In this document: positions 1-64,000 of the stretch, piece after piece | How positions within the stretch are numbered: the stretch's first letter is position 1 | Layout: each line of letters opens with the position of its first letter | NCBI RefSeq assembly: GCF_002156965.1 | Contig: NZ_CP021324.1 | Span: 1,066,681-1,130,680 of the forward strand | Direction of reading: 5' to 3' | DNA length: 64,000 bases | DNA from: Candidatus Nitrosomarinus catalina | Lineage (GTDB): Archaea; Thermoproteota; Nitrososphaeria; Nitrososphaerales; Nitrosopumilaceae | Made by a program: the position numbers and the translations under genes | The notes under the pieces: model-generated | What the model was told of the DNA's origin: nothing | Databases searched by the model: none | What the model saw: the letters and a program-made list of their open reading frames with translations, nothing else

Positions 1-512
1 AGCCAACTAGCAAATGGGTAAAGATAACAAACTCCAGGTCTGTCAGGATGCATACTACAACCCCCCTTATCATCTAAAAATCTACATGAAATGTGAGTTC
101 CATCTTCTTCAGGAGTCTCATCTGTTTTTCTCTTTAGATTAATTGTAGTCATTGTAGTCATTTGACCTGATGGTCCTGGTTCATCGTAAGTTACAGTTAA
201 TGTTTCATTTTTGATAAATTCTGCAGTATTTTTGTATTTGAGACCTTTGCCAATTGTAATTAGATCATCAGAAGTTAATGGCAATCTGCCTTGTCTATCA
301 CAACAATTATGACAATCAGGCCAAAAGCATTTCCATAAGATGTATTTTTTTTCTGAATTAAGAAATGGAACGTGAAAAACTACATCTTTGACTTTGATTG
401 CATAATCAGATACATCAGTAATTTGACCTAGTACGAATTTCCTTAAGATAGGATCAAAATCCCAATCCTTTTCTAACAAATCTAATGATTCTTGAATTTC
501 TTTTTGAGACAA
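1..512 (-). CDS. YkgJ-like CxxC cluster protein (3' end outside window)
   Basis: An open minus-strand frame runs off the left edge; about 170 residues are visible. Cysteines at about residues 62, 67, 70 and 71 (CFWPDCHNCC) and a second group, GGCSMHPDRPGVCYLYPF, match the pattern of YkgJ-type putative zinc/iron-chelating proteins. The exact metal and role are unknown for most of that family. The frame has a stop upstream at about 565, and TTG at 510-512 is the only usual start codon before the conserved part, so I chose it. It is divergent from the small gene starting at 548. It could be longer at the start if a rare start codon is used. Confidence 0.6.
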   Translation of the reverse strand, partial: MSQKEIQESLDLLEKDWDFDPILRKFVLGQITDVSDYAIKVKDVVFHVPFLNSEKKYILWKCFWPDCHNCCDRQGRLPLTSDDLITIGKGLKYKNTAEFIKNETLTVTYDEPGPSGQMTTMTTINLKRKTDETPEEDGTHISCRFLDDKGGCSMHPDRPGVCYLYPFASW

Positions 513-547
513 GTATTCAGTTATAACCGCTTTTGCAGATCTTATTA

Positions 548-868
548 ATGTTGAGTGAAAAAGGAAAATATGCAGCAGCTACAGAGAATAGAAGATTTGT
601 GTGGGCTGAAATTATTTGGCCACTAGTTTTAGAGATTAACGATATTACATTTTCATTAAAACAATTTCAAGAAAAACGTGAAAAAGTCTGTAAAGAAAAA
701 AACACAACAATTACAATTGCATCAAGAGGATTAGTATCTCTTGTTCTAAAAGGAATTTTACTAAAAGAAAATGACACGTATTCAATTCATTACAAATTAA
801 TCCCATACATGAGATTAAAAGCAAAATGTGATTATGCAACAGCTATCCATGAAGTTAGAATAAAATAA
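548..868 (+). CDS. small hypothetical protein
   Basis: The frame gives 106 residues from the ATG at 548; an in-frame TTG at 533 would add five. The protein is mixed alpha with a basic C-terminus and no signal peptide or membrane segment. The middle (TTITIASRGLVSLVLKGILL) followed by a short turn looks like the end of a winged helix, but I do not recognise a family. It is divergent from the YkgJ-like gene and ends just before a tRNA on the opposite strand. Codon use and AT-richness match its neighbours, which supports a real gene. Confidence 0.5.
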   Translation: MLSEKGKYAAATENRRFVWAEIIWPLVLEINDITFSLKQFQEKREKVCKEKNTTITIASRGLVSLVLKGILLKENDTYSIHYKLIPYMRLKAKCDYATAIHEVRIK

Positions 869-875
869 TTACCAG

Positions 876-963
876 TAGCCCGAGGCAGATTCGAACTGCC
901 GTCTCCGCCTATCCACTCTTGAGATCCAGAGGGCAGAATCCTTGACCACTAGACTATCGGGCT
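876..963 (-). tRNA. tRNA-Gln (CTG) with a 15-nt intron
   Basis: On the minus strand the acceptor AGCCCGA pairs with TCGGGCT and the discriminator is A; CCA is not encoded. The T arm is GGCAG-TTCGAAT-CTGCC. The anticodon stem CTGCC pairs with GGCGG only if about 15 nt (ATCTCAAGAGTGGAT) directly 3' of position 37 are removed. This leaves the loop C-T-CTG-G-A, so the anticodon is CTG. Position 37/38 is the canonical archaeal intron site cut by the bulge-helix-bulge endonuclease. Confidence 0.9.
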
Positions 964-1026
964 ACTTGATAGAAATTCAAGTAATTTAGAATATAATGAT
1001 TTGGTGAAAATGTTTTTGAAAGAATT

Positions 1027-1626
1027 TTATCTTGATGCTTGTGCTATACGTTCTAACTCGTGTTTTTTCTTGACTGATGGAGAATTTGAATCATTATTTG
1101 CTGCGAGAATTAATTGTTCAGCTAAATGTTCTTCAATAGGTTTAGGATTAGAAAATGTTGCTTCTTTAACTGAATCAGCAATAAATTTCAAAGCCATGTC
1201 AACTCTTCTGATTGGAGCAACATCTACAGATACATGGTATGTGGTTCCACCATAAACAATTCTAGTAGTATCCTCAGTTGGAGCAGAAAACTCAACTGCT
1301 TTAACTAAAACTTGAACAGGGTTTTGTCCAGTCTTTAATTCAATAATTTCAAAAGCAGTTCGCACAGTGTTGATTAATTTAGCTTTTTTGCCAGTCATTC
1401 TACCAGTATTTTTTGCATATTTTTTTCCAAAGTGCATTGATTTGTTAATTAATCTCTCAACAATGTTGACTTCACCTTTATTGAATCTCTTTAATGCAGA
1501 ACGGCCAAAAGTATAAGGCAAAATTTGTTTTCTTAAACAAATAGCAGTTTTTAATCCAGGATCTACAACTTCAATGTTTGATAAATCCCATTTTCTAAAT
1601 AGTAACATATTTTTTGTTTCAGCCAT
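1027..1626 (-). CDS. rps7: 30S ribosomal protein S7
   Basis: This is small-subunit protein S7 (uS7), which binds the 3' major domain of 16S rRNA in the head of the 30S subunit. The start is the ATG at 1626 (MAETKNMLLF), giving 199 residues; a GGAGAT Shine-Dalgarno lies about 8 nt upstream inside the end of rps12. The longer frame from 1659 would overlap rps12 and is unlikely. The GRSALKRFNKGEVNIVERLI region and the KKAKLINTVRTAFEIIE helix are typical of archaeal S7. It is the last protein gene of the RNA polymerase/ribosomal operon, 4 nt after rps12. Elongation factor 1-alpha, which often follows in archaea, is not here. Confidence 0.95.
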   Translation of the reverse strand: MAETKNMLLFRKWDLSNIEVVDPGLKTAICLRKQILPYTFGRSALKRFNKGEVNIVERLINKSMHFGKKYAKNTGRMTGKKAKLINTVRTAFEIIELKTGQNPVQVLVKAVEFSAPTEDTTRIVYGGTTYHVSVDVAPIRRVDMALKFIADSVKEATFSNPKPIEEHLAEQLILAANNDSNSPSVKKKHELERIAQASR

Positions 1627-1630
1627 TTCT

Positions 1631-2068
1631 CTATCTCCTTGGTTTCTCCTTCTTTCCAATAACTAATTCATGTAATGATGTACCGTTAACTTTAGAAACT
1701 TTGAATCTAACACCAGGAATATCTCCCATTGCACCACCTTGTGTTGCACCCATTCCTTCAATTGTTACTTCATCGTGTTCATCAATGAAATTCATTGCAC
1801 CGTCTCTTGGCAAAAAGGCTGTAACGGATTTACCATTTCTAATTAATTGAACTCTAACACATTTTCTGATAGCAGAGTTTGGTTGTTTTGCTGCAATACC
1901 AACTTTCTCTAAAACAATTCCACGTCCTTGTGGTGCACCACCAAGAGGATCTGATTTTTTATCAATACCAAGTTTTCTTCTTTTGTATGTAGAAATTGCC
2001 CAGCGTTGTTTTTTCTTTTTAGTAGTTAGTACTCTACCTGCAAATAATCCTAGTGGTGATTTTCTCAT
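1631..2068 (-). CDS. rps12: 30S ribosomal protein S12
   Basis: S12 (uS12) lies at the decoding centre and contributes to tRNA selection accuracy. The 145-residue protein has the typical archaeal basic N-terminus ([18 protein letters not shown]), the [15 protein letters not shown] segment and the conserved decoding-centre stretch around [12 protein letters not shown]. Its length is normal for archaea. It follows the nusA-like gene by 3 nt and precedes rps7 by 4 nt, so it is translated from the same operon message. Confidence 0.96.
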
Positions 2069-2071
2069 ATT

Positions 2072-2536
2072 CTATAACTCCATTGTTGCCCTTTCAGGAC
2101 TGTTAATCAATACACTTCCAATATCAAAATATCGTTTAGCTAATAATCTTGCTTTCTCAGCATTTCTACCTTCTCTACCAACTACAATTCCTTTTTTTCT
2201 TGGGTCTACCATAACAATTGCCTGTTTTGTCCCATCTGCACGTGTATTTAATTTTACTTCAGAAATTAGTTTATTATTCAATAAATTAGTTAAGAATTTT
2301 GCAGGATCCTCATCAAATTCAACTAGTTCAACATTTCGTTTAACCATATTTTGTAAGGATTTGATATGCATTCCACCTTTACCAATGGCTAACCCCATTT
2401 TTCCAGTGTTTACTACAAAAATTACTCTATTTTGTTTTTCATCTTCAATACAATCTCTTGCAACAGCACCAGTTACATTTTGAAATAGCGACATCATTCG
2501 CATTTGATCTGTTGAAAGTTTAATTGATTGTGCCAT
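2072..2536 (-). CDS. nusA: NusA-like transcription factor (KH domains)
   Basis: This 154-residue protein is the short archaeal NusA relative, made of tandem KH RNA-binding domains without the N-terminal polymerase-binding and S1 parts of bacterial NusA. The KH GxxG-type loops are visible as AIGKGGMHIKSLQ at about 52-64 and VVGREGRNAEKARLL at about 118-132. Archaeal NusA is thought to act in transcription termination or antitermination. Its place between rpl30e and rps12 is the standard archaeal order. Confidence 0.93.
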   Translation of the reverse strand: MAQSIKLSTDQMRMMSLFQNVTGAVARDCIEDEKQNRVIFVVNTGKMGLAIGKGGMHIKSLQNMVKRNVELVEFDEDPAKFLTNLLNNKLISEVKLNTRADGTKQAIVMVDPRKKGIVVGREGRNAEKARLLAKRYFDIGSVLINSPERATMEL

Positions 2537-2600
2537 AAGAATTCCTATTTATTTCCAGACCAAAAATGTCTCATTTAAACTTAGGTTAGACAAATAACAA

Positions 2601-2924
2601 TTAGTCATTTTTTTCCTCAGTTTTTGTATCGTTTAAAATTGATTTGATATTTGCCTCGTCAATTGATGTAAATGAAATTGTTGAAATTCTAAATTGTAAG
2701 CCGCACAATCTACCCAGTGCAACTGAAGTTCCTTGAAAGTTTACGAGGGGGACTTTTTGTTTTTTTGCATCAGATTCAATTTTCTCAAGCATTTTTTTGT
2801 CTACAGATTGAGATAATACAATTAACTTGGAATTATTTACAGAGTTCAAAACTTCTTTGCTACCCATTGTCAATCTATTCTCTTTGCGGGCATCCTTCAA
2901 TGATTTCTCAAGTATTTTACTCAT
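2601..2924 (-). CDS. rpl30e: 50S ribosomal protein L30e
   Basis: The 107-residue protein belongs to the L7Ae/L30e/S12e family of small alpha/beta RNA-binding proteins. Recognisable parts are an N-terminal helix (MSKILEKSLKDARKENRLTM), the nucleotide-contact strand GSKEVLNSVNNSKLIVLS and the LGRLCG motif near residue 70. The acidic tail (NDTKTEEKND) is an extension. It lies upstream of nusA in the operon, as in other archaea, but here two inserted genes separate it from rpoA. Confidence 0.9.
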   Translation of the reverse strand: MSKILEKSLKDARKENRLTMGSKEVLNSVNNSKLIVLSQSVDKKMLEKIESDAKKQKVPLVNFQGTSVALGRLCGLQFRISTISFTSIDEANIKSILNDTKTEEKND

Positions 2925-3029
2925 GTAGTTTCCTTATCACGATCGTCTTGAGAGTCCTTTATAGGTTTATTGAAAAAATATTTCTAAGTATAATAAATGA
3001 TTTAAAAATTATTTTTGATTTTTATAAAA

Positions 3030-4208
3030 TCAATCAATAGTTATCGAGGATGAAATTGCAGGACTCAATGGTATGAAATCATTTAACGAATTCCACACAT
3101 AAGTTTCTAAAACATAATTATCAGATTTTTCAGGAATCCATGATTGAGAAATATCTAGAATTTGATTAGGAGAAAGTTTTCCCTGAATCCACGATAAAGA
3201 AAGTACAGAATTATCAGAGTTTTTAATTTGGAAAAAATAGATAAAATCTTGTTCGTAATTTAATTTATTTTCAATTGTTCCAACTATTTGCATTTGTGTT
3301 TGTGAAATAAGAGAGTCTAAAGGGTTACCAAAACTATCAGAAAAAGAAATTGGTGAAGTCTGTATTCGATTAATTGATGCAATGGAGTGATCAACATTAG
3401 CAGAAGTTTCAATTGATATTTCATCAGATTTTGAAAAAGGTTTTGGTAATGTATGATCATCATATTTTGCAAAAATACCATCTCCAGGGACTGCATAAAG
3501 TCGATTTCCACTAGAAGTGTTTGTTGACAAACTAATATTTGCTATAAAGTCACCAGAGCGTTCAGATGTTTCTGTTGCAACAACTTGTATGCCGCCACTG
3601 TCAGAATCTGAAAAAACTTCTACGGTAATTGTATCAATTGCCTCAGGATTCAAATTCATATCATGATCAATTACACGAATTTCAACTGAATCACTTGTAA
3701 GAAAAACATCTTTTGAAAATTGTATTACTCCCATATTCCATGTTATTGGAATTGATTCAGTTAACACAACACCATCTGCAAATTCAAAAGATATTGTAAT
3801 TGAATCATCATTGTCAGCTTCTAAAAACCCATTTGTTGGTCCATTACCAGAAGTTTTTGGGTTTGTATCAAAATTTCCATCACCGTCAACATCATGCAAA
3901 AAACCTGTTAAAATAATTTCACCTGAAAAAATTCCAGAACCTGATGAGGTTTCAGTTAACCTATATGGTTTTAAAAAATTTTCACCTGATGAAATTTTTA
4001 TTGGATGAGAATCAGTTTCGCCAATTGAATCAATTTTATTTGAATTGCTATTCCAACTTGGTGCATTAATAGAAATTATTATTTTATCAGTCCACGAATA
4101 TCCAGGTTTGTCAGTATAGATTGGTGCAAAAGGTTTGTCATAATCAGGAAGAGATTCAGCATAAACAGGGGCTAAAATAAGAAAAAATCCCAATAAAAAT
4201 TCGTACAC
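3030..4208 (-). CDS. secreted beta-rich protein inside the RNA polymerase operon
   Basis: The 392-residue product begins with a short hydrophobic signal (FLLGFFLILAPVYA, likely cut before ESLPDYDKP). The rest is polar, rich in Ser, Asp and Thr, with alternating beta-strand patterns such as DSVEIRVIDHDMNLNPEAID and DSITISFEFADGV. This suggests two or more Ig-like domains on the outside of the cell. Two acidic DxDxDG-like loops (HDVDGDGNFD at about 105-114 and EADNDDS) could bind calcium. No C-terminal membrane anchor or PEFG signal is present. It lies 44 nt after the LSm gene on the same strand. Function is unknown. Confidence 0.8.
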   Translation of the reverse strand: MYEFLLGFFLILAPVYAESLPDYDKPFAPIYTDKPGYSWTDKIIISINAPSWNSNSNKIDSIGETDSHPIKISSGENFLKPYRLTETSSGSGIFSGEIILTGFLHDVDGDGNFDTNPKTSGNGPTNGFLEADNDDSITISFEFADGVVLTESIPITWNMGVIQFSKDVFLTSDSVEIRVIDHDMNLNPEAIDTITVEVFSDSDSGGIQVVATETSERSGDFIANISLSTNTSSGNRLYAVPGDGIFAKYDDHTLPKPFSKSDEISIETSANVDHSIASINRIQTSPISFSDSFGNPLDSLISQTQMQIVGTIENKLNYEQDFIYFFQIKNSDNSVLSLSWIQGKLSPNQILDISQSWIPEKSDNYVLETYVWNSLNDFIPLSPAISSSITID

Positions 4209-4252
4209 GGGATGAATTAGTTGAAATCAGATTTAATGTTTGATGATAAATT

Positions 4253-4483
4253 TTAGGATTTATCGGTAGGTAAAGAGATAGCCAAAATATTATCTCCGCG
4301 CAACAAAACTTTTCCAAGACTCAAATGTTTTTCTTCAGTAATGTCTTCAGCTTTGTCCAATGTTAAATTCATATGAATATCAAAGTCTATCAAGTTTCCT
4401 TGAACAGTTTTGTTATTTCTTAAACGAAGTAAAACACTTTTTCCTTGACAAGCAGTCATTGCAGTAGAAATTTCATCAGCCAT
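4253..4483 (-). CDS. LSm/Sm-like RNA-binding protein
   Basis: This is a small archaeal Sm protein (76 residues from MADEISTAM; an upstream ATG would add three). The Sm1 pattern is visible in KSVLLRLRNNKTVQGNLIDF followed by DIHMNLTLDKAED, and the Sm2 pattern in LGKVLLRGDNILAISLP. Such proteins form heptameric rings that bind U-rich RNA. The gene starts 15 nt after the rpoA stop, so it is co-transcribed with RNA polymerase subunits. Confidence 0.9.
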   Translation of the reverse strand: MADEISTAMTACQGKSVLLRLRNNKTVQGNLIDFDIHMNLTLDKAEDITEEKHLSLGKVLLRGDNILAISLPTDKS

Positions 4484-4498
4484 AATTATCACTTAATT

Positions 4499-7400
4499 CT
4501 ATTTCTTTTTGCTCACTTGCATGTACAGATCAACAGTACCACTTCCAATTGGAATTTGACTACCAACAATTACATTTTCAGTAATACCTCTAAGTTGTTC
4601 AATTTCTCCTCCAAGTGCGGCATGTGCAATTGTTGGTACTGTAATTTCGAATGCAGCTCTTGCAAGTACACTGTCTTTAGTACCAGCGATACCGTGTCTA
4701 CCAATTTGTTGCATGTAACCACGTGAGCACATCAAATCAGATACCAACATAATGTATCTATCATCAACTTCCAATCCTTGGTCTCCCAGAGTATGATTAA
4801 GTTCATCAATTAATGCAAATCTTGCTGCTTCAATTCCTAAGGTACCTGCAATTTCAAAGACATTATTTGTTCTAACATTTCTTTTATCGATTCCTTTAAC
4901 TTCAAGTACTTTAGCAATGTTTGAACCAGTGGTTTGGATTACCCATTCATCATCTTTTTGAACTAATGTTACACGCTCAATGTCTGGAACGCCTTTAACA
5001 GTAGTATTGAGTACTTTGTTTCTAATTGCAATTGCAGTTGCAGTATCAACTTCTTCAACTAAATTCAAAGTAATTAATTCACCAGTTACTTCCATCTTGA
5101 ATTTTTTATTAGAAGAAAGTGCTGCTTCAACTTCTGCAACAGAACAACCTCTTTCACGAAGTCTGTTCTCACTTAAAATTAATTTAATGTTTGTAGAATA
5201 ATCAGTTTCAGTATCAGCAATTAAGGCACTTACTTTAGTTTGCAAAACATTTCTTGCAACTTCAATTGCTTTTTCTCTATTTCCTTTATTTTCTTTTTCT
5301 AAGTAAATATCCATAGTTGGGGTTACAGGTTTCTTTCTAGCATCAACTAGTTCAATTAATCTTGGAAGACCTAATGTAACGTTTCTTTCTTTAATTCCTG
5401 CAAAGTGGAATGTTCTCAAAGTCATTTGCGTACCTGGTTCACCAATAGATTGTGCAGTTACAATTCCTACTGCTTGTCCTGGCTCTACACGTGCTTTATC
5501 ATAAAGTGAAAGACCTTTTTTACATACTGCTTCAATTCCAGATTTACTAAGTCCAGATTTGTTTAATGCATCAGTTACGAGTTTAGTTAATCTTGGACTG
5601 AATGTTTTAGTGTATTTTTTAGTTAATGTCTCAATTTCATCTTTTGTTGCTTTTGCTCCAGAATCAATCATAGCTTGTGATGCAGCTAATCTACTTGGAT
5701 TGAATGCCTCACCATGGTCACTTTTTTGTACATCAATTCCATCTTCACCGTAAAGGAATTGAACAATGTGTCCATGAGGATCTCTTACAGTTCCATCGTA
5801 TTCTAATCTAATGTGTTCTAATGCATTGATCAATCTACGTTGCATGTAACCACTTTGTTGTGTTCTGACTGCAGTATCTACAAGTCCTTCTCTACCACCC
5901 ATTGCGTGGAAGAAGAATTCTAGTGCAGTTAATCCAGTTCTATAATTTGATTTTACAAATCCGTGTGCATCAGGATTACTATCATGTTCTTTATAGTGAG
6001 TTAATGCACGATTTGCATATCCCTCGTTCATTCTGTTACCTCTTCTTGATTGTTGACCTAATGCTCCGGCCATTTGACCTACGTTAAGTGCTGAACCTCT
6101 TGCACCAGTTGTTGCCATAATTTTTCCAGCATTACCATCATCAAGGGAATCATTTGCAGTATCACCTGCTTTAACTCTGGCTTTACCTAATTCATTTACA
6201 ATGTAAGCTTCTAAAGCTTCTTCTGCTTTCATACCTCTTGTAAGCTTCAATGTTCCTTTTTCATATTGGTCAGTCAAATCTGCTACAACATCATATGTGT
6301 CGCTAATATCATCTAGAATTTGTTGTTCATTCTTTGCTGGAACTTCCAAGTCACCATAACCATAACTAAATCCATAGTGAGTGATGAATTGTTTTACCAT
6401 AATTAAGATAGAATTCAAAAAGTTCTTTCCAACTGCATTACCATAATCTTTAGTAATTCTGTGTAAGACACTTTCTGGCTCCTCTGCACCAATTGATGTT
6501 TTGTCAATTACACCACTGATTAATTCACCATTTTTAATTACAACGTCATTTGCTTTTCCACCAGTACCTTTTGACCATTTTGATGTTAATGTATAATTGA
6601 AATCGCTTGGTAAGAATAATGAGAATAATTGTTTTCCAGTGTATGCAGGGCTTCCATCTTTTGCTTTAGTAGATGGTTTTGGTAGTGGGTCAGTAAATCC
6701 TCCAAGCATTGCATAGTTTGAAAATTCTTGAACAGACAAAATAGTATCATCTTTTGTTAATAGATATGCACCAGTTACAAAGTCTCTGAGGGCACCAATA
6801 ATTGGACCACCATATCTTGGTGAAATTAATTGGTCTTGAACTCTCATCAAAAGAATTGCTTCTGCTCTAGCTTCCTCACTTTGTGGTACGTGAAGATTCA
6901 TCTCATCACCATCAAAGTCTGCGTTGTATGGTGGACAAACAGATGGGTGTAATCTGAAAGTTTTTCCAGGAAGTACACGTACATAGTGTGCCATGATGGA
7001 CATCTGGTGAAGTGAAGGTTGTCTGTTAAACATTACAATATCTCTGTCAGCAAGATGTCTTTCAATCAAATATCCAATTTCAAGTGTTTCTGCAATTGTT
7101 GAACGATCTTCAACAAAGTCTAATCTAATTTTTACACCATCTGGTCTTACAATATAATTAACTCCTGGGAATTTTTCAGGTCCATTGATAACTAATTTTC
7201 GCATTCTTTCTATGTTCCATTCAGTTACAATTTCAGGAATAGTTAGTTTCATTGCAACTGCTTCAGGTACACCAACTTCAGACAAGTCCAAGTTAGGATC
7301 TGGAGAAATTACAGTTCTACTAGAAAAGTCAACTCTCTTTCCAGAAAGTGAACCTCTGAATCTGCCTTCTTTTCCTTTGAGTCTTTGTGTTAATGTTTTA

Positions 7401-8293
7401 AGAGGACGTCCAGAACGATGATGAGCTTGAGGAATTCCAGAAACTTCATTGTCAAAATATGTTGTTGAATGGTATTGTAACAAATCAACCAAATCTTGAA
7501 CAATTAATGGAGGAGTTCCTGCTTCTTTACTTTCTTTTAATCTCTGATTAACTCTAATGATATCTACCATTTTATGGGTTAAATCATCTTCAGATCTAAT
7601 TCCAGTTTCAAGAATAATTGAAGGTCTGACAGTAACTGGAGGAACAGGCAATGCTTGAAGAATAAACCACTCAGGTCTTGCAGTTACAGGATCATAAGAC
7701 AATAGGGATAAATCGTCATCAAGGATTTGTGAGAATCTTTCTCTAATTGTGATTGGCAATAATCTATGTTCACCGATTTCGGTTTTTTCAACAAAGATAG
7801 TGGGTTTTGTAAAAACTAATTCGTATTGTGTTTTTCCACAGTGAGGACATTCTTTTGCTTTCTTTGCTTTTTCAATGATTTGTTCAGGAATACGTTTTTG
7901 TGAAACAGTTGTGTATGCAGCTCCTTTATCTTTAATTTTTTGGAATGCATTAAGATCTTCTTGCGGAACTTTTAGTCGTGCACAAGAGCGACATGTTGAT
8001 TGTAGTAATTTGTAGATATTATCAATAAATGCAATATGCAAAATTGGTTCTGCAAGTTCAATGTGACCAAAGTGTCCTGGGCATCTAGCTGCAGTATTAC
8101 CACAAGTTAGACATTTTTGACCAGGCTCAAGTGTTCCAAGTCTTCCATCCATAAGACCTCCTTGAACTGGCATTCCATCTTCATCGTAAGTTTCTGGAGC
8201 AGTGATTTCAGCAACAGAATATTTTCTAATTTCAGTTGGAGACCAAACAGAGAAACGAATTCCATCAATTGCTTTAATTGCTTGAATAGACAT
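4499..8293 (-). CDS. rpoA: DNA-directed RNA polymerase subunit A (unsplit A'/A'')
   Basis: This is the largest RNA polymerase subunit, 1264 residues in one frame. The N-terminal zinc motif CLTCGNTAARCPGHFGH is near residue 59. The catalytic Mg-binding motif NADFDGDEMNLHVPQ is near residue 460. The bridge-helix/trigger-loop part typical of A'' (VGIVTAQSIGEPGTQMTLRT) follows in the same frame. Most archaea split this protein into A' and A''; the single gene is a known thaumarchaeal trait. The ATG at 8293 follows the rpoB stop by 1 nt, with a GGAG ribosome-binding site in the rpoB 3' end. Confidence 0.98.
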   Translation of the reverse strand: MSIQAIKAIDGIRFSVWSPTEIRKYSVAEITAPETYDEDGMPVQGGLMDGRLGTLEPGQKCLTCGNTAARCPGHFGHIELAEPILHIAFIDNIYKLLQSTCRSCARLKVPQEDLNAFQKIKDKGAAYTTVSQKRIPEQIIEKAKKAKECPHCGKTQYELVFTKPTIFVEKTEIGEHRLLPITIRERFSQILDDDLSLLSYDPVTARPEWFILQALPVPPVTVRPSIILETGIRSEDDLTHKMVDIIRVNQRLKESKEAGTPPLIVQDLVDLLQYHSTTYFDNEVSGIPQAHHRSGRPLKTLTQRLKGKEGRFRGSLSGKRVDFSSRTVISPDPNLDLSEVGVPEAVAMKLTIPEIVTEWNIERMRKLVINGPEKFPGVNYIVRPDGVKIRLDFVEDRSTIAETLEIGYLIERHLADRDIVMFNRQPSLHQMSIMAHYVRVLPGKTFRLHPSVCPPYNADFDGDEMNLHVPQSEEARAEAILLMRVQDQLISPRYGGPIIGALRDFVTGAYLLTKDDTILSVQEFSNYAMLGGFTDPLPKPSTKAKDGSPAYTGKQLFSLFLPSDFNYTLTSKWSKGTGGKANDVVIKNGELISGVIDKTSIGAEEPESVLHRITKDYGNAVGKNFLNSILIMVKQFITHYGFSYGYGDLEVPAKNEQQILDDISDTYDVVADLTDQYEKGTLKLTRGMKAEEALEAYIVNELGKARVKAGDTANDSLDDGNAGKIMATTGARGSALNVGQMAGALGQQSRRGNRMNEGYANRALTHYKEHDSNPDAHGFVKSNYRTGLTALEFFFHAMGGREGLVDTAVRTQQSGYMQRRLINALEHIRLEYDGTVRDPHGHIVQFLYGEDGIDVQKSDHGEAFNPSRLAASQAMIDSGAKATKDEIETLTKKYTKTFSPRLTKLVTDALNKSGLSKSGIEAVCKKGLSLYDKARVEPGQAVGIVTAQSIGEPGTQMTLRTFHFAGIKERNVTLGLPRLIELVDARKKPVTPTMDIYLEKENKGNREKAIEVARNVLQTKVSALIADTETDYSTNIKLILSENRLRERGCSVAEVEAALSSNKKFKMEVTGELITLNLVEEVDTATAIAIRNKVLNTTVKGVPDIERVTLVQKDDEWVIQTTGSNIAKVLEVKGIDKRNVRTNNVFEIAGTLGIEAARFALIDELNHTLGDQGLEVDDRYIMLVSDLMCSRGYMQQIGRHGIAGTKDSVLARAAFEITVPTIAHAALGGEIEQLRGITENVIVGSQIPIGSGTVDLYMQVSKKK

Positions 8294-8294
8294 C

Positions 8295-11200
8295 TTAGAG
8301 TTTCTCCTTTATTAGCAATCTTGGTGCAACATTAAGACTTTGCATTTCTTGTAATAATAATTTGAATGCATATGCCACAGATACTGAAGATACTTTAGCT
8401 TTATCTCCACAAACTCTGCAAACATATTTTCTTTGTTTAACATCATGATAAGCAACTAAACCACATCTTTCACAAACGAAAACATCAGATTTATCAGATT
8501 CATCTAACAATCTATCTTTTAGAATCATTGATGCACCATAAGCAATTAAACAATCTCTTTCCATTTCACCAAATCTCAATCCACCACCTCTAGCTCTACC
8601 TTCAGTTGGTTGTTTAGTTAACATCTGAACTTGTCCACGTGCTCTTGCATGTATTTTGTCGGCAACCATATGATGAAGTTTTTGATAGTATACTACACCA
8701 ATAAAGACATCAACTGGGAATGCTTTTCCAGTTCTTCCGTCATACATTATTTCTTTACCAGAATATTTGAAATTATGTGCATCCATAACTTCCTTAACTT
8801 CATCCATTTTCTCTCCAACGAATGCAGAACCATCAAATCTCTTTCCACGGAATGATGCAGCTTTTCCACAAATGGATTCCATCATCATACCCACAGTCAT
8901 TCTAGATGGGAAAGCATGTGGATTAATTAAAACATCAGGTGACATACCTTCAGCAGTGTATGGTAAGTCTTCTGCTTTTGCTAAAATTCCAAGTACACCT
9001 TTTTGTCCGTGTCTTGAAGCAAATTTATCACCAATTTCAGGAATTCTCATGTCTCTTGCTCTAATTTTATACATTTTACCACCCTCGTTAGATTGAGTCA
9101 TTACAACTGTATCAATTACACCGGCTTCAGAAGGTCTTACACCAATGGATGTATCTCTACGATAAGGACCAGAGGATTCAAACTCTCGGTATTCTTCCAT
9201 AAATCTTGGAGGACTAGTTTTACCAATCAAAATATCTCCACCTTTAACAGGTGACTCTGATGCTACTACGCCATCTTCTTCAAGTAATCTATATGCTTTT
9301 TCACCTTTGTAACCTCTTACATTATCTTCAGCGTTTGGAATTTCAAATGAATCTCTCATTCCACCAGGATATTGTTTTGCTTCAGCATCATAAATTCTAA
9401 AGAAGAAAGTTCTACCTAATCCTCTATCAACAGAGGCTTTACTGAGAACAATTGCATCCTCAATGTTGTAACCATCAAATGGCAATACGGCAACTACACA
9501 GTTCTGACCTGCTGGTCTATCTTCTAATCCAAGTAGTTTCATTGCTTTTGTGTTTACAGCTGGAACTTGTGGGTATAGCATAAGGTGTTGTCTAACATAT
9601 GTACTAGTATTCATCATCGGTGTTGAAAATCCTAAACTTTGTTTTGCCATTGCAGATTCGTATGTATTTCTTGGAGATTGGTTATGTTCTGGATATGGAA
9701 TTATAGATGCACCTGCTCCCAAAATTGCTGGTGGGAATACTTCAAGATGAGTGTGTTTCTTTGAATCTTTTTCATCCAATGTAATGTAACAGTTCTCCTC
9801 TTCATTTGCATCAATCATTTCCAAGACACCCATTCTTAACAAATCATTCCAAGATAGTAATTTCTTTGAAATTTTATCTAAAAGATCTTGAGTAAGTAAT
9901 GGTTTGTTATCTTTGATAATTATTAATGGTCTTAAAACTCGTCCAGCATTACAATTAACATATAATCTTCGAGTAGCCTCTTTGTGCTCATCAGATTTAT
10001 GGAATGAAACTCCAACGTGTGGATGGATTTTTGAATTTCTTCTAAGATCTCTTAGTGATTCTGCTAATTCAAGTCCATCTTTATAATATCCAATTAATCG
10101 TCCATCGACAAATATTCTAGTTCCATCTTGTTTCAAATCATCTTTTGCATCAAAGAAATGTACAGTTCCAAGATCATATAATTTCTCAACAATTTCCTCA
10201 GAAGGAACATTTACTGAAATGATTCCAGATAATGCAAGATTTTTTACCAAACCACAGTTTGAGCCTTCAGGTGTTTCACTAGGACAAATTCTTCCAAAGT
10301 GTGTTGCGTGCAAATCTCTTGCTTCAAAGTTTGGTTGAGTTCTACTAAGGGGTGATTGAATTCTTCTAAGATGACTGATAGTTGATAGATAGTTTGTTCT
10401 GTCAAGTAATTGTGTAACTCCAACTCTACCACGACCCCAGTTTCCTGTTGCAATAGCATTGTTTAGTTTATCAGTAATAATTCCAGGACGAATTGATGCA
10501 GCAACTGCATTAATTCCACGTTTTTGACCTGAACGCTCTAATTGATATTTCATATCTCTAACCAAATTTCTAAATGCAGTTCTAAACAAATCTGCAAGCA
10601 TTTGTCCTGCAAATTTGATGACTTTGTTTCCATAATGATCTTTATCATCAGGAGTAATCCAATTGAGTTTTAATTCTAATAATTTACATGCTGCCTCTCC
10701 TAAGAATTGTGCTTTTTCTTTTCTGTTTTCAGGGTGTTTTCCTAGATGAGGTAATAGACCCCAATCAAGTAAAGTTTCAGCACGTTTAATTTGGAATTCT
10801 TCTAACATTCCAGGTGCAATTCTTTTACTGATGTAAACAATAGCATCTTTAGATGTAGGAACATCTCCTGCTTTTTCAAAAGAGCCTTCTAATTCATCTT
10901 GAAGTTCATCAACTAGTGAAACTACTGAAGCAATTTCTTTATCAGATTCTAATCCGAGTGCTCTCATTAAAGTAACAACTGGAATATCTACAGGAGAACC
11001 AGGAATTCTTGCAACTATCAATCCATCATTTTTCATAACAAGTTCTAATTTTGCACGGTAACCAACAATTGAAGAATAAACTTTTGCTTTGAAAACAGTG
11101 TTTCCACCAACAAGTTCTCTATCTACAATTATTTTATTATAAGAAAGATCTTCTAATCCAACAATTACTCTTTCTGAGCCGTTAATGATAAAGTAGCCAC

Positions 11201-11645
11201 CAGGATCATTTGGATCTTCACCATGTTCAATTAATTTTTGATTAGAGAAATTATTCAAAATACATGCATTAGATTTTGCCATAACTGGTACATCACCAAT
11301 ATGAACAAATCTTGATTCCAAAATTTTACCATCTTCAACAACACTGGCTTCCATCATTACAGGTGCAGAATAAGAAACATTTCGTAATCTTGCTTCAGCT
11401 GGCGTGATGTGAGTAATAGAACCATCAAGTTCCATCATTCTTGGTTGTTGAAGTTTTACTTTTCCTAATTGAATTTTATATGGATATTCAGCATTTTCAA
11501 TGTCAATTTGTCCAACTTCATTTATGATACTTTGAAGTCCTCTTTCTAAAAATTCATCAAAGGAATTAAGATGTTGACGTGCAATACCTTCACGCTTCAA
11601 AATATCTTGAATAACTGGCCAACGTTTGTTTGAAGGATCAGCCAA
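8295..11645 (-). CDS. rpoB: DNA-directed RNA polymerase subunit B
   Basis: The second-largest polymerase subunit, 1116 residues and not split into B' and B''. Visible hallmarks are GRICPSETPEGSNCGLVKNL, the catalytic-centre region NCVVAVLPFDGYNIEDAIVLSK, GDKFASRHGQKGVLG, and the C-terminal zinc ribbon CERCGLVAYHD...YVCRVCGDK. It follows rpoH by 2 nt and precedes rpoA by 1 nt, the conserved rpoH-B-A order. Confidence 0.98.
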   Translation of the reverse strand: MADPSNKRWPVIQDILKREGIARQHLNSFDEFLERGLQSIINEVGQIDIENAEYPYKIQLGKVKLQQPRMMELDGSITHITPAEARLRNVSYSAPVMMEASVVEDGKILESRFVHIGDVPVMAKSNACILNNFSNQKLIEHGEDPNDPGGYFIINGSERVIVGLEDLSYNKIIVDRELVGGNTVFKAKVYSSIVGYRAKLELVMKNDGLIVARIPGSPVDIPVVTLMRALGLESDKEIASVVSLVDELQDELEGSFEKAGDVPTSKDAIVYISKRIAPGMLEEFQIKRAETLLDWGLLPHLGKHPENRKEKAQFLGEAACKLLELKLNWITPDDKDHYGNKVIKFAGQMLADLFRTAFRNLVRDMKYQLERSGQKRGINAVAASIRPGIITDKLNNAIATGNWGRGRVGVTQLLDRTNYLSTISHLRRIQSPLSRTQPNFEARDLHATHFGRICPSETPEGSNCGLVKNLALSGIISVNVPSEEIVEKLYDLGTVHFFDAKDDLKQDGTRIFVDGRLIGYYKDGLELAESLRDLRRNSKIHPHVGVSFHKSDEHKEATRRLYVNCNAGRVLRPLIIIKDNKPLLTQDLLDKISKKLLSWNDLLRMGVLEMIDANEEENCYITLDEKDSKKHTHLEVFPPAILGAGASIIPYPEHNQSPRNTYESAMAKQSLGFSTPMMNTSTYVRQHLMLYPQVPAVNTKAMKLLGLEDRPAGQNCVVAVLPFDGYNIEDAIVLSKASVDRGLGRTFFFRIYDAEAKQYPGGMRDSFEIPNAEDNVRGYKGEKAYRLLEEDGVVASESPVKGGDILIGKTSPPRFMEEYREFESSGPYRRDTSIGVRPSEAGVIDTVVMTQSNEGGKMYKIRARDMRIPEIGDKFASRHGQKGVLGILAKAEDLPYTAEGMSPDVLINPHAFPSRMTVGMMMESICGKAASFRGKRFDGSAFVGEKMDEVKEVMDAHNFKYSGKEIMYDGRTGKAFPVDVFIGVVYYQKLHHMVADKIHARARGQVQMLTKQPTEGRARGGGLRFGEMERDCLIAYGASMILKDRLLDESDKSDVFVCERCGLVAYHDVKQRKYVCRVCGDKAKVSSVSVAYAFKLLLQEMQSLNVAPRLLIKEKL

Positions 11646-11647
11646 AT

Positions 11648-11899
11648 CTAGACCTCCACCACATATCGATAATAGAGACTCTCACCAGCAGTTGGACTAT
11701 TTCTAGTGATTTTTATCATATCACCAGGTTTTACACCAAGTCCCATAATTGCAGGATCATTTACGAAAATTAATGGTAATTCTGTTGGTTTACAATTGTA
11801 TTTTTTTAAAACTTCTTCAGCTTCTGATTTTGGAATAATTTCATGTTTAGGAACATAAACATGATCTGGTACTAAAATCTGGTTTTTCTTAATTGCCAT
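11648..11899 (-). CDS. rpoH: DNA-directed RNA polymerase subunit H
   Basis: An 83-residue homologue of the C-terminal domain of eukaryotic Rpb5. The conserved segments are VPKHEIIPKSEAEEVLKKY, LPLIFVNDPAIMGLGVKPGD and the ending SLYYRYVVEV. It is the first gene of the operon. A TATA-like run at 11975-11986 would give a leader of about 50 nt, unlike the leaderless promoters seen elsewhere in the window. Confidence 0.95.
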   Translation of the reverse strand: MAIKKNQILVPDHVYVPKHEIIPKSEAEEVLKKYNCKPTELPLIFVNDPAIMGLGVKPGDMIKITRNSPTAGESLYYRYVVEV

Positions 11900-11974
11900 T
11901 TAAGAAGCCCCCAGATCGAACATTAAATGTAATAGTAAATAATACACACAAACTGAAAAAAATCACGTTCGGGT

Positions 11975-11986
11975 TAATATATATCT
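11975..11986 (-). promoter_or_regulatory. probable TATA box of the rpoH-B-A operon
   Basis: On the minus strand this reads AGATATATATTA, about 76-87 nt upstream of the rpoH ATG. Archaeal transcripts start about 25 nt after the TATA box, so the message would carry a leader of roughly 50-55 nt. It is inferred from sequence only. Confidence 0.45.
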
Positions 11987-12002
11987 AATCTGAAACTTCA
12001 AA

Positions 12003-12782
12003 TCAAGAAATTATTTTCTTATTGACTCTATTTGCAATATTTGCAGCAATTCCACCAGCAGCAATTCCATTATCGATATTTACAACAGATAATCCCAAAG
12101 AGCAACTTTGTAACATAGATGCTAAAGCTGCAATTCCTTTTTCACCATATCCATATCCAACTGATGTTGGAATTCCAATAATTGGTATATCTACCAGAGT
12201 AGAAACCAAAGTGGCCAAAGCCCCCTCCATTCCAGCTGCAACAATAATACAATCAACATCCTCTTCAATCATTTTCTTTAAAATTGGAAATATTCTTTGG
12301 ATTCCAGCAACTCCAACATCATAACTTGTTATACATTTACAATTCATTGCCTCACACATTAATCTAGATTCTTCAGCAACTCCAATATCAGAAGTTCCAG
12401 CTGTCAAAACACCAACGGTTCCTCCATGGAATTTAATTGGTTTTTTAAATATCAAAATAGTTGATGAATTTTTTCCTGTCGAGATTTTTACTTTTAATGT
12501 TTTTACGAACAAAAGTAATTTTTTGTAATGCTCTTTTTTGATTCTTGAAACAAGAACAGAATTAGTTTTTTCCAGAGTCTTTTTAATGATTTTTTTAATA
12601 TCATCTAATTCCTTAGTTTCTGCAAAAATTACTTCTGGAACTCCCCTTCGTTTACTTCGATTAACATCAATTTTGGCAAAATTTTCAACTTCCTCAATTG
12701 AATATAATGTTAAAAGTTTTTTTGCATCTTTGGTAGAAATTTTTCCAGATTTTACGGATTCTAAAATTTCATTGATTTTCAA
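12003..12782 (-). CDS. larB: LarB, nickel-pincer cofactor biosynthesis carboxylase
   Basis: LarB carboxylates the pyridinium ring of nicotinic acid adenine dinucleotide and hydrolyses its phosphoanhydride, the first step towards the nickel-pincer nucleotide (NPN) cofactor. The 259-residue protein has an N-terminal helical part with KRRGVPEVIFAETK at about 45-58. A PurE-like domain follows: GGTVGVLTAGTSDIGVAEE near 120 and PIIGIPTSVGYGYGEKGIAAL near 200. It follows mdh by 33 nt on the same strand, and larC/larE diverge on the other side of mdh. Older annotations may call it AIR carboxylase or PurE-like, but the neighbours favour LarB. Confidence 0.88.
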   Translation of the reverse strand: MKINEILESVKSGKISTKDAKKLLTLYSIEEVENFAKIDVNRSKRRGVPEVIFAETKELDDIKKIIKKTLEKTNSVLVSRIKKEHYKKLLLFVKTLKVKISTGKNSSTILIFKKPIKFHGGTVGVLTAGTSDIGVAEESRLMCEAMNCKCITSYDVGVAGIQRIFPILKKMIEEDVDCIIVAAGMEGALATLVSTLVDIPIIGIPTSVGYGYGEKGIAALASMLQSCSLGLSVVNIDNGIAAGGIAANIANRVNKKIIS

Positions 12783-12815
12783 TAATTACAATAATTGATA
12801 TCTATACTAAAATGC

Positions 12816-13730
12816 TTAGATTTCAATACCAGAAAGTGCATCTTTGACATTAGCGACACCTTTGTCAAACATAGTTCTTTCTTCATCATTAAGATCTAAC
12901 TCAATAATTTTCTCTACACCGTTTTTGCCAATTACAGCTGGTACACCAATTGTAACATCAGAATGACCATACTCACCATCAAGATAAGTTGCTACTGGAA
13001 TGACTTGTTTTCTATCTCTAACTACTGTTTCAATAATTGCAGATATTGCATTTCCTGGTGCATGTACTGTAGCACCCTTTAATTCAATTACTTTAGCTGC
13101 AACTTGTTTTGTGTTTTGAACAATCTCGTCTAATTTTTCTTTTGGTAAGAAGGATGAAAGTGGAACTCCAGAAACGGATGAAAATCTTGGTAAAGGAAGC
13201 ATGTTTTCTCCATGTTCACCAATTACTAATCCTCTAATAGAATCTCGGGAATGACCAGTAGATTCATGAATAAATTGTCTAAATCTTGATAAATCTAACA
13301 TTCCACCCATTCCAAACACTCGACTTCTATCAAATCCAGATACTTTTTGAGTAATGTATGCCATTGGGTCCAATGGATTGGAAACTGGAATAATCATAGA
13401 GTCATCAGCATATTTTTTAATATTTTCTGTTACACTTTTTACAATTGAAGCATTAATTTTTAGCAAGTCCATTCTTGTCATTCCTGGTTTTCTAGCTGAA
13501 CCTGCTACTACCACGACAATGTTTGATCCTCTAATATCCTCATAATCATTTGAACCCTTAACTTCTACATCAATACCTTGTTCAGATAACATGTGATTGA
13601 TATCCATGGCTTCACCTTGTGGCAATCCCTTTGCAACATCAAGTAACAAGATTTGATCATCTAATTTCTTTAATGCTGAAAATAAAGCTGCATCGCCACC
13701 TACTTTACCAGATCCAATTATTGTAATCAT
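12816..13730 (-). CDS. mdh: malate dehydrogenase (lactate/malate family)
   Basis: Oxidises malate to oxaloacetate with NAD(P). The 304-residue protein has the Rossmann motif GSGKVGG at 6-12 with Asp31 at the end of the second strand (suggesting NAD), the substrate-loop Arg80/Arg86 (RKPGMTR), the NP motif NPLDPM near 118 and the catalytic His173 in GEHGE. The extra loop arginine fits malate rather than lactate as substrate. It is the first gene of a two-gene transcript with larB. A TATA box about 27 nt upstream of the ATG indicates a leaderless message. Confidence 0.92.
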
Positions 13731-13751
13731 GAAAATCAGTGCTAAATTTGA

Positions 13752-13760
13752 AATTATAAA
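13752..13760 (-). promoter_or_regulatory. TATA box for mdh-larB
   Basis: The minus strand reads TTTATAATT, centred about 27 nt upstream of the mdh ATG at 13730. That is the spacing expected for a leaderless archaeal transcript. It lies back to back with the larC box in the 89-bp divergent spacer. Confidence 0.55.
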
Positions 13761-13790
13761 TCTAATGAAATAGTCAAAATATTAGGCGAA

Positions 13791-13798
13791 TTTATAAG
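13791..13798 (+). promoter_or_regulatory. TATA box for larC-larE
   Basis: The sequence TTTATAAG is centred about 25 nt upstream of the larC ATG at 13820, as expected for a leaderless transcript. Together with the mdh box it suggests that the two halves of the nickel-cofactor locus share one short control region. Confidence 0.6.
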
Positions 13799-13819
13799 CA
13801 TTTTTGATAATTTTTAATC

Positions 13820-15046
13820 ATGGTTATTGTTATTGATCCACAAATAGCAGGAATTTCAGGAGATATGCTTTTGTGTTCTTTAGTGGATTTAGGAGCAGAT
13901 AAAAATCAGATCGTAGAAGGAATTAAAAAAATAGGAAAATTTCTGCCAGATTCAAAAATTAATAAAATTGATTTTCAAAAAATTCAAAAAAATGGAATTG
14001 AATCAACTGAATTAATATTAGAAATTGATGAAAATATTTCTGAAAGAAAAGGAATTGAGATAAAAAATGCAATAATTAATTCGATAAACGAATTACAACT
14101 TTCAGATAAAGCAAGAACATTTGCAGAATCATGCATTAATTCTTTAATTTCATCAGAATCTAAAATTCACGGCATTTCTGAAGATTCAGTTCATTTTCAC
14201 GAGGCATCAAGTATCGATACACTGGTAGACATAGTTGGAGTTACTATTGCATGTGAAAAATTGAAACTATTTGAGGAGAAAATTGTTTGTTTGCCAGTAT
14301 CAGTTGGAAGTGGAACTGTTAGTTTTTCTCATGGAACAATGTCCAATCCTGCAAGTGCAGTTCTCCAAATTTTCAAAAATTCTAATTTAACAATTAAAGG
14401 AAATGATGCAAATGAAGAGCTAACAACTCCTACTGGAGCTTGTATTTTAGTTAATTTGACAGATAGTTCAGTGGAATATTATCCTTCAATGAATATTAGT
14501 TCAATTGGTTACGGGGCAGGTCAAAAAAATTTTGAATCATTCTCAAATGTATTGAAAATTGTTCAAGGCAGTCATGAGAAAACAGGGATGGATTCAGTAA
14601 AAATTCTAGAGACAAATGTAGATGATGTTTCAGGAGAGATTTTAGGATATTTGATTGAAAAAATTATGAAAATAGGAGCAAAAGATATTTCAATTTATCC
14701 AGGAATTACAAAAAAAGGAAGACCAACTAACTTGATTTCTATAATGTGTGATGATGAAAAAATTGAAACAATTACAGATATTTTAGTATTGGAAACGGGT
14801 ACTTTAGGAATCAGAATATCAGATTCTAATCGATTAATTGTTGCTAGAACAAATCATAGTTTCTCATTAACCTTTGAAGGTAAATCTTTTGAAATAAATT
14901 ATAAAAAATCAACTTACAAGGAAAAAACTCACTTTAAAATAGAATTTGAAGATTTAAAAAATATTTCTGAAACACTTGATAAACCAATTAGAGATGTTGA
15001 ATTATTTTTGAGAAAAGAAATTGAAAAAATAGAGGAGACACAATGA
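13820..15046 (+). CDS. larC: LarC, nickel insertion protein of the pincer cofactor
   Basis: LarC is the CTP-dependent nickel insertase that completes the nickel-pincer nucleotide. The 408-residue frame opens with the family motif around AGISGDMLLCSLVDLGA. It also has HFHEASSIDTLVDIVG near residue 131 and ELTTPTGACILVNL near residue 205. The C-terminal half carries LETNVDDVSGEILGYLIEKI. In Lactiplantibacillus plantarum the protein is made from two frames by frameshifting; here it is a single uninterrupted frame. It overlaps larE by 4 nt (ATGA), so translation is coupled. Confidence 0.9.
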   Translation: MVIVIDPQIAGISGDMLLCSLVDLGADKNQIVEGIKKIGKFLPDSKINKIDFQKIQKNGIESTELILEIDENISERKGIEIKNAIINSINELQLSDKARTFAESCINSLISSESKIHGISEDSVHFHEASSIDTLVDIVGVTIACEKLKLFEEKIVCLPVSVGSGTVSFSHGTMSNPASAVLQIFKNSNLTIKGNDANEELTTPTGACILVNLTDSSVEYYPSMNISSIGYGAGQKNFESFSNVLKIVQGSHEKTGMDSVKILETNVDDVSGEILGYLIEKIMKIGAKDISIYPGITKKGRPTNLISIMCDDEKIETITDILVLETGTLGIRISDSNRLIVARTNHSFSLTFEGKSFEINYKKSTYKEKTHFKIEFEDLKNISETLDKPIRDVELFLRKEIEKIEETQ

Positions 15047-15840
15047 CAAAATTAGATAATTTAGTAAAATGGTTTGAAGATAAAAACAAAGTAATGATTG
15101 CATTGTCAGGGGGTGTAGACAGTGCAGTTGTAGCATATGCTGCTTTTCAAGCATTAGGAAATTCTGCAATTGCAGTTACTGCAGATTACAAAACTTTGTC
15201 ACAAGAAGAACTTCTATCAGCAAAACAAGTTTGTTCAGAAATAGGCATTGAACAAATGATTTTAGATTATAGTGAATTAGAAAACGAAGATTTTGTTAAA
15301 AATGACTCAAATCGGTGTTTTCATTGTAGAATGGAGTTAGGAGATCATTTAATCAAATTAGCTAAAACACATTGTGTAGAAATCATAGTTGATGGAACCA
15401 ATATAGATGATTTAGGTGATTATCGTCCAGGAATTCAAGCCCTAAAAGAAAATGGAATTCGAAGTCCACTTGTAGAAACAAAATTTATCAAATCAGAGAT
15501 TCGAGATATTGCTAAATCTGTTGGATTGTCTGTTCATGATAGACCAGCAAATTCATGTTTAGCATCTAGAATTCCCTGGGGTCAAAGAGTAACTGCAGAA
15601 AGACTAACTCGAATTGAATTAGGTGAGACTCTTGTTAAACAGATTACCAAACTAAAACAAGTTAGAGTCAGAGACATTCAAGGTTGTGCAAAAATTGAAG
15701 TAGATAAAGAAAGAATATCAATTTTTGATGAGAACATCATTAATCAATTAAGTGAAAAATTGAAAGTGATTGGATTTACTTCTGTTGAGATAGATAAAGA
15801 CGGATACAAGCCTGGAAAAATTAATGTGATTTCAAATTGA
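15043..15840 (+). CDS. larE: LarE, sulfur transferase of nickel-pincer cofactor synthesis
   Basis: LarE adenylates the pyridinium dicarboxylate and replaces the oxygens with sulfur. The 265-residue protein has the PP-loop SGGVDS at 22-27. Three cysteines stand out: Cys92 and Cys95 (NRCFHCRMEL) and Cys172 (ANSCLASR). One Cys at the last site is the sacrificial sulfur donor in some LarE proteins. Three cysteines are expected for the class that carries a [4Fe-4S] cluster, so a catalytic rather than sacrificial enzyme is likely. A GGAG site lies just upstream of the ATG. The stop overlaps the next start (TTGA). Confidence 0.9.
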   Translation: MTKLDNLVKWFEDKNKVMIALSGGVDSAVVAYAAFQALGNSAIAVTADYKTLSQEELLSAKQVCSEIGIEQMILDYSELENEDFVKNDSNRCFHCRMELGDHLIKLAKTHCVEIIVDGTNIDDLGDYRPGIQALKENGIRSPLVETKFIKSEIRDIAKSVGLSVHDRPANSCLASRIPWGQRVTAERLTRIELGETLVKQITKLKQVRVRDIQGCAKIEVDKERISIFDENIINQLSEKLKVIGFTSVEIDKDGYKPGKINVISN

Positions 15841-17006
15841 TCTATTTAGATAATGCAGCATCAACACGAATTCATGATGATGTATTAAATTCAATGTTAC
15901 CCTATCTTAAGGAACAATATGGAAATCCATCATCAATACATAAACAAGGGAGATTAACACGTAAGGCCGTCAATAAAGCACGAAAACAAATTGCATCTAT
16001 TATTAATGCAGATCCTGCAGAAATTTTGATTACATCTGGAGGAACAGAATCTAACAATACAGCGCTAAATGGAATTTCATCACAATTTCCATCTAGTCAT
16101 ATTATTACAACATCTATTGAACATGATGCAGTTTTAGAACCTTGTAAAAAATTGAGTTCAAAAGGATTCAAAGTAGATTATCTGCCAGTAGATAAATTTG
16201 GTATGATCAATACATTAGATTTAGAAAATGCAATTTCTGAAAAAACAAGTGTTGTTTCAGTGATGTTTGGAAATAATGAAGTTGGAACAATTCAACCAAT
16301 TCAAAAAATTGCCAAAATTTGCCATGAAAATCAAATTATTTTTCATACAGATGCAGTTCAAGCTGTAGGAAAGATTCCCGTAGATGTCAAAGAATTAGAT
16401 GTAGATTTACTATCAATTTCATCTCATAAACTTCATGGTCCCAAAGGAATTGGGGCATTATACATCAAAAACGGAGTAAAGATAGATCCTATGATTTTGG
16501 GAGGAGGGCAAGAATTCAGGTTAAGATCTGGGACTGAAAATGTTGCAAATATTGTGGGATTTGGTCAAGCATGTGAAATTGCACAAAATCATCTAGATGA
16601 AAATATCTTATGGATAAAAAAACTTCAATCTCAACTAGTCAAAAAAGTATTAGATGAAATTCCGCAAGTTACTTTCAACGGTCACGTAGATTACAGATTA
16701 GCCAATAATGCTCATTTTACATTTTTAGGAATTAATGGGGAAGACCTCATTATCAAATTGGATGAATATGGAATTGCTGCATCTACTGGCTCAGCATGTT
16801 CAGTTAATACTCAAAAAGCATCACATGTTTTAAAATCAATGGGATTTTCTTTGGAACAAATTACAGGTTCTTTACGATTAACTGTAGGGATTTTGAATAC
16901 AGAAAATGAGATTAATGAAACGGTAGAAATTCTCAAAAAAGTGATTGAAGAACTTCGTGCAGTTTCACCATTCAAAGAAAAATATTCTTTTGAATCTAAA
17001 AATTAA
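15837..17006 (+). CDS. cysteine desulfurase (NifS/IscS family)
   Basis: A PLP enzyme that removes sulfur from cysteine and passes it on as persulfide. The 389-residue protein has YLDNAAST at 3-10, the PLP-binding Lys198 in SSHKLHGPKG, RSGTENV near 230 and the persulfide-forming Cys321 in STGSACS. The TTG start overlaps the larE stop by 4 nt, so it is translationally coupled to larE. That links its sulfur product to cofactor thiolation or Fe-S assembly on LarE. It may also serve general Fe-S or tRNA thiolation needs. Confidence 0.93.
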   Translation: MIYLDNAASTRIHDDVLNSMLPYLKEQYGNPSSIHKQGRLTRKAVNKARKQIASIINADPAEILITSGGTESNNTALNGISSQFPSSHIITTSIEHDAVLEPCKKLSSKGFKVDYLPVDKFGMINTLDLENAISEKTSVVSVMFGNNEVGTIQPIQKIAKICHENQIIFHTDAVQAVGKIPVDVKELDVDLLSISSHKLHGPKGIGALYIKNGVKIDPMILGGGQEFRLRSGTENVANIVGFGQACEIAQNHLDENILWIKKLQSQLVKKVLDEIPQVTFNGHVDYRLANNAHFTFLGINGEDLIIKLDEYGIAASTGSACSVNTQKASHVLKSMGFSLEQITGSLRLTVGILNTENEINETVEILKKVIEELRAVSPFKEKYSFESKN

Positions 17007-17821
17007 ATTTTAATTTGAAATTTATTTCGAGTTAGCAGAATTGATGCCATAATCCCTACTGTCAAAATTATCATAACAATTGTACCAAATTCAGGAATTA
17101 CGTAAGTACCGATAATTTGTATTTTTGAATCACCTTCCTCAAAATCAATTGTTAGTGTTCTAATTTCTGAATGAGATGTTTCCTCATTGTATGTAGTTTC
17201 AATAAGGTCACCATTTTGTTTTTCAATCAAAATTATAAAGACTTCATCTTTTCCATTTTGTTTTTCAGCATCAATGTATTTTCTAGGTAAATCTAAAACA
17301 ATTTTTCCCTCATCAGATGCATCAATATCTACAACTAATCCAAAAATATTTTCATCAATAGATATAGTAGATATTGTTCCACCTCTAATAGTATAATCCA
17401 AATCAAATGTTCCACTACTTCCTGCATTAACTTCAAAAGTATCAGTTGTTGTTAGGACTTCAGAATCAGGCGTATAGAAAAAAACAGTTTCTGCGATATT
17501 TCCTTCACCATAAGTTACTTTTACAACATATTCACCCTGATTTTGCCACATACTACCCTGTGCAAGAATAGGGTAAGAATAATTTCCATCTTTAGAAACA
17601 TTGATTTGTGCAATTTCAACCATGTTCCCGTCTTTGAATAGTTGTAATGTGATAGGAGTTTCGCCTACAATTATTTTAATTTGTCCAGAAATTACAATTG
17701 TGTCACCCTCATCATAAGTAGCATTATCAGTTTGAACAGAAATTAAAGATGTGTTTGCAAAAACAGTTCCCACTGGAATCAATATTAAAATAATTAAAAT
17801 AGAAAATATCTTAAGATGCAT
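17003..17821 (-). CDS. PEFG-CTERM surface protein 1
   Basis: A 272-residue secreted protein. It has an N-terminal hydrophobic signal (IFSILIILILIPVGTVFA) and an Ig-like/macroglobulin-like beta domain (VQTDNATYDEGDTIVISGQI at about 29-48). A second beta-rich part follows. The C-terminal PEFG signal (VIPEFGTIVMIILTVGIM) is followed by a basic tail. PEFG-CTERM tails are thought to be processed by an archaeosortase; none is seen in this window. Its tail differs from the nearly identical tails of the next three genes. It converges on the cysteine desulfurase with a 4-nt overlap. Confidence 0.85.
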   Translation of the reverse strand: MHLKIFSILIILILIPVGTVFANTSLISVQTDNATYDEGDTIVISGQIKIIVGETPITLQLFKDGNMVEIAQINVSKDGNYSYPILAQGSMWQNQGEYVVKVTYGEGNIAETVFFYTPDSEVLTTTDTFEVNAGSSGTFDLDYTIRGGTISTISIDENIFGLVVDIDASDEGKIVLDLPRKYIDAEKQNGKDEVFIILIEKQNGDLIETTYNEETSHSEIRTLTIDFEEGDSKIQIIGTYVIPEFGTIVMIILTVGIMASILLTRNKFQIKI

Positions 17822-17860
17822 AGTTTTTCAAAGAGAAATTTGTATATCTCTTTTACTATT

Positions 17861-18029
17861 AAAAATAAAAAATGAAAAAAAGTTGTAATTTTAGTATCTT
17901 GGAACGATGCTAAGTCTTGATTTTGCAGAGATTGCAACTATTGAGATAATTGCGACTGCTAGAATCATGGCTGCAATTGTACCAAACTCTGGAATTACAA
18001 AGGTACCGATAATTTCAATTTGTTCAGTT
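17861..18029. repeat. PEFG tail repeat, copy A
   Basis: Covers the 3' end of PEFG gene 2 and its downstream A-rich flank. Bases 17909-18029 match 19736-19856 base for base by eye (about 121 bp). Bases 17861-17994 match copy B except for one position near 17882. Confidence 0.85.
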
Positions 18030-18718
18030 TCTGCACCAAATGGAACGATAACTGTGTTACCGTTAATTTCTGCATCATCTGATTCCTCGCCATCAACTAA
18101 TACCATAAAGATACCTTTTTGTGTTGATTCTGAAGGACTGATTGTCAATACACCATCATCCATTGCATTAATGTTGATGATGACTGAATTATCATCTGTG
18201 TTTACTGTTGCACTTGTTACTTGTCCACCTGAAATATCATAAGAAGTACAATTACCTCCAATGCTTACTTCACCTGAACCACATTCTACATCATCGTGAT
18301 GCATATCATCACCATGATCCATGTGTTTTTTCTCAACAACTTCAACTCCACCACTTAATTCAACTGTGACGTTATTGTCTAAACTACCATAGTTTACTTT
18401 AATGGTGTATGTACCATCGTATTTCCACAAATTACCAGCTGTACTCATTGTTGTCTCAAAACTTCCATCATTTGCAACATTGATTTGATCAATTGTAACA
18501 AGTGAGGTCATTGGACTAACCACAGTAACTGTGATTGGCACATTTCCTGGAATTACGTTAGCTACTTGTCCTGTAACGGTAATAGTATCATCGTGACCAT
18601 ATGTTGCTGAATCAGTTTGAACTGTTAAAGGAAGATCTGCATGTGCTTCCGAAGCGAAACCTATGGTACCTACTATTGCCACTAGGGCTACTAGCATTAA
18701 CGGTGTGGTGCTATTCAT
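17891..18718 (-). CDS. PEFG-CTERM surface protein 2 with His/Asp-rich loop
   Basis: The signal peptide (MLVALVAIVGTIGFASEAHA) is followed by one Ig-like domain (VQTDSATYGHDDTITVTGQV). Next come a His/Asp-rich loop (HMDHGDDMHHDD), two nearby cysteines (DVECGSGEVSIGGNC), a second beta domain and the PEFG tail. I chose the ATG at 18718 over the in-frame GTG at 18742 because a TATA box at 18743-18754 would start the message almost at that ATG and because it begins the signal peptide cleanly. The loop could bind Cu, Ni or Zn. It is part of a four-gene array, with its 3' end nearly identical to the next two genes. Confidence 0.87.
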   Translation of the reverse strand: MNSTTPLMLVALVAIVGTIGFASEAHADLPLTVQTDSATYGHDDTITVTGQVANVIPGNVPITVTVVSPMTSLVTIDQINVANDGSFETTMSTAGNLWKYDGTYTIKVNYGSLDNNVTVELSGGVEVVEKKHMDHGDDMHHDDVECGSGEVSIGGNCTSYDISGGQVTSATVNTDDNSVIININAMDDGVLTISPSESTQKGIFMVLVDGEESDDAEINGNTVIVPFGAETEQIEIIGTFVIPEFGTIAAMILAVAIISIVAISAKSRLSIVPRY

Positions 18719-18742
18719 GTTATTTGAAAACGGGTTAGTCAC

Positions 18743-18754
18743 TATTTATGTATA
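18743..18754 (-). promoter_or_regulatory. TATA box of PEFG-CTERM gene 2
   Basis: The minus strand reads TTATACATAAAT. The expected start of transcription about 26 nt downstream falls within a few bases of the ATG at 18718. This decides between the ATG and the upstream GTG as the start codon. Confidence 0.55.
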
Positions 18755-18757
18755 ATG

Positions 18758-18891
18758 AAAAATAAAAAATGAAAAAAATTTGTAATTTTAGTATCTTGGA
18801 ACGATGCTAAGTCTTGATTTTGCAGAGATTGCAACTATTGAGATAATTGCGACTGCTAGAATCATGGCTGCAATTGTACCAAACTCTGGAA
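18758..18891. repeat. PEFG tail repeat, copy B
   Basis: Covers the 3' end of PEFG gene 3 plus about 30 bp beyond its stop codon. It is almost identical to copy A over about 134 bp, including non-coding flank, and to copy C over an 86-bp core. Confidence 0.85.
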
Positions 18892-19654
18892 CTACTAATC
18901 CATCTGCTACTTCAACTTCTACAGAATCAATAAACATTGAATCATTGCCTTGTTGAGCAGTTACTGTGTATGCTCCATCTTGGGACCATAATGGACCTCC
19001 AACTAGGATATCAGCAGCAAAACTACCATCTGATTCTGGAGATACTTGGTCAACACTGACTAGATTACCGTTTGGAGATGTTACAGTAAATGTAACATCT
19101 TGATTGGTTTTGCTGGTTTGACCAGTTATTTCAATAGTATCTGATCCTTCCATAGCATTGGCTGAAATAGACAATCCTCCCATCTCATCAGATGAGGCAC
19201 TAGTTATTGCTATTGCTTCAGAGCTGGCATAGTTGTCAACCATACTAGAGTTGGTTGCAGATGTTTCTGCAGTCAATCCACCATTTACATCAACGCTTAC
19301 TGTGATGCTGTAAAGTAGGGATGTTCCTTGATTGGCTTTAATTTCATACATTCCATCTTGTGTCCAGTTGGAAACATTGAATTGTGTACTAAATTCTCCG
19401 TTTGCATCTGGGGTTAGTTGATCAACTGCAACAACATTTGATCCATTTGGAGATATTACTCTAAGAGTTACATCAGTGATATTTGATGTAGTTTCTCCAG
19501 AAATAGAAATTATTGTTCCATCTTCTTCAGCAATTGCTGTTAATGACATACCAGCGTCTTTTGCAAAGGCGTCTTGGTTAACCGAGGTTACGGACATTAT
19601 AGCTACTGCCATTAGGACTAGGCTAATTGATCTGGTTGAATTTTTGAAATTCAT
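18788..19654 (-). CDS. PEFG-CTERM surface protein 3 with two Ig-like domains
   Basis: A 288-residue secreted protein. The signal peptide (SISLVLMAVAIMSVTSVNQDAFA) is followed by two copies of an Ig/macroglobulin-like domain. Both contain the pattern SPNG-N-(L)V-(A/S)VDQ(L/V)-P, at about residues 69-79 and 193-205, joined by a Ser/Thr-rich linker. The C-terminus is VVPEFGTIAAMILAVA plus the hydrophobic helix and basic end shared with its neighbours. It is probably anchored or sorted at the cell surface; the ligand is unknown. A TATA-like stretch (GGTATATATACATAAAT) lies at about 19680-19697. Confidence 0.86.
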   Translation of the reverse strand: MNFKNSTRSISLVLMAVAIMSVTSVNQDAFAKDAGMSLTAIAEEDGTIISISGETTSNITDVTLRVISPNGSNVVAVDQLTPDANGEFSTQFNVSNWTQDGMYEIKANQGTSLLYSITVSVDVNGGLTAETSATNSSMVDNYASSEAIAITSASSDEMGGLSISANAMEGSDTIEITGQTSKTNQDVTFTVTSPNGNLVSVDQVSPESDGSFAADILVGGPLWSQDGAYTVTAQQGNDSMFIDSVEVEVADGLVVPEFGTIAAMILAVAIISIVAISAKSRLSIVPRY

Positions 19655-19717
19655 CTAGTTGCAATCACGTATGCTCGGTATTTATGTATATATACCAAAT
19701 GAAAAAAAGTAATTATT

Positions 19718-20629
19718 TTAATATCTTGACAGCAGGCTAAGTCTTGATTTTGCAGAGATTGCAACTATTGAGATAATTGCGACTGCTAGAATCATGGCTG
19801 CAATTGTACCAAACTCTGGAATTACAAAGGTACCGATAATTTCAATTTGTTCAGTTCCTGCAAGAAAGTCAATAGTTAGAGTTCGATCTACAGAAGTCCT
19901 AATTTCTTCAAAGTCTACTTCTTCCCCATCAACTAATACAAAAAATTCATCATCTCCATCATTAATGGATGCATCCAAAACAGACCTTGGAATTGCTAAT
20001 GTAATTGAACCTTCATCAGTTGTTTCAATGTAAATTAACAATGAGACTGCATCTAAATCAGGTATCACATTTAGTAATTTTGCATTAGTAATTTCATAGG
20101 ATATTAAATCAGTAGAATCTTGAACTGAAACACTGGTTGCAGTAACTACTGAATCAAAAATTACAGAATTTTCAATAAATGAATCTTCAATTATTTCATC
20201 TTCAATTACAGAATCTTCAACAATTACTTCATCTAATTCAGTTACATGTGGATTAGTAACTCCACCAAAATTAAAAGAAGTGGTTGTAGAATGATCTCTG
20301 TATTGAACTTTAATTGTATAAATCCCTTCTAGATTCATTAATTTTCCACCAAGTTTAATTTCTGTACTAAATTGATCATCTTCTCCAACTGTCAATTGAT
20401 CAAGTGCAACCAAATTTCCATTAGGTGATTGAATAAGGATACTAAGTTGATCTCCTGAAACCATATTTGTTATTTCACCAAAAATTAGCATTGTTTCTCC
20501 ATCAGAATAATTGAGTTTATCAGTAGAAACTTCAATAACTCCATTTTCTGCAGATGCTTGAGAAATACCAACACTTGTAATTAAAATCCCAAATAGTGCA
20601 AAAATCATTAATTGAGTTTTCACTGACAA
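19718..20629 (-). CDS. PEFG-CTERM surface protein 4
   Basis: A 303-residue secreted protein with a signal peptide (LMIFALFGILITSVGISQASA) and one Ig-like domain (VSTDKLNYSDGETMLIFGEI). A linker rich in Glu, Asp and Val follows (VIVEDSVIEDEIIEDSFIEN), then a second beta domain (SITLAIPRSVLDASINDGDD) like that of protein 1, and the PEFG tail. It is the outermost gene of the array. A possible TATA box (CTTAAATAT, about 20647-20655) fits a leaderless message starting at 20629. Confidence 0.86.
   Translation of the reverse strand: MSVKTQLMIFALFGILITSVGISQASAENGVIEVSTDKLNYSDGETMLIFGEITNMVSGDQLSILIQSPNGNLVALDQLTVGEDDQFSTEIKLGGKLMNLEGIYTIKVQYRDHSTTTSFNFGGVTNPHVTELDEVIVEDSVIEDEIIEDSFIENSVIFDSVVTATSVSVQDSTDLISYEITNAKLLNVIPDLDAVSLLIYIETTDEGSITLAIPRSVLDASINDGDDEFFVLVDGEEVDFEEIRTSVDRTLTIDFLAGTEQIEIIGTFVIPEFGTIAAMILAVAIISIVAISAKSRLSLLSRY
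19736..19856. repeat. PEFG tail repeat, copy C
   Basis: Covers the 3' end of PEFG gene 4. The 86-bp core is shared with copies A and B, and identity with copy A extends into the preceding beta domain, about 121 bp in all. Confidence 0.85.
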
Positions 20630-20730
20630 TAAAATTCAATATCAGATATTTAAGGTTGAGAAAATATTTTTTGACAATTTGAGAAAAATGATAAAGTAAG
20701 AAAAAACTAGGTTCACCCTCCTCGTAAATG

Positions 20731-20738
20731 ATATATAA
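20731..20738 (+). promoter_or_regulatory. TATA box of the radical SAM gene
   Basis: ATATATAA lies about 27 nt upstream of the TTG at 20762, the spacing of a leaderless archaeal transcript. This supports TTG as the true start. Confidence 0.6.
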
Positions 20739-20761
20739 CATAATGAAAGGATTTGAGATAG

Positions 20762-22342
20762 TTGGCTGGCAAACGTGTTGTTTTAACTGCAGACCGTAGT
20801 TTAATGACAAATTACAGAGGAAATTTCTTGTATGGATTTATCGCATGTGGTCCGTATGAAGTTTTACCAGAATGGGTGTTTGATAAAGTGTTTTGTCCAT
20901 CTGTAGAAACTGACCCAATTACAGGTGAAGTAAAAGTAGCTCAAGTAGGATTAAGAAGAATAGAGAGTTCACTAATTCAAGGCGGATACAAAAAAGAAGA
21001 TGTTTTCATGGCACATCCAGAAATGCTTCAAAAATCAATTGGACCAGATACCAAAGTGGTTGGAATCAATGTAATGGATCCTCTTGGAATGGCACCAGTT
21101 ACAACAACAATGTCACCTGAAAAATTATCTTATGTAGCAATGAAATTTAAAAAAATGTGTGCAAGTATCATTCAACTCAAAAAGAAATATGATTTCAAAG
21201 TTGTAGTTGGAGGTAACGGCGCATGGGAATTAGCAAAATCAGATAGAATGAAGATTCACGGAATTGACACAGTAGTTGTTGGAGAAGCAGACGAACTAGC
21301 AGTTGACTTGTTTCAGGATTTAGAACAAAATGATGCACCAGAATTAATGCACTGCTTTGTAAGAAATTTAGAAAACATCCCAGTAATTGAAGGCCCTACA
21401 ATTAACTCATTAATTGAAGCAATGAGAGGTTGCGGAAGAGGATGTGACTTTTGTGATGTCAACAAAAGATCAAAAAAAGATTTACCTCTAGAAAGACTTC
21501 AACATGAAGCAAAAACTAACTTAGATTATGGATTTGATTCAATTTGGTTACATTCTGATGAGATGTTACTTTATGGATGTGACAGTAGAGACTTTGTTCC
21601 AAACAGAGATGCAATCGTAGATTTATGGAAAGGTCTCAAAGGATTAGGAGCTAATTTCATCGGAACTACACATATGACATTTTCAGCAGTTGCAGCAGAT
21701 CCTACATTAATGCAACAAATTTCTCAAGTCAATGAGCAAGACAAAACAGGTAGATGGCTTGCAACAAATCTAGGAATTGAAACAGTTGCACCAGATATGG
21801 TCAAAAAACACCTAGGAGTCAAAACAAAGCCATTTGCACCTGAAGAATGGGGTAGTGTTGTAAGAGAAGGGGCAAAAATCCTAAATGAGAATCACTGGTT
21901 CCCAGCAGCAACTATCATAATCGGATGGCCTGACGAAACCCCTGACGATATTCAATATACTATTGACATGATGAGCGACTTTAGAGAGATGGATTTTAGA
22001 GGATTAGTAGCACCATTACTTTATCAAGACTTTAGTGAGAAAAACTCTATGCATTTTGGAAATCTTAACGAAGCACAATTTACATTATTTTGGAAGTGTT
22101 GGGAAAATAACTTGCGTGTAATTAATGACATAATTCCAATTATTCTAAGAAATAAAACATATGGACCACCAATGAAAGTATTCATGTACGGTATTCTCAA
22201 GGCAGGTACCTGGGCAATTATGAGATATCTCAGAGGACTATGTAAGGATCTATTCAATGGTAAAACACCTGATCAAATCATTGATAAATATGCAAGAACC
22301 AAATCAGTCTCTGAACCAAAATTCCTAACAAAGAAACTTTAG
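20762..22342 (+). CDS. radical SAM enzyme, possible membrane-lipid (GDGT) enzyme
   Basis: A 526-residue radical SAM protein. The N-terminal part (about 1-190) looks like a Rossmann-type B12-binding-like domain (KVVGINVMDPLGMAP, KVVVGGNGAWELA) but lacks a clear DxHxxG cobalamin motif. The radical SAM core begins at about residue 225 with the cluster motif CGRGCDFC (C-x3-C-x2-C). A GWPDETPDD segment is near 395. The C-terminal part is rich in hydrophobic and basic residues. Overall size and pattern recall the archaeal radical SAM family that includes the GDGT ring synthases (Grs), which would fit an organism making crenarchaeol. That assignment is my inference. Start is TTG, with a TATA box at the leaderless distance. 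Confidence 0.8.
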   Translation: MAGKRVVLTADRSLMTNYRGNFLYGFIACGPYEVLPEWVFDKVFCPSVETDPITGEVKVAQVGLRRIESSLIQGGYKKEDVFMAHPEMLQKSIGPDTKVVGINVMDPLGMAPVTTTMSPEKLSYVAMKFKKMCASIIQLKKKYDFKVVVGGNGAWELAKSDRMKIHGIDTVVVGEADELAVDLFQDLEQNDAPELMHCFVRNLENIPVIEGPTINSLIEAMRGCGRGCDFCDVNKRSKKDLPLERLQHEAKTNLDYGFDSIWLHSDEMLLYGCDSRDFVPNRDAIVDLWKGLKGLGANFIGTTHMTFSAVAADPTLMQQISQVNEQDKTGRWLATNLGIETVAPDMVKKHLGVKTKPFAPEEWGSVVREGAKILNENHWFPAATIIIGWPDETPDDIQYTIDMMSDFREMDFRGLVAPLLYQDFSEKNSMHFGNLNEAQFTLFWKCWENNLRVINDIIPIILRNKTYGPPMKVFMYGILKAGTWAIMRYLRGLCKDLFNGKTPDQIIDKYARTKSVSEPKFLTKKL

Positions 22343-22482
22343 AATTTACTTAGTCGTTTGTAAATAGATTTGATTCTGTTTAAAGATTGTACGACATGTT
22401 AAGTCGATGTAGCAATAAATTCAGAGATGCTCCATCACAATCTAATTGTCTCAAAATTGTCAGTCTCAGTTGAATAATTAAC

Positions 22483-22806
22483 TTATAGATTTTGTAGTGC
22501 CTGATCGGCAATTGTATTTCGCTTTGGGGTCAATGAAATAAAGTAGACTTTATCTGCTCGTTCAACTGACTCCACTTTTTTATATGATTTTGAAGAGACA
22601 TCAAATTCATAAATTCCTGCTTCAAGTTCACCCTTTGCATAAAGCATAAGATATGATTCGCCAGTGGATGGACTGAGCGGAATAAATGACATTATATTGC
22701 CTTTGTAAGAATTAATTGGAATTGTATTTTTCATTGGAGGTGCTGCTGCTGACATGTACATGAAGAGGTCTTCAATATTTTCAAATTCCTCATATTCAGT
22801 TTTCAT
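22483..22806 (-). CDS. small hypothetical protein
   Basis: A 107-residue protein from the ATG at 22806 (MKTEYEEFENIEDLFMYM); another in-frame ATG lies 9 nt upstream. It is soluble with no signal peptide. The middle shows beta hairpin patterns (SFIPLSPSTGESYLMLYAKG, AGIYEFDVSSKSYKKVE). I do not recognise a family. It stands alone between the radical SAM gene and a surface protein. Confidence 0.6.
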   Translation of the reverse strand: MKTEYEEFENIEDLFMYMSAAAPPMKNTIPINSYKGNIMSFIPLSPSTGESYLMLYAKGELEAGIYEFDVSSKSYKKVESVERADKVYFISLTPKRNTIADQALQNL

Positions 22807-22860
22807 AACATACAATAATTTGTTTCAGTATAAGAACCTACTATGTTAAATCAAAAAATT

Positions 22861-23823
22861 CTAAATTCTTGATCTAATTTGTTGGTTAACTTTCATTGCA
22901 ATCAATGCAGGTGCTGCAATGTACATTCCCAAATTCAATGCAATTACTGACAAACCAAGTCCCAACACTTCGCTTTCAGTTTCAGCACTTTCCATGATAG
23001 ATAATGTGCTAATCATTGGAGTCAATCCAGCCTTTACAATTTCTTTAAACACTGGGCTTTCGCGTTCCATGTCTGCAATTGTTGGACTGAATGAATAGTA
23101 TAATTCGTTAAATGTTGTCATAAATGCAGATCCTGATTCGGTGTTCATCAACTGGTTGTCACGAATTTCTCTAAGCATCTGAACTTGGGGTGCAAGTTCT
23201 GAGCCGTATGCTGCTGTTGCAATTAGGCAGCCGCCGCCTTCAGACTCTTCAGGTTCTTCAATTTGAATTACTTGACATACACCGTTTACTGATTCAGTTC
23301 CCGGTCCACAGTTTACAACTTGTTCAACTACAGGTTCAGGTTCTGGTGTTGGTTCAGGTTCTGGTGTTGGTTCAGGTTCTGGTGTTGGTTCAGGTTCTGG
23401 TGTTGGTTCAGGTTCTGGTTGAGATGTTGGTTTAGGATCAGAAGTCATGAAATCAAAAGTATTGGTAATTTTTTGTGCTCCATATTGTGCACGAACTTCA
23501 TATTCACCACCAGAATTCATGGTTCCACCAGCTTTTACAGTTGCAGAATAAAACCCATCAGAATCGGGCATTACTTGTTGAACAGTTACAATGTTTCCAT
23601 CAGGACTAACAATCATTAAAACTACAGGTTGTTCATATTCAGCCAAAGTTTTGATCATACCAGAAATTTCAATAGTATTACCAGTGGTATAACTTGAAGA
23701 AGCAGTATTAACAGATAATGGAAGATCTGATTGTGCATTTACTGCGTCAGTTAGACCAAAAGAGAGAATTGAAATAGATAATAATGCAAATGCTAAGAAT
23801 CCAGATTGTTTCATTTTCAACAT
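22861..23823 (-). CDS. surface protein with Pro-Glu repeat and CFI-box C-terminal domain
   Basis: A 320-residue secreted protein. The signal peptide (FLAFALLSISILSFGLTDAVNA) is followed by the same Ig-like domain type as the PEFG proteins (VNTASSSYTTGNTIEISGMI). A PEPEPT repeat at about 137-165 comes next, then cysteines (VNCGPGTESVNGVCQV). The C-terminal domain starts with GGGCLIATAAYGSELAPQV. That C-(F/L)-IATAAYGS signature is known from CFI-box C-terminal domains of archaeal and bacterial surface proteins. Two hydrophobic helices near the end suggest membrane attachment. In-frame ATGs exist at 23823 and 23814; a TATA-like box near 23840 fits either. Confidence 0.85.
   Translation of the reverse strand: MLKMKQSGFLAFALLSISILSFGLTDAVNAQSDLPLSVNTASSSYTTGNTIEISGMIKTLAEYEQPVVLMIVSPDGNIVTVQQVMPDSDGFYSATVKAGGTMNSGGEYEVRAQYGAQKITNTFDFMTSDPKPTSQPEPEPTPEPEPTPEPEPTPEPEPTPEPEPVVEQVVNCGPGTESVNGVCQVIQIEEPEESEGGGCLIATAAYGSELAPQVQMLREIRDNQLMNTESGSAFMTTFNELYYSFSPTIADMERESPVFKEIVKAGLTPMISTLSIMESAETESEVLGLGLSVIALNLGMYIAAPALIAMKVNQQIRSRI
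23333..23420 (-). repeat. 18-bp tandem repeat encoding Pro-Glu-Pro-Glu-Pro-Thr
   Basis: The unit GGTTCAGGTTCTGGTGTT (plus strand) occurs four times without change at 23333-23404, then a partial fifth copy to 23420. The repeat lies in frame inside the surface-protein gene and encodes a stiff linker, likely variable in copy number. Confidence 0.93.
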
Positions 23824-24000
23824 AAATCGAGCCTCAGAGTATTTATGTTTTCAATCGAATTAAAATTGACTAATGTATGGTGTAAATTAGATTTTTTTGA
23901 CATCATATTACCACAAATCAAAAAATCAATAAATTAGATTTACTATCAAATAATCAGTTATTTGAAAAACCTGTAATACCAGATAAAAAATCTAAATGTG

Positions 24001-25359
24001 ATGGAGATATTTTCTCAAAGAACTAAAGTTTTACAGATTTCGCTAGTAGCAATATTTTCTGCATTTGTTGTAGAATTAATTTTTGGTTTAGTTTCAAACA
24101 GTCTTGCTCTAATTACAGACAGTATTCATGCATTGTTAGATACTGTAGTGACACTTGTTTTACTATTAGCAGCAAGGTGGGCAATTAAACCACCAGATGC
24201 AGAGCACACATACGGACATGGAAAGATTGAATCCTTAGGAGGATTAATTGGAGGAATAGCAATTTTTCTAATTGCATGTTTCTTCATCTACGAATCAATC
24301 AATAGATTACAGAGTCCACCACCAAGTATCTTACCAGGATTATTTGCAATTATTGGAGGACTTTACACAATTGGCATTGATTTTTTCAGAATAATACTTC
24401 TTAGAAAAAGTATCAAGGCAATTGGAGGAACAACTCTGAAAGCAGATTTCTACCATGCATTTATGGATCTAGGTTCAACATCAGTTGCAATTATAGGAAT
24501 TATTCTAGTTACATATGGAATCTATTTTGGAGATTTTGTTGCAGCATTGATTTTAGGAGGATTACTAGCAGTACTAAGTATAAAATTAATTTACAAAACA
24601 GCACTGGATTTGACAGATATAATATCACCAGAACTAGTAAAAAATGTTCAAGAAATCACAAATTCAACAGAGGGAGTAGTTGATACAGGTTCAGTTCTGA
24701 TGAGAAAATCAGGCGATACAATTTTTGCAGATATTACAATTTCATTAAGGGCAGATACAAGTTTTGAAAAAGCCCATGAAGTAAGCGACAGTGTTGAAAA
24801 AAATATTAAAAATCAAATTTCTAATGCAAAAATAACAATTCATTTTGAACCTAATTGGAAAGATGTTCCACTTGACGGAAAAATTTTTGAAATTGCAAAA
24901 AGTGTAAAAGGTGTTAAAGAAGTTCATAACGTCAATACAAATAAGACAAAAGGAAAAACATATTGCAATTTACATGTGATGGTAGATAGGGAGAGTAATC
25001 TAGTATCAGCACATAAAATTTCTGAAATTATTGAAGAAAAAATTCAAAGAGAAATACCAGAAATTACACATGCAACAATTCATCTAGAGCCATTTATCAC
25101 AGTTCCAAAAAATATCAACATAGAAGACATAGCAACAGAAGAAAAAATTAGAAAAATTATTGAAGAATACTCTGATGTTAAAAAAGTAGGCAGAATTGTA
25201 TCACTGAAATTTGAGAATATTTTCAAAATTGATATAGATTGTTCATTTGACAAAGAATTATCAATTGAAAAAGTTCATGATCTCACATCAGAAATTGAGC
25301 ATGCAATCAGAATAGAAATTAAAAATTCAGTTATAACAATTCATCCAGAACCAAATTAG
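24001..25359 (+). CDS. cation diffusion facilitator transporter with triplicated C-terminal domain
   Basis: A CDF-family efflux transporter for divalent metals, 452 residues; a GTG directly before the ATG would add one. The membrane part (about 1-205) has six helices with metal-site motifs HALLD in TM2 and HAFMD in TM5 and the AEHTYGHGKIE loop. The cytosolic part is about 245 residues, roughly three times normal. It consists of three related copies of the dimerisation domain, each ending in a similar strand: KITIHFEPN, HATIHLEPF and VITIHPEPN. The metal is unknown (Zn, Fe, Mn, Co or Ni possible). It converges on the ZIP gene with a 4-nt overlap. Confidence 0.9.
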   Translation: MEIFSQRTKVLQISLVAIFSAFVVELIFGLVSNSLALITDSIHALLDTVVTLVLLLAARWAIKPPDAEHTYGHGKIESLGGLIGGIAIFLIACFFIYESINRLQSPPPSILPGLFAIIGGLYTIGIDFFRIILLRKSIKAIGGTTLKADFYHAFMDLGSTSVAIIGIILVTYGIYFGDFVAALILGGLLAVLSIKLIYKTALDLTDIISPELVKNVQEITNSTEGVVDTGSVLMRKSGDTIFADITISLRADTSFEKAHEVSDSVEKNIKNQISNAKITIHFEPNWKDVPLDGKIFEIAKSVKGVKEVHNVNTNKTKGKTYCNLHVMVDRESNLVSAHKISEIIEEKIQREIPEITHATIHLEPFITVPKNINIEDIATEEKIRKIIEEYSDVKKVGRIVSLKFENIFKIDIDCSFDKELSIEKVHDLTSEIEHAIRIEIKNSVITIHPEPN

Positions 25360-26531
25360 ACAAAAATACTAGTAAAATACATTACCAACATTCCTATCGC
25401 AAATCCAGATACAACAGAAAGAGTTGAAAGATTACCATCATTTTCTTTTTGAATCCATTTCAATAAGACCAAAATTACTTGAAAAATAGCCCCTGCACCA
25501 ATAGCTAAGAAAACTACGGAAGTAAATGGAGAGTAGGCAAATCCACCAATCCAGGCACCAAAAATGGCAGGTGAACCTGCAATTAATCCCATTATAGCCA
25601 ATTTACCAATCATCAATTTCCCCCTAGACATAGGTGCGGCTATAGCAATACCTTCAGTAGTATTATGTAATGCAAAACCAACAATCAAAAAAGTACTGAA
25701 TGCTATAGAACCAATTCCAACTGCTGCACCAATAGCTAAGCCCTCACCAAAATTATGTAAGCCAATTCCAATTGAAATCATCAATCCAATTGCCACAGGT
25801 TTTGAGAAATGCAGTGAATCAGATTTAGATATAATCTTATTTCCAACATAGTATAATGCCAAAAATGACAATACAACAACGGTAGATACAAGCAATGCAC
25901 CGTTGAAACTATTTGCCAAATTTTCATTAGAAACTTCAATGGATTCTTCAATTGAATCAATTGCTAAAAATAACAATAATCCTGCAGTTAATGCCAAAAA
26001 GAAATGATATTTTTGTTTACTAATTTTTTTAATAAATGGAAGCCACAACAGTCCAATCATTACAGGAATTATTCCAACATAAGTTCCAATAATAGCAAAA
26101 AATATTGCAAGATCTAGAGTAAATTCTAAAGCAAATGCAGCAGATTCAATTTCTTTTTCAAAACGAGTTCCATCATCAATAGTGATCCCAATTCTATAGG
26201 GTTCTGCTTCATTCCACTCAAAAGGAATTCTAACTAAAGTTGTCTCATATCTTTCTAAATATCCATCGGGTTCTACTGCAGCTGGTTGTATTCTATCATT
26301 TACATCTGCAACAACGACTTGAACAGGTATTGAACCAGTATTTCTAACAGTAGCCTGAATTTCTGAATCAATGAAATCCACTTTTTCAATGGTTATTTCA
26401 GGAAGAGCTATTCCAAAATCTAACAAATCACCACCAGGTCCAAAAATATACAACATCAAAACAATGACAAATGCAAATGGAATAACACCACTTGCTGCCA
26501 CCTTAAATTTTGAAGTATCACTAGCTGCCAT
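25356..26531 (-). CDS. ZIP family metal transporter with extracytoplasmic domain
   Basis: A 391-residue membrane protein. After one N-terminal helix (VIPFAFVIVLMLYIFG), a beta-rich domain of about 110 residues probably faces outwards. About seven further helices carry the ZIP signature pair HNFGEGLAIG near 261 and HNTTEGIAIA near 290. ZIP proteins usually import Zn, Fe or Mn. The gene start overlaps the end of the multicopper oxidase by 11 nt on the same strand, so the two are co-expressed; import of a metal connected to the oxidase is an inference. Confidence 0.9.
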   Translation of the reverse strand: MAASDTSKFKVAASGVIPFAFVIVLMLYIFGPGGDLLDFGIALPEITIEKVDFIDSEIQATVRNTGSIPVQVVVADVNDRIQPAAVEPDGYLERYETTLVRIPFEWNEAEPYRIGITIDDGTRFEKEIESAAFALEFTLDLAIFFAIIGTYVGIIPVMIGLLWLPFIKKISKQKYHFFLALTAGLLLFLAIDSIEESIEVSNENLANSFNGALLVSTVVVLSFLALYYVGNKIISKSDSLHFSKPVAIGLMISIGIGLHNFGEGLAIGAAVGIGSIAFSTFLIVGFALHNTTEGIAIAAPMSRGKLMIGKLAIMGLIAGSPAIFGAWIGGFAYSPFTSVVFLAIGAGAIFQVILVLLKWIQKENDGNLSTLSVVSGFAIGMLVMYFTSIFV

Positions 26532-27576
26532 ATTTCACACTACTCTCATCAGAGTTGGCATTATCATTTACAAGAAACATTCCGACCCAACCTTTTTCTG
26601 AGAATTCCACTTTATGTGCATGGAAAAGATATTTTCCTGGATATGTATACTCAAATTCCATGATTCCACGCTCAGTTTGAGACAAAGTTATCATGTCAGT
26701 GTAAAAAGAAGGAACCAAATCAGTTCCAGTAGGGTAATAGGTATACAGATTTCCATGAAGATGGAAATTGTTTATTGGATCAAATTCCACCATATTGACA
26801 ACATAAACTCGAATCAATTCATTGGTGTTAATTTGAATTGGATGATGTTGATAATAAAATGGGATTGTATTTGCAGCATAGAAATTATTTTCAGTATCAA
26901 AATCAGTATCCAAACCATTCAACACCATAACCATTTCATCGGCTGGTTCACGACCTTCTTTAGGGTCAACTATGAAAACACCATAAAGACCATGAACAAT
27001 ATGTTCTTCCAAAGGCATTACATGGCAATGATAAGGATGTACCCCAACAGGACCGGCTTCAAATTCATAAACAAATTTACCACCACCTGGTCCCACTATT
27101 TCAAAAACACCATCCATTTCAGCAGGATGAATTCCATGAAAATGAATTGTATGTTCTTTTGAACCATTGTTAATAAAATTAATTTTTAGTAAATCGCCTT
27201 CAGTGGCTCTAATTGTAGGACCTGGAACTGTTCCATTATAAGTCCAAACATTGTAAAAAACTCCAGGGGATACTTCCATCACTTTATCATCTTCAGCAAT
27301 TATAGTATATTCTCTAACAGTTGTACCGTCTTCAAGTTTTGAAACTTTACCATAATTGAATTCGCGTAAATATTCCATAGGATCAAATTCTACTTCAGAT
27401 ACGGTATAAAGAGGATCAATTACTTCTCCAGTTGTTCGAATAACTTTTCCTGAATGAGTAACAAATGTCTTTAGTTCAGATTCGGCTTCAGAAAAACTTG
27501 GAAATACAATAATGGTAGATAAGCCAATTGTCACAGCAAGTAATACAATCATTAGAGTAGAACGAGTAATTTTCAA
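26521..27576 (-). CDS. two-domain multicopper oxidase
   Basis: An exported copper oxidase, 351 residues, with a signal peptide (LMIVLLAVTIGLSTIIVFPS). Domain 1 has HTIHFHG (His142, 145, 147) and HPYHCHVMPLEEH (His180, 183, Cys184, His185, His192). Domain 2 has HLHG (272, 274) and HAHK (319, 321). Cys184 and His192 form a type 1 site only in domain 1, with Leu197 where an axial Met could be. The paired histidines fit a trinuclear cluster at a trimer interface. Such proteins are often labelled NirK or nitrite reductase in ammonia oxidisers, but this ligand set looks laccase-like. It is co-transcribed with a ZIP transporter. Confidence 0.87.
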   Translation of the reverse strand: MKITRSTLMIVLLAVTIGLSTIIVFPSFSEAESELKTFVTHSGKVIRTTGEVIDPLYTVSEVEFDPMEYLREFNYGKVSKLEDGTTVREYTIIAEDDKVMEVSPGVFYNVWTYNGTVPGPTIRATEGDLLKINFINNGSKEHTIHFHGIHPAEMDGVFEIVGPGGGKFVYEFEAGPVGVHPYHCHVMPLEEHIVHGLYGVFIVDPKEGREPADEMVMVLNGLDTDFDTENNFYAANTIPFYYQHHPIQINTNELIRVYVVNMVEFDPINNFHLHGNLYTYYPTGTDLVPSFYTDMITLSQTERGIMEFEYTYPGKYLFHAHKVEFSEKGWVGMFLVNDNANSDESSVKYGS

Positions 27577-27699
27577 TATATTGACAGAACTGGAAATTCT
27601 GTATTTAAAGTTAACATGAGCTAACTTTTTTAGCCCAGTCTAAATTATACATAAAAAATCAAAAATTAGGTTTAAAATAAAGAAAATAAAACAAAACCT

Positions 27700-28206
27700 G
27701 TGCAAAAAACGGGATTGTTAATTGTAATTTTTGGAATTTTAATTGTTGCAGGTCTCGGAACATCAGTACTTGAAAATCAAGTTACTTTAGAAGGGATTAC
27801 TCAAGGTAACGGAAAAGTTAGTGTTTCAGAGACAGTAACAATTTCTGTTGATTTAGATAAAAAGGAAACACCAATGGTAATATTTGCTGTACAAATTATG
27901 GAATATAAGGAAAATACATTTTCAGCAAAAATTTTAGATCCTTCAGGAATGGAAATAATTTCAGAGAAAATTAATGAAGATACAATTGAACAAGAATTTG
28001 AGATATTTGATTCTGGAAATTATGAATTGATAATTCAAAGTTCTGATGATAAAGAAAGTTATGTTGCCGGTGCAATAGGTCCGATTCCAGATGCAGATAA
28101 TCAAATCATCTTTTCAACAATATCAATAATTTGCACTATTTTAGGAATGATTGGGTTAGCAATTATTGCAATTTGGGAAATCAGAAATAAAAGAAGATCA
28201 ATTTAG
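27700..28206 (+). CDS. small membrane protein with external beta domain
   Basis: A 168-residue protein starting at GTG. It has an N-terminal hydrophobic segment (LLIVIFGILIVAGLGTSVL), a central beta domain (about 30-135; FSAKILDPSGMEIISEKINE) and a C-terminal membrane helix (IICTILGMIGLAIIAIWEI) with a basic end. The layout resembles small beta-sandwich membrane proteins of unknown function. It converges with the next gene, overlapping by 9 nt. Confidence 0.65.
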   Translation: MQKTGLLIVIFGILIVAGLGTSVLENQVTLEGITQGNGKVSVSETVTISVDLDKKETPMVIFAVQIMEYKENTFSAKILDPSGMEIISEKINEDTIEQEFEIFDSGNYELIIQSSDDKESYVAGAIGPIPDADNQIIFSTISIICTILGMIGLAIIAIWEIRNKRRSI

Positions 28207-28509
28207 ATAACTATCCATTTTTTCCAAACCATTTATTGCACCATCAAATGTATCATTGTTTTCAAGTAAGGAACTAAGTTTTTCATTATTTGCCGATATG
28301 AAATTTTTTTGATTTTCATTAGTTTTGAAAATAAACTCACATTCTATCAAATAATCTAGTCTTTGTAAAATATCAGATTCAGACATTGAAAATTCTTGAG
28401 ACAATACATAGCATTCTTTTTTTCCATCTTCTAATTTTGCCAAAATTTCAGATGTAATGGGGTCAAACATACAATCAATAATTTTTTCCCTATCAAATGA
28501 TTCATCCAT
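28198..28509 (-). CDS. putative winged-helix regulator
   Basis: A 103-residue acidic protein. Residues 15-62 (FDPITSEILAKLEDGKKECY, then a helix-turn-helix-like stretch SESDILQRLDYLIECEFIF) look like an ArsR-type winged helix with the wing at FKTNENQKNF. There are no metal-binding Cys pairs beyond scattered cysteines. It might regulate nearby genes, but this rests on pattern only. Confidence 0.55.
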   Translation of the reverse strand: MDESFDREKIIDCMFDPITSEILAKLEDGKKECYVLSQEFSMSESDILQRLDYLIECEFIFKTNENQKNFISANNEKLSSLLENNDTFDGAINGLEKMDSYLN

Positions 28510-28589
28510 AAATTAAATTAAAAAATTAGAATGTAATAACTTTTTGAATAAGTCAATAGGATAATTAAGAAATAAGAATATCTCAAAGT

Positions 28590-28742
28590 ATGCAAAAACT
28601 CTGTAGCCATGATCCATCAGGCAAAGGTGAACATTGTTTTTGTATAGATATTGATTCACAGAGAGGTGTCAAAAAATGCTGTCAATGTAACGAATGGAAT
28701 GTTCAAGGCAATAATTGGACAAAAGATGAGGACTTTAGATAA
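28590..28742 (+). CDS. 50-residue Cys-rich mini-protein (zinc-ribbon-like)
   Basis: From the ATG at 28590 the frame gives 50 residues with cysteines at 5, 16, 18, 30, 31 and 33 plus His7 and His15. These are arranged as CSHD...HCFC...KCCQC, a pattern suited to one or two structural zinc ions. It lies in an otherwise empty 350-bp spacer between the putative regulator and rps13. The strong codon bias and paired CxC/CxxC groups favour a real gene; no family is recognised. Confidence 0.55.
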   Translation: MQKLCSHDPSGKGEHCFCIDIDSQRGVKKCCQCNEWNVQGNNWTKDEDFR

Positions 28743-28860
28743 TTTCAAGCCATCATTTACCAGAATCAAGCCAATTCCAGCAGAGATCTCTAAAAAAACT
28801 GATGATTTCTCCAAAATGACTGACGCCTAGCAATGGTTTTTATCGGGGTTTCTTAGAATT

Positions 28861-29439
28861 TTGGAATACTTGAGTAGCCAAGAATACAGACACATTGTAA
28901 GAATCGTAGGTAACGATATTCCAGGAGAAAGAAAACTTCTCGTAGGTTTAACCCAGATTAAAGGCATAGGCCATAATTTTGCAACAGCAATTGCAACTAC
29001 ATTAAAAATAAACACAAATTCTAACATCGGTCACCTTACAGATGCAAATGTTCAAGAAATTGAAAAATTAATTACAAATCCAAGTGAAGCAAATTTTCCA
29101 TCATGGTTCCTCAACAGACAAAGAGATATTGAAACTGGAAAAGATTTACACTTGCTAACTTCAGACATTCCATTTACTTTAAGAAATGATATTGAAAGAG
29201 AAAGAATCACTGCCAGTTGGAGAGGTTATCGTCACCTAAGTGGTCTAAAAGTTAGAGGACAAAGAACTAGAACATCTGGTAGAAAAGGTGGAGCAGTGGG
29301 TGTAGCAAAAGGCGGATTAGCAGCTCCTGTTAAGAAAGCAAGTTCTGGTGCACCAGCTGCAGAAGCAGCACCAGCTGCAGCAACAGCAGATGCTCCAGCA
29401 CCAGCTGCAGAAGCAGCTCCAGCGGAGAAAAAAGAATAG
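28861..29439 (+). CDS. rps13: 30S ribosomal protein S13
   Basis: S13 (uS13) in the 30S head contacts the P-site tRNA and forms bridges to the 50S. The 192-residue frame starts with TTG at 28861; a second TTG five codons later (SSQEYRH) is possible. The core runs to about residue 155 with [17 protein letters not shown] (helix-hairpin-helix) and [20 protein letters not shown]. After the core there is a low-complexity tail rich in Ala, Pro and Glu (about 40 residues). A TATA-like run (TTTTTATC, about 28837-28844) fits leaderless expression. rps4 follows 9 nt later. Confidence 0.95.
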
Positions 29440-29448
29440 GTGTTTTGA

Positions 29449-30102
29449 ATGGGAGATCCAAAATATCCACGTAAAGTATGGCGTAAACCAAAGCGACCTC
29501 TTAATTATGAATTAAAAATGGATGAGTTGCAAACTCTCGGTACATTTGGATTAAGAACTAAAAGAGAATTATGGAAAGCACATACCGAATTATCACGTGT
29601 GAGACAACAAGCAAGATCATTGCTTGCATTGACACAAGAAGCAAGAGCAGAAAAAGAACCAATATTACTAAAATCATTATCAAGAATCGGTTTAGTTACA
29701 GAAAATGCATCATTAGATGATGTACTTAATCTTAAACCAACTGATTTACTTGCAAGAAGGTTACAAACAATTGTCTCAAAAAAATTAGGATTTAAAACAC
29801 CATATCAAGCAAGACAAGCTGTAATTCACGGCCATATTATGGTTGGAGACAGAAAAGTTGACATCCCATCATATACGGTCACAGTTGCAGAAGAAGACAG
29901 TGTTCATTTTAGCCCTGAATCAAAAATTCCAGAAATGTTAGAAAAAACAAAAGCTGAGGCACCAAAAGTTGAAGGACCTGCTGAAGGTGAAGAAGCAACT
30001 CCTGCTGAAGCAACTCCTGCTGAAGCAACTCCTGCTGAAGCAACTCCTGCTGAAGCAACTCCTGCTGAAGCAACTCCTGCTGAAGCACCAAAAGCAGACT
30101 AA
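29449..30102 (+). CDS. rps4: 30S ribosomal protein S4 with repeat tail
   Basis: S4 (uS4) starts assembly of the 30S body by binding 16S rRNA. The 217-residue protein has the archaeal N-terminus (GDPKYPRKVWRKPKRP), a LARRLQTIVSKKLGFKTPYQ stretch and the S4 RNA-binding domain (ARQAVIHGHIMVGDRKVDIP). After about residue 170 it carries a tail with six repeats of Glu-Ala-Thr-Pro-Ala encoded by 15-bp units. Archaeal S11 and rpoD, which often come next, are absent here. Confidence 0.95.
   Translation: MGDPKYPRKVWRKPKRPLNYELKMDELQTLGTFGLRTKRELWKAHTELSRVRQQARSLLALTQEARAEKEPILLKSLSRIGLVTENASLDDVLNLKPTDLLARRLQTIVSKKLGFKTPYQARQAVIHGHIMVGDRKVDIPSYTVTVAEEDSVHFSPESKIPEMLEKTKAEAPKVEGPAEGEEATPAEATPAEATPAEATPAEATPAEATPAEAPKAD
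29992..30081 (+). repeat. 15-bp tandem repeat in rps4
   Basis: Six perfect copies of GAAGCAACTCCTGCT, in frame, encode EATPA repeats at the C-terminus of ribosomal protein S4. A seventh diverged unit follows. Confidence 0.95.
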
Positions 30103-30149
30103 TCATAACATCATTATCAGTAAATACCCCTATTATCAGATAAAATTAC

Positions 30150-31907
30150 ATGTGTTCAATTATTGGATATTCTGGAAATGAAATTGCATCTCCAATTATC
30201 GTAAAGGGCTTAAAAAGAATGGAGTACAGGGGATACGACAGTGTCGGAGTTGCAACCGAATCAGATAACGGAATTGAATTAAAAAAAGGGACAGGTAAAG
30301 TAAATGAAGTAAATTCCAAAATGCAATTAGATAAACTACCAGGAAAAGTTGGAATTGGTCATACAAGATGGGCAACTCATGGAAAAGTAACAGAACTCAA
30401 TGCACATCCACATCCAAGTAATTCTGGAAAAATTGCAATTGTTCATAATGGAATTATAGAAAATTTTGAAGAATTAAAAAAGCAATTGGAAGAAGAAGGA
30501 TATAATTTCAAAAGTGAAACAGACAGTGAAATAATTGCAAATTTGTTACAAAAAAATTATGAATCTACAAAAAATGTTAAAGAAACAATAATGAAGACAG
30601 TTGCGGTAATCAAAGGACATTATGCATTTGTTGCAATGTTTGAAAACGGTCAAATAGCAGCAGCAAGATTCCACGAACCATTAATTGTAGGAGTTGGACA
30701 AGAGAATATTTTCTTGTCAAGTGATGTATTAGGTTTCATAGAATATACAGATAATGCAATATACATGAAAAGTGGAAATTTTATAATTTTAGAGAATAAA
30801 GAATTTGAAATTTTAGATTTCAACGGAAATAAAATCAAACATGAGATTACAAAAGTTTCAAAAGAATTTGGAGATGCATACAAAGGTGATTATGCACATT
30901 TTACATTAAAAGAAATTTACGAACAACCAGATGTAATTCTAAAAGCAGGAAAAACAACAGTGGAAGGCATTGAAAATGCTGCAGACCTCATCAAAAATGC
31001 AAAAAATATCTACATCACAGGCAGTGGAACCAGCTATAACTCTGCATTAATTGCAAAGCAGATTTTATCAAAATATGTCAAAATTAAGGCTGAACCAATA
31101 ATAGCAAGTGAGCTTCAATTTGCACCAGATACAATTGAAGAAAATTCAGTTTTAATTGCAATTTCTCAAAGTGGAGAAAGCGCAGATGTTTTAGAAGCAG
31201 TAAGAATTACAAAGAAATTAAACTGTAAAATTATTTCCATAGTCAATTTACTAACATCATCTCTTACACGAAAAGGAGATATTGTATTAGGAATGAATTG
31301 TGGACCAGAGATAGGAGTAGCTGCAACTAAAAGCTTTACTGCACAACTAATTCTACTTTACAAAATTGTTCAGAAGTTAGGTGAAAATATTACAATTGGT
31401 TTTGAAGAATTTTCAATTTTAATTTCTAAGATGTTAGAAAATACAAATAAAATTCAAGATATTGCAAAAGAATTGACAGAAGTATCAGACATTTACATTT
31501 TAGGTAGAGGAATTAATTATCCAATTGCAATTGAATCAGCATTAAAACTAAAAGAATTGACATACATTCATGCAGAGGGAATTCCAGGAGGAGAATTAAA
31601 ACATGGCCCACTTGCATTAATGGATACAGATGTTTTTGTTATTGTAATCAATCCAAATGATTCAACATATGCTGACACATTAACTAGTTCACGAGAGATT
31701 AAAGCTCGTGGGGCAAAAATTATCGGAGTATCAGATATTGAGAGTGACGTTTATGATTACTGGATAGAAATTCCAAAGATTAGTGAAATTCTATATCCAA
31801 TCTCAGAGATTATCCCAATTCAACTTTTAGCATATTATTCTGCATTAGAAAAAGACACAGATCCGGATTATCCTAGAAATCTAGCAAAATCCGTGACTGT
31901 AAAATAA
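30150..31907 (+). CDS. glmS: glutamine-fructose-6-phosphate aminotransferase (isomerizing)
   Basis: Makes glucosamine-6-phosphate from fructose-6-phosphate and glutamine, the entry to UDP-GlcNAc used in glycoprotein and S-layer glycans. The 585-residue enzyme starts MCSIIGYSGN, so Cys2 becomes the N-terminal glutaminase nucleophile. GHTRWATHG near 68 and the HNGIIENF segment belong to the glutaminase domain. Two SIS sugar-isomerase domains follow (YITGSGTSYNSALIAKQI near 289 and IYILGRGINYPIAIESALKL near 448). The C-terminus ends in NLAKSVTVK, the usual signature end. Length is normal. Confidence 0.96.
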   Translation: MCSIIGYSGNEIASPIIVKGLKRMEYRGYDSVGVATESDNGIELKKGTGKVNEVNSKMQLDKLPGKVGIGHTRWATHGKVTELNAHPHPSNSGKIAIVHNGIIENFEELKKQLEEEGYNFKSETDSEIIANLLQKNYESTKNVKETIMKTVAVIKGHYAFVAMFENGQIAAARFHEPLIVGVGQENIFLSSDVLGFIEYTDNAIYMKSGNFIILENKEFEILDFNGNKIKHEITKVSKEFGDAYKGDYAHFTLKEIYEQPDVILKAGKTTVEGIENAADLIKNAKNIYITGSGTSYNSALIAKQILSKYVKIKAEPIIASELQFAPDTIEENSVLIAISQSGESADVLEAVRITKKLNCKIISIVNLLTSSLTRKGDIVLGMNCGPEIGVAATKSFTAQLILLYKIVQKLGENITIGFEEFSILISKMLENTNKIQDIAKELTEVSDIYILGRGINYPIAIESALKLKELTYIHAEGIPGGELKHGPLALMDTDVFVIVINPNDSTYADTLTSSREIKARGAKIIGVSDIESDVYDYWIEIPKISEILYPISEIIPIQLLAYYSALEKDTDPDYPRNLAKSVTVK

Positions 31908-31921
31908 GAAAATTTGGATAT

Positions 31922-32317
31922 CTAGGCTCCTGAAATGGTTCCAGAAATATCACGAATTTTTACTTCGTTGAGAATTTTTTCCATTATCTGCTGTTGTCCT
32001 CCTGCATTATCTATTGTCACCAAAAGCAAATTTCCACTTGGTAATGGAATTGTTGCACGTCGAAGTTTTTCATAAACTGCCAAAGTGTACAACCCTTCAC
32101 CAATTTTGTCATAGTGTTTTTCTCTAGAACTCCATGCACTAATTGCATGGTGTATTGTTTCTTGAGTTTCTTCAGGAGACAAGTAAAGTTTGGTGTTAGG
32201 TTTTGAATCCTTTGCAAGGATTTCTCCAGACTTGTTTGTTACTGCAGCGAATCGTATGCAAGTATCCAAATCAAAGAGTTTGTTTAGCAGTGTGCCGTAT
32301 CGTATTGTTTGACTCAT
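31922..32317 (-). CDS. uncharacterised 131-residue protein, possibly roadblock-like
   Basis: A soluble 131-residue protein. The middle has alternating strands (RFAAVTNKSGEILAKDS, GLYTLAVYEKLRRATIPLP, GNLLLVTIDNAGG) joined by a helix (SPEETQETIHHAISAWSS). This resembles a roadblock/LC7 or profilin-like alpha/beta fold, but the match is weak. No catalytic residues stand out. It is convergent with glmS, and a plastocyanin-like gene lies upstream. Confidence 0.6.
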   Translation of the reverse strand: MSQTIRYGTLLNKLFDLDTCIRFAAVTNKSGEILAKDSKPNTKLYLSPEETQETIHHAISAWSSREKHYDKIGEGLYTLAVYEKLRRATIPLPSGNLLLVTIDNAGGQQQIMEKILNEVKIRDISGTISGA

Positions 32318-32430
32318 GGGAAATTATTTCAAAAGAAGAAGATAACTATAATGAAGTAAATTCAGAAAGGATGTTTATTTTTTTATCATAATCTAAAAAT
32401 TTGTTTAAATTTTGTAATTAATTTTAAAAA

Positions 32431-32832
32431 TTATTCAACAATAATTTGGCCAGTCATCCAGGTATGTAATGTACAATAGTAATCAAAAGTTCCTTTTTGA
32501 GAAAATTTTCTTTCATATGCATCGCCAACCATCAATACTTGAGAATCAAACATTCCATCAGGTTTTGGATCAAATCCATCAACATTTCCAGATGTAAATG
32601 TATGGACACCTGTTGGATCAGTATTTGTCATTGTTACAACTGTGCCAGATTTTATGGTCAATATACTTGGAGTATAGCAACCTGTTTCGACACATGATTG
32701 TGAGAATCCAGATTCTTCTACTGTTCCAATTTTAGGTACTTGAGAGTCGACATTTTCACCTACTGCAGATACTGCAATTAATACAACTGCTAGTGCTGCA
32801 ATTAATCCAAGAATACTTGATTTAGTTACCAT
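32431..32832 (-). CDS. plastocyanin-like blue copper protein
   Basis: A 133-residue exported electron carrier. The N-terminal hydrophobic segment (ILGLIAALAVVLIAVSAVG) acts as signal or membrane anchor. The type 1 copper ligands are visible as His77 (GVHTF), Cys120, His123 and Met126 (YYCTLHTWM). Cys47 and Cys52 could form a disulfide. Ammonia-oxidising thaumarchaea use many such small copper proteins in place of cytochrome c; partners here are not known. Confidence 0.92.
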   Translation of the reverse strand: MVTKSSILGLIAALAVVLIAVSAVGENVDSQVPKIGTVEESGFSQSCVETGCYTPSILTIKSGTVVTMTNTDPTGVHTFTSGNVDGFDPKPDGMFDSQVLMVGDAYERKFSQKGTFDYYCTLHTWMTGQIIVE

Positions 32833-32898
32833 ATCAAAACTTGTTAAAATTCATTAAGATAAACATTTTTGTGCCTAATTTTCTATTTTTTTCAAATA

Positions 32899-33969
32899 TT
32901 AGGACTCTGATAATGAAGATAATCTATCATATTCCTTTTCTGCAAGATTCAAGAATTTAGTAGAGTCATTTCCTGTTTTGAGCATTGATGAAATAATACT
33001 GCCCCCAGCACCTGCACCTTCTTTTCCAAATCCTTCAGAAAATGCCTTTAGTCCAGAATATTTTGAATTGTTTAATCCAGGATTTACAGAGATTGCAGGA
33101 ATATCTGCAATCTGTTTTACAATATTAGTGAAATTTGCATTTTGATCATTTGTGATATAGGACGTAGTTCCAATTGCAGTATTTTCTTCATTAAATCCAA
33201 TTTTAGATGCAAATGCCAAAACTGCTGTCATCTGTGTACCACCAGCTAGCATTACTTTAGAAACAGCAGATGCTGAACTCAACATTCCTGCAACAAAAGC
33301 AATCATAGGATCACCAACCTTTGCAAGAACACTATACGGATGATCAGAATCAATTCGTTTTATTGCAGAATCTACAACTTCATTTTTTAGTTTAATAGGA
33401 TTTGTAGGAATACTAGAACTTGTTTTTGCATCAAAATCAAAAGCCTTCAATACAGCTAAAGCAGTTGTTGTTCCACCAGGAATTGATTCACCAATTACCA
33501 AACAATCAGTTAATGAAGCCATGTTTCTTCCAACAATTCTGCCAAATTCAACTGCACTGGAAACTTCTGAATCAGTCATTGCCGGTTCAACAGAAATATT
33601 TTTTCCAAAAGATAAGCCAGTTTCAATGAAAGGCAATTGTGGAGTAATTTTACTTCCGGCATTAATTGTTAAATGAGGGATACTAGCAGATTCCAAAGCT
33701 GTTTTAGTTAATAGAGCTGGAGTAGGTTTTCCATCAGGGGTCATGGGAATATTATCAATTGTTTTGCAATATCCATAGTGGAGGTATTCTGCATCAGCAG
33801 GGGGAGTATATTTCATAGATTCGCTATTTGCACCAGCAATAGTAATTCCAGGAATTTCACATGTTTGAGAATAAGACATTACAAACGAGAGAAGAAATCT
33901 TCCAGATTTTACCGACTCCAGGAAATTTTGTGCCTGTTCAACATTGCCAAACAACTCAAAATCTTCCAA
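32899..33969 (-). CDS. cobT: nicotinate-nucleotide-dimethylbenzimidazole phosphoribosyltransferase-like (CobT)
   Basis: CobT-type enzymes activate the lower ligand of cobalamin as its riboside phosphate. The 356-residue protein has family features such as SCEIPGITIAGAN-like and PHLTINAGSKITPQLP (about 96-111). GRNMASLTDCLVIGESIPGG (about 148-167) resembles the substrate loop. MLAGGTQM and the C-terminal EGFGKEGAGAGGS are also visible. It matches the archaeal branch of the family. It follows the metallo-beta-lactamase gene by 7 nt. Marine thaumarchaea are known cobalamin producers, which fits. Confidence 0.85.
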   Translation of the reverse strand: MEDFELFGNVEQAQNFLESVKSGRFLLSFVMSYSQTCEIPGITIAGANSESMKYTPPADAEYLHYGYCKTIDNIPMTPDGKPTPALLTKTALESASIPHLTINAGSKITPQLPFIETGLSFGKNISVEPAMTDSEVSSAVEFGRIVGRNMASLTDCLVIGESIPGGTTTALAVLKAFDFDAKTSSSIPTNPIKLKNEVVDSAIKRIDSDHPYSVLAKVGDPMIAFVAGMLSSASAVSKVMLAGGTQMTAVLAFASKIGFNEENTAIGTTSYITNDQNANFTNIVKQIADIPAISVNPGLNNSKYSGLKAFSEGFGKEGAGAGGSIISSMLKTGNDSTKFLNLAEKEYDRLSSLSES

Positions 33970-33976
33970 AATATCA

Positions 33977-34585
33977 CTAACCCATCATATCTAAGAACTG
34001 TTGTTCAGTTCTCTTTTGCATTATCATGTTAGTCATTTTTTCTTTTCCTATAGTCGAGGTTTCAGTAGAACCATAATTGTGACCAGGATACATTACCAAA
34101 TCATTATCTAAAGAATGAAGCACATCAAAAAGACTATGATAAAGTTCAGAAGCATTACCTCCAGGTAAATCAATTCTACCACAATTTCCAACAAATAATG
34201 TATCACCAGAAAAAATTTTTCCATCACCTACAAGACAAATACTATCAGGAGAATGTCCAGGAGTATGAAGAACTTTTAATTTTGAGTTACCAAATTCAAT
34301 AAAATCTCCATCCTTTACAGTAATGTCATTTTTCAAAGTTGATGATTCATGTTGAATAATAGGAGCTTTGGTGGATGCAACCATCTCTTCGTTTCCTCGG
34401 GTATGATCATCGTGATAATGGGTATTAACAATATATTTTATTTTTAAATTATTTTCTTTAATTATTAATTCCAATTCCATCAAATTCCAAGATGGATCAA
34501 TAATTATAGATTCGCTGGAATCTTCATCAACTACAATATAAGAAAAGTTTTGCATTGGTCCAACGGGGATTTGATGTACTATCAT
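33977..34585 (-). CDS. metallo-beta-lactamase-fold hydrolase (glyoxalase II / persulfide dioxygenase-like)
   Basis: A 202-residue metal enzyme. Ligands are His56, His58, Asp60 and His61 (THYHDDHTRG), His111 (TPGHSPDS), Asp128 (FSGDTLF) and His169 (YPGHNYG). The GNCGRIDLPGG segment near 133 resembles ETHE1-type persulfide dioxygenases as much as glyoxalase II, so substrate is open: thioesters or persulfides. It overlaps nnrE by 4 nt, and cobT follows. Confidence 0.85.
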   Translation of the reverse strand: MIVHQIPVGPMQNFSYIVVDEDSSESIIIDPSWNLMELELIIKENNLKIKYIVNTHYHDDHTRGNEEMVASTKAPIIQHESSTLKNDITVKDGDFIEFGNSKLKVLHTPGHSPDSICLVGDGKIFSGDTLFVGNCGRIDLPGGNASELYHSLFDVLHSLDNDLVMYPGHNYGSTETSTIGKEKMTNMIMQKRTEQQFLDMMG

Positions 34586-35229
34586 ACAATTCCCTCTTCA
34601 GCTTCAACAGGAATACCAATTTTTTCTGCATACAGTTCACCAGTCAAATCTTTTCTTTTTGGAATTCCTTCTTTCATCTTATGAAATGTAACTGTCATGT
34701 CACATTTTGTGAAAATGTTTGCAGTATTTCCAGTTTGAGGATCTAATCCAGATGGAACATCTACTGCAAATTTGTAGCAATCTGTGTTATTGATATAATT
34801 AATTGCTGATGCATATGGTTCTCTAATTTCACCTGAAATTCCAGTACCCAAAATTCCGTCGATGATTATATCGGGTTTGAAATCAAAGTCCAAAGAATTA
34901 CCAGACATTAGGTTTACAGAAGGCATTTTTTTTAAAATTGACCAGTTCCAATTACTTTCTTCGGTTTTAATTTTTTCAGGATCACCTAAAAGCATTACAG
35001 TAACATTAGAACCATAGCCAGCTAAATGTCTAGCCATAACTAAACCATCGCCGCCATTATTTCCCAATCCGACAAAAATTAAAATATTTTTTGAGGCTAC
35101 ATCATCGAATTTTGTAAGTAAACGTCTGACTGCTGCGGCTCCAGCATTTTCCATCATGAATTTTTTTAAAAAACCCATATCATGACCTTTATTTTCAATT
35201 TGATACATTTGATCTACTGTTATTTCCAT
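34582..35229 (-). CDS. nnrE: NAD(P)H-hydrate epimerase
   Basis: Repairs damaged nicotinamide cofactors by epimerising R-NAD(P)HX to S-NAD(P)HX. The 215-residue protein is only the YjeF N-terminal domain: MENAGAAAVRRL near 26, FVGLGNNGGDGLVMARHLAG near 52-71 and DGILGTGISGEIREPY near 121. In many archaea this domain is fused to the dehydratase NnrD; that half is missing here and must be elsewhere or absent. It is the first gene of a three-gene operon with the MBL hydrolase and cobT. Confidence 0.9.
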   Translation of the reverse strand: MEITVDQMYQIENKGHDMGFLKKFMMENAGAAAVRRLLTKFDDVASKNILIFVGLGNNGGDGLVMARHLAGYGSNVTVMLLGDPEKIKTEESNWNWSILKKMPSVNLMSGNSLDFDFKPDIIIDGILGTGISGEIREPYASAINYINNTDCYKFAVDVPSGLDPQTGNTANIFTKCDMTVTFHKMKEGIPKRKDLTGELYAEKIGIPVEAEEGIV

Positions 35230-35301
35230 ACTTTAGATGAAAATCATTACCAAAATAAGAGTTTAGCAAACGGCTTTATCCTAGTTTTGAAAATTTATCA
35301 C

Positions 35302-35916
35302 ATGACATTAAAAAACGTTAAACCATCATTAAATAAAATTACAAAATCTTTAGCAGCAACACAGGATTCAAGAGAATTTTTATTAAAAAACACTAGAGAA
35401 ATAATTATTCTATGTAGTAAATCTATCATTGCAGTTCACAAAGGAGAATTAGCAACAGCAAAAAATAATTTAAAACAAGCTGATAAACTATTAAAAAAAT
35501 ATAAGAAAAAGGCAACAGGACAATTAAGAAGATATCTAATTACACCAGAACAAGAATATGTTGAAGCAGCATGTTTGATTGCAATAGTAGAAAAAAAAGA
35601 TATTCCTTCAGATAAAAAATTAGCAGTTATGCCTGAATCTTATGTTTTAGGATTATTAGATTGTGTTGGTGAATTAAAAAGAAAAGTTTTTGATGAAATG
35701 AGAACAGGTGACATAGATGATGCTATAAGATTTTTTGAGATAATGGAAAATCTATATCTTCAACTTTACACATTTTCATTATACGATAAAGTAGTAAAAG
35801 AAGCTAGAAGAAAAATTGATGTAAATAGAATTTTAGTGGACGATGTTAGATCGGCAATTACAGAAGAAAAAAGACGAATTGAATTAATCAAATCATTAGA
35901 AAAATTAGAAAAATAA
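35302..35916 (+). CDS. translin family protein
   Basis: A 204-residue all-helical protein that matches archaeal translin: NTREIIILCSKSIIAVHKGE near 30-50, then EYVEAACLIAIVEKKDIPS, LGLLDCVGELKRKVFDEMRTG near 113-133 and the helix EIMENLYLQLYTFSLYDKV. Translin family proteins form octamers that bind RNA or single-stranded DNA, and TRAX-like members cut RNA. I start at the ATG at 35302 because a longer frame from 35182 overlaps nnrE and is not family-like. Confidence 0.85.
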   Translation: MTLKNVKPSLNKITKSLAATQDSREFLLKNTREIIILCSKSIIAVHKGELATAKNNLKQADKLLKKYKKKATGQLRRYLITPEQEYVEAACLIAIVEKKDIPSDKKLAVMPESYVLGLLDCVGELKRKVFDEMRTGDIDDAIRFFEIMENLYLQLYTFSLYDKVVKEARRKIDVNRILVDDVRSAITEEKRRIELIKSLEKLEK

Positions 35917-35923
35917 TTTTTAG

Positions 35924-36008
35924 TGCGGGCGATGGGATTTGAACCCACGAACTCCTGAGAGACTAGCCCCTCAAGCTAGCGCCTTTGGCCAGGCTGGGCG
36001 ACGCCCGC
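35924..36008 (-). tRNA. tRNA-Leu (GAG)
   Basis: Acceptor GCGGGCG pairs with CGCCCGC, discriminator A. Anticodon stem CTAGC/GCTAG encloses TTGAGGG, so the anticodon is GAG. A long variable arm (TCTCTCAGGAGTTC) marks a class II tRNA. The T arm has TTCAAAT. CCA is not encoded. Confidence 0.95.
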
Positions 36009-36029
36009 AACAAAATAACCTTGTATGGT

Positions 36030-36037
36030 TTTTATAA
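36030..36037 (+). promoter_or_regulatory. TATA box for the rpoN-eno-rps2-isoprenoid operon
   Basis: TTTTATAA lies about 25 nt upstream of the GTG at 36059, at the leaderless spacing. It supports GTG 36059 as the rpoN start rather than an upstream in-frame codon. Confidence 0.6.
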
Positions 36038-36058
36038 TCCTTGACGACTTTTTTCATC

Positions 36059-36295
36059 GTGTTAATTCCTGTTAGATGTTTTACATGTGGAAACTTGATT
36101 GCAGATAAATTCGATGATTATCAAACTAAACTAAAAGCAGGAGAAGATCCTGAAAAAGTTCTAAATGAGTTACAAATCAACAGATATTGTTGCAGAAGAA
36201 TGCTTTTGACTACGGTTGAGACAATTCAACAGGTAATTCCATTCTATGAATCAATTCAGAAAAGAAAACAAGAAGTTCAATCTGAATTAGATTAA
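36059..36295 (+). CDS. rpoN: DNA-directed RNA polymerase subunit N
   Basis: The Rpb10 homologue, 78 residues from GTG. The zinc motif has CFTCGN (Cys7 and Cys10) and later RYCCRRML (Cys45 and Cys46), the classical CxxC...CC layout. It is slightly longer than many archaeal RpoN proteins because of a C-terminal helix ending in QEVQSELD. It heads an operon with enolase, rps2 and mevalonate genes, a conserved archaeal arrangement. Confidence 0.95.
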   Translation: MLIPVRCFTCGNLIADKFDDYQTKLKAGEDPEKVLNELQINRYCCRRMLLTTVETIQQVIPFYESIQKRKQEVQSELD

Positions 36296-36296
36296 T

Positions 36297-37535
36297 TTGT
36301 CTAAAATTACTTCTATTGAAGGACGAGTTTTATTCAATAGTAGGGGCAGTAAAACAATTGAAGTTGATGTAAAATCAGATAACAAATTTCTAGGAAGGGT
36401 TTGTGCCCCATCAGGTGCAAGTGTAGGAAAATATGAAGCAACAAGTTTTCCCAGTGGCGGTCCAGAAGAAAGCCTAAAGATACTAACACAGAATTCACAA
36501 AAGTTCATCGGTTTAGATTCATCAGATTTGAAAACAATTCATGAAACATTGAAAAGTTTGGACAATACCAACAATTATTCAGTTATTGGCGGTGCACTTG
36601 CTTTTGCTGTAACAATTGCATCAATGGAATCTGCATCACAATCATTAGAACAACCACTATTCAAAACATTATCTCCAAATTCAGAAGCTAAATGTCCATT
36701 TCCACTAGGAAATATTTTAGGTGGGGGAGCACATGCTGGACCTGGAACTCCAGATATTCAAGAAATTTTAATTTGTGCAACAGGTTCAAAAACTATTGAA
36801 AATGCAATTGAGACAAATCTAGCAGTTCATAAAGAATTGAGAAAAGTTTTGGAAAAAGAGGATCCTAACTTCACTAACGGAAGGGGAGATGAAGGAGGAT
36901 GGGCACCAAAATTAGAAAATCAAAAGGCATTAGAAGTTTCAGCTAAGGCTTGTGAGAATTTAGGCTTCACTTTAGGTAAAGAAGTGTCATTAGGAGTAGA
37001 TTTTGCATCATCAACACAATGGAATGAAGAAAAAGGAAAGTACATCTACGATAGAGCTGGATTTGAAAATTCAACAGGTGAACAGATTGATTTTGCAGCA
37101 GACATTATTGACAAATTTAAATTAATTTATGCTGAAGATGCAGTTCATGAAGAGGCATTTGAAGATATGGCAGAATTGACTGCAAAATTTCCAAATACAT
37201 TAGTTACAGGTGATGACTTGACTGTAACCAGTAAAGATATCCTAACAAAAGCAATTGGCATCAAAGCATGTAATGCGGCAATCTTGAAAGTGAACCAAGC
37301 AGGTAGCCTGTATGATGCATTAGAATTTGCAGATGTTGCAAATCAAAACAATGTCAGATTAATCACATCACATAGATCTGGAGAATCTACAGATTCACAA
37401 ATTTCACACATAGGAATTGCAACAAAATCAAAAATGCTCAAAGTAGGCGTGGTAGGAGGCGAAAGAGTAGCAAAATTGAACGAATTATTGCGTTTATCAG
37501 GGCATGATTTTATATGTGGCATGGCGGAGATTTAA
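36297..37535 (+). CDS. eno: enolase
   Basis: Interconverts 2-phosphoglycerate and phosphoenolpyruvate. The 412-residue enzyme starts with TTG one base after rpoN and has typical segments: IEGRVLFNSRGSKTIEVDV at the start, GGGAHAGPGTPDIQE near 141, a Mg-binding Asp in SLGVDFASS, EDAVHEEAFEDMA, VTGDDLTVT, SHRSGESTDSQISHIGIAT near 362 and the final GHDF. Its end overlaps the frame around the rps2 start region, but the rps2 ATG lies 7 nt beyond its stop. Confidence 0.96.
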   Translation: MSKITSIEGRVLFNSRGSKTIEVDVKSDNKFLGRVCAPSGASVGKYEATSFPSGGPEESLKILTQNSQKFIGLDSSDLKTIHETLKSLDNTNNYSVIGGALAFAVTIASMESASQSLEQPLFKTLSPNSEAKCPFPLGNILGGGAHAGPGTPDIQEILICATGSKTIENAIETNLAVHKELRKVLEKEDPNFTNGRGDEGGWAPKLENQKALEVSAKACENLGFTLGKEVSLGVDFASSTQWNEEKGKYIYDRAGFENSTGEQIDFAADIIDKFKLIYAEDAVHEEAFEDMAELTAKFPNTLVTGDDLTVTSKDILTKAIGIKACNAAILKVNQAGSLYDALEFADVANQNNVRLITSHRSGESTDSQISHIGIATKSKMLKVGVVGGERVAKLNELLRLSGHDFICGMAEI

Positions 37536-37542
37536 AATCGTC

Positions 37543-38166
37543 ATGAGTGAACAAGAAGAAACAGTGGATATTAAGAAAAAAGTCATTTCAACTGGGATCA
37601 GAGTCGGAACACAAGTAAAGACAAAATTCATGAAACCATTTATCACAAAAGCCAGTCCAGAAGGACTCTATATGCTAGATATTGATATGACTCTAGCAAA
37701 AATAAATACATCAGCTAAATTCATCAATAGACTAGGAGCAGAAAATATCATCGTTTGTTCTAGTAGACGATATGCAGAAATTCCTATCGAAAAATTCTGT
37801 GAGATGACAGGAGCTAAAAAATTACTTGGAAGATTCATGCCAGGTACATTGACAAATCCATCATTACCATATTACATTGAACCAAAATTAGTTGTTATTT
37901 CAGATCCTGAAGTAGATGAACAAGCATTAATTGAAGCAACTAACGCAGGAATTCCAGTAATTGGAATTGCAAACACAGACAACATCACATCAAAATTAGA
38001 TATTATCATTCCGGCAAATAATAGAGGAAGAAAAGCACTAGCAACAATTTACTGGTTACTAGTTAGACAAATTCTCATTGAAAAAGGAGAGTTGAAAGAA
38101 AATGAATCAATGAAATATGAAATTGATGATTTCGAAGCAAAGATTACCGAAGAGGAAATCGAATAA
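37543..38166 (+). CDS. rps2: 30S ribosomal protein S2
   Basis: S2 (uS2) binds late in 30S assembly. The protein is 207 residues from the ATG at 37543 (MSEQEETVD). Recognisable parts are GIRVGTQVKTKFMKPFI, LYMLDIDMTLAKI, NIIVCSSRRYAEIPIEKF, GRFMPGTLTNPSLPYYIEP and VIGIANTDNITSKLDIIIPANNRG, typical of archaeal S2. Acidic C-terminal tail. It sits in the rpoN-eno operon. Confidence 0.95.
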   Translation: MSEQEETVDIKKKVISTGIRVGTQVKTKFMKPFITKASPEGLYMLDIDMTLAKINTSAKFINRLGAENIIVCSSRRYAEIPIEKFCEMTGAKKLLGRFMPGTLTNPSLPYYIEPKLVVISDPEVDEQALIEATNAGIPVIGIANTDNITSKLDIIIPANNRGRKALATIYWLLVRQILIEKGELKENESMKYEIDDFEAKITEEEIE

Positions 38167-38184
38167 AAAAATTAAAGTGTTTAA

Positions 38185-39126
38185 TTGAAATCTAAAGCAT
38201 CAGCTCCAGGAAAAGTTATTCTGTTTGGAGAACATTTTGTTGTTTATGGAATTAAATCAATTTTATGTTCTATAAACAAAAGGGTTACAGTAACTGCAGA
38301 AAAAACTAAGGAAAAGAAAATTTCAATTAATTCAAAAATAGGAAAATTAGTTTTACAGCCAAATAAATCAATTTCAAAAATTGATTCACCGTTAAAACCA
38401 TTTTATTATTTAGCAAATAAAGCAATCAAAGATCAGAAGGAAGGGCTAGAAATTGAAATAGAGTCAGAAATTCCATTAGGGGCAGGACTAGGTTCATCAT
38501 CAGCATGTTGTGTAGCAGGTGCTGCGGCTATTTTCAAATTATTTGGAAAAATTTCGAAGGAAAAGATATTAGAACTTGCCATTGAGGCTGAAAAAACAAT
38601 TTATCAAAATACATCAGGTGCAGATTGTACAGTTTCCACGTATGGAGGGTTAATGGAATATGACAAGAATAGCGGATTTAAAAAAATCAAAGATGAACCT
38701 AATTTTCAATTAGTGATTGCAAATTCAAACATTGAACATTCAACAGAATCAATGGTTTCAAAAGTGAAAGAATTTGAGAATAAAAACAAGGAGAAATTTA
38801 ACGAATTATCAAATTTAGAATCAAAATTAGTAGAAGATGTTTTAAAATTAATTAAAGAAAATAAAATAAATGAAATTGGAGAAAAAATAAATCAGAATCA
38901 AAAGTTTTTAGAGGAAATTGGAATCTCAAATGAACAATTAGAAAACATGATTGAAATTGGACAAATTTCATCTTACGGCGCAAAGATAACAGGTTCTGGT
39001 GGCGGGGGCTGTATTTTTGCATTAACAAATGAATCGAATTTGGAAAATACATTAAAAGAATTCACAAATAAGAAATACGAATGTTTTCCAGCAAAAATAG
39101 ATTACAAAGGACTGAACACTTTTTAA
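38185..39126 (+). CDS. mvk: mevalonate kinase
   Basis: Phosphorylates mevalonate in isoprenoid synthesis. A GHMP kinase of 313 residues beginning at TTG (SKASAPGKVILFGEHFVVYG). The ATP loop is PLGAGLGSSSACCVAGAAAI near 94-113. The substrate and catalytic Asp are in NTSGADCTVSTYGG near 147, and the third motif KITGSGGGGCIFAL is near 271. It is followed 23 nt later by isopentenyl phosphate kinase. Confidence 0.95.
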   Translation: MKSKASAPGKVILFGEHFVVYGIKSILCSINKRVTVTAEKTKEKKISINSKIGKLVLQPNKSISKIDSPLKPFYYLANKAIKDQKEGLEIEIESEIPLGAGLGSSSACCVAGAAAIFKLFGKISKEKILELAIEAEKTIYQNTSGADCTVSTYGGLMEYDKNSGFKKIKDEPNFQLVIANSNIEHSTESMVSKVKEFENKNKEKFNELSNLESKLVEDVLKLIKENKINEIGEKINQNQKFLEEIGISNEQLENMIEIGQISSYGAKITGSGGGGCIFALTNESNLENTLKEFTNKKYECFPAKIDYKGLNTF

Positions 39127-39149
39127 TTGATTAATTAGTTTGGTACAAC

Positions 39150-39902
39150 ATGATTCTGATAAAATTAGGCGGATCAATTATTACAAATAAAGAAAAGCCG
39201 TTATCAGCAAGGAAAAAAACAATAGATAATTTATCAAAAAGTTTGAAAAAAATTAAAGAACCAATCATAATTGTTCACGGAGGCGGTTCATATGGACATT
39301 ATTGGTCTGTAAAATATGATATGCATACCAAAGAAAGAAAATACGATATCAGAGGTGTATCAATTATTAAAAATTCAATGATTGAATTAAATAAAATTAT
39401 TTTAGATTCGTTACTAAAAAATAAATCAAATCCATACTCATTACCTCCAACAGATTTTATGTCAGGCAATAAACCAATTTCAAAGAAGATCAATGAAGTT
39501 AAAAAAATAGCAAAATCAGGCTTAATCCCAGTTACATATGGAGATGCATTATGGTTTGGTCAAAATAAAACATACATCCTATCAGGAGATAAAATAATGA
39601 CACATTTTGCAAAAGTTCTAAAACCAAGATTGTGTATTTTTGCATTAAATGAAGATGGACTTTATTCGGATCTTAAATCAAAAAAAGTAATTTCTGAACT
39701 AAAAGGAAGTGTTCCATTAATGTCAGAAAATAAAATGGATGTGACAGGAGGAATGACAAGAAAAGTGGAAGAAGCAATTAAAATTTCTAAAATGGGTATG
39801 AATGTATTTTTTGTAAATGGAAAAAAACCAGAAAGAATTGTAGCAGCTGTTAAAAATAGAGAGTTTAAAGGAACCATGTTTAGAGGAAAAAGAAATGTCT
39901 GA
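39150..39902 (+). CDS. ipk: isopentenyl phosphate kinase
   Basis: Phosphorylates isopentenyl phosphate to isopentenyl diphosphate, the hallmark step of the archaeal mevalonate pathway. The 250-residue amino-acid-kinase-fold protein opens with ILIKLGGSIITNKEKP, and has IIIVHGGGSYGHYW near 39-52 with the catalytic His51 characteristic of IPK, PVTYGDALWF near 127 and DVTGGMTRKVEEAI near 196. It overlaps idi by 8 nt. Confidence 0.94.
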   Translation: MILIKLGGSIITNKEKPLSARKKTIDNLSKSLKKIKEPIIIVHGGGSYGHYWSVKYDMHTKERKYDIRGVSIIKNSMIELNKIILDSLLKNKSNPYSLPPTDFMSGNKPISKKINEVKKIAKSGLIPVTYGDALWFGQNKTYILSGDKIMTHFAKVLKPRLCIFALNEDGLYSDLKSKKVISELKGSVPLMSENKMDVTGGMTRKVEEAIKISKMGMNVFFVNGKKPERIVAAVKNREFKGTMFRGKRNV

Positions 39903-40545
39903 AGAATTTGTAATATTAGTGGATGAAAACGATAATCCAATTGGGGCAGAAGAAAAAGTAAAATGTCATTTACCAAATGGAAAATTACATAGAGCATTTA
40001 CCGCATTATTATTTGATAAAGATGGAAGGTTAGTATTAACAAAAAGAGCAAAAGAAAAAATGTTATGGCCAGGAGATTGGGATGGTACATTTGCAAGTCA
40101 TCCAAGAGAATCAGAAGGATATGTTTCATCAGGTGAAAGAAGGATGCCTGAAGAATTAGGGATTTCTGGAAAATTAGATTATTTTCATAAATTTGAATAC
40201 CATGTACCATACAAAGATGTAGGATCTGAAAATGAAGTTTGTGGAACTCTAGTTGGGGTGATTGATAAAAATACAAAGTTGAAAGAAATAGAAGGTGAGA
40301 TTGATGAAATTAAATGGATTTCAGCAAAGGAACTAATTACTGAAATTAAAATAAATCCTCAAATTTATTGTCCATGGATGCTAATTGCATTAGAATTACT
40401 TGAAAAATCGGATAAATCTATGCTCAAAAAACATGAGGGTGTCTTATCTGCATGGATGAGCGATGAAATCCATCAAGGGTTACAAGAAGCAATTAAAACC
40501 CATATTCCAACAGAAAAATGGAGATTAGTAAATGAAAAAAACTAA
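39895..40545 (+). CDS. idi: isopentenyl-diphosphate isomerase type 1-like (catalytic Cys replaced)
   Basis: A Nudix-fold type 1 isomerase, 216 residues, expected to convert isopentenyl to dimethylallyl diphosphate. Metal-site features are His25 and His32 (CHLPNGKLHRAF), HP at 69-70 and ENEVC with Glu112 and Glu114. In well-studied enzymes a Cys (Cys67 in E. coli, in the sequence VCGHP) and a Glu do acid-base catalysis. Here the aligned segment is GTFASHP, with Ala67, while the Glu remains. It may work by another residue, or have changed function. Many archaea use the unrelated type 2 enzyme. It overlaps the next gene by 14 nt. Confidence 0.85.
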   Translation: MSEEFVILVDENDNPIGAEEKVKCHLPNGKLHRAFTALLFDKDGRLVLTKRAKEKMLWPGDWDGTFASHPRESEGYVSSGERRMPEELGISGKLDYFHKFEYHVPYKDVGSENEVCGTLVGVIDKNTKLKEIEGEIDEIKWISAKELITEIKINPQIYCPWMLIALELLEKSDKSMLKKHEGVLSAWMSDEIHQGLQEAIKTHIPTEKWRLVNEKN

Positions 40546-41512
40546 ACAAATTGAAAATAATGCTAAAATTGTAAACAAATATCTTAATTCAAAATTAAAG
40601 GGTAATCCAAAAAAACTCTATGATGCTGCAGGACATCTTATTGTTAATGGTGGAAAAAGACTTAGACCATACATGGTAATTAGAAGTTGTCAAATTTTAG
40701 GCGGTAAATCATCAACAGCAATGATTGCTGCAAGTGCAGTAGAAATGGTACACAACTTTACGCTAGTACATGATGACATTATGGATAATGATGAAATGCG
40801 TCATGGAGTTCCAACAGTACATAAAAAATTTGGTATGCCAGTTGCAATATTAGCAGGAGATGTATTATTTTCAAAAGCATTTCAAATTATTTCAGAATCA
40901 AAATTATCACCTAATGCAAATACACATCTGATATCTAGACTTGCAAAAGCTTGTGTAGATGTTTGTGAAGGTCAATTATTAGATATTAAAATGGCAGATG
41001 AAAAAAGGATACCAACCGCAGCAGAATACATTACAATGATAGGTAAAAAAACAGCAGCATTATTTGATGTATCATGCGCAATGGGAGCAATTTGTGCAAC
41101 AAACAAACCAAAAGATATTTCAAATCTTTCAACATTTGGAAGAAATTTAGGAATTGCATTTCAAATTACAGATGATTTGATAGGAGTTATGGGAGATCCT
41201 AAAGTTACAAAGAAACCAGTAGGAAATGATTTAAGAGAAGGCAAAAAATCTCTTCCAATTTTAATGGCAATCAAATTAGCAAAAGGCAATGAGAAAAAAA
41301 TAATTTTAAAAGCATTTGGCAATTCTAAAATTTCAAAGAAGGATCTGAATAGGGCTGTTGAAGTAATTCGTTCATTAGGTATCGAAGAAAAAGTAAGGAA
41401 TCAGGCTCTAAAATACGCTGAAAAATCAGAGAAATCACTAACAAAGTACAAAGGAACTGCCAAAGTAGAATTAGTTGCATTATTAGATTTTGTAGTTAAA
41501 CGAAGTGTATAG
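40532..41512 (+). CDS. geranylgeranyl diphosphate synthase-like short-chain prenyltransferase
   Basis: Adds isopentenyl units to make the C20 chain of archaeal lipids. The 326-residue protein has GGKRLRPYMVI near 36, the first Asp-rich motif VHDDIMDNDEMRHG near 76 and the second TDDLIGVMGDPKVTKKP near 204. Phe at five residues before the first DD fits a type I GGPP synthase. It overlaps idi by 14 nt and completes the isoprenoid operon, followed by gltX. Confidence 0.92.
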   Translation: MKKTKQIENNAKIVNKYLNSKLKGNPKKLYDAAGHLIVNGGKRLRPYMVIRSCQILGGKSSTAMIAASAVEMVHNFTLVHDDIMDNDEMRHGVPTVHKKFGMPVAILAGDVLFSKAFQIISESKLSPNANTHLISRLAKACVDVCEGQLLDIKMADEKRIPTAAEYITMIGKKTAALFDVSCAMGAICATNKPKDISNLSTFGRNLGIAFQITDDLIGVMGDPKVTKKPVGNDLREGKKSLPILMAIKLAKGNEKKIILKAFGNSKISKKDLNRAVEVIRSLGIEEKVRNQALKYAEKSEKSLTKYKGTAKVELVALLDFVVKRSV

Positions 41513-41532
41513 TTACAATAGAGAGAGAAATC

Positions 41533-43242
41533 ATGGACGAAGAGATTAAAAAAGAAATTAGAAAAATGACACTTCAAAATGCATTTGAACATGGTGGTGA
41601 AACCAGGGATAAAATAATTTTAGGAAAAATTCTTGGAACTAAACCAGAATTTAGAACCAAAGTTAAAGAAATTTCAATTGAAATTTCAGAAATTGTTTCA
41701 AATGTTAATCAATTATCAATAGAAGAACAAAAAAAAGAAATTGAAGAAAAATATCCAGAAATTTTAACTCCTAAAGAAAAAATTAAAGAAAGAGAGGGCC
41801 TACCAGAATTAAAAAATGCACAACAAGGAAATGTGGTTACAAGATTTCCACCAGAACCAAATGGGTATCCACACATAGGCCATGCAAAAGCAGCTATCAT
41901 TAATTCAGAATATGCAAAAATGTATGGAGGAAAATTCATTCTAAGAATGGATGATACAAATCCTGAAGCTGAAAGAATGGAATACCATGCTGCAATTAAA
42001 GTAGGCTTAGAATGGTTAGGAATTGAGTTCGATGTTGTCAAAAGTACTTCAGATGATATGGAAGTATTTTATGAAAAAGGAATTGAGTTAATTAATTCTG
42101 GAAAAGCCTACATTTGTAAATGTAAAAGAGAGGACATTAGTAAAAATAGACGGGAGAGAAAAGCATGCAAATGCAGTAGAGAAGATGTTGATAAAAATAT
42201 CAGTAATTGGGAAAAAATGGAAACTAAATTTAATCCAGGTGAAGCAATAGTTAGATTTCGAGGAGACATGCAAGCTGATAACGCAGTAATGAGAGACCCA
42301 GTTTTATTCAGAATTATTGAAGGAAAACACTACACAGTAGGCGAAAAATATAGGATTTGGCCAAGTTATGATTTTGCAGTAGCAATTGAAGATAGTATTG
42401 ACGGAATTACGCACGCTTTTCGTTCAAAAGAATTTGAGTTGAGAGAAGAGTTGACTGAAGCAATTTTAGATTCACTAAATATGAGAAAACCACAACAAGG
42501 GTTTTTCTCAAGATTGGAATTCAAAGGTATGCCAATTTCAAAAAGAATTATCAAACCACTGATAGAAGAACGTAAAGTTTCATGGTATGACGATCCAAGA
42601 TTACCAACCTTAGAGGCATTAAAGAAAAGAGGGATCAAACCAGAGGCAATTAGAAAATTTATCATGTCTTTAGGGTTAACCAAAGCAAATACTTTAGCAC
42701 CTTTTGATTCCCTTGAAGCATTTAACAGAAAATTTGTTGATGAAAGTAGCATTAGATTGTATATGATTACTAGTCCAAGAAAATTATCAGTAAAAAAATT
42801 TACAATTACATCTGTTGAAATTTCAAATCATCCAGTAAATGATTTGGGTAAACGTAACATTGAGGTTGACGGAAATTTTTACATTTCTGGAGAAGATGCA
42901 GAAAATCTCAAAGAGGGAGAACAGGTTAGACTTTTAGGATTAGGGAATATTTTGATTACAAAGTACGGAGAAGAGCTAGAAGGGGAATATGTTAAAGATG
43001 GAGATATTACAAACATTCCAAAGATACAATGGGTTTCACAAAAAACAGGGCATAAAATTAAAATTATTATTCCAAAAATATTGTTTATTGATGAAAAGTT
43101 TAACGAAGACAGTCTAGAAGAACTTGATGCTTACTGTGAACCACATTACTTACAATTAAAAGAAGGTGAAGAAATACAATTTATTAGATTTGGATACTGC
43201 AGAAAAGATTCACAAAATCAAGCAATTTTTACACATAAGTGA
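41533..43242 (+). CDS. gltX: glutamyl-tRNA synthetase
   Basis: A class I synthetase of 569 residues of the archaeal/eukaryal GluRS/GlnRS type, probably non-discriminating because archaea form Gln-tRNA through the amidotransferase pathway. The N-terminal helical part (about 1-95) is archaeal. The HIGH motif is PPEPNGYPHIGHAKAA, and the KMSKS-type motif is GMPISKRI. A Cys-rich CKCKREDISKNRRERKACKC stretch, about 195-215, sits in the catalytic domain. The C-terminal anticodon domain is beta-barrel type. It follows the GGPP synthase by 20 nt. Confidence 0.95.
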   Translation: MDEEIKKEIRKMTLQNAFEHGGETRDKIILGKILGTKPEFRTKVKEISIEISEIVSNVNQLSIEEQKKEIEEKYPEILTPKEKIKEREGLPELKNAQQGNVVTRFPPEPNGYPHIGHAKAAIINSEYAKMYGGKFILRMDDTNPEAERMEYHAAIKVGLEWLGIEFDVVKSTSDDMEVFYEKGIELINSGKAYICKCKREDISKNRRERKACKCSREDVDKNISNWEKMETKFNPGEAIVRFRGDMQADNAVMRDPVLFRIIEGKHYTVGEKYRIWPSYDFAVAIEDSIDGITHAFRSKEFELREELTEAILDSLNMRKPQQGFFSRLEFKGMPISKRIIKPLIEERKVSWYDDPRLPTLEALKKRGIKPEAIRKFIMSLGLTKANTLAPFDSLEAFNRKFVDESSIRLYMITSPRKLSVKKFTITSVEISNHPVNDLGKRNIEVDGNFYISGEDAENLKEGEQVRLLGLGNILITKYGEELEGEYVKDGDITNIPKIQWVSQKTGHKIKIIIPKILFIDEKFNEDSLEELDAYCEPHYLQLKEGEEIQFIRFGYCRKDSQNQAIFTHK

Positions 43243-43248
43243 TGCAAT

Positions 43249-44118
43249 ATGAGAATAGTTAGAGTAACAGACGGGACTAATGAGACATATGGTTTTGTTA
43301 AAGACGATAAAATAGCAATTAAAAGTGAAATTACAGAATTAACAGGCGTACCAATTCCCATTAATGTAAAAGATTTCTTGTTTGATGGGTGGTATGAGGA
43401 AATTAAGAATAAAACTAATGAATTAGAATATAGAGAAGATATTTCAAAATACAAATTATTAGCACCGATTCCAAATCCAAATAAAATAATCTGCTTAGCA
43501 TTCAATTATGTGGATCATGCAAAAGAACAAGGATTACAACCACCTGATGATCCAGCATTAGTAATAAAACCTAGAACAGCGTTAAATCATACAAAATCAG
43601 ACATTGTTTGTCCAGACTTTGTTACTCAACTAGATTATGAAATAGAATTAGCAGTAATTATTAGAAAAGATTGTAAAAATGTCAGTATTGAAAATGCTTC
43701 AGAAATGATCTTTGGTTATATGATTTTCAATGATGTTTCAGCAAGAGATATTCAAAATAAAGATAAACAATTTACAAGAGGAAAAGGATTTGATTCGTTT
43801 GCACCATGTGGACCATGGATAACAACAGCTGATGAAATACAAAATCCACAAAATCTAAAGATGGTTACGAAAGTCAATGGGGAGATTAGACAAAATTCCT
43901 CAACAAGTAATATGTTTATTAAAATTCCAGAAATAATTTCAAAAATTACTAAAGTAATGACATTGCAAAAAGGGGACATAATTTCAACAGGTACGCCTGC
44001 AGGCGTAATGCTAAACAAACCAAATGCAGTATACCTAAAAGATGGGGATCAAATTGAAATGGAAATTGAAGGTTTAGGAACACTAAACAATACGATTAAA
44101 GTCATTAAATCAAATTAA
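43249..44118 (+). CDS. fumarylacetoacetate hydrolase family protein
   Basis: A 289-residue FAH-fold enzyme: IICLAFNYVDHAKEQGLQPP near 80-99, FVTQLDYEIELAVIIRKD with metal-binding Glu near 124-141, GYMIFNDVSARDIQ near 160, FTRGKGFDSFAPCGPWI near 177 and GDIISTGTPAGV near 245. Family members hydrolyse or decarboxylate 2-oxo acids (for instance acylpyruvases or oxaloacetate decarboxylases). The substrate cannot be told from sequence. It follows gltX closely. Confidence 0.88.
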   Translation: MRIVRVTDGTNETYGFVKDDKIAIKSEITELTGVPIPINVKDFLFDGWYEEIKNKTNELEYREDISKYKLLAPIPNPNKIICLAFNYVDHAKEQGLQPPDDPALVIKPRTALNHTKSDIVCPDFVTQLDYEIELAVIIRKDCKNVSIENASEMIFGYMIFNDVSARDIQNKDKQFTRGKGFDSFAPCGPWITTADEIQNPQNLKMVTKVNGEIRQNSSTSNMFIKIPEIISKITKVMTLQKGDIISTGTPAGVMLNKPNAVYLKDGDQIEMEIEGLGTLNNTIKVIKSN

Positions 44119-44894
44119 TGTAAAGATTTTTTCATTAAATAAAACGATATTTTGTAGTCTAAAGCATCAAAAAATTCTAATTTTTTATTAGTCAAAATTT
44201 GAATTCGTTCATAATTATTTTCAAATGCAAAATTTTGTAGATAAAACAAAACATTAGATAAAGTATCAAATGAGCCTGAAGATAGTGTAACAATTAGCGT
44301 ATTATCAATATGTTTGTAATTTCCAATTATTGCAGTAGTTTTTTTTCCATTTAGATTAGATTGAATAATTTTATTTTGAGAAGATAGATCAGTCAAAATT
44401 TGTTTAGTAGTTTTAATCCATCTCCATGAATCCACATAGAAAGTAAAAATTTCACTACCTACAGATTTTTCAAATTCAATTTTAAAATTTGAATTTTTTT
44501 TAGGGTTTAATGAATAATAATTCCATGTTTCAAGAGTATCATAATTTAATGAAGTAGCCATAGAAATTGAATTTTTATTTTCAGTATCTATCAACATGTA
44601 AGAAAATAATTTTTGATGTTTTTTCCCAATTGATTCTGCATAAGTTACAAGTTTGGATGCAATCATTTCTCTGCGATGTTTGGGATCTATACGAATACCC
44701 TCTATCCATATCTGATTTTCAGAATAAAATGCATGGCATATTCCAACTGGAGATTTTTTTTCAAATAAAAATAAATTTCCTTCATCAATCCAAGAGGACC
44801 AAACTTTTTCGATATAATCACCCCAAGAAAATGTATTTTTACAAAATTTTAATACAGAACTTTTATCAGAAATATTTGCTTCTCTAATTTGCAT
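44115..44894 (-). CDS. GNAT family acetyltransferase
   Basis: About 259 residues from the ATG at 44894 (MQIREANISDKSSVLKF). The GNAT acetyl-CoA region is visible as IWIEGIRIDPKHRREMIASK followed by LVTYAESIGKKHQKLFSYML and DTENKNSISMATSLNYDTLE. The C-terminal half may be a second, degenerate GNAT unit (ILTNKKLEFFDALDYKISFY). The substrate is unknown. It converges with the FAH gene (4-nt overlap) and diverges from the Rieske gene. Confidence 0.75.
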   Translation of the reverse strand: MQIREANISDKSSVLKFCKNTFSWGDYIEKVWSSWIDEGNLFLFEKKSPVGICHAFYSENQIWIEGIRIDPKHRREMIASKLVTYAESIGKKHQKLFSYMLIDTENKNSISMATSLNYDTLETWNYYSLNPKKNSNFKIEFEKSVGSEIFTFYVDSWRWIKTTKQILTDLSSQNKIIQSNLNGKKTTAIIGNYKHIDNTLIVTLSSGSFDTLSNVLFYLQNFAFENNYERIQILTNKKLEFFDALDYKISFYLMKKSLH

Positions 44895-44933
44895 ATACGA
44901 AAAAATATTAAGAATAATCAAATAAAAAGGCTC

Positions 44934-45242
44934 ATGGGAAAAATAATTGCAGGAAAGACATCAGACATACCTCCTGGAAAAATGATAAAAGTTTCAATAG
45001 ATGGTAGAGACATCTTAGTAGCAAATATCGATGGCAAATATTTTGCTACAGATGATTCATGTACTCATTCAGGTTCTAGTTTATCAGAAGGAAAATTAGA
45101 CGGATGTGTAATTACGTGTGGATGGCATGCAGCAGAATTTGATTGTAAAGATGGTAAATTTTTAAAATTTCCAATGAAATTAAGAGATTTGACATCATAT
45201 AGTGTAGTAGTCGAATCTGATAGTGTATTTGTAGAGCTATAA
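44934..45242 (+). CDS. Rieske-type [2Fe-2S] ferredoxin
   Basis: A 102-residue soluble Rieske protein from the ATG at 44934. Cluster ligands are in CTHSGSSLSEG (Cys and His) and CGWHAAEFDCKDGKF (Cys and His). It resembles NirD or the ferredoxin subunits of ring-hydroxylating oxygenases. No oxygenase or nitrite-reductase partner is next to it. It is likely a general electron carrier. Confidence 0.9.
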   Translation: MGKIIAGKTSDIPPGKMIKVSIDGRDILVANIDGKYFATDDSCTHSGSSLSEGKLDGCVITCGWHAAEFDCKDGKFLKFPMKLRDLTSYSVVVESDSVFVEL

Positions 45243-45277
45243 CTATATGTGCTAATTTTTAAGAAAATATGTTAAAG

Positions 45278-45547
45278 ATGGCAGACGAAACTCAAAATAA
45301 ACAGGCAATGAAAGAGGCTATCGATACATTAAACCTAATAATTTCAACAAATTCAACTCCAAAAACAATAAAGAAGTCAATTACTGATCTTGTTACAGAT
45401 TTAGTTAAAGAAGAATATTCATTATCAGTTAGAGCTGCAAATACAATCAGTCTATTAGATGATGTTACACAAGATCCAAACATGCCATCGTATGTAAGGA
45501 CTCAATTATGGCAAGCCGTATCAAAATTAGAAAGCATAAGAGAATAA
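45278..45547 (+). CDS. UPF0147 family protein
   Basis: An 89-residue, all-helical acidic protein from the ATG at 45278 (MADETQNKQAMKEAIDTLNL). The pattern TPKTIKKSITDLVTDL, SLSVRAANTISLLDDVTQDP, NMPSYVRTQLWQAVSKLE matches the archaeal UPF0147 family, whose function is unknown. It stands alone. Confidence 0.85.
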   Translation: MADETQNKQAMKEAIDTLNLIISTNSTPKTIKKSITDLVTDLVKEEYSLSVRAANTISLLDDVTQDPNMPSYVRTQLWQAVSKLESIRE

Positions 45548-45572
45548 ATTCTTGTTTGAATCAGTATAGTTA

Positions 45573-46331
45573 TTGAAGTTTGAAGAATATTTAGACACAC
45601 TTCCAAAAAATGTTCTTAGTGGAGAAGATGTTCAATTACCTGAAAAAACATTCAGAGAAATTTTCAAATTTGCTGCACTGGGAAAAGAAGATACATTTTA
45701 CCACCTAGGTTGTCATGATGAAAAAGGAATAGAAATAGCAAATAAAGAATTCAATGTTAAAAAAGCAATAGGTATCGACAATAATCCTGAAAAAATCAAA
45801 AATGGAAAAAATAACATTAATGAAAAAAAGATTGATGTAGAATTAATTTATCAAAACATACAAGAAACAGATTTGTCAGATGCAACTGTAATATTATTTT
45901 GGTTTACAGATGAAGAAATAATTAATGAGATGACCCAAAAATTTAAAGAATTAAAACCAGAAACAAAAATAATTACAATCTGGGGACCACTACCAAATTA
46001 TCTTCCTGACAAAGTAAATTTTCCATATATAATAAATAAAATACCATTTGAAAAAGCAAAAAATTTGCAGGAGCAATTATTAGCAGTTTTTGGAGTTAAG
46101 TGTATAGATTTTGTAACAGCATGGGAATTTGCAGAAAGATACACTAAATCCATGTCAGGTTCAGAAATAAAAAACGATAGATTTCTTACAATTCTTCAAA
46201 CACTGATTATTTGGATTAATGCTAAAGAGTTAGGTGTAACATGTACTGAAGAAATACCAGAATCAATTAGAACGTATATTGGAATAATGAAAATGCATTT
46301 TGATATTGATTTTGAGTATTTACTAAAATAA
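45573..46331 (+). CDS. methyltransferase-like protein with altered SAM motif
   Basis: A 252-residue protein starting at TTG. The order FYHLGCHDEKGIEIANKEF (about 43-61), KAIGIDNNPEKIKNGKNNI (about 64-82) and VILFWFTDEEIINEM follows a class I methyltransferase core. However, motif I reads HLGCHDEKG rather than a Gly-rich GxGxG loop. The remaining C-terminal 110 residues are helical with no known features. It could be a distant methyltransferase or an inactive relative. Confidence 0.6.
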   Translation: MKFEEYLDTLPKNVLSGEDVQLPEKTFREIFKFAALGKEDTFYHLGCHDEKGIEIANKEFNVKKAIGIDNNPEKIKNGKNNINEKKIDVELIYQNIQETDLSDATVILFWFTDEEIINEMTQKFKELKPETKIITIWGPLPNYLPDKVNFPYIINKIPFEKAKNLQEQLLAVFGVKCIDFVTAWEFAERYTKSMSGSEIKNDRFLTILQTLIIWINAKELGVTCTEEIPESIRTYIGIMKMHFDIDFEYLLK

Positions 46332-46371
46332 TGAGTGTAAGCCTTTTATTTTGTATGTCCATGAAAAAATT

Positions 46372-46719
46372 ATGGAAAGCAGACTAAACATCAATGTATC
46401 TGCAATAGATTACGACAAAACAAGTAAAGCATTAACACAACAACTTAGATTTTTAGAAGAAATGGTTCACGGGGAAGATGACTTTGTTATGACAGATTCA
46501 GAATTTGCATTTGGATGGCATTTTTTTGTACTTAGTGTGAATAGGACATTGATTCAAAAATTGGAATCAATGATGGGTGATGACTTTGGAAAATTGAAAG
46601 GTAAAACAACAGATAAAAAATTTCTTACATGGCTAACAAATAAAGTTGAAAAGAAATCACCTAGATTCAAAGTTGCCATTAAAGAAGAGATGGAATCAAG
46701 TAAGTTCGGAATATTTTAA
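46372..46719 (+). CDS. small conserved-looking hypothetical protein
   Basis: A 115-residue protein from the ATG at 46372 (MESRLNINVSAIDY). It is helical, with an aromatic segment (SEFAFGWHFFVLSVNRTLIQ) and a basic C-terminus (VEKKSPRFKVAIKEEMESSK). No signal or membrane span, and no recognised family. It ends just before tRNA-His. Confidence 0.6.
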   Translation: MESRLNINVSAIDYDKTSKALTQQLRFLEEMVHGEDDFVMTDSEFAFGWHFFVLSVNRTLIQKLESMMGDDFGKLKGKTTDKKFLTWLTNKVEKKSPRFKVAIKEEMESSKFGIF

Positions 46720-46730
46720 AATAAACAGAG

Positions 46731-46803
46731 GGCCCTCGAGGGGAATCGAACTCCTGTCCGAGGATCCACAATCCTCTATACTAACCACTGTACTACGAGG
46801 GCC
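46731..46803 (-). tRNA. tRNA-His (GTG)
   Basis: The acceptor GCCCTCG pairs with CGAGGGC. An encoded extra G at -1 faces C73, the identity element of tRNA-His. Anticodon stem GAGGA/TCCTC encloses TTGTGGA, so the anticodon is GTG. CCA is not encoded. The T stem (AGGAG/CCCCT) has one A-C mismatch at 52-62. Confidence 0.95.
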
Positions 46804-46966
46804 ACAAAAAAATTAATTTTTTCATCCTGTAATAATCTTTAAGATTGAATGAAGGTAAGAACAATCAAGAATTAATAAAAAATTAGGCTCAAATTGGAAT
46901 AAAATATTATTTGTGAATAAGAAATAACGATCGCTTTAAATTTGAAGAATCTGGGTATTTTTCACC

Positions 46967-47989
46967 ATGAGACGAGGATTCATCACTAACAGGTTACGTT
47001 CAGGAAAAAAATCATTAGCAATGCCTATAGAAAAAAAAATTGAAAAAATCCAAGGTAATGGATTCACATGGATAGATTTACAAAATCCAGATAGAGATGA
47101 TGTTGAAAAATTAGCTCCAAATTACAACTTTAATGAATTAAACATCGAAGATTGTATGACAAAATTTGAACTTCCAAAACTTGATAGTTATGATGATCAT
47201 TTCTTTGTAATTTTACAATTTCCACCACTTGCACGAAAAATTGGAATTTCAAAAAATAGTCAATTATCCATATTTGTTGGAAAAGATTTTCTAGTAACTG
47301 TACATCAAGGAGATCTCAAACCATTAGTACAATTAGTACAAACATGTGTTTTAGATTCTGATAAAGAATTAAAAAATAGATTAGTAGGTGAGTCATCTGG
47401 AGATTTACTTCATGAAATTATAGATGCTTTAGTAGATGATCTTTTACACACATCAAGAAAAATTATTGCAAATTTAGATGAAATGGAGGATAATGTGTTT
47501 GATGAATCAAAACCAGTTGCCAGAAGTATTGCTTTACTTAGAAGGGAAATTAACAGATTAAGAAGAATATCAGTACCGCTAAAGAGATTTGTATTAGAAA
47601 TTGCAAAAAATGTTAAAAGATTTTCAGATAATTCAGATGACGAGCTTGGCCTATATTTTGATGATGTAATTGATCACATTGACAAAGTAATTGAAACATT
47701 AGAGGAATCAAGGGAAACAATGGAAATTTACAAAGATACAGACTTTGTATTAAGTAATGAAAAAACAAACAAAGTTTTAGCTGTCTTAACAATGATTTTC
47801 ACATTAGCCATTCCATCAACAGTGATTGGAACATTTTATGGAATGAATGTGAATCTACCAGGAGGAATAGGAGAAAATGCAATGATTTTAGGGCCATTTA
47901 CTACGTTCATAGTCGTAATTCTTGCATCTGCAATACCTGCAATCTTGATGTTCATTTATTTCAAAAAATTAGGTTGGATTAGTAGTTAG
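46967..47989 (+). CDS. corA: CorA family magnesium/cobalt transporter
   Basis: A 340-residue channel-type transporter. A large cytosolic N-terminal domain (about 1-280) with long helices is followed by two C-terminal membrane helices. The selectivity motif is YGMNVNLPGG. The final helix IILASAIPAILMFIYF ends with a basic patch. The CorA family imports Mg2+ and sometimes Co2+ or Ni2+. Length is typical. Confidence 0.93.
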   Translation: MRRGFITNRLRSGKKSLAMPIEKKIEKIQGNGFTWIDLQNPDRDDVEKLAPNYNFNELNIEDCMTKFELPKLDSYDDHFFVILQFPPLARKIGISKNSQLSIFVGKDFLVTVHQGDLKPLVQLVQTCVLDSDKELKNRLVGESSGDLLHEIIDALVDDLLHTSRKIIANLDEMEDNVFDESKPVARSIALLRREINRLRRISVPLKRFVLEIAKNVKRFSDNSDDELGLYFDDVIDHIDKVIETLEESRETMEIYKDTDFVLSNEKTNKVLAVLTMIFTLAIPSTVIGTFYGMNVNLPGGIGENAMILGPFTTFIVVILASAIPAILMFIYFKKLGWISS

Positions 47990-48000
47990 TAAAACAAATT

Positions 48001-48783
48001 CTAAATTTTTTCATGAAGATTTATTTCAATTTTTGTTAAGGAACGACTCAAATTATCAGGAATTAGAATTAATAATCCAGAGTTTCCAGATATATTTTCA
48101 CAAATTCCACTAAAACTGGTATAACTTTTTCCAAAACAACTATCATTTGTATAAAAATTAAATTTTTTAGATTTTAAATAATTGTCAAATTGTTTTTTGG
48201 AGTCAACAAAATATACATCAAACCAAGTATTTCGATCATCAATAGAAATAGAATATTCGTAAGATGTAATTTTTTTATCAGAACAAATTGGAATGAATTG
48301 AGCATAGTAATTTGATTCAACTGAGTTAACAGTTTTAACATTAGGTATAATTGAAACATAAGTGTCAGTATTAAGTTCAGAACCTTGAATTAATTCAATT
48401 TGAGTTCTAACTGAATCAATTGCATAACGATATGTCATAGGTTTCCAACTTGAATTACAATCACTGAATTGATGTTTTAATTCAACATAACCTCGATTAT
48501 CTTGAAATTGCAAATTGTTAAAATTATAATTATCAAAATTAGAAACATTAGAAAAATCAGTAGAGTAAACATGATCAGTAGGATTTGGATTAGACCAAAC
48601 ATTTGTTATTTCAAATAAAACATTTGCAGGAAAACTATTCCATTCTTCTTGAAAATGTACATAAATTGAATATTTGTTTATTTCTTGATCATAGGGAGAG
48701 GTAAATAGTAAATGTCCATAAAATCCATTCAAAAGAAGTACTGCAAATGCAATAGCAGGCAAAATAAGAAATATTTTCCTCAT
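48001..48783 (-). CDS. membrane-anchored or secreted hypothetical protein
   Basis: A 260-residue protein with an N-terminal hydrophobic segment (IFLILPAIAFAVLLLNGFYG) acting as signal or anchor. The rest is extracytoplasmic, rich in Asn, Ser and aromatic residues, with a beta-sandwich pattern (YSIYVHFQEEWNSFPANVLF). There are five cysteines (for example at DCNSSW and DSCFGKSYTSFSGICEN) that could form disulfides. No PEFG signal. Convergent with corA. Family unknown. Confidence 0.65.
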   Translation of the reverse strand: MRKIFLILPAIAFAVLLLNGFYGHLLFTSPYDQEINKYSIYVHFQEEWNSFPANVLFEITNVWSNPNPTDHVYSTDFSNVSNFDNYNFNNLQFQDNRGYVELKHQFSDCNSSWKPMTYRYAIDSVRTQIELIQGSELNTDTYVSIIPNVKTVNSVESNYYAQFIPICSDKKITSYEYSISIDDRNTWFDVYFVDSKKQFDNYLKSKKFNFYTNDSCFGKSYTSFSGICENISGNSGLLILIPDNLSRSLTKIEINLHEKI

Positions 48784-48938
48784 GTTATTTTATTAAATTA
48801 AGATAATTTTACAGTAATGATACAAATCAAAAAGCAGAAGTTTAATGTATCATAATAAAATGAAATTATGATATATTGTTTTTATGAGGAAAATATAGAC
48901 ATATCTTATAAAAGCCCGTAGATGATTTTAGTAAAAAC

Positions 48939-49199
48939 ATGGTTAAAGTAAAAGTTAGAACAGGTAGAGGTACCGGAACTATAGAAGTTGATGTAGGCGA
49001 TCTCAAATTCTCAGGTGAAGAATTTAAAAAAATTCAAGCTGAAAGAAAGAAAGCTGCAGGTAACAGAACAGTCTCAACAGGTAGAGGTACTGGTAGAAGA
49101 AAACTTTCAGACACCCCAGAGCCAAAAGAAAGACCTTCAACAAAAGGTAGTACAAGAAGTACTAGCAGAGGAACTGGTTCAAGAAAAGGTACAACATAA
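48939..49199 (+). CDS. small basic Arg-Gly-Thr-rich protein
   Basis: An 86-residue protein with a folded-looking first half (VKVKVRTGRGTGTIEVDVGD) and a disordered basic second half with repeated GRGTG/SRGTG units (VSTGRGTGRRKL, TSRGTGSRKGTT). Such tails bind nucleic acids in other proteins. No family known to me. It is preceded by a long AT-rich spacer. Confidence 0.6.
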   Translation: MVKVKVRTGRGTGTIEVDVGDLKFSGEEFKKIQAERKKAAGNRTVSTGRGTGRRKLSDTPEPKERPSTKGSTRSTSRGTGSRKGTT

Positions 49200-49243
49200 A
49201 CTCCTTTTTGGATTTTATTTTTCTTATATTTTTCTATTATTGA

Positions 49244-49909
49244 TCAGATTTTAGCATCTGGATTTTTTTGTTTTAATTTTTCCCAATCTGCAAGGAAGTT
49301 ATCTAAACCAATTTTTGTCAAAGGATGTTGAAGCATTTTATCTAAGACACCTGGAGGTAACGTAACAACATCTGCACCAATTTTTGCTGCATCAATTACA
49401 TGTAATGGATGACGAACACTGGCAACAAGAATTTGTGTTTCAAAAGTATAATTTGAAAAAATTTCTTTAATTTCTTTAATCAAATTCATTCCGTCTTGAC
49501 CTATATCGTCTAATCTTCCAATAAATGGACTAACATATTTTGCACCAGATTTTGCTGCAAGTAAAGCCTGATTTGCAGAAAATATCAAAGTGACATTTAC
49601 AGGAATTCCCTGTGATGAAAAAGATTTACATGCTTTTAGTCCATCAGGAGTCATTGGAACTTTAACAACAACATTATCACCATATTCACGAAGACGTTTA
49701 CCTTCTTCAAGCATTCCAGAATAATCAGTACTAACAACTTCTAAACTAACATCGCCTTGAATAATTTTTGTAATTTCTTCCATTGCGTCTTTAGGGTTAC
49801 CACCTTCTTTTGACATTAAAGAAGGATTAGTTGTAATTCCGTCTAACAAACCCATATCATTGAATTTTTTTATGGATTCCAAATTAGCAGTATCAAGAAA
49901 AATTTTCAT
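49244..49909 (-). CDS. tal: transaldolase (short TalC/FSA-like type)
   Basis: A 221-residue alpha/beta-barrel aldolase: KIFLDTANLESIKKF, GITTNPSLMSKEGGNP near 25-40, VVVKVPMTPDGLKA with the Schiff-base Lys near 82, VTLIFSANQALLAAKSGA and ASVRHPLHVIDAAKIGADVVTLPP. It transfers dihydroxyacetone units between sugar phosphates in the non-oxidative pentose phosphate pathway; the short type can also act as fructose-6-phosphate aldolase. It overlaps the transketolase C-subunit gene by 4 nt. Confidence 0.93.
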   Translation of the reverse strand: MKIFLDTANLESIKKFNDMGLLDGITTNPSLMSKEGGNPKDAMEEITKIIQGDVSLEVVSTDYSGMLEEGKRLREYGDNVVVKVPMTPDGLKACKSFSSQGIPVNVTLIFSANQALLAAKSGAKYVSPFIGRLDDIGQDGMNLIKEIKEIFSNYTFETQILVASVRHPLHVIDAAKIGADVVTLPPGVLDKMLQHPLTKIGLDNFLADWEKLKQKNPDAKI

Positions 49910-50880
49910 ATTTTTTTACTCCTTAATTCTTTAGCTTGTTTTGCCATATTAAAAGATGTAATCCCATGCTTTTCTAAAAGTAATGGAATTTCAGCATCAC
50001 GTGCAGATTCACCAAACATGTCCTGGGCTCCAATTCTTTTAATTGGAACAGGATAAGATTCAGAAACAGATTCTGCCACTGCTGAACCCATTCCACCAAG
50101 AATATTATGTTCTTCAGTTGTAACTATACATCCAGTTTCTCTTGCGGCCTTTTCCAAAATTTCCCCATCAATAGGCTTGATTGAAAACATATCTAAAACT
50201 CGACAAGAAATTCCATCTTCTTGTAACATCTCAGCAGCTTCTAATGCCATTCTAACAGTTATTCCACATGCAGCAATTGTACAATCAGAACCATCTCTAA
50301 CAGTTATTCCTTTACCAATTTTGAATTCTTGTGATTCTGAATGAACTAAAGGGGTTTTTGATCTTGCCATTCTCATGTAAAATGGTCCATATTCAGATGC
50401 CATCAAATTAGTTAATTTTGAAACAGCAATTGTATCAGCAGGAATAAAAACACGAAAGTTTGGAATAACCCTCATTATTGCAATGTCTTCAATTTGTTGA
50501 TGTGACCCTCCATCAGGTCCAACAGACAAACCCCCATGTGATGTAACCAATTTTACATTAAGTCCTTTTTTTCCTGGAGGTGAAGGATATGCAATGTTAT
50601 TTCTAATTTGATCAACAGCCCTTCCAGGTAAAAAAATTGCATAAGTACTTGCAAAAGAAACTTTTCCAGATACAGCCAATCCTGCGGACATTGTAACTAA
50701 ATTTGCTTCAGCAATACCAACATTGAAAAATCTATCAGGAAATTGTTTTCCAAATCCAGAAGTTTTTAATGAATCAGTTGTATCAGCTCCTAAAACAACA
50801 ACATTTGAATTTTCATGTCCAACTTGAATTAATGACTTTGAGTATTCTGAACGCATGTCAGTCATTATGGGGTCATTCAT
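49906..50880 (-). CDS. transketolase, C-terminal subunit
   Basis: Archaeal transketolases are often split; this 324-residue part has the pyrimidine-binding domain and C-terminal domain. Visible pieces are NVVVLGADTTDSLKTSGFGK, FFNVGIAEANLVTMSAGLAVSG (with the catalytic Glu of IAE), SHGGLSVGPDGGSHQQIED and VTTEEHNILGGMGSAVAE. It overlaps the upstream fused subunit by 4 nt (ATGA), so the two chains are made together. Confidence 0.94.
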   Translation of the reverse strand: MNDPIMTDMRSEYSKSLIQVGHENSNVVVLGADTTDSLKTSGFGKQFPDRFFNVGIAEANLVTMSAGLAVSGKVSFASTYAIFLPGRAVDQIRNNIAYPSPPGKKGLNVKLVTSHGGLSVGPDGGSHQQIEDIAIMRVIPNFRVFIPADTIAVSKLTNLMASEYGPFYMRMARSKTPLVHSESQEFKIGKGITVRDGSDCTIAACGITVRMALEAAEMLQEDGISCRVLDMFSIKPIDGEILEKAARETGCIVTTEEHNILGGMGSAVAESVSESYPVPIKRIGAQDMFGESARDAEIPLLLEKHGITSFNMAKQAKELRSKKI

Positions 50881-52544
50881 AGATACCCTACCTCCTTTGC
50901 AATTTTTTTAATTTCTTCTTGTTTTGCACCAATAACATGCAATCCAATCCACTTGTTCACTAAATCTGAACCACCCAATTGATTTGCTTGATCAAGTAAC
51001 ATTCGTCGCCTTGATTTTAAAACTGCATTTCTAAAATCTTTGATTGCAGCTCTAACATCTTGTTGTCCAATAATTGCACCGCCACCGACAAAAGCACGTG
51101 CACCATCTGCAAATACAGAGCCTATATTTTCAATATTTACACCTCCATCAGCCTCGATGCAGCCTGAAAAATTGTGTTCACTAAGAATAGAGTTCAATCT
51201 AGCCATTTTGGAATGAGTTTCTTCAATGTATTTTTGACCAGATTTTCCAGGAACAACAGACATGACAATTAGTTGATCCAATGTTGACAAAAATTTGTAA
51301 GACCATTCAGGTAATTCAGTATCGGGGTTTATAGCAAAACCAACACCAACTTGATTTTGTTTTAAAGTATCATGAATCTCTCCAAAACTAGACTCATCAG
51401 TTACTTCGGCATGGACTGTGACTATATCACTACCAGCATCTATGTAATCCCTCACATGTTTTACAGGATCATTTATCATAAGGTGTGTATCAAATGGAAT
51501 TACAGTTAATGGTCGAAGTTCTTTAATTTTATTATGATCAAAAGTTTTTGTCGGAACAAATTGACCGTCCATGACATCAAGATGAATTAAATCAGATCTT
51601 CCAGTTACACATCTCTTAACTTCATTTTCTAAATTAGACATATCACCTGCAATAATTGAAGGAGCAATCAAAAATTGAGAATCTAATTCAGAATTAATTA
51701 TAGGAACAACATCAGAATCCGGGGCTTTACCATGCCATTGTGGATTGTCTTCCATATGTTCCAAAGACTTTCCCTTGATAGTTCTAGAAATAATAATTGT
51801 AGGAACTCCTTTAGTTGCATTTGCTTTTGTTATTGCTGCATCAATTTGTTCAACTCTATGTCCATCAATTTCAAGAACATTCCAACCAAATGATCTCCAT
51901 TTATCACCAGTCTTCCATCGTGATGCATCTTTCCACATTTCTGTAATATCATCACTCTCTAATTTTTCATCTAATGGCATTATTTTTTCAGTGTAAGAGT
52001 CCTGTTGAATAAAATTTCTATCAAGAAAAGCAGTTAGATTATCAACTTTGTATTTTGTAGCTGTCATTGCAGCTTCCCAAACTTGGCCTTCATCAGATTC
52101 ACCATCACCAATTATCGTATAGACATGATGATCTTTAGAATCAATTTTTGCAGCAAGTGCAATTCCAACAGAATAAGATAATCCCGTACCAAGTGAGCCT
52201 CCACAAAATTCAACACCAGGACATTTCAAATCGGGATGACCTTGTAATTTACTGCCAAATTTTCGTAAAGTTTCAATTTCAGACTCAGGAAAATATCCAG
52301 CTACGGCCATATTAGAAAATAATCCAGGTGCAGCGTGACCTTTTGATAATACTAATCTATCACGATCTTCCCATTGAGGATTTTGAGGGTCAAATTTCAA
52401 ATGTTTGTTAAATAAACAACCCAAAATTTCAGCCATTGAAAATGAGCCACCTGGATGTCCAGAACCTGCAGTATTAGTTGCCTTTATTACTAATTTACGA
52501 GCTCTTAGAATATTTTTTTTAATTTGATAATAATTCAGGCCCAT
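50877..52544 (-). CDS. transketolase N-terminal subunit fused to ribulose-phosphate 3-epimerase
   Basis: One 555-residue frame with two enzymes. Residues 1-280 form the thiamine-diphosphate-binding subunit of transketolase: GSGHPGGSFSMAE near 27, RLVLSKGHAAPGL, CGGSLGTGLSYSVGIALA, the Mg/TPP motif GDGESDEGQVWEA near 146-158 and QWHGKAP. Residues 290-508 are a ribulose-phosphate 3-epimerase barrel: LIAPSIIAGD, HLDVMDGQFVPT (321-332), FDTHLM, VMSVVPGKSGQK and EADGGVN. A helical tail of about 45 residues follows. The epimerase makes xylulose 5-phosphate, the donor for transketolase. A frameshift artefact is unlikely because reading continues smoothly. Confidence 0.94.
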   Translation of the reverse strand: MGLNYYQIKKNILRARKLVIKATNTAGSGHPGGSFSMAEILGCLFNKHLKFDPQNPQWEDRDRLVLSKGHAAPGLFSNMAVAGYFPESEIETLRKFGSKLQGHPDLKCPGVEFCGGSLGTGLSYSVGIALAAKIDSKDHHVYTIIGDGESDEGQVWEAAMTATKYKVDNLTAFLDRNFIQQDSYTEKIMPLDEKLESDDITEMWKDASRWKTGDKWRSFGWNVLEIDGHRVEQIDAAITKANATKGVPTIIISRTIKGKSLEHMEDNPQWHGKAPDSDVVPIINSELDSQFLIAPSIIAGDMSNLENEVKRCVTGRSDLIHLDVMDGQFVPTKTFDHNKIKELRPLTVIPFDTHLMINDPVKHVRDYIDAGSDIVTVHAEVTDESSFGEIHDTLKQNQVGVGFAINPDTELPEWSYKFLSTLDQLIVMSVVPGKSGQKYIEETHSKMARLNSILSEHNFSGCIEADGGVNIENIGSVFADGARAFVGGGAIIGQQDVRAAIKDFRNAVLKSRRRMLLDQANQLGGSDLVNKWIGLHVIGAKQEEIKKIAKEVGYL

Positions 52545-52619
52545 CTGGATCGTTTCTTCACAAATTGAATAAAAATCTACTTCTGCAATATTTTAATTTG
52601 ATCGCAATTTAATGTAAAT

Positions 52620-53009
52620 ATGGAAATTAAAGATGAAATTCCAATTGTACTTTTTGATGATCAATGTTATGTTTGTATAAAATTTGCAACAATTGTAAAT
52701 TTTTTTTCAAGAGGAAAAATTACAATGGTAGGGCATTATTCTGATTTTGGAGAAAAAATAAGAAAAGAAATTCTAGATGATTCAGCATTAGAGATGTTTT
52801 GGTTTATCGATGAAAAAATTGCAAGTGGAGGAAGAGCAGCATTATTCCCATTAATCAAAGCAATTTTCTCTACTAAATCAAGAAAAACAAAATTTGTTCA
52901 AATGGATAATATTTGCAGTAATGAATGTAAGAGTGCTAAAGCAGTATTTGTTAGATCATTTACATTAATTACAAATAGTAAAAAATTAGCATATAGAAAA
53001 TCTAAATAA
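52620..53009 (+). CDS. DCC family thiol-disulfide protein (DUF393-like)
   Basis: A 129-residue protein beginning with IPIVLFDDQCYVCIKFATIV, the DxxCxxC start of the DCC (DUF393) thioredoxin-like family, and a later aromatic segment SALEMFWFIDEKIASGGRAAL typical of it. Two more cysteines (NICSNEC near 96-102) are present. Likely a redox protein; substrate unknown. A short spacer leads into pepA on the same strand. Confidence 0.75.
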   Translation: MEIKDEIPIVLFDDQCYVCIKFATIVNFFSRGKITMVGHYSDFGEKIRKEILDDSALEMFWFIDEKIASGGRAALFPLIKAIFSTKSRKTKFVQMDNICSNECKSAKAVFVRSFTLITNSKKLAYRKSK

Positions 53010-53031
53010 TGCTTTAAAAACAGGATGTATA

Positions 53032-54507
53032 ATGAAGATAAAAAGAGACAGTTCTGCAAAAAGAAAAACAGAACTTCTATGTGGATTTGTTTTAGAAGAT
53101 TCGAATAAAGTTTTAGGATTACCAAAAGTTGATTCTAAGACAACGTCATCAATAAATCAATCATTAAAAGATATGAACGGTAAACTTGGAAAATTAACAA
53201 TTATTCCAATTCCAGGAAAAAAACAGGCTCAAAGAATCCTTCTTGCAGGTCTTGGAAAAAAAGAAAACATTACAAACGATACAATAAGATTTGTTTCAGG
53301 TAAAATTGCACAAACTGCAAGAGAATTAAAATTAAAAGAATTTTCAATCATAGTCCCTCCAACTTTTGTAAATGATTCAGTTTCATCAATTTCCCAAATT
53401 GTGGAAGGTGCAAAAATGTCATTATACAAATTTGATAAATTTAAAGCTGAAAAAGTAGATAAATCACCAGACATGACAATCATAGTTTCTAAATCAAGTA
53501 AGATTTCAAAAGCAATCAAAATTGCTGAGTCTGTTGCAGATGGTGCAATATTTACAAAAAGTATTGCAAATTTACCTCCAAACGAATGCACACCTACAAC
53601 ATTAGCAAATTTTGCTAAAAATATTTCAAAAAAGAATAAAATGAAATGTACTGTAATTTCGCAACCAGAATTAAAGAAAAAAGGTTTTGGTGGAATTACA
53701 GCAGTAGGTAAAGGAAGTAAGAATGAACCAAAATTAATTACAATGGAGCACAACAATGGACCTAAGAATCAAAAACCAATTGTATTAGTTGGAAAAGCAG
53801 TTACATTTGATACTGGTGGAATTTCATTAAAACCCGGTCAAAGTATGGATGAAATGAAGTTTGACAAATGTGGAGGATGTACAGTGCTAGGAATAATGAA
53901 ATCAGTTTCAGAATTAAAATTGCCAATTAATGTAGTGGGAATTATACCTTCAGTAGAAAATATGCCAGGAGGAGAAGCATATAGACCTGGCGACATAATA
54001 AAACTATACAATGGAAAAACTGCAGAAATTCTAAATACAGATGCAGAAGGTAGGCTCATTTTAGCAGATGCATTAGCTTATGGTGAAAAACAATATTCAC
54101 CAAAGGCAATAATTGATTTTGCAACTTTAACAGGTGCATGCATCATAGCTCTTGGAAATAATGTAGCTGCAATTGTTTCAAATAATGAACAATTAACAGA
54201 AAAAATTACAACATCATCTAAAACAACAACAGAAGAAATTTGGGAGTTACCACTAACACAAGACTATATGGATATGATAAAATCAGATGTTGCAGATATT
54301 AAGAATATTGGAATTGGAAGAGCTGCTGGAACTATAACAGCTGCTGCATTTTTGAAAAGTGCAATTAAAGATACACCATGGGCACATCTAGATATTGCAG
54401 GTGTTGCTTGGACTCAAGGAGCAGCAACAAAAGATAAGCCATACAATCCAAAAGGTGCAACAGGATTTGGTGTTAGATTGATTTTAGACTATTTACAGAA
54501 ATTATAA
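53032..54507 (+). CDS. pepA: leucyl aminopeptidase (M17)
   Basis: A cytosolic di-zinc aminopeptidase, 491 residues. The catalytic domain has GKAVTFDTGGISLKPGQSMD near 256-275 (metal-binding Lys and Asp), DKCGGCTVLG, MPGGEAYRPGDII and the NTDAEGRL signature near 335. The C-terminal part includes ATLTGACIIALG and GRAAGTITAAAFL. It cuts N-terminal residues from peptides and probably takes part in protein turnover. Length is normal. Confidence 0.95.
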   Translation: MKIKRDSSAKRKTELLCGFVLEDSNKVLGLPKVDSKTTSSINQSLKDMNGKLGKLTIIPIPGKKQAQRILLAGLGKKENITNDTIRFVSGKIAQTARELKLKEFSIIVPPTFVNDSVSSISQIVEGAKMSLYKFDKFKAEKVDKSPDMTIIVSKSSKISKAIKIAESVADGAIFTKSIANLPPNECTPTTLANFAKNISKKNKMKCTVISQPELKKKGFGGITAVGKGSKNEPKLITMEHNNGPKNQKPIVLVGKAVTFDTGGISLKPGQSMDEMKFDKCGGCTVLGIMKSVSELKLPINVVGIIPSVENMPGGEAYRPGDIIKLYNGKTAEILNTDAEGRLILADALAYGEKQYSPKAIIDFATLTGACIIALGNNVAAIVSNNEQLTEKITTSSKTTTEEIWELPLTQDYMDMIKSDVADIKNIGIGRAAGTITAAAFLKSAIKDTPWAHLDIAGVAWTQGAATKDKPYNPKGATGFGVRLILDYLQKL

Positions 54508-54509
54508 AA

Positions 54510-54638
54510 TCAGTAGCCTCTACTATTTCTATCAGGAGTTCCAACATTTGGATTTCTCCAACCATGTTTTTCCATCATATGATTTAGTAATCGAATGTCA
54601 TTATCACATTTTTCTCCACAGACACTACAGTTTGGCAT
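54510..54638 (-). CDS. 42-residue C2H2 zinc-finger mini-protein
   Basis: The minus-strand frame from the ATG at 54638 encodes 42 residues: CSVCGEK (Cys4 and Cys7), a helix and H-x4-H (NHMMEKHGW). This is the classical C2H2 zinc-finger spacing C-x2-C-x12-H-x4-H. It sits between pepA and the 5S rRNA. Small thaumarchaeal proteins with single C2H2 fingers are plausible, but the function is unknown. Confidence 0.6.
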   Translation of the reverse strand: MPNCSVCGEKCDNDIRLLNHMMEKHGWRNPNVGTPDRNSRGY

Positions 54639-54693
54639 TGAAATCAATTCAATCAGATAACATGGATATTAAAAGATTGATTGAAAAGTAGAA

Positions 54694-54812
54694 AATGCCA
54701 GCACTGTTGCTTCCCAAGAGCTCTCGCATCTTAGTAGCACAACAGCGACATCAGGTTTGACTTCTAAGTTCGGAACGGGATTAGGTCGCACCCTGACGCT
54801 ATGGCCGGCTTG
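54694..54812 (-). rRNA. rrf: 5S ribosomal RNA
   Basis: On the minus strand the RNA starts AGCCGGCCATAGCG and ends near GTGCTGGC; the ends pair (GCCGGC with GCTGGC). The conserved internal segments CCGTTCCGAACTTAGAAGTC and GATGCGAGAGCTCTTGGGAA are clear. Length is about 119 nt. It stands alone with no 16S or 23S nearby; exact ends are approximate. Confidence 0.93.
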
Positions 54813-54906
54813 AAAATTATTCCATAATTCTAATGTATTAAGGTAACGACAGATTTGAAATCAACTCAAAATAGGTATAAAGCAAAGAAAATATCGAATT
54901 ACAACT

Positions 54907-56694
54907 ATGACACATAGAGTTGCAGTATTGGATCAAGATCTATGTCAGCCACAAAAATGTGGCCTAGAATGTATAAAATATTGCCCAGTTAACAAATCAG
55001 GCGCAGAATGTGTAACGATTCATGAAGAATCAAAAAAGGCGCAAATTGATGAGGATATTTGTAATGGTTGCGGAATATGTGTTAAAGTATGCCCGTTTGA
55101 TGCAATAACAATTGTGAATTTAGCAAGCGAATTAGCTACCGATAAAATTCATCAATATGGAACAAATTCTTTTAGATTATACAAATTACCTACTCCAAGA
55201 AAAGGAGAAGTTGTCGGGTTATTAGGCAGAAATGGAATGGGAAAAAGTACAGTTGTCAATATACTTTCAGGAAAACTAAAACCAAATCTTGGAAGGTATG
55301 AAAATCCACCAGAGTGGGATGAAATTTTTAAACATTATAGTGGAACAGAATTAAAACAACATTTTCAAAAAATTGAACAAAATCAAATTCGCGCATCAAT
55401 TAAACCACAGCAAATTCATCATCTTGCAGAAGCATTTGACGGTACAGGAAATGAATTACTTGACAAATATGATGAAAGAGGAGTTTCTAGAGAATTAGTA
55501 AGAGAATTAGGATTGCAAAATTCAATGGAACAAAGTTTGAAAGAACTTAGTGGAGGGGAATTACAAAGAATTGCAGTAGCTGCTGCGGCATCAAAAGATA
55601 CAGAATTTTACTTTTTTGATGAACCATCATCATACAACGATGTATTTCAAAGAACAGGTGTTGCAAGAGTAATTCAAGGATTAGCTAAAATTGGAAAAAG
55701 CGTAATGGTTGTAGAACATGATTTAACATTATTAGATTTCCTCAGTGACTATATCGAAGTATTATACGGTGAACCAGCAGCTTATGGAATTGTTTCAAAT
55801 ATTTTATCAACCAAAATAGGAATCAATGTTTTTCTTGACGGATATCTTCCAAATGAAAATGTTAGATTTAGGGAGAAAAAATTCTCCATGGATGTATCAT
55901 CGTCTTCAACAGATATTTTTCAAGAAGATACAGAAATAGTAAATTATCCAAAATTAGAAAAGAAATTTGATTCGTTTTCAGTATCCATTGAGCCTGGAAG
56001 AGTAAGAAAAGGAGAAGTTTTGGGAATTATGGGGGCAAATGCTCTTGGAAAAACAACAATGATGAAAATGATTGCAGGTGTTCAAAAACCAGATGTAGGT
56101 TCTGTTGATAAAAAGATCAAAATTGCATACAAACCACAATATCTACAAAATGATATTGATGTTGAAGTGATTGCACTTTTAGAAAAAGCAAATGGAGGAC
56201 CAATTGAGGGAAGTCAAGAAGAGGAACAAATTCTAGATCCTTTAAAAATTAAAAAATTATACAACAAATCAGTTAAAAATCTCTCAGGAGGAGAACTTCA
56301 AAAAATTGCTGTGGCATCATGTCTAATTCAAAAAGTAGATTTGTATGCATTAGATGAACCTTCAGCATTTTTAGATGTAGAAGATCGAATTGCAGTTGCA
56401 AAATTTTTGCAGAAATTTGTTCGTTCATTTGGAAAATCAGCAATAATTATTGATCACGATTTACAATTAATGGATTTGATGTCAGATTCTATGATAATTT
56501 TTGAAGGTGAATCAGGAAAAGCAGGAACTGCAACATCACCACTTCCAAAATCAGAAGCAATGAATAGATTCCTAAAATCATTAGACATGTCATTTCGAAG
56601 AGATGAAAAAAGTTTGAGACCAAGAGTAAATAAAATAGAAAGTAGATTAGACAAAGATCAAAAGGCATCAGGAAACTTTTACTACAAACATTGA
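54907..56694 (+). CDS. ABCE1/RLI ribosome-recycling ATPase
   Basis: A 595-residue ABC protein that splits ribosomes after termination. The N-terminal region holds two [4Fe-4S] motifs (CQPQKCGLECIKYCP at about 13-27 and CNGCGICVKVCP). The first ATPase domain has Walker A GRNGMGKST, signature LSGGELQR and a FDEPSS Walker B; the second has GANALGKTT, LSGGELQK and LDEPSAFLDVED. Length is typical. It is followed by a Trm5-like gene with a 4-nt overlap (TTGA), fitting a role in translation. Confidence 0.96.
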   Translation: MTHRVAVLDQDLCQPQKCGLECIKYCPVNKSGAECVTIHEESKKAQIDEDICNGCGICVKVCPFDAITIVNLASELATDKIHQYGTNSFRLYKLPTPRKGEVVGLLGRNGMGKSTVVNILSGKLKPNLGRYENPPEWDEIFKHYSGTELKQHFQKIEQNQIRASIKPQQIHHLAEAFDGTGNELLDKYDERGVSRELVRELGLQNSMEQSLKELSGGELQRIAVAAAASKDTEFYFFDEPSSYNDVFQRTGVARVIQGLAKIGKSVMVVEHDLTLLDFLSDYIEVLYGEPAAYGIVSNILSTKIGINVFLDGYLPNENVRFREKKFSMDVSSSSTDIFQEDTEIVNYPKLEKKFDSFSVSIEPGRVRKGEVLGIMGANALGKTTMMKMIAGVQKPDVGSVDKKIKIAYKPQYLQNDIDVEVIALLEKANGGPIEGSQEEEQILDPLKIKKLYNKSVKNLSGGELQKIAVASCLIQKVDLYALDEPSAFLDVEDRIAVAKFLQKFVRSFGKSAIIIDHDLQLMDLMSDSMIIFEGESGKAGTATSPLPKSEAMNRFLKSLDMSFRRDEKSLRPRVNKIESRLDKDQKASGNFYYKH

Positions 56695-57527
56695 CTCGAA
56701 TGCTAAAAAAATCACTAGAAAGCGTTCTAACATCACAAGAAAGTAATGAATTGATTTCAGCATTTGATCAAATTGGAAATATAATCATTGTTAGAATCCC
56801 AGACTCACTATTATCAAAGAAAAAAATTATTGGTGAAACTCTACTAAATGAGGTAAAAATTGTAAAAAGTGTATTTTATCAATCATCGGCAGTAGAGGGA
56901 GATTTTCGCACCAGAAATCTAGAAATTTTAGCCGGAGAGGACAATACGGAAACAGAGTACAAAGAATTTGGGTGTAAATTTATTGTGGATGTAGAAAATG
57001 CATTTTTCTCGCCTCGATTATCAACAGAAAGAGAAAGAATTGCAAAATTAACTCAGGATGGGGAAGTAATTACAAACATGTTTGCAGGCGTCGGAATGTT
57101 TTCTATAATGGCTGCAAAAAAGAAAAAATGTACAGTATATAGTCTAGATTTAAATCCAATTGCATCAAAACTTTGTGAAAGAAATATTGCAATTAACAAA
57201 CTAGCAGGAGAAGTGATTTCAATTAATGGTAATGCATCAAAAATTATTGAAGAGCAATTAATCGATAAATCAGACAGAACATTGACATTATTACCAGAAA
57301 GATCAGATGAATTTTTAGATTCTGCAATCAGTACAACAAAAAATGGCGGTATCATTCATTATTATTCTCACATTCATGCAGATAAAAAATCTGAAGCTGG
57401 GAAATTAACAGAGGAACATTATAAAAAAATCACACCAGTAAAATCAGAAATTCTTGGATCAAAAATTGTAAGAGCTGTAGGTCCAAGATATTATCAAACT
57501 GTTGTAGATGTTAAAATCACTAAGTAG
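56691..57527 (+). CDS. Trm5-like tRNA methyltransferase with altered catalytic motif
   Basis: A class I SAM methyltransferase, 278 residues, resembling the tRNA (guanine-37 N1) methyltransferase Trm5. Family features are DVENAFFSPRLSTERERIAK near 100-119, MFAGVGMFSIMAAK near 130 (SAM loop) and YSLDLNPIASKLCERNI, then the C-terminal GGIIHYYSHIHAD. The N-(L/P)-P motif that contacts the base in Trm5 reads LLPE (200-203) here, so Asn is replaced by Leu. The start is TTG overlapping the ABCE1 stop; an ATG at 56700 is the alternative. Tyw2-type activity is also possible. Confidence 0.82.
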   Translation: MTRMLKKSLESVLTSQESNELISAFDQIGNIIIVRIPDSLLSKKKIIGETLLNEVKIVKSVFYQSSAVEGDFRTRNLEILAGEDNTETEYKEFGCKFIVDVENAFFSPRLSTERERIAKLTQDGEVITNMFAGVGMFSIMAAKKKKCTVYSLDLNPIASKLCERNIAINKLAGEVISINGNASKIIEEQLIDKSDRTLTLLPERSDEFLDSAISTTKNGGIIHYYSHIHADKKSEAGKLTEEHYKKITPVKSEILGSKIVRAVGPRYYQTVVDVKITK

Positions 57528-57750
57528 ATGAATCATCAGCTGATGTAATTGTTGCAGATGTAGGTTTTGTTGTTGCCATCACATACCCTATCCATGCAAT
57601 AATTCCAAGAATACCACCAACAGCCATCAATACAGATAACTGTAAAACAATTGGAGACCATTCAGATAACATTAGTAGATATGCATAAACAAAGAATCCA
57701 CCAATACACAATACAAAAATTAGAACTCCCATCCCCTTGCGTTTATCCAT
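57520..57750 (-). CDS. small two-helix membrane protein
   Basis: A 76-residue protein with two membrane segments (LIFVLCIGGFFVYAYLLML and LSVLMAVGGILGIIAWIGYV), a basic N-terminus (MDKRKG) and a short Ser/Thr-rich acidic tail. No known family. It converges on the Trm5-like gene, overlapping by 8 nt. Confidence 0.65.
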   Translation of the reverse strand: MDKRKGMGVLIFVLCIGGFFVYAYLLMLSEWSPIVLQLSVLMAVGGILGIIAWIGYVMATTKPTSATITSADDSST

Positions 57751-57790
57751 ATCGGAAAATTTTTTCTGAGTTATTTATTGTTTTAATATA

Positions 57791-58282
57791 CTAATTCAAT
57801 TCAACTGCCATCAAATAAGCAGATTCACCATCACGATAGTATGCATTTAGTTCTTGTCTAATAACAAATCCAAGTTTTTCATAAAGACGAACAGCATCAG
57901 TATTACTACATCTAACTTCTAGGTAAAACTCATCACAATTTCTATTCTTTACACCTATTACAGATTCTTCAACAAGTGCTTTACCAATTCCTTTTTTTCT
58001 ATATTCATCTAGTACTGCAATAGAGACAACATGACCTTTTTTTACAAAACCCAGTTTTTTAAAATTTGAAAAACCAAATTCAGTTTTACACATTTCATAT
58101 CCAACAATTTTACCATTAATTTCTGCAACCAAAAATGCTTCAGGTAATTCTTGAAGTAGTGATTCATAGAAATAATCAGAATAGTGTTCAGGTAAAGTTT
58201 TGAGATTAATTTCCATAACAGAAATTAGATCGCTTTGTGCGGCTCTACGAATATTGCAATCACCAATTTGTCTCAAAATCAC
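57791..58282 (-). CDS. rimI: RimI/Ard1-like N-terminal protein acetyltransferase
   Basis: GNAT fold of about 163 residues from the GTG at 58282 (ILRQIGDCNIRRAAQSDLIS); an upstream ATG would add eight residues. The acetyl-CoA motif is GHVVSIAVLDEYRKKGIGKA near 86-105 and the C-terminal part LEVRCSNTDAVRLYEKLGF near 128-146. These match archaeal RimI/Ard1 enzymes that acetylate N-termini of proteins. Divergent from the site-2 protease gene. Confidence 0.85.
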   Translation of the reverse strand: MILRQIGDCNIRRAAQSDLISVMEINLKTLPEHYSDYFYESLLQELPEAFLVAEINGKIVGYEMCKTEFGFSNFKKLGFVKKGHVVSIAVLDEYRKKGIGKALVEESVIGVKNRNCDEFYLEVRCSNTDAVRLYEKLGFVIRQELNAYYRDGESAYLMAVELN

Positions 58283-58361
58283 TTGCACAAATACAGGATA
58301 AAACAATCAATATTTAATTTTAAACACAAAGATCATTAATGAATAAAAGATAGGAAAATAG

Positions 58362-59468
58362 ATGGTTGAAGATTCTCAAGATGGCGTAATTTCATTGGTT
58401 AATTCAATTTTTGATGTGGAAGAATTTACAAAAACAGAATTTACATTACAATTTAAAATTAATAATTCAGAATTTCAAACAAAATTTGAAGATTTAGCCA
58501 GAGCCTTAGAAAACATGAGTTATGTTTGCAAAGTAGTAAAAAATGATGAAGGGATATTGATTGAAGTTCAAAAATTTACAATAAAAAAACCAAGAAAATG
58601 GCTCAATGCAACATGGACACCACGAATATTGTTTGCAGTTGTAATTGGATTTGTAATGATTGACGGGTATTATAGGACATCAGGTACAAATTCGATTATA
58701 GAGATTGGAGAGCCATTTGAAATGGCAATTGTGTATACACTTGCACTTTTAGGAATTTTAGGAACACATGAACTTGGTCACATCATTGCAGCTAAATCAC
58801 ATAAACTAAAAACAAGTTGGCCTTACTTTATTCCAGGGTTGCCAATAGTTGGAATTCCTACATTTGGTGCATTCATTCAATCAAAAGGATTGACAATTAA
58901 TCGTAATATCTTATTTGATGTAGCTATTGCAGGACCAATTGCAGGACTAGCAATTGCAATTATTGTATCACTTTATGGTGCATATACGGCTCCAATATTA
59001 GATCAAGAAATTGCAGAAGGACTATTTGCAGAACAGGTTTTGGTTGAATGGGAACAAGGAGAACCATTACTAATGACTGCAAGTTTAGCTGTGTTTGGTA
59101 AAGGAGGTCCAGGTCACGAAGTAATTATGACACCAGTAATGTTTGCAGCATGGATTGGATTTTTAATTACATTTTTGAATTTACTTCCAGCATGGCAACT
59201 TGATGGTGGACACATGGCAAGAACTCTTTTGGGTCAAAAAATTCATAGATATGCCACATATGGTAGCATGTTGATACTTGTTTTGTTAAATTATTGGCTC
59301 ATGGCAATCTTAATTTTAGTTATGTCAATGAAAAACCCAAGTGCAACACCACTTGACGATGTCTCACCTCTTACAAAAAATAGAAAACTGGCATATATCG
59401 GAATTATAGTATTAGCGGTTTTGTGTGCACCATTACCATCAGGATTGTTTTCAGGTATTTTACCTTAG
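58362..59468 (+). CDS. site-2 protease (M50 membrane metalloprotease)
   Basis: A 368-residue intramembrane zinc protease. An N-terminal soluble domain of about 80 residues precedes several helices. The HELGH motif (136-140) lies in membrane segment LLGILGTHELGHIIAAKS, and the second ligand is in NLLPAWQLDGGHMA. Members cut membrane-bound regulators or clear signal peptides. Substrate is unknown. It converges on the LarA-like gene (9-nt overlap). Confidence 0.92.
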   Translation: MVEDSQDGVISLVNSIFDVEEFTKTEFTLQFKINNSEFQTKFEDLARALENMSYVCKVVKNDEGILIEVQKFTIKKPRKWLNATWTPRILFAVVIGFVMIDGYYRTSGTNSIIEIGEPFEMAIVYTLALLGILGTHELGHIIAAKSHKLKTSWPYFIPGLPIVGIPTFGAFIQSKGLTINRNILFDVAIAGPIAGLAIAIIVSLYGAYTAPILDQEIAEGLFAEQVLVEWEQGEPLLMTASLAVFGKGGPGHEVIMTPVMFAAWIGFLITFLNLLPAWQLDGGHMARTLLGQKIHRYATYGSMLILVLLNYWLMAILILVMSMKNPSATPLDDVSPLTKNRKLAYIGIIVLAVLCAPLPSGLFSGILP

Positions 59469-60542
59469 AAAGAGTCTAGCACCATCTGCAACTACTGTAA
59501 CTTTTTGTCTTGCACCCTGTGTTTTTAAAATATAATCCATAGAATATTTTATTCCAGGTAAAGAAATCATATCAAGTTTTTTTGCATAAAATTCAGGTAG
59601 AATTGAAACTAGGCCAATTTGAAAATTCTTTTGTATTTCAGAAAGATAAAGTAAATCTTCCATTCCGTTAATGTATTTGGTAGGATTCCTTAACTGTTCA
59701 AGTGTTAATCTATCTTCAATATATTGTTGAATAGCATCTGAACCTAAACCACTTTTACATTCAGCAACTAAAATTGCCAACCCATCTTTTTTGATAGCAT
59801 TTGAACAATTCCAAAGAGACGATAAAGAATTTCCCAATGTGTCGTTACTTGCATCTTTACCAGTACTCATGATTATTGTTTTATGCTCACCAATATCTTT
59901 GATTGAATTTGATTCTAGAGTTTTTGTTGTAGAAAGTGTTTTTGAAGGATGAGCAATTGTAAAGTCAAGTATTCCTTCAGAATTTGCAATAATTTCAATT
60001 GCTTGTATCTCAAAATTATCTGCAAATTTTTTTGCCTCGGTTAAACTTTCTGTATATTGTCCAGGTGTTGGAAGATTACTTTGTCTTTTAGCATAAGCTG
60101 AAAGCATAGATTCTTCTCCGAATTTTTTGATTAAACGAGTTGCAACAGTTTCATATCCAAATAAACCATCAAATCCCATCTCTCCCATAAAAACAAGATT
60201 AGAATTTTTAATTTCAACATCATCAAATTCGTTTATTGAACTACCTTCAGGCAAACCAGATTTAACTAAATTTAGGATTTTTTTGTCAGTCAAAATTTTT
60301 GGAAAGGGTTTAGATTTTTGTTCGCACAGAGTGAATAGACTTGTAATAATTTTGAGAATCGATTTGGAGTTATGTAAAACTACTAGTTCCATGGGTTTGG
60401 ATAAATCCAAAGTATTGAGTTTCTCCATAATTGCTTGATCATCTAGAATTTTGCCATCAGAATCAATTTTTTGCTCTAAATTCTCTGCCTTTATATCCAA
60501 AACAACGTCTGTAATCCCATAATTTAACCAAATTTCAGGCAT
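59460..60542 (-). CDS. divergent LarA-like protein lacking nickel-pincer ligands
   Basis: A 360-residue protein from the ATG at 60542 (PEIWLNYGITDVVLDI). It follows the layout of lactate racemase LarA. The start resembles the ELPYG-type N-terminus. The FGYETVATRLI region (about 140-160) aligns with LarA's PGIAGYETI. The C-terminal part KKDGLAILVAECKSGLGSDA resembles LarA's GGIIILVAECxEGLG, and VTVVADGARLFLR the end of LarA. The GGPK-type lysine that carries the cofactor and the nearby histidines (H108/H174/H200 in L. plantarum) are not seen. It is therefore a LarA-fold paralogue, possibly with a different activity. It is 42 kb from larBCE. Confidence 0.7.
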   Translation of the reverse strand: MPEIWLNYGITDVVLDIKAENLEQKIDSDGKILDDQAIMEKLNTLDLSKPMELVVLHNSKSILKIITSLFTLCEQKSKPFPKILTDKKILNLVKSGLPEGSSINEFDDVEIKNSNLVFMGEMGFDGLFGYETVATRLIKKFGEESMLSAYAKRQSNLPTPGQYTESLTEAKKFADNFEIQAIEIIANSEGILDFTIAHPSKTLSTTKTLESNSIKDIGEHKTIIMSTGKDASNDTLGNSLSSLWNCSNAIKKDGLAILVAECKSGLGSDAIQQYIEDRLTLEQLRNPTKYINGMEDLLYLSEIQKNFQIGLVSILPEFYAKKLDMISLPGIKYSMDYILKTQGARQKVTVVADGARLFLR

Positions 60543-60592
60543 AATAGATACTAAATACAAACCAAAATAAATCCAATGTAGTGAATTTTGAT

Positions 60593-61198
60593 ATGGAGTT
60601 TGTGAAAGAATTTGTGACCTTTTTACATCAAAAGGAGATAATTAAGTTTGGAGACTTTACACTAGCCAGTGGGAAAAGTAGTTCATATTATGTTGATTTA
60701 AGATTAGTTCCTAGCTATCCTCATGAATTTAGGATGATGGTAAAATATCTGGAAAATCAAATAACTGAAGACATCGGACTGGAAAATTTTGAAAGTATTG
60801 TTTCTGTACCAACAGGAGGATTAGTTATTGCTTCAGCATTAGCAATTGAAACAGTAAAACCACTAATCTATGTAAGAAGTAAACCAAAGGATTATGGAAC
60901 TTCAAAATCGGTTGAAGGAAAAATTCATGAGAGTATGAGAGTTGTGATGATAGATGATGTTGCAACTACGGGAGGTTCAGTTGTAAATGCAATAAAATCA
61001 CTTACAGAAGTAAATGTTCCAGTTAAAGATGCATATGTAATTGTAGACAGAATGGAAGGAGCTACTGAAGCCTTGAAAGAACTTGGAGTAAAAATGCACT
61101 CAATTCTAAATATCTTACAAATTACAGAAATATTATATGAACAAAAATTGATTAATGTAGAAATTTTAGATAAGGTAAAAAAGCAAATTAGTAAATAA
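60593..61198 (+). CDS. pyrE: orotate phosphoribosyltransferase
   Basis: Joins orotate to PRPP in pyrimidine synthesis. From the ATG at 60593 it is 201 residues (an upstream GTG at 60581 is in frame). Motifs: FTLASGKSSSYYVDLRLVPS near 20-39, VPTGGLVIASALAIE, the PRPP loop VVMIDDVATTGGSVVNAIKS near 122-141 and IVDRMEGATEALKELG. Length is normal. Confidence 0.92.
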   Translation: MEFVKEFVTFLHQKEIIKFGDFTLASGKSSSYYVDLRLVPSYPHEFRMMVKYLENQITEDIGLENFESIVSVPTGGLVIASALAIETVKPLIYVRSKPKDYGTSKSVEGKIHESMRVVMIDDVATTGGSVVNAIKSLTEVNVPVKDAYVIVDRMEGATEALKELGVKMHSILNILQITEILYEQKLINVEILDKVKKQISK

Positions 61199-61310
61199 AT
61201 TAAGGCAGCTCAGACAAATGCCTTCCAATCATCAATTTCAGATATAACTCTGATTCTTCATTGCAGCCAGTAATTTTTGTATTAACTCATTTTAAAACTA
61301 ATTGAAAAAA

Positions 61311-61384
61311 TGGGCCCGAAGGGCTTCGATCCCTTGGCTCACCGGTTATGAGCCGGTTACTCTACCAAGCTGAGTTACGGGCCC
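61311..61384 (-). tRNA. tRNA-Met (CAT), elongator type
   Basis: Acceptor GGGCCCG pairs with CGGGCCC, discriminator A, CCA not encoded. Anticodon stem ACCGG/CCGGT encloses CTCATAA, so the anticodon is CAT. The G1-C72 pair and the lack of three G-C pairs next to the anticodon argue against an initiator. A C34-modified tRNA-Ile2 cannot be excluded. T loop is ATCGAAG, with A at position 54 in place of T. Confidence 0.9.
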
Positions 61385-61425
61385 TAAAATAACAAAAATT
61401 TTGTGAGGTATAAAATGTTATGAGG

Positions 61426-62058
61426 TTAACAGTATTCTTCATAACAACTGTCAAGTAACAAATTTTGTGCTGAAACAGATTTTTCAGCAATTTCAATTAG
61501 GTCACTCGTATCAGCATTGGATTTTTCAATGATATTTCTCCAAGATGCTGCATGTCTAATGTCAGCTTCGGTATGGAGTTTGAAATATTCAGTTGCTTTA
61601 TCAGTTGTAATTTGATAGAATTCAGATAATCCATCTAGTTTTGTTTGACTAATTTTTGGGATTTCTTTTTCAAATGCATACATTGCACATGCACCACTAT
61701 CAAAAGTATTCATTAATTCAGCCAAATCAGATACAGCTTGATTAGTTTTTTCTAATCCAGAATATGGGATTAATTCGTTTTCAGAAATTCCAAGTTCTCC
61801 TGCAAAACTAATCCAAGGTTTAATGTGATCAGATTCTTCTTGTTGATTGTCAACTAGTTCTGAAACTACAGAATTAGGTGCTTTTTCAATAATTGGTGCC
61901 ATAAATTCAGGAACAGCTTTTACAAGTTGGAAATATTCTTTTGAATATCCAGCTAATGATTCTTGAGTTAATTTACCATCAGACCACATTTCATAAAATG
62001 GGTGTTTTAGGAGACTTCTTTCTTCAATAATTTTATCGATTCTTTGAATTATATTCAT
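61426..62058 (-). CDS. TenA/PqqC-fold diiron protein, CADD-like candidate 4-aminobenzoate synthase
   Basis: A 210-residue heme-oxygenase-like helical protein. The start KHPFYEMWSDGKLTQESLAG (18-37, with Tyr22) recalls CADD of Chlamydia and NE1434 of Nitrosomonas. Candidate metal ligands are in QQEESDH (Glu74/75, His78), AFEKE (Glu130) and HTEADIRH (His162, Asp166, His169). The spacing Glu130-His162-Asp166-His169 equals that of the CADD ligands, and Lys140 lies where the reactive CADD lysine would be. CADD converts its own tyrosine into 4-aminobenzoate. A cysteine-bearing tail (DSCYEEYC) is unusual. It lies next to tRNA-Met and tRNA-Glu. Confidence 0.8.
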   Translation of the reverse strand: MNIIQRIDKIIEERSLLKHPFYEMWSDGKLTQESLAGYSKEYFQLVKAVPEFMAPIIEKAPNSVVSELVDNQQEESDHIKPWISFAGELGISENELIPYSGLEKTNQAVSDLAELMNTFDSGACAMYAFEKEIPKISQTKLDGLSEFYQITTDKATEYFKLHTEADIRHAASWRNIIEKSNADTSDLIEIAEKSVSAQNLLLDSCYEEYC

Positions 62059-62139
62059 AATTCTTGTCTAAATTTTCCAATACAAAAATCTTTGTTGTGT
62101 ACCAAAAGATTTTATGATCTAAATAAAAAATTTCTTTGG

Positions 62140-62215
62140 GTTCCAGTGGTGTAGTCCGGTCAAGCATACTGCCCTTTCAAGGCAGTGATCCCGGGTTCAA
62201 ATCCCGGCTGGAGCA
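62140..62215 (+). tRNA. tRNA-Glu (TTC)
   Basis: Acceptor GTTCCAG pairs with CTGGAGC (one G-T pair), discriminator A, with CCA encoded directly after it (62216-62218). Anticodon stem CTGCC/GGCAG encloses CTTTCAA, so the anticodon is TTC. The T arm is CCGGG-TTCAAAT-CCCGG. It is the only one of the five tRNAs in the window with an encoded CCA. Confidence 0.95.
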
Positions 62216-62258
62216 CCAAGATTTAATTACTAATGAAGAGGGGTTTTGATCAATTATC

Positions 62259-63110
62259 TTGGACAGGAAAAATATCGAAATTAATCCTCTACTAGAGACA
62301 TATGGGGAATATATTAAAAAAATTGATCTTGCTTTGGATAAAGAACTAGCACTATATTCAGAATCTGAATTTATTGAACCTCTAAAATATTCATTAGAAG
62401 GTGGTAAAAGAATTAGACCAATAATTTTGAGTTTATCTGCAGAGAGTATAGGGAAAATAGATGAAAATGTATTGGCAGCATCATGTGCTGTAGAATTTTT
62501 ACATATGGAATCAATCATTCATGATGATATCATAGACGACGAAACGATGAGAAGACAAAAAGATCCTTTTCATGTAAAATATGGTTACAATACGAGTGTC
62601 TTAACAGGAGATTTTGTTTTAGGATTAATTCTTGCAATATCATCAAGATTGGACAATGCAAGAATTACAAAAGATTTAGCAACTACTGCTATGCTAATGA
62701 GTGAAGGAGAAATTATCGAAGGAAGATTAGAAGAAAGTGGAGACATTACATTTGATGATTACTTGAAAGTGATAGAATACAAAACTGCAACCGCATTTGA
62801 AGTTGCAGCAAGAATCGGAGGAATAGTAGCTGGTGGAACTGAAGAAGAGATTGAAGCATTGACAGGATATGGAAAAAATCTTGGAATTGCATATCAAATA
62901 AGAGATGATTTACTAGATTGGAAAAATGAAGAAAAATTATTTAATTTACTAATTAAGAAAAGTGTTGATCCAAGAGATGGGTTTAACAAAATGGAAGAAT
63001 TGTTGAAAGAATATTCTGAAAAGGCTAGAACATTTTTGAGAAAAATTCCAGATAATGAAGCAAAAATGAATCTAGAAGAATTAATTAAATTTACTTCATT
63101 TAAGGCATAG
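62259..63110 (+). CDS. polyprenyl diphosphate synthase, second prenyltransferase
   Basis: A 283-residue trans-prenyl synthase, starting at TTG. The first Asp-rich motif is IIHDDIIDDETMRRQ near 87-101 and the second IRDDLLDWKNEE. GGKRIRPIIL near 48 binds the allylic substrate. At five residues before the first DD it has Glu instead of an aromatic residue, so chain length is not blocked as in the GGPP synthase upstream. It may make a longer chain, for example for menaquinone. It ends 11 nt into the overlap with nuoN (convergent). Confidence 0.85.
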   Translation: MDRKNIEINPLLETYGEYIKKIDLALDKELALYSESEFIEPLKYSLEGGKRIRPIILSLSAESIGKIDENVLAASCAVEFLHMESIIHDDIIDDETMRRQKDPFHVKYGYNTSVLTGDFVLGLILAISSRLDNARITKDLATTAMLMSEGEIIEGRLEESGDITFDDYLKVIEYKTATAFEVAARIGGIVAGGTEEEIEALTGYGKNLGIAYQIRDDLLDWKNEEKLFNLLIKKSVDPRDGFNKMEELLKEYSEKARTFLRKIPDNEAKMNLEELIKFTSFKA

Positions 63111-64000
63111 AACCTATACTAAGTACTGGTGTTGCAAGTTCTACAAATTTAATTAATGGTTCTGGATAAACACCAAATCCTACCAAGAAGACTGTTGAGA
63201 TGATCATAATTGCCATAACAGATCTTGGTTCAATAACTCTCTTTTCAGTTTCACCTTCAAAGTACATTTTCCTTGTTAACCAACCATAGTAAGCTAATGA
63301 CAATGCACTGTTTAATACACCTGCAATTGCAAGCCATGGAGCCCACCATATTGCAGTACCTGCATCTAATGCACTTCCAAATAGCATCAATTTACTCCAG
63401 AATCCAGAAAGTGGAGGAATACCAGCAAGAGCAAATAATGCAATTACAAGACCTAATGCAGTTACAGGCATTCTTCTTCCAAGTCCTTTCAATTTATCAA
63501 TATGAGTAACTGCAAGAGTTGTTACAATTCCTGCAATTGCAATAAATGCAGCACCTTTCATAACTGCATGATTCATTATCTGATACAATGAACCTTGTAA
63601 ACCTAGAGAACTATGTGGGGCAACTGCAAGTCCAATCAAAATGTAACCGGCATGTGCAATACTAGAATATGCTAACATTCTTGAAATATTCTTTTGCATA
63701 ATTGCTGCAATATTACCAATAGTCATTGTCATAACTGCAATTATACCAAGTGCTAAAGTCCAATCAAGATGCAGTACCACCATTCCCAGAATTACAATTC
63801 TAATTGTTGCAGCAAATCCAGCTTTTTTGGTTGCTGCTGCAAGAAGTGCAGTAATTGGTGCAGGTGCACCTTCATAGGTATCTGGAAGCCATTGATGGAA
63901 TGGAACTAATCCCATCTTGAATCCAAATCCTGCGATAAACAATCCTACGGATAATAACGCTAATGGAAGCATTGATGGATCAAGTGTTGAATAACCTTGA
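63100..64000 (-). CDS. nuoN: NADH-quinone oxidoreductase subunit N (5' end outside window)
   Basis: The minus-strand frame continues beyond the right edge; about 300 residues are visible. FKMGLVPFHQWLPDTYEGAP and TALLAAATKKAGFAATI are signature segments of the antiporter-like proton-pumping subunit NuoN, with the membrane lysine in KKAG. About eight membrane helices follow. Other complex I genes are probably upstream, outside the window. Confidence 0.93.
   Translation of the reverse strand, partial: QGYSTLDPSMLPLALLSVGLFIAGFGFKMGLVPFHQWLPDTYEGAPAPITALLAAATKKAGFAATIRIVILGMVVLHLDWTLALGIIAVMTMTIGNIAAIMQKNISRMLAYSSIAHAGYILIGLAVAPHSSLGLQGSLYQIMNHAVMKGAAFIAIAGIVTTLAVTHIDKLKGLGRRMPVTALGLVIALFALAGIPPLSGFWSKLMLFGSALDAGTAIWWAPWLAIAGVLNSALSLAYYGWLTRKMYFEGETEKRVIEPRSVMAIMIISTVFLVGFGVYPEPLIKFVELATPVLSIGSMP

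Follow-up and report, generated by a model that had tools for sequence, protein, structure and literature searches.

A conserved larB-mdh/larC-larE locus for predicted nickel-pincer nucleotide synthesis in Candidatus Nitrosomarinus catalina, with no LarA found in the genome

The lar operon of L. plantarum contains LarA, LarB, LarC and LarE, with larC being frameshifted. To our knowledge, the only known users of the nickel-pincer nucleotide (NPN) are racemases and epimerases of the LarA family. The L. plantarum LarE sacrifices one cysteine, while that of T. maritima has a CxxC motif and a distant cysteine, and its gene is remote from those of the desulfurases (PMC9283937). LarB, LarC and LarE without LarA have been described in about 15% of genomes, cyanobacteria for example (PMC11796402), and larBCE has been noted in Haloferax volcanii (PMC8305020).

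The locus described here lies in a 64,000-nucleotide stretch of the Candidatus Nitrosomarinus catalina genome (the window; Table 1). It has LarB, LarC and LarE in common with the L. plantarum operon, but it also holds genes for a malate dehydrogenase (mdh) and a cysteine desulfurase, its LarC is in one open frame, its LarE has three cysteines, and no LarA was found in the genome. The LarE cysteines are at the same residue numbers as those of T. maritima, whereas the desulfurase gene overlaps larE. The LarA-less pathway is shared with cyanobacteria and Haloferax; unlike there, it is near-universal in one physiological group and forms a conserved block with mdh and usually a desulfurase.

Table 1. 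Features of the locus (positions within the window)
Feature	Position	Strand	Basis or remark
larB	12003-12782	-	NF033503 profile; putative carboxylation and hydrolysis of NaAD to P2CMN
mdh, LDH-like malate dehydrogenase	12816-13730	-	NF004863 profile; motif RKPGMTR
Divergent promoter spacer, 89 bp	13731-13819	none	Direct reading; compared with relatives
TATA-like box of mdh	13755-13760	-	First base 30 nt before start codon
TATA-like box of larC	13791-13796	+	First base 29 nt before start codon
larC, LarC1 and LarC2 fused, predicted nickel insertion protein	13820-15046	+	PF01969, TIGR00299, NF052512
larE, [4Fe-4S]-type sulfur insertase, PP-loop family	15043-15840	+	TIGR00268, cysteines, fold match
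NifS/IscS-like cysteine desulfurase, TTG start	15837-17006	+	PF00266, TIGR03402

An earlier sequence-only reading had proposed that larB-mdh faces larC-larE-desulfurase across one shared spacer of 89 bp, with overlaps of 4 nt at larC/larE and at larE/desulfurase, and the coordinates agree with it on each point. Its assignment of the three Lar proteins was confirmed by profile searches, all above curated cut-offs. LarB scored 247 bits against NF033503 (cut-off 175) and aligned over nearly its whole length with L. plantarum LarB (7mj0); its Cys227, invariant in all 16 aligned sequences, corresponds to Cys221, which we take to be the catalytic cysteine of that enzyme. LarC scored 367 bits against PF01969 and 165 against TIGR00299 (cut-off 90), and the LarC2 half, encoded in the same ORF as LarC1, scored 105 bits against NF052512 (cut-off 50). 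The protein matches the full-length LarC chain 12bi_D and its LarC2 half aligns to 6bwo, presumably LarC2 from L. plantarum; from these matches, LarC is predicted to insert nickel with the use of CTP.

LarE scored 262 bits against TIGR00268 (cut-off 150), aligned with the solved L. plantarum LarE over nearly its whole length, and found its best fold match in mmLarE-[4Fe-4S] (PDB 8cnz, TM 0.87), presumably of methanogen origin. With a CxxC...C arrangement (Cys92, Cys95 and Cys172, invariant in 22/22 aligned sequences) and SGGVDS as its SGGxDS P-loop motif, it has the features of the [4Fe-4S] subtype. T. maritima LarE is reported to bind its cluster through residues of the same numbers (PMC9283937). 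The sacrificial L. plantarum subtype, with a single Cys176 and no CxxC, was rejected, as CxxC is present and the third cysteine is one residue off. The desulfurase is well above the cut-off for PF00266 (Aminotran_5; 299 bits), passes that for PRK02948 (308 bits, cut-off 304) and falls just below that of the NifS equivalog TIGR03402 (509 bits, cut-off 530.75). Since LarE has the cysteines of the desulfurase-fed [4Fe-4S] type, the neighbouring enzyme is probably its sulfur donor. It may not be a dedicated one, because it is missing from the locus in Nitrosopelagicus-type genomes and a second NifS-class gene occurs elsewhere in the N. catalina genome.

We consider it likely, with a probability of about 0.7, that the locus makes NPN, that the client of the cofactor is mostly not LarA, and that mdh is an ordinary gene held there by old linkage. 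A working NPN pathway with a client other than LarA is the most likely state in this organism. By analogy with the known chemistry of these families, LarB would carboxylate and hydrolyse NaAD to P2CMN; LarE, through its three-cysteine [4Fe-4S] cluster, would convert both carboxylates to thiocarboxylates, yielding P2TMN; the adjacent desulfurase would recharge the LarE cluster; and the fused LarC would put in nickel using CTP. Nickel in the product is suggested by homology, which cannot prove it. We also infer the use of the desulfurase and the existence of a non-LarA client. The candidate user in N. catalina and most ammonia-oxidising archaea would be an enzyme outside the LarA family, while in a few lineages of its own family LarA would draw on the same cofactor supply. 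The mdh gene would stay beside larB through old linkage, possibly with shared control.

Archaeal AmoA was found in the genome, in agreement with the host having been called an ammonia oxidiser. The sequence-only reading held such a locus to be unusual in an ammonia oxidiser; instead, it is the rule among the ammonia-oxidising archaea sampled, as all three Lar biosynthesis genes occur in 54 of 55 AmoA-positive genomes and LarA in none of the 55 (tables cross-read by hand). They are also present in 32 of 66 AmoA-negative genomes and thus are not specific to ammonia oxidation. Altogether, 86 of 121 genomes of the order have LarB, LarC and LarE, and 72 of these 86 are without LarA; the 121-genome counts omit LarB and LarE matches below cut-off, the extra fragments of split LarB genes, three LarC pieces that were short or secondary, and weaker or truncated PF00056 matches, and are generous for family f9, in which most LarC matches span the LarC2 half only. 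The gene order is likewise not a single-strain feature, mdh being together with larC in 24/24 sampled genomes of the own family. The three genes are under purifying selection, with dN/dS of 0.075-0.093 for larB (6 relatives), 0.148-0.206 for larC and 0.106-0.177 for larE (7 relatives each); the rpoB comparisons made alongside were in some cases partial (30 to 1007 residues). LarBCE without LarA is already known, but neither its near-universality in ammonia oxidisers nor the mdh linkage was found in the literature searched, which also yielded nothing on nickel-pincer in Thaumarchaeota.

Among 31 spacers compared, all from loci with a recognised start motif, TTTATA[AT]GCAT was seen by eye upstream of larC in 16/16 from the own family, at a distance of 29 to 36 nt from the script-chosen start codon. 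On the mdh side, TTTAATTA was seen in the 15 other own-family spacers and TTTATAATT in the window. The two TATA-like boxes proposed earlier are present; the term "leaderless" is kept as a suggestion drawn from the TATA-to-start distances of 29-30 nt. Shared regulation of mdh and the lar genes from these divergent promoters is plausible as judged from the DNA.

The window mdh looks like an ordinary malate dehydrogenase. It scored 385 bits against the NF004863 subfamily (cut-off 283), is the sole Ldh_1 gene found in the genome (one PF00056 match), and combines Ldh_1 domains with the motif RKPGMTR, whose arginine we take to mark the malate type. Its candidacy as the cofactor-dependent enzyme was rejected, because closely similar active-site motifs are kept in relatives without LarB, LarC and LarE: RKPGMTR is exact in 7 and GEHGE in 9 of 10 mdh from such lineages (f10, f4, f16; one source genome has LarA). 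In f10, the three Lar genes are missing from 22/22 genomes and mdh is kept in 20/22, or in one more if a partial PF00056 match is counted. Therefore, mdh seems independent of the cofactor. Linked and Lar-less mdh differ at residue 7, in the glycine-rich nucleotide loop (Ser versus mostly Ala), and at residue 189, which descent alone could explain. Two f13 mdh read RTADMSR, in genomes that carry all three Lar genes with mdh elsewhere.

Why mdh adjoins these genes can be read in two further ways. That the neighbourhood was merely inherited and held by the divergent promoter, with no metabolic meaning, is a reading to which we give somewhat less than even odds. It agrees with mdh being single-copy in the N. 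catalina genome, and with an mdh tree (10 of the 18 unlinked mdh, with one f10 row; the motif comparison covered all 18) in which the rows of f1, f4, f7, f8 and f9 cluster family by family, as expected of vertical descent, f14_G046 and f2_G047 being placed away from their families. In the f8 genomes G083 and G086 the larB-mdh and larC-larE-NifS halves, each intact, are 11 to 13 kb apart. Against it, the five-gene block is whole although rpoH/rpoB flank it on the left in the window and the other own-family loci examined have a different left flank, and linkage extends to part of eight families beyond the own one (mdh start within 2.6 kb of larC in 57/121 genomes, nine families). This breadth would also suit the second reading, raised in the sequence-only reading and compatible with our preferred one, in which the client acts on malate or another 2-hydroxy acid and a common metabolite pool ties it to mdh; we regard this as possible but rather doubtful. 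The NPN enzymes named in PMC7583248 and PMC11770544 work on 2-hydroxy acids, malate racemases being described there as the largest group. Moreover, genes for EtfA, EtfB and an FAD-oxidoreductase (FixC/ETF-QO-like) lie between larB and mdh in f2, f6, f9 and f17, an arrangement resembling dehydrogenase-plus-ETF units. However, no candidate enzyme was found, mdh with closely similar motifs persists in the Lar-less lineages above, f10 included, and in f5, f12, f13 and f14, where 20/21 genomes have all three Lar genes, mdh is near larC in none.

The earlier observation that LarA is absent from the locus extends to the genome (1.36 Mb, one contig, 98.9% complete), in which PF09861 has no match, and so a complete lactate racemase system was not found. 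LarA was detected in 18/121 genomes of the order, in 7/250 of the own family and in 0/70 of f8, a second family of ammonia-oxidising archaea. From five of the seven own-family genomes larC was recovered, with mdh adjoining each; where the DNA around LarA was retrieved, for two of the seven, it carried no lar or mdh genes. These seven perhaps correspond to the deep-sea sediment clades NP-theta, -delta and -iota, which, unlike N. catalina, have LarA (PMC8397731). A lactate racemase cluster is reported for all 19 NS-delta genomes in PMC10579303, which would be at odds with the 0/70 for PF09861 in f8 if that family covers NS-delta. Near-universal, conserved cofactor genes together with almost no LarA point to an undiscovered user. 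That this user is a LarA homologue beyond the reach of Pfam is improbable: the superfamily is diverse and remote members can escape profiles, yet PF09861 does detect LarA in the order and the family, and neither a first-look candidate nor DUF362 was found in the N. catalina genome. DUF362, a member of LarA's Pfam clan (PMC11770544), was also rejected as the client, being present in 20/121 genomes but in none of the four AmoA-positive families, the own genome included.

No common candidate gene emerged from the neighbours of LarA-less larC across phyla at 80 named loci, of which gene calling labelled 70 (larC itself was missed in the other 10, so that the neighbours are poorly resolved at some bacterial loci). 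Repeated at the DNA level, the survey recovered larC at 80/80, mdh near larC at 17/80 and LarA at 0/80 (queries: six own-family LarA proteins), with 29 loci of at least 19 kb and many flanks short. A peroxiredoxin-like ORF was seen by eye among the neighbours. In three Lokiarchaeota loci a NikR-like regulator lies one gene from larC (profile run on one). A relic pathway, or a metal-free or other-metal thionucleotide serving another use, would fit the lack of a known client and a nickel specificity based on homology, but is the least probable alternative given purifying selection, an intact fused LarC, the conserved LarB and LarE cysteines and the NikR-like regulators.

More broadly, we see an even chance that ammonia-oxidising archaea rely on a second class of NPN enzyme, distinct from LarA. 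It would belong to their core metabolism, might transfer hydride around the malate/oxaloacetate node of carbon fixation, and would have the mdh-larBCE block as its signpost. The question of a non-LarA client becomes testable in cultured ammonia-oxidising archaea with small genomes, and such a client would add a core use of nickel to a group that drives marine nitrification.

Direct reading of the window confirmed the positions of the five genes, the 89-bp spacer and the 4-nt overlaps described in a sequence-only reading, which had proposed a nickel-pincer nucleotide (NPN) locus built around mdh, with a 2-hydroxy-acid client or shared regulation; the facts it gave were borne out. In profile searches LarB, LarC (a fusion of LarC1 and LarC2) and LarE passed curated cut-offs, the mdh product scored over the cut-off of the PRK06223 malate dehydrogenase subfamily, and the NifS-like desulfurase fell slightly below the NifS equivalog cut-off. 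The host genome (one contig, 1.36 Mb, 98.9% complete) encodes archaeal AmoA, and the closest named larC records were from Nitrosopumilus, Nitrosarchaeum, Nitrosopelagicus and Nitrososphaeraceae. One record titled Nitrososphaeraceae (locus L135), yet with a larC 65% identical to that of the window and the gene order of the host's own family, is probably mislabelled or contaminated. Four tandem ORFs beside the block, the first overlapping the desulfurase end by 4 nt, share a hydrophobic C-terminus and a PEFGTI motif and probably encode surface proteins.

Features of the lar-mdh region in the window
Feature	Position	Strand
larB	12003-12782	-
mdh	12816-13730	-
larC	13820-15046	+
larE	15043-15840	+
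cysteine desulfurase	15837-17006	+
four PEFGTI ORFs	17003-20629	-

An order-wide sample of 121 genomes was searched, with LarB, LarC and LarE counted when over cut-off. Each was found in 88 genomes and all three together in 86, six of which belong to family f9, where most LarC matches span the LarC2 half only. At f9 loci L103, L104, L105, L107 and L109 a LarC2-like ORF of ~190 aa was present and no LarC1 was seen. LarA (PF09861) was found in 18 genomes; 14 carry all four genes and 72 the three without LarA. AmoA was confined to four families (55 genomes), and 54 of these AmoA-positive genomes have LarB, LarC and LarE, the single exception (67% complete) carrying LarB alone; LarA was absent from all 55. 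The 66 AmoA-negative genomes include 32 with the three genes and 18 with LarA. The 22 genomes of f10, 20 of which keep mdh, gave no LarA match and none to LarB, LarC or LarE that passed the cut-off. LarA without LarB, LarC or LarE over cut-off occurred in G003, G031 and G040 (f4) and G036 (f12); either LarA is present there without the cofactor pathway or these genomes, 72 to 95% complete, are missing it.

Linkage was scored when the mdh start lay <2.6 kb from larC. Divergent mdh near larC was found in 24/24 genomes of the host's family, 15/23 of f8, 5/7 of f2, 1/2 of f3, 2/2 of f7, 6/9 of f9, 1/1 of f11 and 2/2 of f17, some linkage counts being lowered by contig breaks. The single f6 genome has mdh near larC on the same strand, mdh was near larC in none of 21 genomes of f5, f12, f13 and f14, and larC was not found in the 29 genomes of f4, f10, f15 and f16. 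In two f8 genomes, 11 to 13 kb separate the two halves of the block. Genes for EtfA, EtfB and an FAD oxidoreductase (FixC/ETF-QO type), identified by profile on one member per cluster, stand between larB and mdh in f2, f6, f9 and f17 (loci L078, L079, L088, L103, L104, L107 and L124), joined in f9 by a FixX-like ferredoxin. On its left the block is bordered by rpoH and rpoB in the window, but by a different gene in most own-family loci read. Among named larC loci, mdh was near larC in 17 of 80, including one Bathyarchaeota record (L148). At Lokiarchaeota loci L157, L164 and L165, a NikR-like nickel regulator is encoded one gene from larC (PF08753 profile match at L164 only).

Alignment placed Cys227 of LarB, invariant in 16/16 proteins, at Cys221 of L. 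plantarum LarB, and found Cys92, Cys95 and Cys172 of LarE invariant in 22/22. The accessible part of PMC9283937 gives Cys92, Cys95 and Cys172 (Cys96 at one place) as the cysteines that bind the [4Fe-4S] cluster in T. maritima LarE and reports turnover with cysteine and a desulfurase; relative to L. plantarum LarE, the third Cys of the window protein is displaced by one residue, matching the description there. The predicted structure of the window LarE (mean pLDDT 92) was nearest in a fold search to 8cnz, a crystal structure of [4Fe-4S] LarE (TM 0.87). A desulfurase gene overlapping larE would be expected from the [4Fe-4S] LarE mechanism. An adjoining desulfurase is not obligatory, since none was found at Nitrosopelagicus-type loci and, with the window desulfurase as query against nine genomes, G096, G069 and G037 gave distant matches only (<=33% identity). 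A second NifS-class gene, 45% identical, lies elsewhere in the host genome. Rough dN/dS ratios, dS being ~1 or higher, were 0.075-0.093 for larB (6 relatives), 0.148-0.206 for larC and 0.106-0.177 for larE (7 relatives each), compared with 0.027-0.061 for rpoB. The lar genes are under selection, which implies need for a product.

LarA-family enzymes are the sole NPN clients known so far. Whole-genome profile searches of the host found neither LarA nor DUF362, of the same clan. No Ldh_1 family gene other than mdh was found in the host genome. Its product has a malate-type motif, and closely similar motifs occur in mdh proteins from ten genomes in which LarB, LarC and LarE are absent, which suggests that mdh is independent of the cofactor. 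The linkage of mdh accordingly hints at where to look for the client's substrate but is no evidence for what that substrate is. Such dehydrogenases may accept pyruvate too, as suggested in the accessible part of PMC8397731.

Wider sampling found LarA in 7 of 250 own-family genomes and in none of 70 f8 genomes. All seven proteins carry GMH[RK] and EPHQ[FY]AGYSGGYK motifs, which have catalytic roles and align with those of a solved lactate racemase. From five of these genomes larC was recovered, each time adjoined by mdh, and the remaining two, at 84% and 63% completeness, yielded none. LarA in this group can thus be supplied from the same cofactor source. At own-family loci L209, L210, L213 and L214, LarA adjoins an ORF resembling, by eye, an Nramp-type metal transporter. 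The seven genomes may correspond to sediment clades with LarA described in the part of PMC8397731 available.

As far as the accessible text of PMC11796402 goes, larB, larC and larE occur without larA in ~15% of genomes, many cyanobacteria included, and non-LarA clients were inferred from such genomes; larBCE is noted in Haloferax in an excerpt of PMC8305020. A literature search, with subscription journals and preprints mostly outside its scope, found no report that nearly all ammonia-oxidising archaea have the NPN pathway, nor any of lar-mdh linkage. We conclude that the lar-mdh locus is real, old and under selection. Here a known pathway stands in a setting that brings the already recognised question of non-LarA clients into sharper focus.

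Follow-up and report, generated by a model that had tools for sequence, protein, structure and literature searches.

A transketolase N-subunit and epimerase fusion with a helical C-terminal tail in Candidatus Nitrosomarinus catalina and its relatives

The window analysed in this work, a 64,000-nucleotide stretch of the Candidatus Nitrosomarinus catalina genome (contig NZ_CP021324.1), carries on its minus strand one frame of 555 residues, running from an ATG at 52544 to a TGA at 50877 with no stops inside. From N- to C-terminus, it encodes a transketolase N-subunit, a short linker, a ribulose-phosphate 3-epimerase and a 50-residue helical tail (Table 1). A single frame of this kind, with the main motifs of both enzymes and a helical tail, had been claimed by an earlier sequence-only reading of this DNA, and is borne out by the frame itself, the Pfam matches, the catalytic residues and the predicted helices. 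The genes of the transketolase C-subunit (tkC) and transaldolase (tal), described in the same reading as overlapping and as completing the operon, follow downstream, each sharing four bases (ATGA) with the gene preceding it. When aligned with the transaldolase of Thermoplasma acidophilum, the latter gene's product has E57 and F129, i.e., residues of the transaldolase and not of the fructose-6-phosphate aldolase type (E. coli FSA carries Gln and Tyr where transaldolases have Glu and Phe); the NCBIfam model whose cut-off it passes is TIGR00875, named fructose-6-phosphate aldolase. Elsewhere in the window, at about 54690-54800 of the minus strand, a candidate 5S ribosomal RNA gene was read by eye.

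Table 1. Features of the fusion locus (window coordinates) and of the opposite-order fusion found in a distant family.
Feature	Position	Strand	Basis
Fused gene tkN + rpe + tail, 555 aa	50877..52544, stop codon included	(-)	Frame and Pfam
Transketolase N-subunit domain (thiamine diphosphate-binding), residues 12-280	51705..52511	(-)	Pfam PF00456 E 5.9e-50; 6yak
Loop, residues 184-212, about 18 extra residues compared with 6yak	51909..51995	(-)	Alignment gap; low model confidence
Linker, residues 281-291	51672..51704	(-)	Between both domain matches; dN/dS ~0.09
Ribulose-phosphate 3-epimerase domain, residues 292-505	51030..51671	(-)	Pfam PF00834 E 3.4e-49; 1rpx; 2fli
C-terminal tail after epimerase domain, residues 506-555	50880..51029	(-)	Predicted helices; length comparison
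Transketolase C-subunit (Pyr and C-terminal domains), 324 aa	49906..50880	(-)	ATGA overlap with fusion gene
Transaldolase, small TalC/MipB type, 221 aa	49244..49909	(-)	ATGA overlap with tkC
Opposite-order RPE-TKN fusion, family f5	L118:3096-4715 (G321), L119:2684-4297 (G328)		

The transketolase half scores 170.6 bits with PF00456 (Transketolase_N; curated cut-off 22), and its active-site residues are all there: H30, H70, H103 and H271, D147 and E149 of the GDGE motif, and N177. The thiamine diphosphate/metal motif GDG...N and the active-site histidines are invariant in 54 fused proteins. Its closest solved relative, over nearly the whole length (E 1.5e-73), is 6yak, the N-component of a split-chain transketolase, which is also the top structural match of the modelled half, with 45% identity. 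That split-gene enzyme is an active alpha2beta2 heterotetramer with a separate C-subunit, as in the window; unlike the window protein, it comes without any epimerase, and its counterpart of the 184-212 loop is shorter by about 18 residues. In the AlphaFold2 model of the fusion chain, computed without the C-subunit, the active-site loops have low confidence (pLDDT below 50 at residues 177-210), as expected because that subunit is absent, and this is no proof of assembly. The 184-212 loop adjoins the thiamine diphosphate site and has many positions invariant within the window's own family (f1), e.g., MPLD 189-192, W204 and RW 209-210, and one f1 genus (L127) appears to be without part of it. Residue 263 (window 51756-51758) is His in 54/54 fused proteins and Phe in nearly all unfused transketolase N-subunits, and may be tied to the fusion or merely to ancestry.

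Some further transketolase N-subunits were seen on the way. One f1 genome that carries the fusion also has a second, unfused N-subunit of 42% identity (G299:C32:11302-11994). Three other N-subunit frames (L124:2975-4189, L125:3057-4256 and L126:1936-3021) have 116-173 residues upstream, with a common pattern (...LSTLKLNAKILRELGLI...) resembling a winged-helix DNA-binding domain. Epimerase identity was rejected for these extensions, which gave no Pfam family above cut-off; they could be a regulator fused to the transketolase subunit, or simply open sequence lying upstream of it.

The epimerase half, the only epimerase copy in the genome, scores 167.4 bits with PF00834 (curated cut-off 21.1; match over residues 293-492), and its metal ligands and catalytic acids (H321, D323, H354 and D466) are there and invariant in the 54 fused proteins. 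Both halves therefore have the catalytic residues whose loss from either one would, according to the sequence-only reading, have told against it. Among solved structures the best relatives are plant, cyanobacterial and bacterial epimerases (1rpx, E 3.3e-41; structural match 2fli, target TM 0.91). The stand-alone enzymes 1rpx, 2fli and 3ovr have the fold and the metal and catalytic residues in common with the window domain, which differs from them in that it makes up the C-terminal portion of a transketolase subunit and carries 50 further residues as a tail. The whole protein reaches 183.1 bits with the subfamily model NF004076 (cut-off 165) and 177.8 bits with the equivalog model TIGR01163, below the cut-off of 212.6, so that the substrate specificity of the epimerase is judged from context and residues.

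The tail is predicted as a helix (497-534) prolonging the last epimerase helix and a second helix at 541-552, with pLDDT mostly 89-95 and a dip to 73 at 531-540. It measures 48-50 residues in 21/21 f1 proteins and 39-49 in 33/33 proteins of f3, the second family of the order, as opposed to 5-15 residues after the domain in unfused epimerases (n=28; two f2 outliers, of 19 and 29 residues, are of low complexity); that is, a tail in 54/54 fused proteins and in 0/28 separate epimerases. Within f1, all 38 aligned sequences have G524, W532, H536 and G539. Searches with the tail gave nothing in Pfam and nothing significant in the PDB, and the f1 and f3 tails resemble each other weakly (local profile E 0.0005, over a stretch to which the last epimerase helix also belongs; global probability 5%), so common descent of the two is plausible. 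Values of dN/dS, which are rough given that dS is near saturation, are 0.05 for the transketolase domain, 0.10 for the epimerase, about 0.09 for the linker and about 0.15 for the tail; purifying selection acts on every part of the protein, and the tail is constrained more weakly than the two domains. As to its role, our guess would be docking to the C-subunit or help in oligomerisation.

The sequence-only reading had proposed looking for the same fusion in other Nitrososphaerota. In 398 genomes of the phylum, a near full-length frame was found without internal stops in 63/63 f1 and 6/6 f3 genomes; f2 (4 genomes) and f4 (1) have tkN and rpe as separate genes. The distribution is the same in a larger set of 400 genomes from the order, where 15 f1 genomes, mostly incomplete assemblies, lack a match. 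Named loci belong to Nitrosopumilus, Nitrosarchaeum, Nitrosotenuis, Nitrosopelagicus and other thaumarchaeotes. What looked like fusions in f4 (G478 and G506) and f72 was rejected, being adjacent genes which the search had joined across stop codons. The fusion as such is already known: cluster 341.1, described in 2024 and present in 73 of 98 Thaumarchaeota assemblies (PMC11237513, mSystems), has the same domains, in the same order and archaeal group, and the window protein answers to its definition, i.e., the Tkt N-terminal part upstream of Rpe in one frame. The passage of that paper dealing with the cluster mentions neither the tail, the unfused precursor operon nor a fusion of opposite order, and we found no earlier mention there of the tail's restriction to fused proteins. 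What is added here, modest but checkable, is a probable single origin from a tkN-rpe-tkC operon, the tail that goes with the fusion, and the opposite-order fusion.

The gene order tkN-rpe-tkC occurs in f2, f4, f59, f67 and f72, mostly with tal next where the locus is long enough, and separate adjacent tkN-rpe-tkC-tal genes are probably the ancestral state. Loss of the tkN stop and restoration of the frame in such an operon would give the fusion. Fused proteins fall on one side of a branch both in the tree of the transketolase N-domain (TKN; support 100/99) and in that of the epimerase (support 100/96, with long-branch rows left out and f3 thinned); a quick epimerase tree with more rows leaves f1 and f3 unresolved. 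The simplest reading of these trees, subject to their rooting, is a single fusion that predates the split of f1 and f3, along with which the helical tail would have been gained.

The two domains have met in another way in the distant family f5, two genomes of which (G321 and G328) have a frame of 537-539 residues with the epimerase first (9-212) and the transketolase N-domain second (265-514), both with strong Pfam matches, followed by tkC and tal. It has no tail; SDGE replaces GDGE in its transketolase half and Ala replaces Ser296 in its epimerase half. In the tree, its TKN domain groups with unfused ones and not within the f1/f3 clade, and apparently this was an independent event. Such a fusion is rare, being found in G321 only among 60 f5 genomes sampled (G328 is outside that sample).

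Ribose-5-phosphate isomerase, claimed absent by the sequence-only reading, is indeed absent from the operon, but the genome does encode RpiA, 57 kb beyond the window, which makes the non-oxidative pentose phosphate pathway complete. The pathway is ubiquitous in marine ammonia-oxidising archaea (PMC7265257), in agreement with the one deduced here. The same reading had the epimerase hand xylulose 5-phosphate over to transketolase, and this is probably the wrong way round. Glucose-6-phosphate dehydrogenase was looked for in the genome and not found, and 6-phospho-3-hexuloisomerase (HxlB) gave no match over cut-off, weaker matches being present in all control genomes as well. An autotrophic life style is characteristic of this archaeal group, and with such an enzyme inventory xylulose 5-phosphate should be a product of transketolase and a substrate of the epimerase, even if the reactions are reversible. 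The transketolase half would assemble with the C-subunit, which has its own gene, probably into an alpha2beta2 complex as in 6yak, and would use fructose 6-phosphate and sedoheptulose 7-phosphate to make xylulose 5-phosphate; the attached epimerase, a normal TIM-barrel enzyme and the organism's only one, would turn it into ribulose 5-phosphate, and RpiA would convert this to ribose 5-phosphate. Fusion protein, C-subunit, transaldolase and RpiA would then form a full non-oxidative pathway run towards pentose synthesis, opposite to the way textbooks draw it. The benefit of the fusion, we infer, would lie in fixed stoichiometry and proximity, rather than in true channelling.

That an assembly or annotation artefact joined two genes is a reading in favour of which nothing was found, and which we rule out with near certainty, as the same frame without internal stops recurs in more than 60 genomes, many of them single-contig; its retention at 60-98% identity across these genomes also means that the frame is not due to chance. 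The joining of the two enzymes is real, old and intact. Whether a separate epimerase is also made, by initiation inside the frame at residue 292, is another matter. This codon, just before the conserved epimerase IAPSI, is ATG in 98/118 f1 and 12/33 f3 loci; the window has TTG here, itself a possible start codon. Yet Shine-Dalgarno-like 4-mers lie upstream in just 1/118 f1 loci (14/33 in f3), the codon is a non-start one in several members, and the linker is under purifying selection, all of which leaves internal initiation a real but weak alternative, and a relic start codon, very improbable as a working one.

A further question is what the fusion does, if anything. It might be a neutral accident of a tight operon, with no effect beyond equal expression: the genes were already adjacent in the probable ancestral operon, so that a frameshift or a small deletion would be enough to join them, and unfused relatives keep the pathway. 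However, every sampled f1 and f3 genome has kept the fusion, with low dN/dS, and a second one of opposite order suggests some value of proximity, and we hold mere accident to be less likely than not. At the other extreme, xylulose 5-phosphate could pass directly from one active site to the other, the tail serving to dock the epimerase on the C-subunit, and the shared intermediate, the confinement of the tail to fused proteins and the apparently independent f5 fusion, again with tkC and tal next to it, would all fit. The last of these makes channelling somewhat more attractive. Nevertheless, fusions of co-encoded neighbouring enzymes are common even where nothing is channelled, the f5 protein has no tail, and tail and fusion were seemingly gained together in one lineage, which reduces their co-occurrence to a single event; we therefore regard channelling as unlikely. 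Similarly improbable, in our estimate, is the bolder proposal that at least two independent fusions of opposite order arose in one phylum owing to a working complex of the two enzymes, in which the tail of the ammonia oxidisers docks the epimerase and xylulose 5-phosphate is handed over.

The explanation we hold with considerable confidence is that of a split-chain transketolase N-subunit joined to the sole epimerase of the organism, working in the pentose-making direction, by a single fusion which came with the gain of a tail. In the ocean, ammonia-oxidising archaea rank among the most abundant microbes, and the route by which they synthesise pentoses matters for their carbon economy. In these archaea the fusion is the mark of a complete non-oxidative pentose phosphate pathway of the bacterial type, and the opposite-order fusion, together with the fusion-specific tail, offers a simple, testable handle on whether both enzymes act as a complex.

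Follow-up and report, generated by a model that had tools for sequence, protein, structure and literature searches.

The closest described relatives of the gene analysed here are two self-sacrificing 4-aminobenzoate (pABA) synthases: CADD of Chlamydia trachomatis (CT610; PDB 1RCW and 8VA9) and NePabS of Nitrosomonas europaea (NE1434), the latter organism being a proven user of such an enzyme. NePabS sacrifices Tyr25 and Lys159; Tyr41 is essential to it, Tyr45 and Trp99 assist, and Phe148 and Phe177 govern metal preference, as the change F177Y by itself switched the enzyme to Mn/Fe (PMC11965152). The published CADD/PabS family has been described as bacterial. In the literature searched, we found neither a paper describing a CADD-type enzyme in archaea nor an answer to the question of how ammonia-oxidising archaea form their pABA, and, as most subscription papers and preprints lay outside that search, priority is uncertain.

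The window, a stretch of 64,000 nucleotides from Candidatus Nitrosomarinus catalina, carries a gene that, judging from its sequence and by analogy, very probably encodes a self-sacrificing pABA synthase of archaeal type, that is, a Glu-x2-His variant of the known bacterial enzyme. We favour this reading because of the homology, the CADD fold, the invariant residues, the absence of PabB and PabC, the presence of dihydropteroate synthase (DHPS), the association with amoA and the folate gene cluster of some relatives; from the same analogy, we infer that the archaeal protein would synthesise pABA. The gene and the codons discussed below, the latter assigned by alignment, are the following:

61426..62058, minus strand: CADD/PabS-like HDO protein of 210 aa, candidate self-sacrificing 4-aminobenzoate synthase, ATG start
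61993..61995, minus strand: Tyr22, equivalent to CADD Tyr27 and NePabS Tyr25 (the tyrosine whose cleavage yields the pABA ring); invariant in 48/48 sequences and not found in the PqqC/TenA-like outgroup
61945..61947, minus strand: Tyr38, equivalent to NePabS Tyr41 (essential)
61933..61935, minus strand: Tyr42, equivalent to NePabS Tyr45 (proposed radical path)
61834..61836, minus strand: Glu75, predicted metal ligand, equivalent to CADD Glu81, 3 rather than 7 residues before the histidine
61825..61827, minus strand: His78, predicted metal ligand, equivalent to CADD His88
61813..61815, minus strand: Trp82, equivalent to NePabS Trp99 (proposed radical path)
61669..61671, minus strand: Glu130, predicted metal ligand, equivalent to CADD Glu142
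61639..61641, minus strand: Lys140, equivalent to CADD Lys152 and NePabS Lys159 (amine donor)
61585..61587, minus strand: Tyr158, equivalent to CADD Tyr170 and NePabS Phe177 (metal preference switch); Tyr throughout the sampled archaea
61552..61575, minus strand: His162-x3-Asp166-x2-His169, the last three predicted metal ligands
61429..61446, minus strand: Cys205 and Cys210, close to the C terminus, of which Cys210 is common to most bacterial homologues

No second copy of the gene was found in the same genome, and no viral or plasmid carriage was found either.

The protein matches the Pfam domains Haem_oxygenas_2 and TENA_THI-4 and the NCBIfam subfamily model of the CADD family, TIGR04305 (E 2.6e-47, 161.2 bits), and a sequence search of the PDB retrieves three structures of 4-aminobenzoate synthases (9pj4, 1rcw and 8va9) at E ~1e-31. 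The curated cut-off of TIGR04305 (200) is not reached, which counts against assignment to CADD/PabS. An AlphaFold model, for which 25 bacterial homologues were aligned with the protein, has a mean pLDDT of 95.3, with its lowest values at the Glu75-His78 stretch, and predicts a heme-oxygenase-like helical fold with CADD nearest: the four best structural matches in the PDB are all CADD (TM 0.93, 1.4-1.7 Å), the next is PqqC (TM 0.86, 3.0 Å), and PqqC, TenA and UndA lie at roughly 2.7-4 Å. The CADD-like nature that the original prediction ascribed to the protein is thus borne out by profile, sequence and model. Identity as PqqC was rejected on the score of the equivalog TIGR02111 (only 34.8 bits, the cut-off being 240), on the tree and on the residues, and identity as TenA on its outgroup placement in the tree and the missing sacrificial residues. 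Both share the TENA_THI-4 fold family with the archaeal protein and differ from it in their weak scores and, in archaeal outgroup relatives, in the lack of the sacrificial residues.

Besides the fold, the archaeal protein shares with CADD the set of three histidine and three carboxylate ligands, the sacrificed tyrosine, the essential tyrosine, the amine-donor lysine and a tyrosine at the Tyr170 position. By contrast, identity is ~30%, the Glu-His spacing is 3 instead of 7, Phe129 stands where CADD has Tyr141, and the host is an archaeon. With NePabS and its homologues in Nitrosomonadaceae, it shares all catalytic residues and a cysteine in the C-terminal region, and Phe129 aligns with NePabS Phe148; identity is, however, 33%, the archaeal protein is without an extra loop, its ligand spacing is shorter, and Tyr158 replaces Phe177. 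The cysteine tail had been considered foreign to the known family. This holds for Cys205, which occurs in 0/19 bacterial homologues, but not for Cys210, found in 16 of the 19.

When 29 archaeal and 19 bacterial homologues (48 in total) are aligned, 23 of the 210 columns are invariant, and among them are all 11 residues that have been assigned a part in binding metal or forming pABA. The hypergeometric probability of finding all 11 in the invariant set is 2e-12, and that for the five non-metal ones alone is 1e-5, both values being rough because the sequences are related. Tyr22 and Lys140 occupy the positions of the sacrificial tyrosine and the amine donor lysine of CADD (Tyr27 and Lys152), and Tyr38, Tyr42 and Trp82 those of the essential or assisting aromatic residues of NePabS (Tyr41, Tyr45 and Trp99). 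In fact, the residues that mutagenesis of NePabS tied to pABA production are all invariant in archaea (PMC11965152). The tyrosine previously noticed in an HPFY motif is Tyr22, and Glu130, His162, Asp166, His169 and Lys140 are where they had been placed, aligning with CADD E142, H174, D178, H181 and K152. Five PqqC/TenA-like proteins of the same phylum lack Tyr22, Tyr42 and Lys140, and two of them keep the metal ligands; therefore, having the fold does not entail having this residue set.

These residues also bear on the idea that the protein is an HDO oxygenase or oxidase that, like UndA, BesC and AetD, uses a small external substrate, with pABA coming from elsewhere. Such a protein would have the same fold family, and the carboxylate-x2-His spacing resembles that of AetD (Asp76/His79). 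Nevertheless, the Tyr/Tyr/Tyr/Trp/Lys set is invariant even when distant archaeal members are included, and in two relatives the gene lies clustered with folate genes (see below), so we consider this explanation unlikely. UndA, AetD and other HDO oxidases and oxygenases use substrates from outside the protein. The pABA synthases, in turn, are marked by their sacrificial Tyr/Lys set; the comparison is one of features and not of aligned residues.

Six ligands are predicted from the alignment: Glu75, His78, Glu130, His162, Asp166 and His169. The four named in the original prediction are correct, but the set was incomplete, as Glu75 and His78 had been omitted. In the alignment with CADD, the counterpart of Glu75 is Glu81. 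This first ligand pair is arranged as Glu-x2-His in 29/29 archaeal homologues and as Glu-x6-His in 19/19 bacterial ones, a four-residue deletion. A spacing unlike that of all sampled bacterial homologues counts against a plain CADD/PabS assignment; Glu-x6-His is, however, a habit of the bacterial members that function is not known to need. A precedent for short spacing is found in the diiron HDO AetD, whose ligands include Asp76 and His79 (PMC10654658). At the position of Tyr158, all 29 archaeal homologues have tyrosine and 18/19 bacterial ones phenylalanine. Because the archaea have this tyrosine and F177Y went to Mn/Fe in NePabS, a preference of the archaeal enzyme for Mn/Fe can be offered as a prediction and no more.

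If the archaeal pABA synthase works as CADD and NePabS do, two metal ions held by the six ligands would activate O2, and the oxidising equivalent would pass through Tyr158, Trp82, Tyr42 and Tyr38 to Tyr22. The Cα-Cβ bond of Tyr22 would then be cut, leaving a glycine behind; the carboxylate oxygens of pABA would come from O2 and its amine from Lys140. The yield would be at most one pABA per protein molecule, and DHPS would use the product for folate. Such a mechanism predicts modified peptides, HPFYEMWSDGK being converted to HPFGEMWSDGK (Tyr22) and Lys140 appearing in ISQT(aminoadipate)LDGLSEFYQITTDK. The proposal is directly testable, partly from existing proteome data.

In the tree, all archaeal sequences (29) group in a single clade (99/93) apart from the bacterial sequences, and archaeal and bacterial sequences together are separated from the outgroup (100/99). 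The bacterial sample consists mostly of Nitrosomonadaceae, without the branches of Chlamydia, Rickettsia and Chloroflexi. PqqC/TenA-like relatives L149, L150 and L151 (genomes G403 and G410) come from one family of the order, and two of them retain the metal ligands without the sacrificial residues.

The genome that contains the window, a single contig that is 98.9% complete, was examined by family searches. Its only Chorismate_bind (PF00425) protein lies within trpE-G-D-C-B and is TrpE, as it carries PIAGT, the anthranilate-synthase motif that is distinguished from PIKGT. Its two Aminotran_4 (fold-IV) proteins are both over the branched-chain transaminase (IlvE) cut-offs and not those of PabC, and neither PabB nor PabC was found by these searches. 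The standard pathway, for which a check had been suggested, is therefore missing. DHPS, by contrast, is present above its cut-off and adjoins an MptE-like 6-hydroxymethylpterin diphosphokinase, so that the host combines folate synthesis with the lack of pabB and pabC. With DHPS present and PabB and PabC absent, there is a consumer of pABA without a known maker other than the CADD-like gene, and the suggestion that this gene would explain the pABA supply of an archaeon devoid of the usual pab route stands. Taken with the fold and the invariant residues, this supports a candidate self-sacrificing synthase as far as sequence can tell. Methanopterin was rejected as the pABA sink in this genome, since no match was obtained for beta-RFAP synthase, through which pABA enters methanopterin.

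Two further explanations concern the supply of pABA. According to the first, TrpE and TrpG would give some aminodeoxychorismate, a branched-chain transaminase would serve as the lyase, and the CADD-like protein would do something else. TrpG-type amidotransferases can indeed serve both complexes, and TIGR00566 spans both, but the anthranilate-synthase motif of TrpE, its place in the trp operon and the IlvE-type scores of both transaminases make this highly improbable. According to the second, pABA or folate would be imported, or made by another archaeal route, and the CADD-like protein would be a redox protein with a different role. There are relatives with DHPS that have neither PabB nor the CADD-like gene (G407, G411, G414, G423, G428, G430, G432, G400 and G408, all of them members of the order without a second PF00425 protein), and, because of them, the absence of PabB alone does not imply a CADD-like enzyme. 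Nevertheless, DHPS and the MptE-like diphosphokinase indicate de novo synthesis, and the gene is accompanied by DHPS (strong match) in 107 of its 109 carriers, which leaves this second explanation very little probability.

The distribution of the gene agrees with the pABA-synthase reading. Among 397 genomes of the phylum, there are 82 strong matches, all within the order of the window; three weak matches outside it have 23-24% identity, and the two that were read (L062 and L063) lack Tyr22 and Lys140. In 150 genomes of the order, 109 have the gene (strong match), 110 have archaeal AmoA, 104 have both and 35 neither, and none has more than one PF00425 protein. All 29 closed (single-contig) amoA-positive genomes carry the gene. 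The six amoA-positive genomes without it, which count against the reading, are drafts of 120-720 contigs from one family, and a profile search recovered no missed copies in them. The gene is, consequently, a near-universal trait of amoA-positive archaea, and this, the link with folate genes in relatives and the distinctive ligand spacing go beyond the original prediction. A similar pattern is seen in bacteria: N. europaea, N. halophila, N. eutropha, Nitrosospira and Nitrosovibrio have PabS and exactly one Chorismate_bind protein, so that ammonia oxidisers of both domains present the same PabS-type gene and single-PF00425 signature.

One of the two carriers without a strong DHPS match, G398, has a beta-RFAP synthase instead, with no DHPS over the cut-off, and is a methanopterin-type relative. 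There (L145, 4155-5958 and 5902-6705), the CADD-like gene and its neighbours are transcribed divergently, the neighbours resembling, by eye, genes of a corrinoid protein and its methyltransferase.

Few microbes on Earth are as abundant as ammonia-oxidising archaea. We regard it as a serious but tentative possibility, towards which we do not quite lean, that they depend as a group on a distinct pABA synthase that requires O2, works only once and has a re-spaced, probably Mn/Fe, metal site. Their folate would then be tied to oxygen at the price of one protein per pABA, and the enzyme would predate the split of the ammonia-oxidising lineages and be shared in kind with ammonia-oxidising bacteria. 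If so, cells that are among the most numerous on Earth would use up a protein for each pABA they make, and could do so only with oxygen, which would bear on protein cost in slow-growing oligotrophs and on how folate synthesis changed as the lineage turned aerobic. Additionally, a second, differently spaced metal site would become available for the study of a poorly understood reaction.

The surroundings of the gene include the following features:

62259..63110, plus strand: polyprenyl diphosphate synthase, divergent neighbour, conserved, not a folate gene
60581..61198, plus strand: pyrE-like phosphoribosyltransferase, conserved neighbour, not a folate gene
59460-60560, minus strand: LarA C-terminal-domain-like protein (weak similarity to lactate racemase LarA), adjoining pyrE in most of the family
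61311-61384, minus strand: tRNA-Met, flanking the CADD-like gene
62140-62218, plus strand: tRNA-Glu, flanking the CADD-like gene

These neighbours (nuoN, polyprenyl synthase, pyrE and the LarA_C-like gene) are conserved in the family, and, therefore, there is no sign of recent insertion. None is a folate gene, and this counts against the pABA-synthase reading; the gene of Chlamydia CADD, in contrast to that of the window genome, is clustered with folate genes. Such a cluster does occur in two amoA-negative genomes of the same order, G442 and G444 (L147 and L148), where the CADD-like gene is followed in the same direction by folB and folK, with a convergent folP, and the two CADD-like proteins have 64% mutual identity. 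Look-alike proteins of ~190-200 aa are also encoded near folP, both in the window genome (L045, 7753-8337) and within the G442 and G444 folate clusters (L147, 3767-4327, and L148, 7812-8423).
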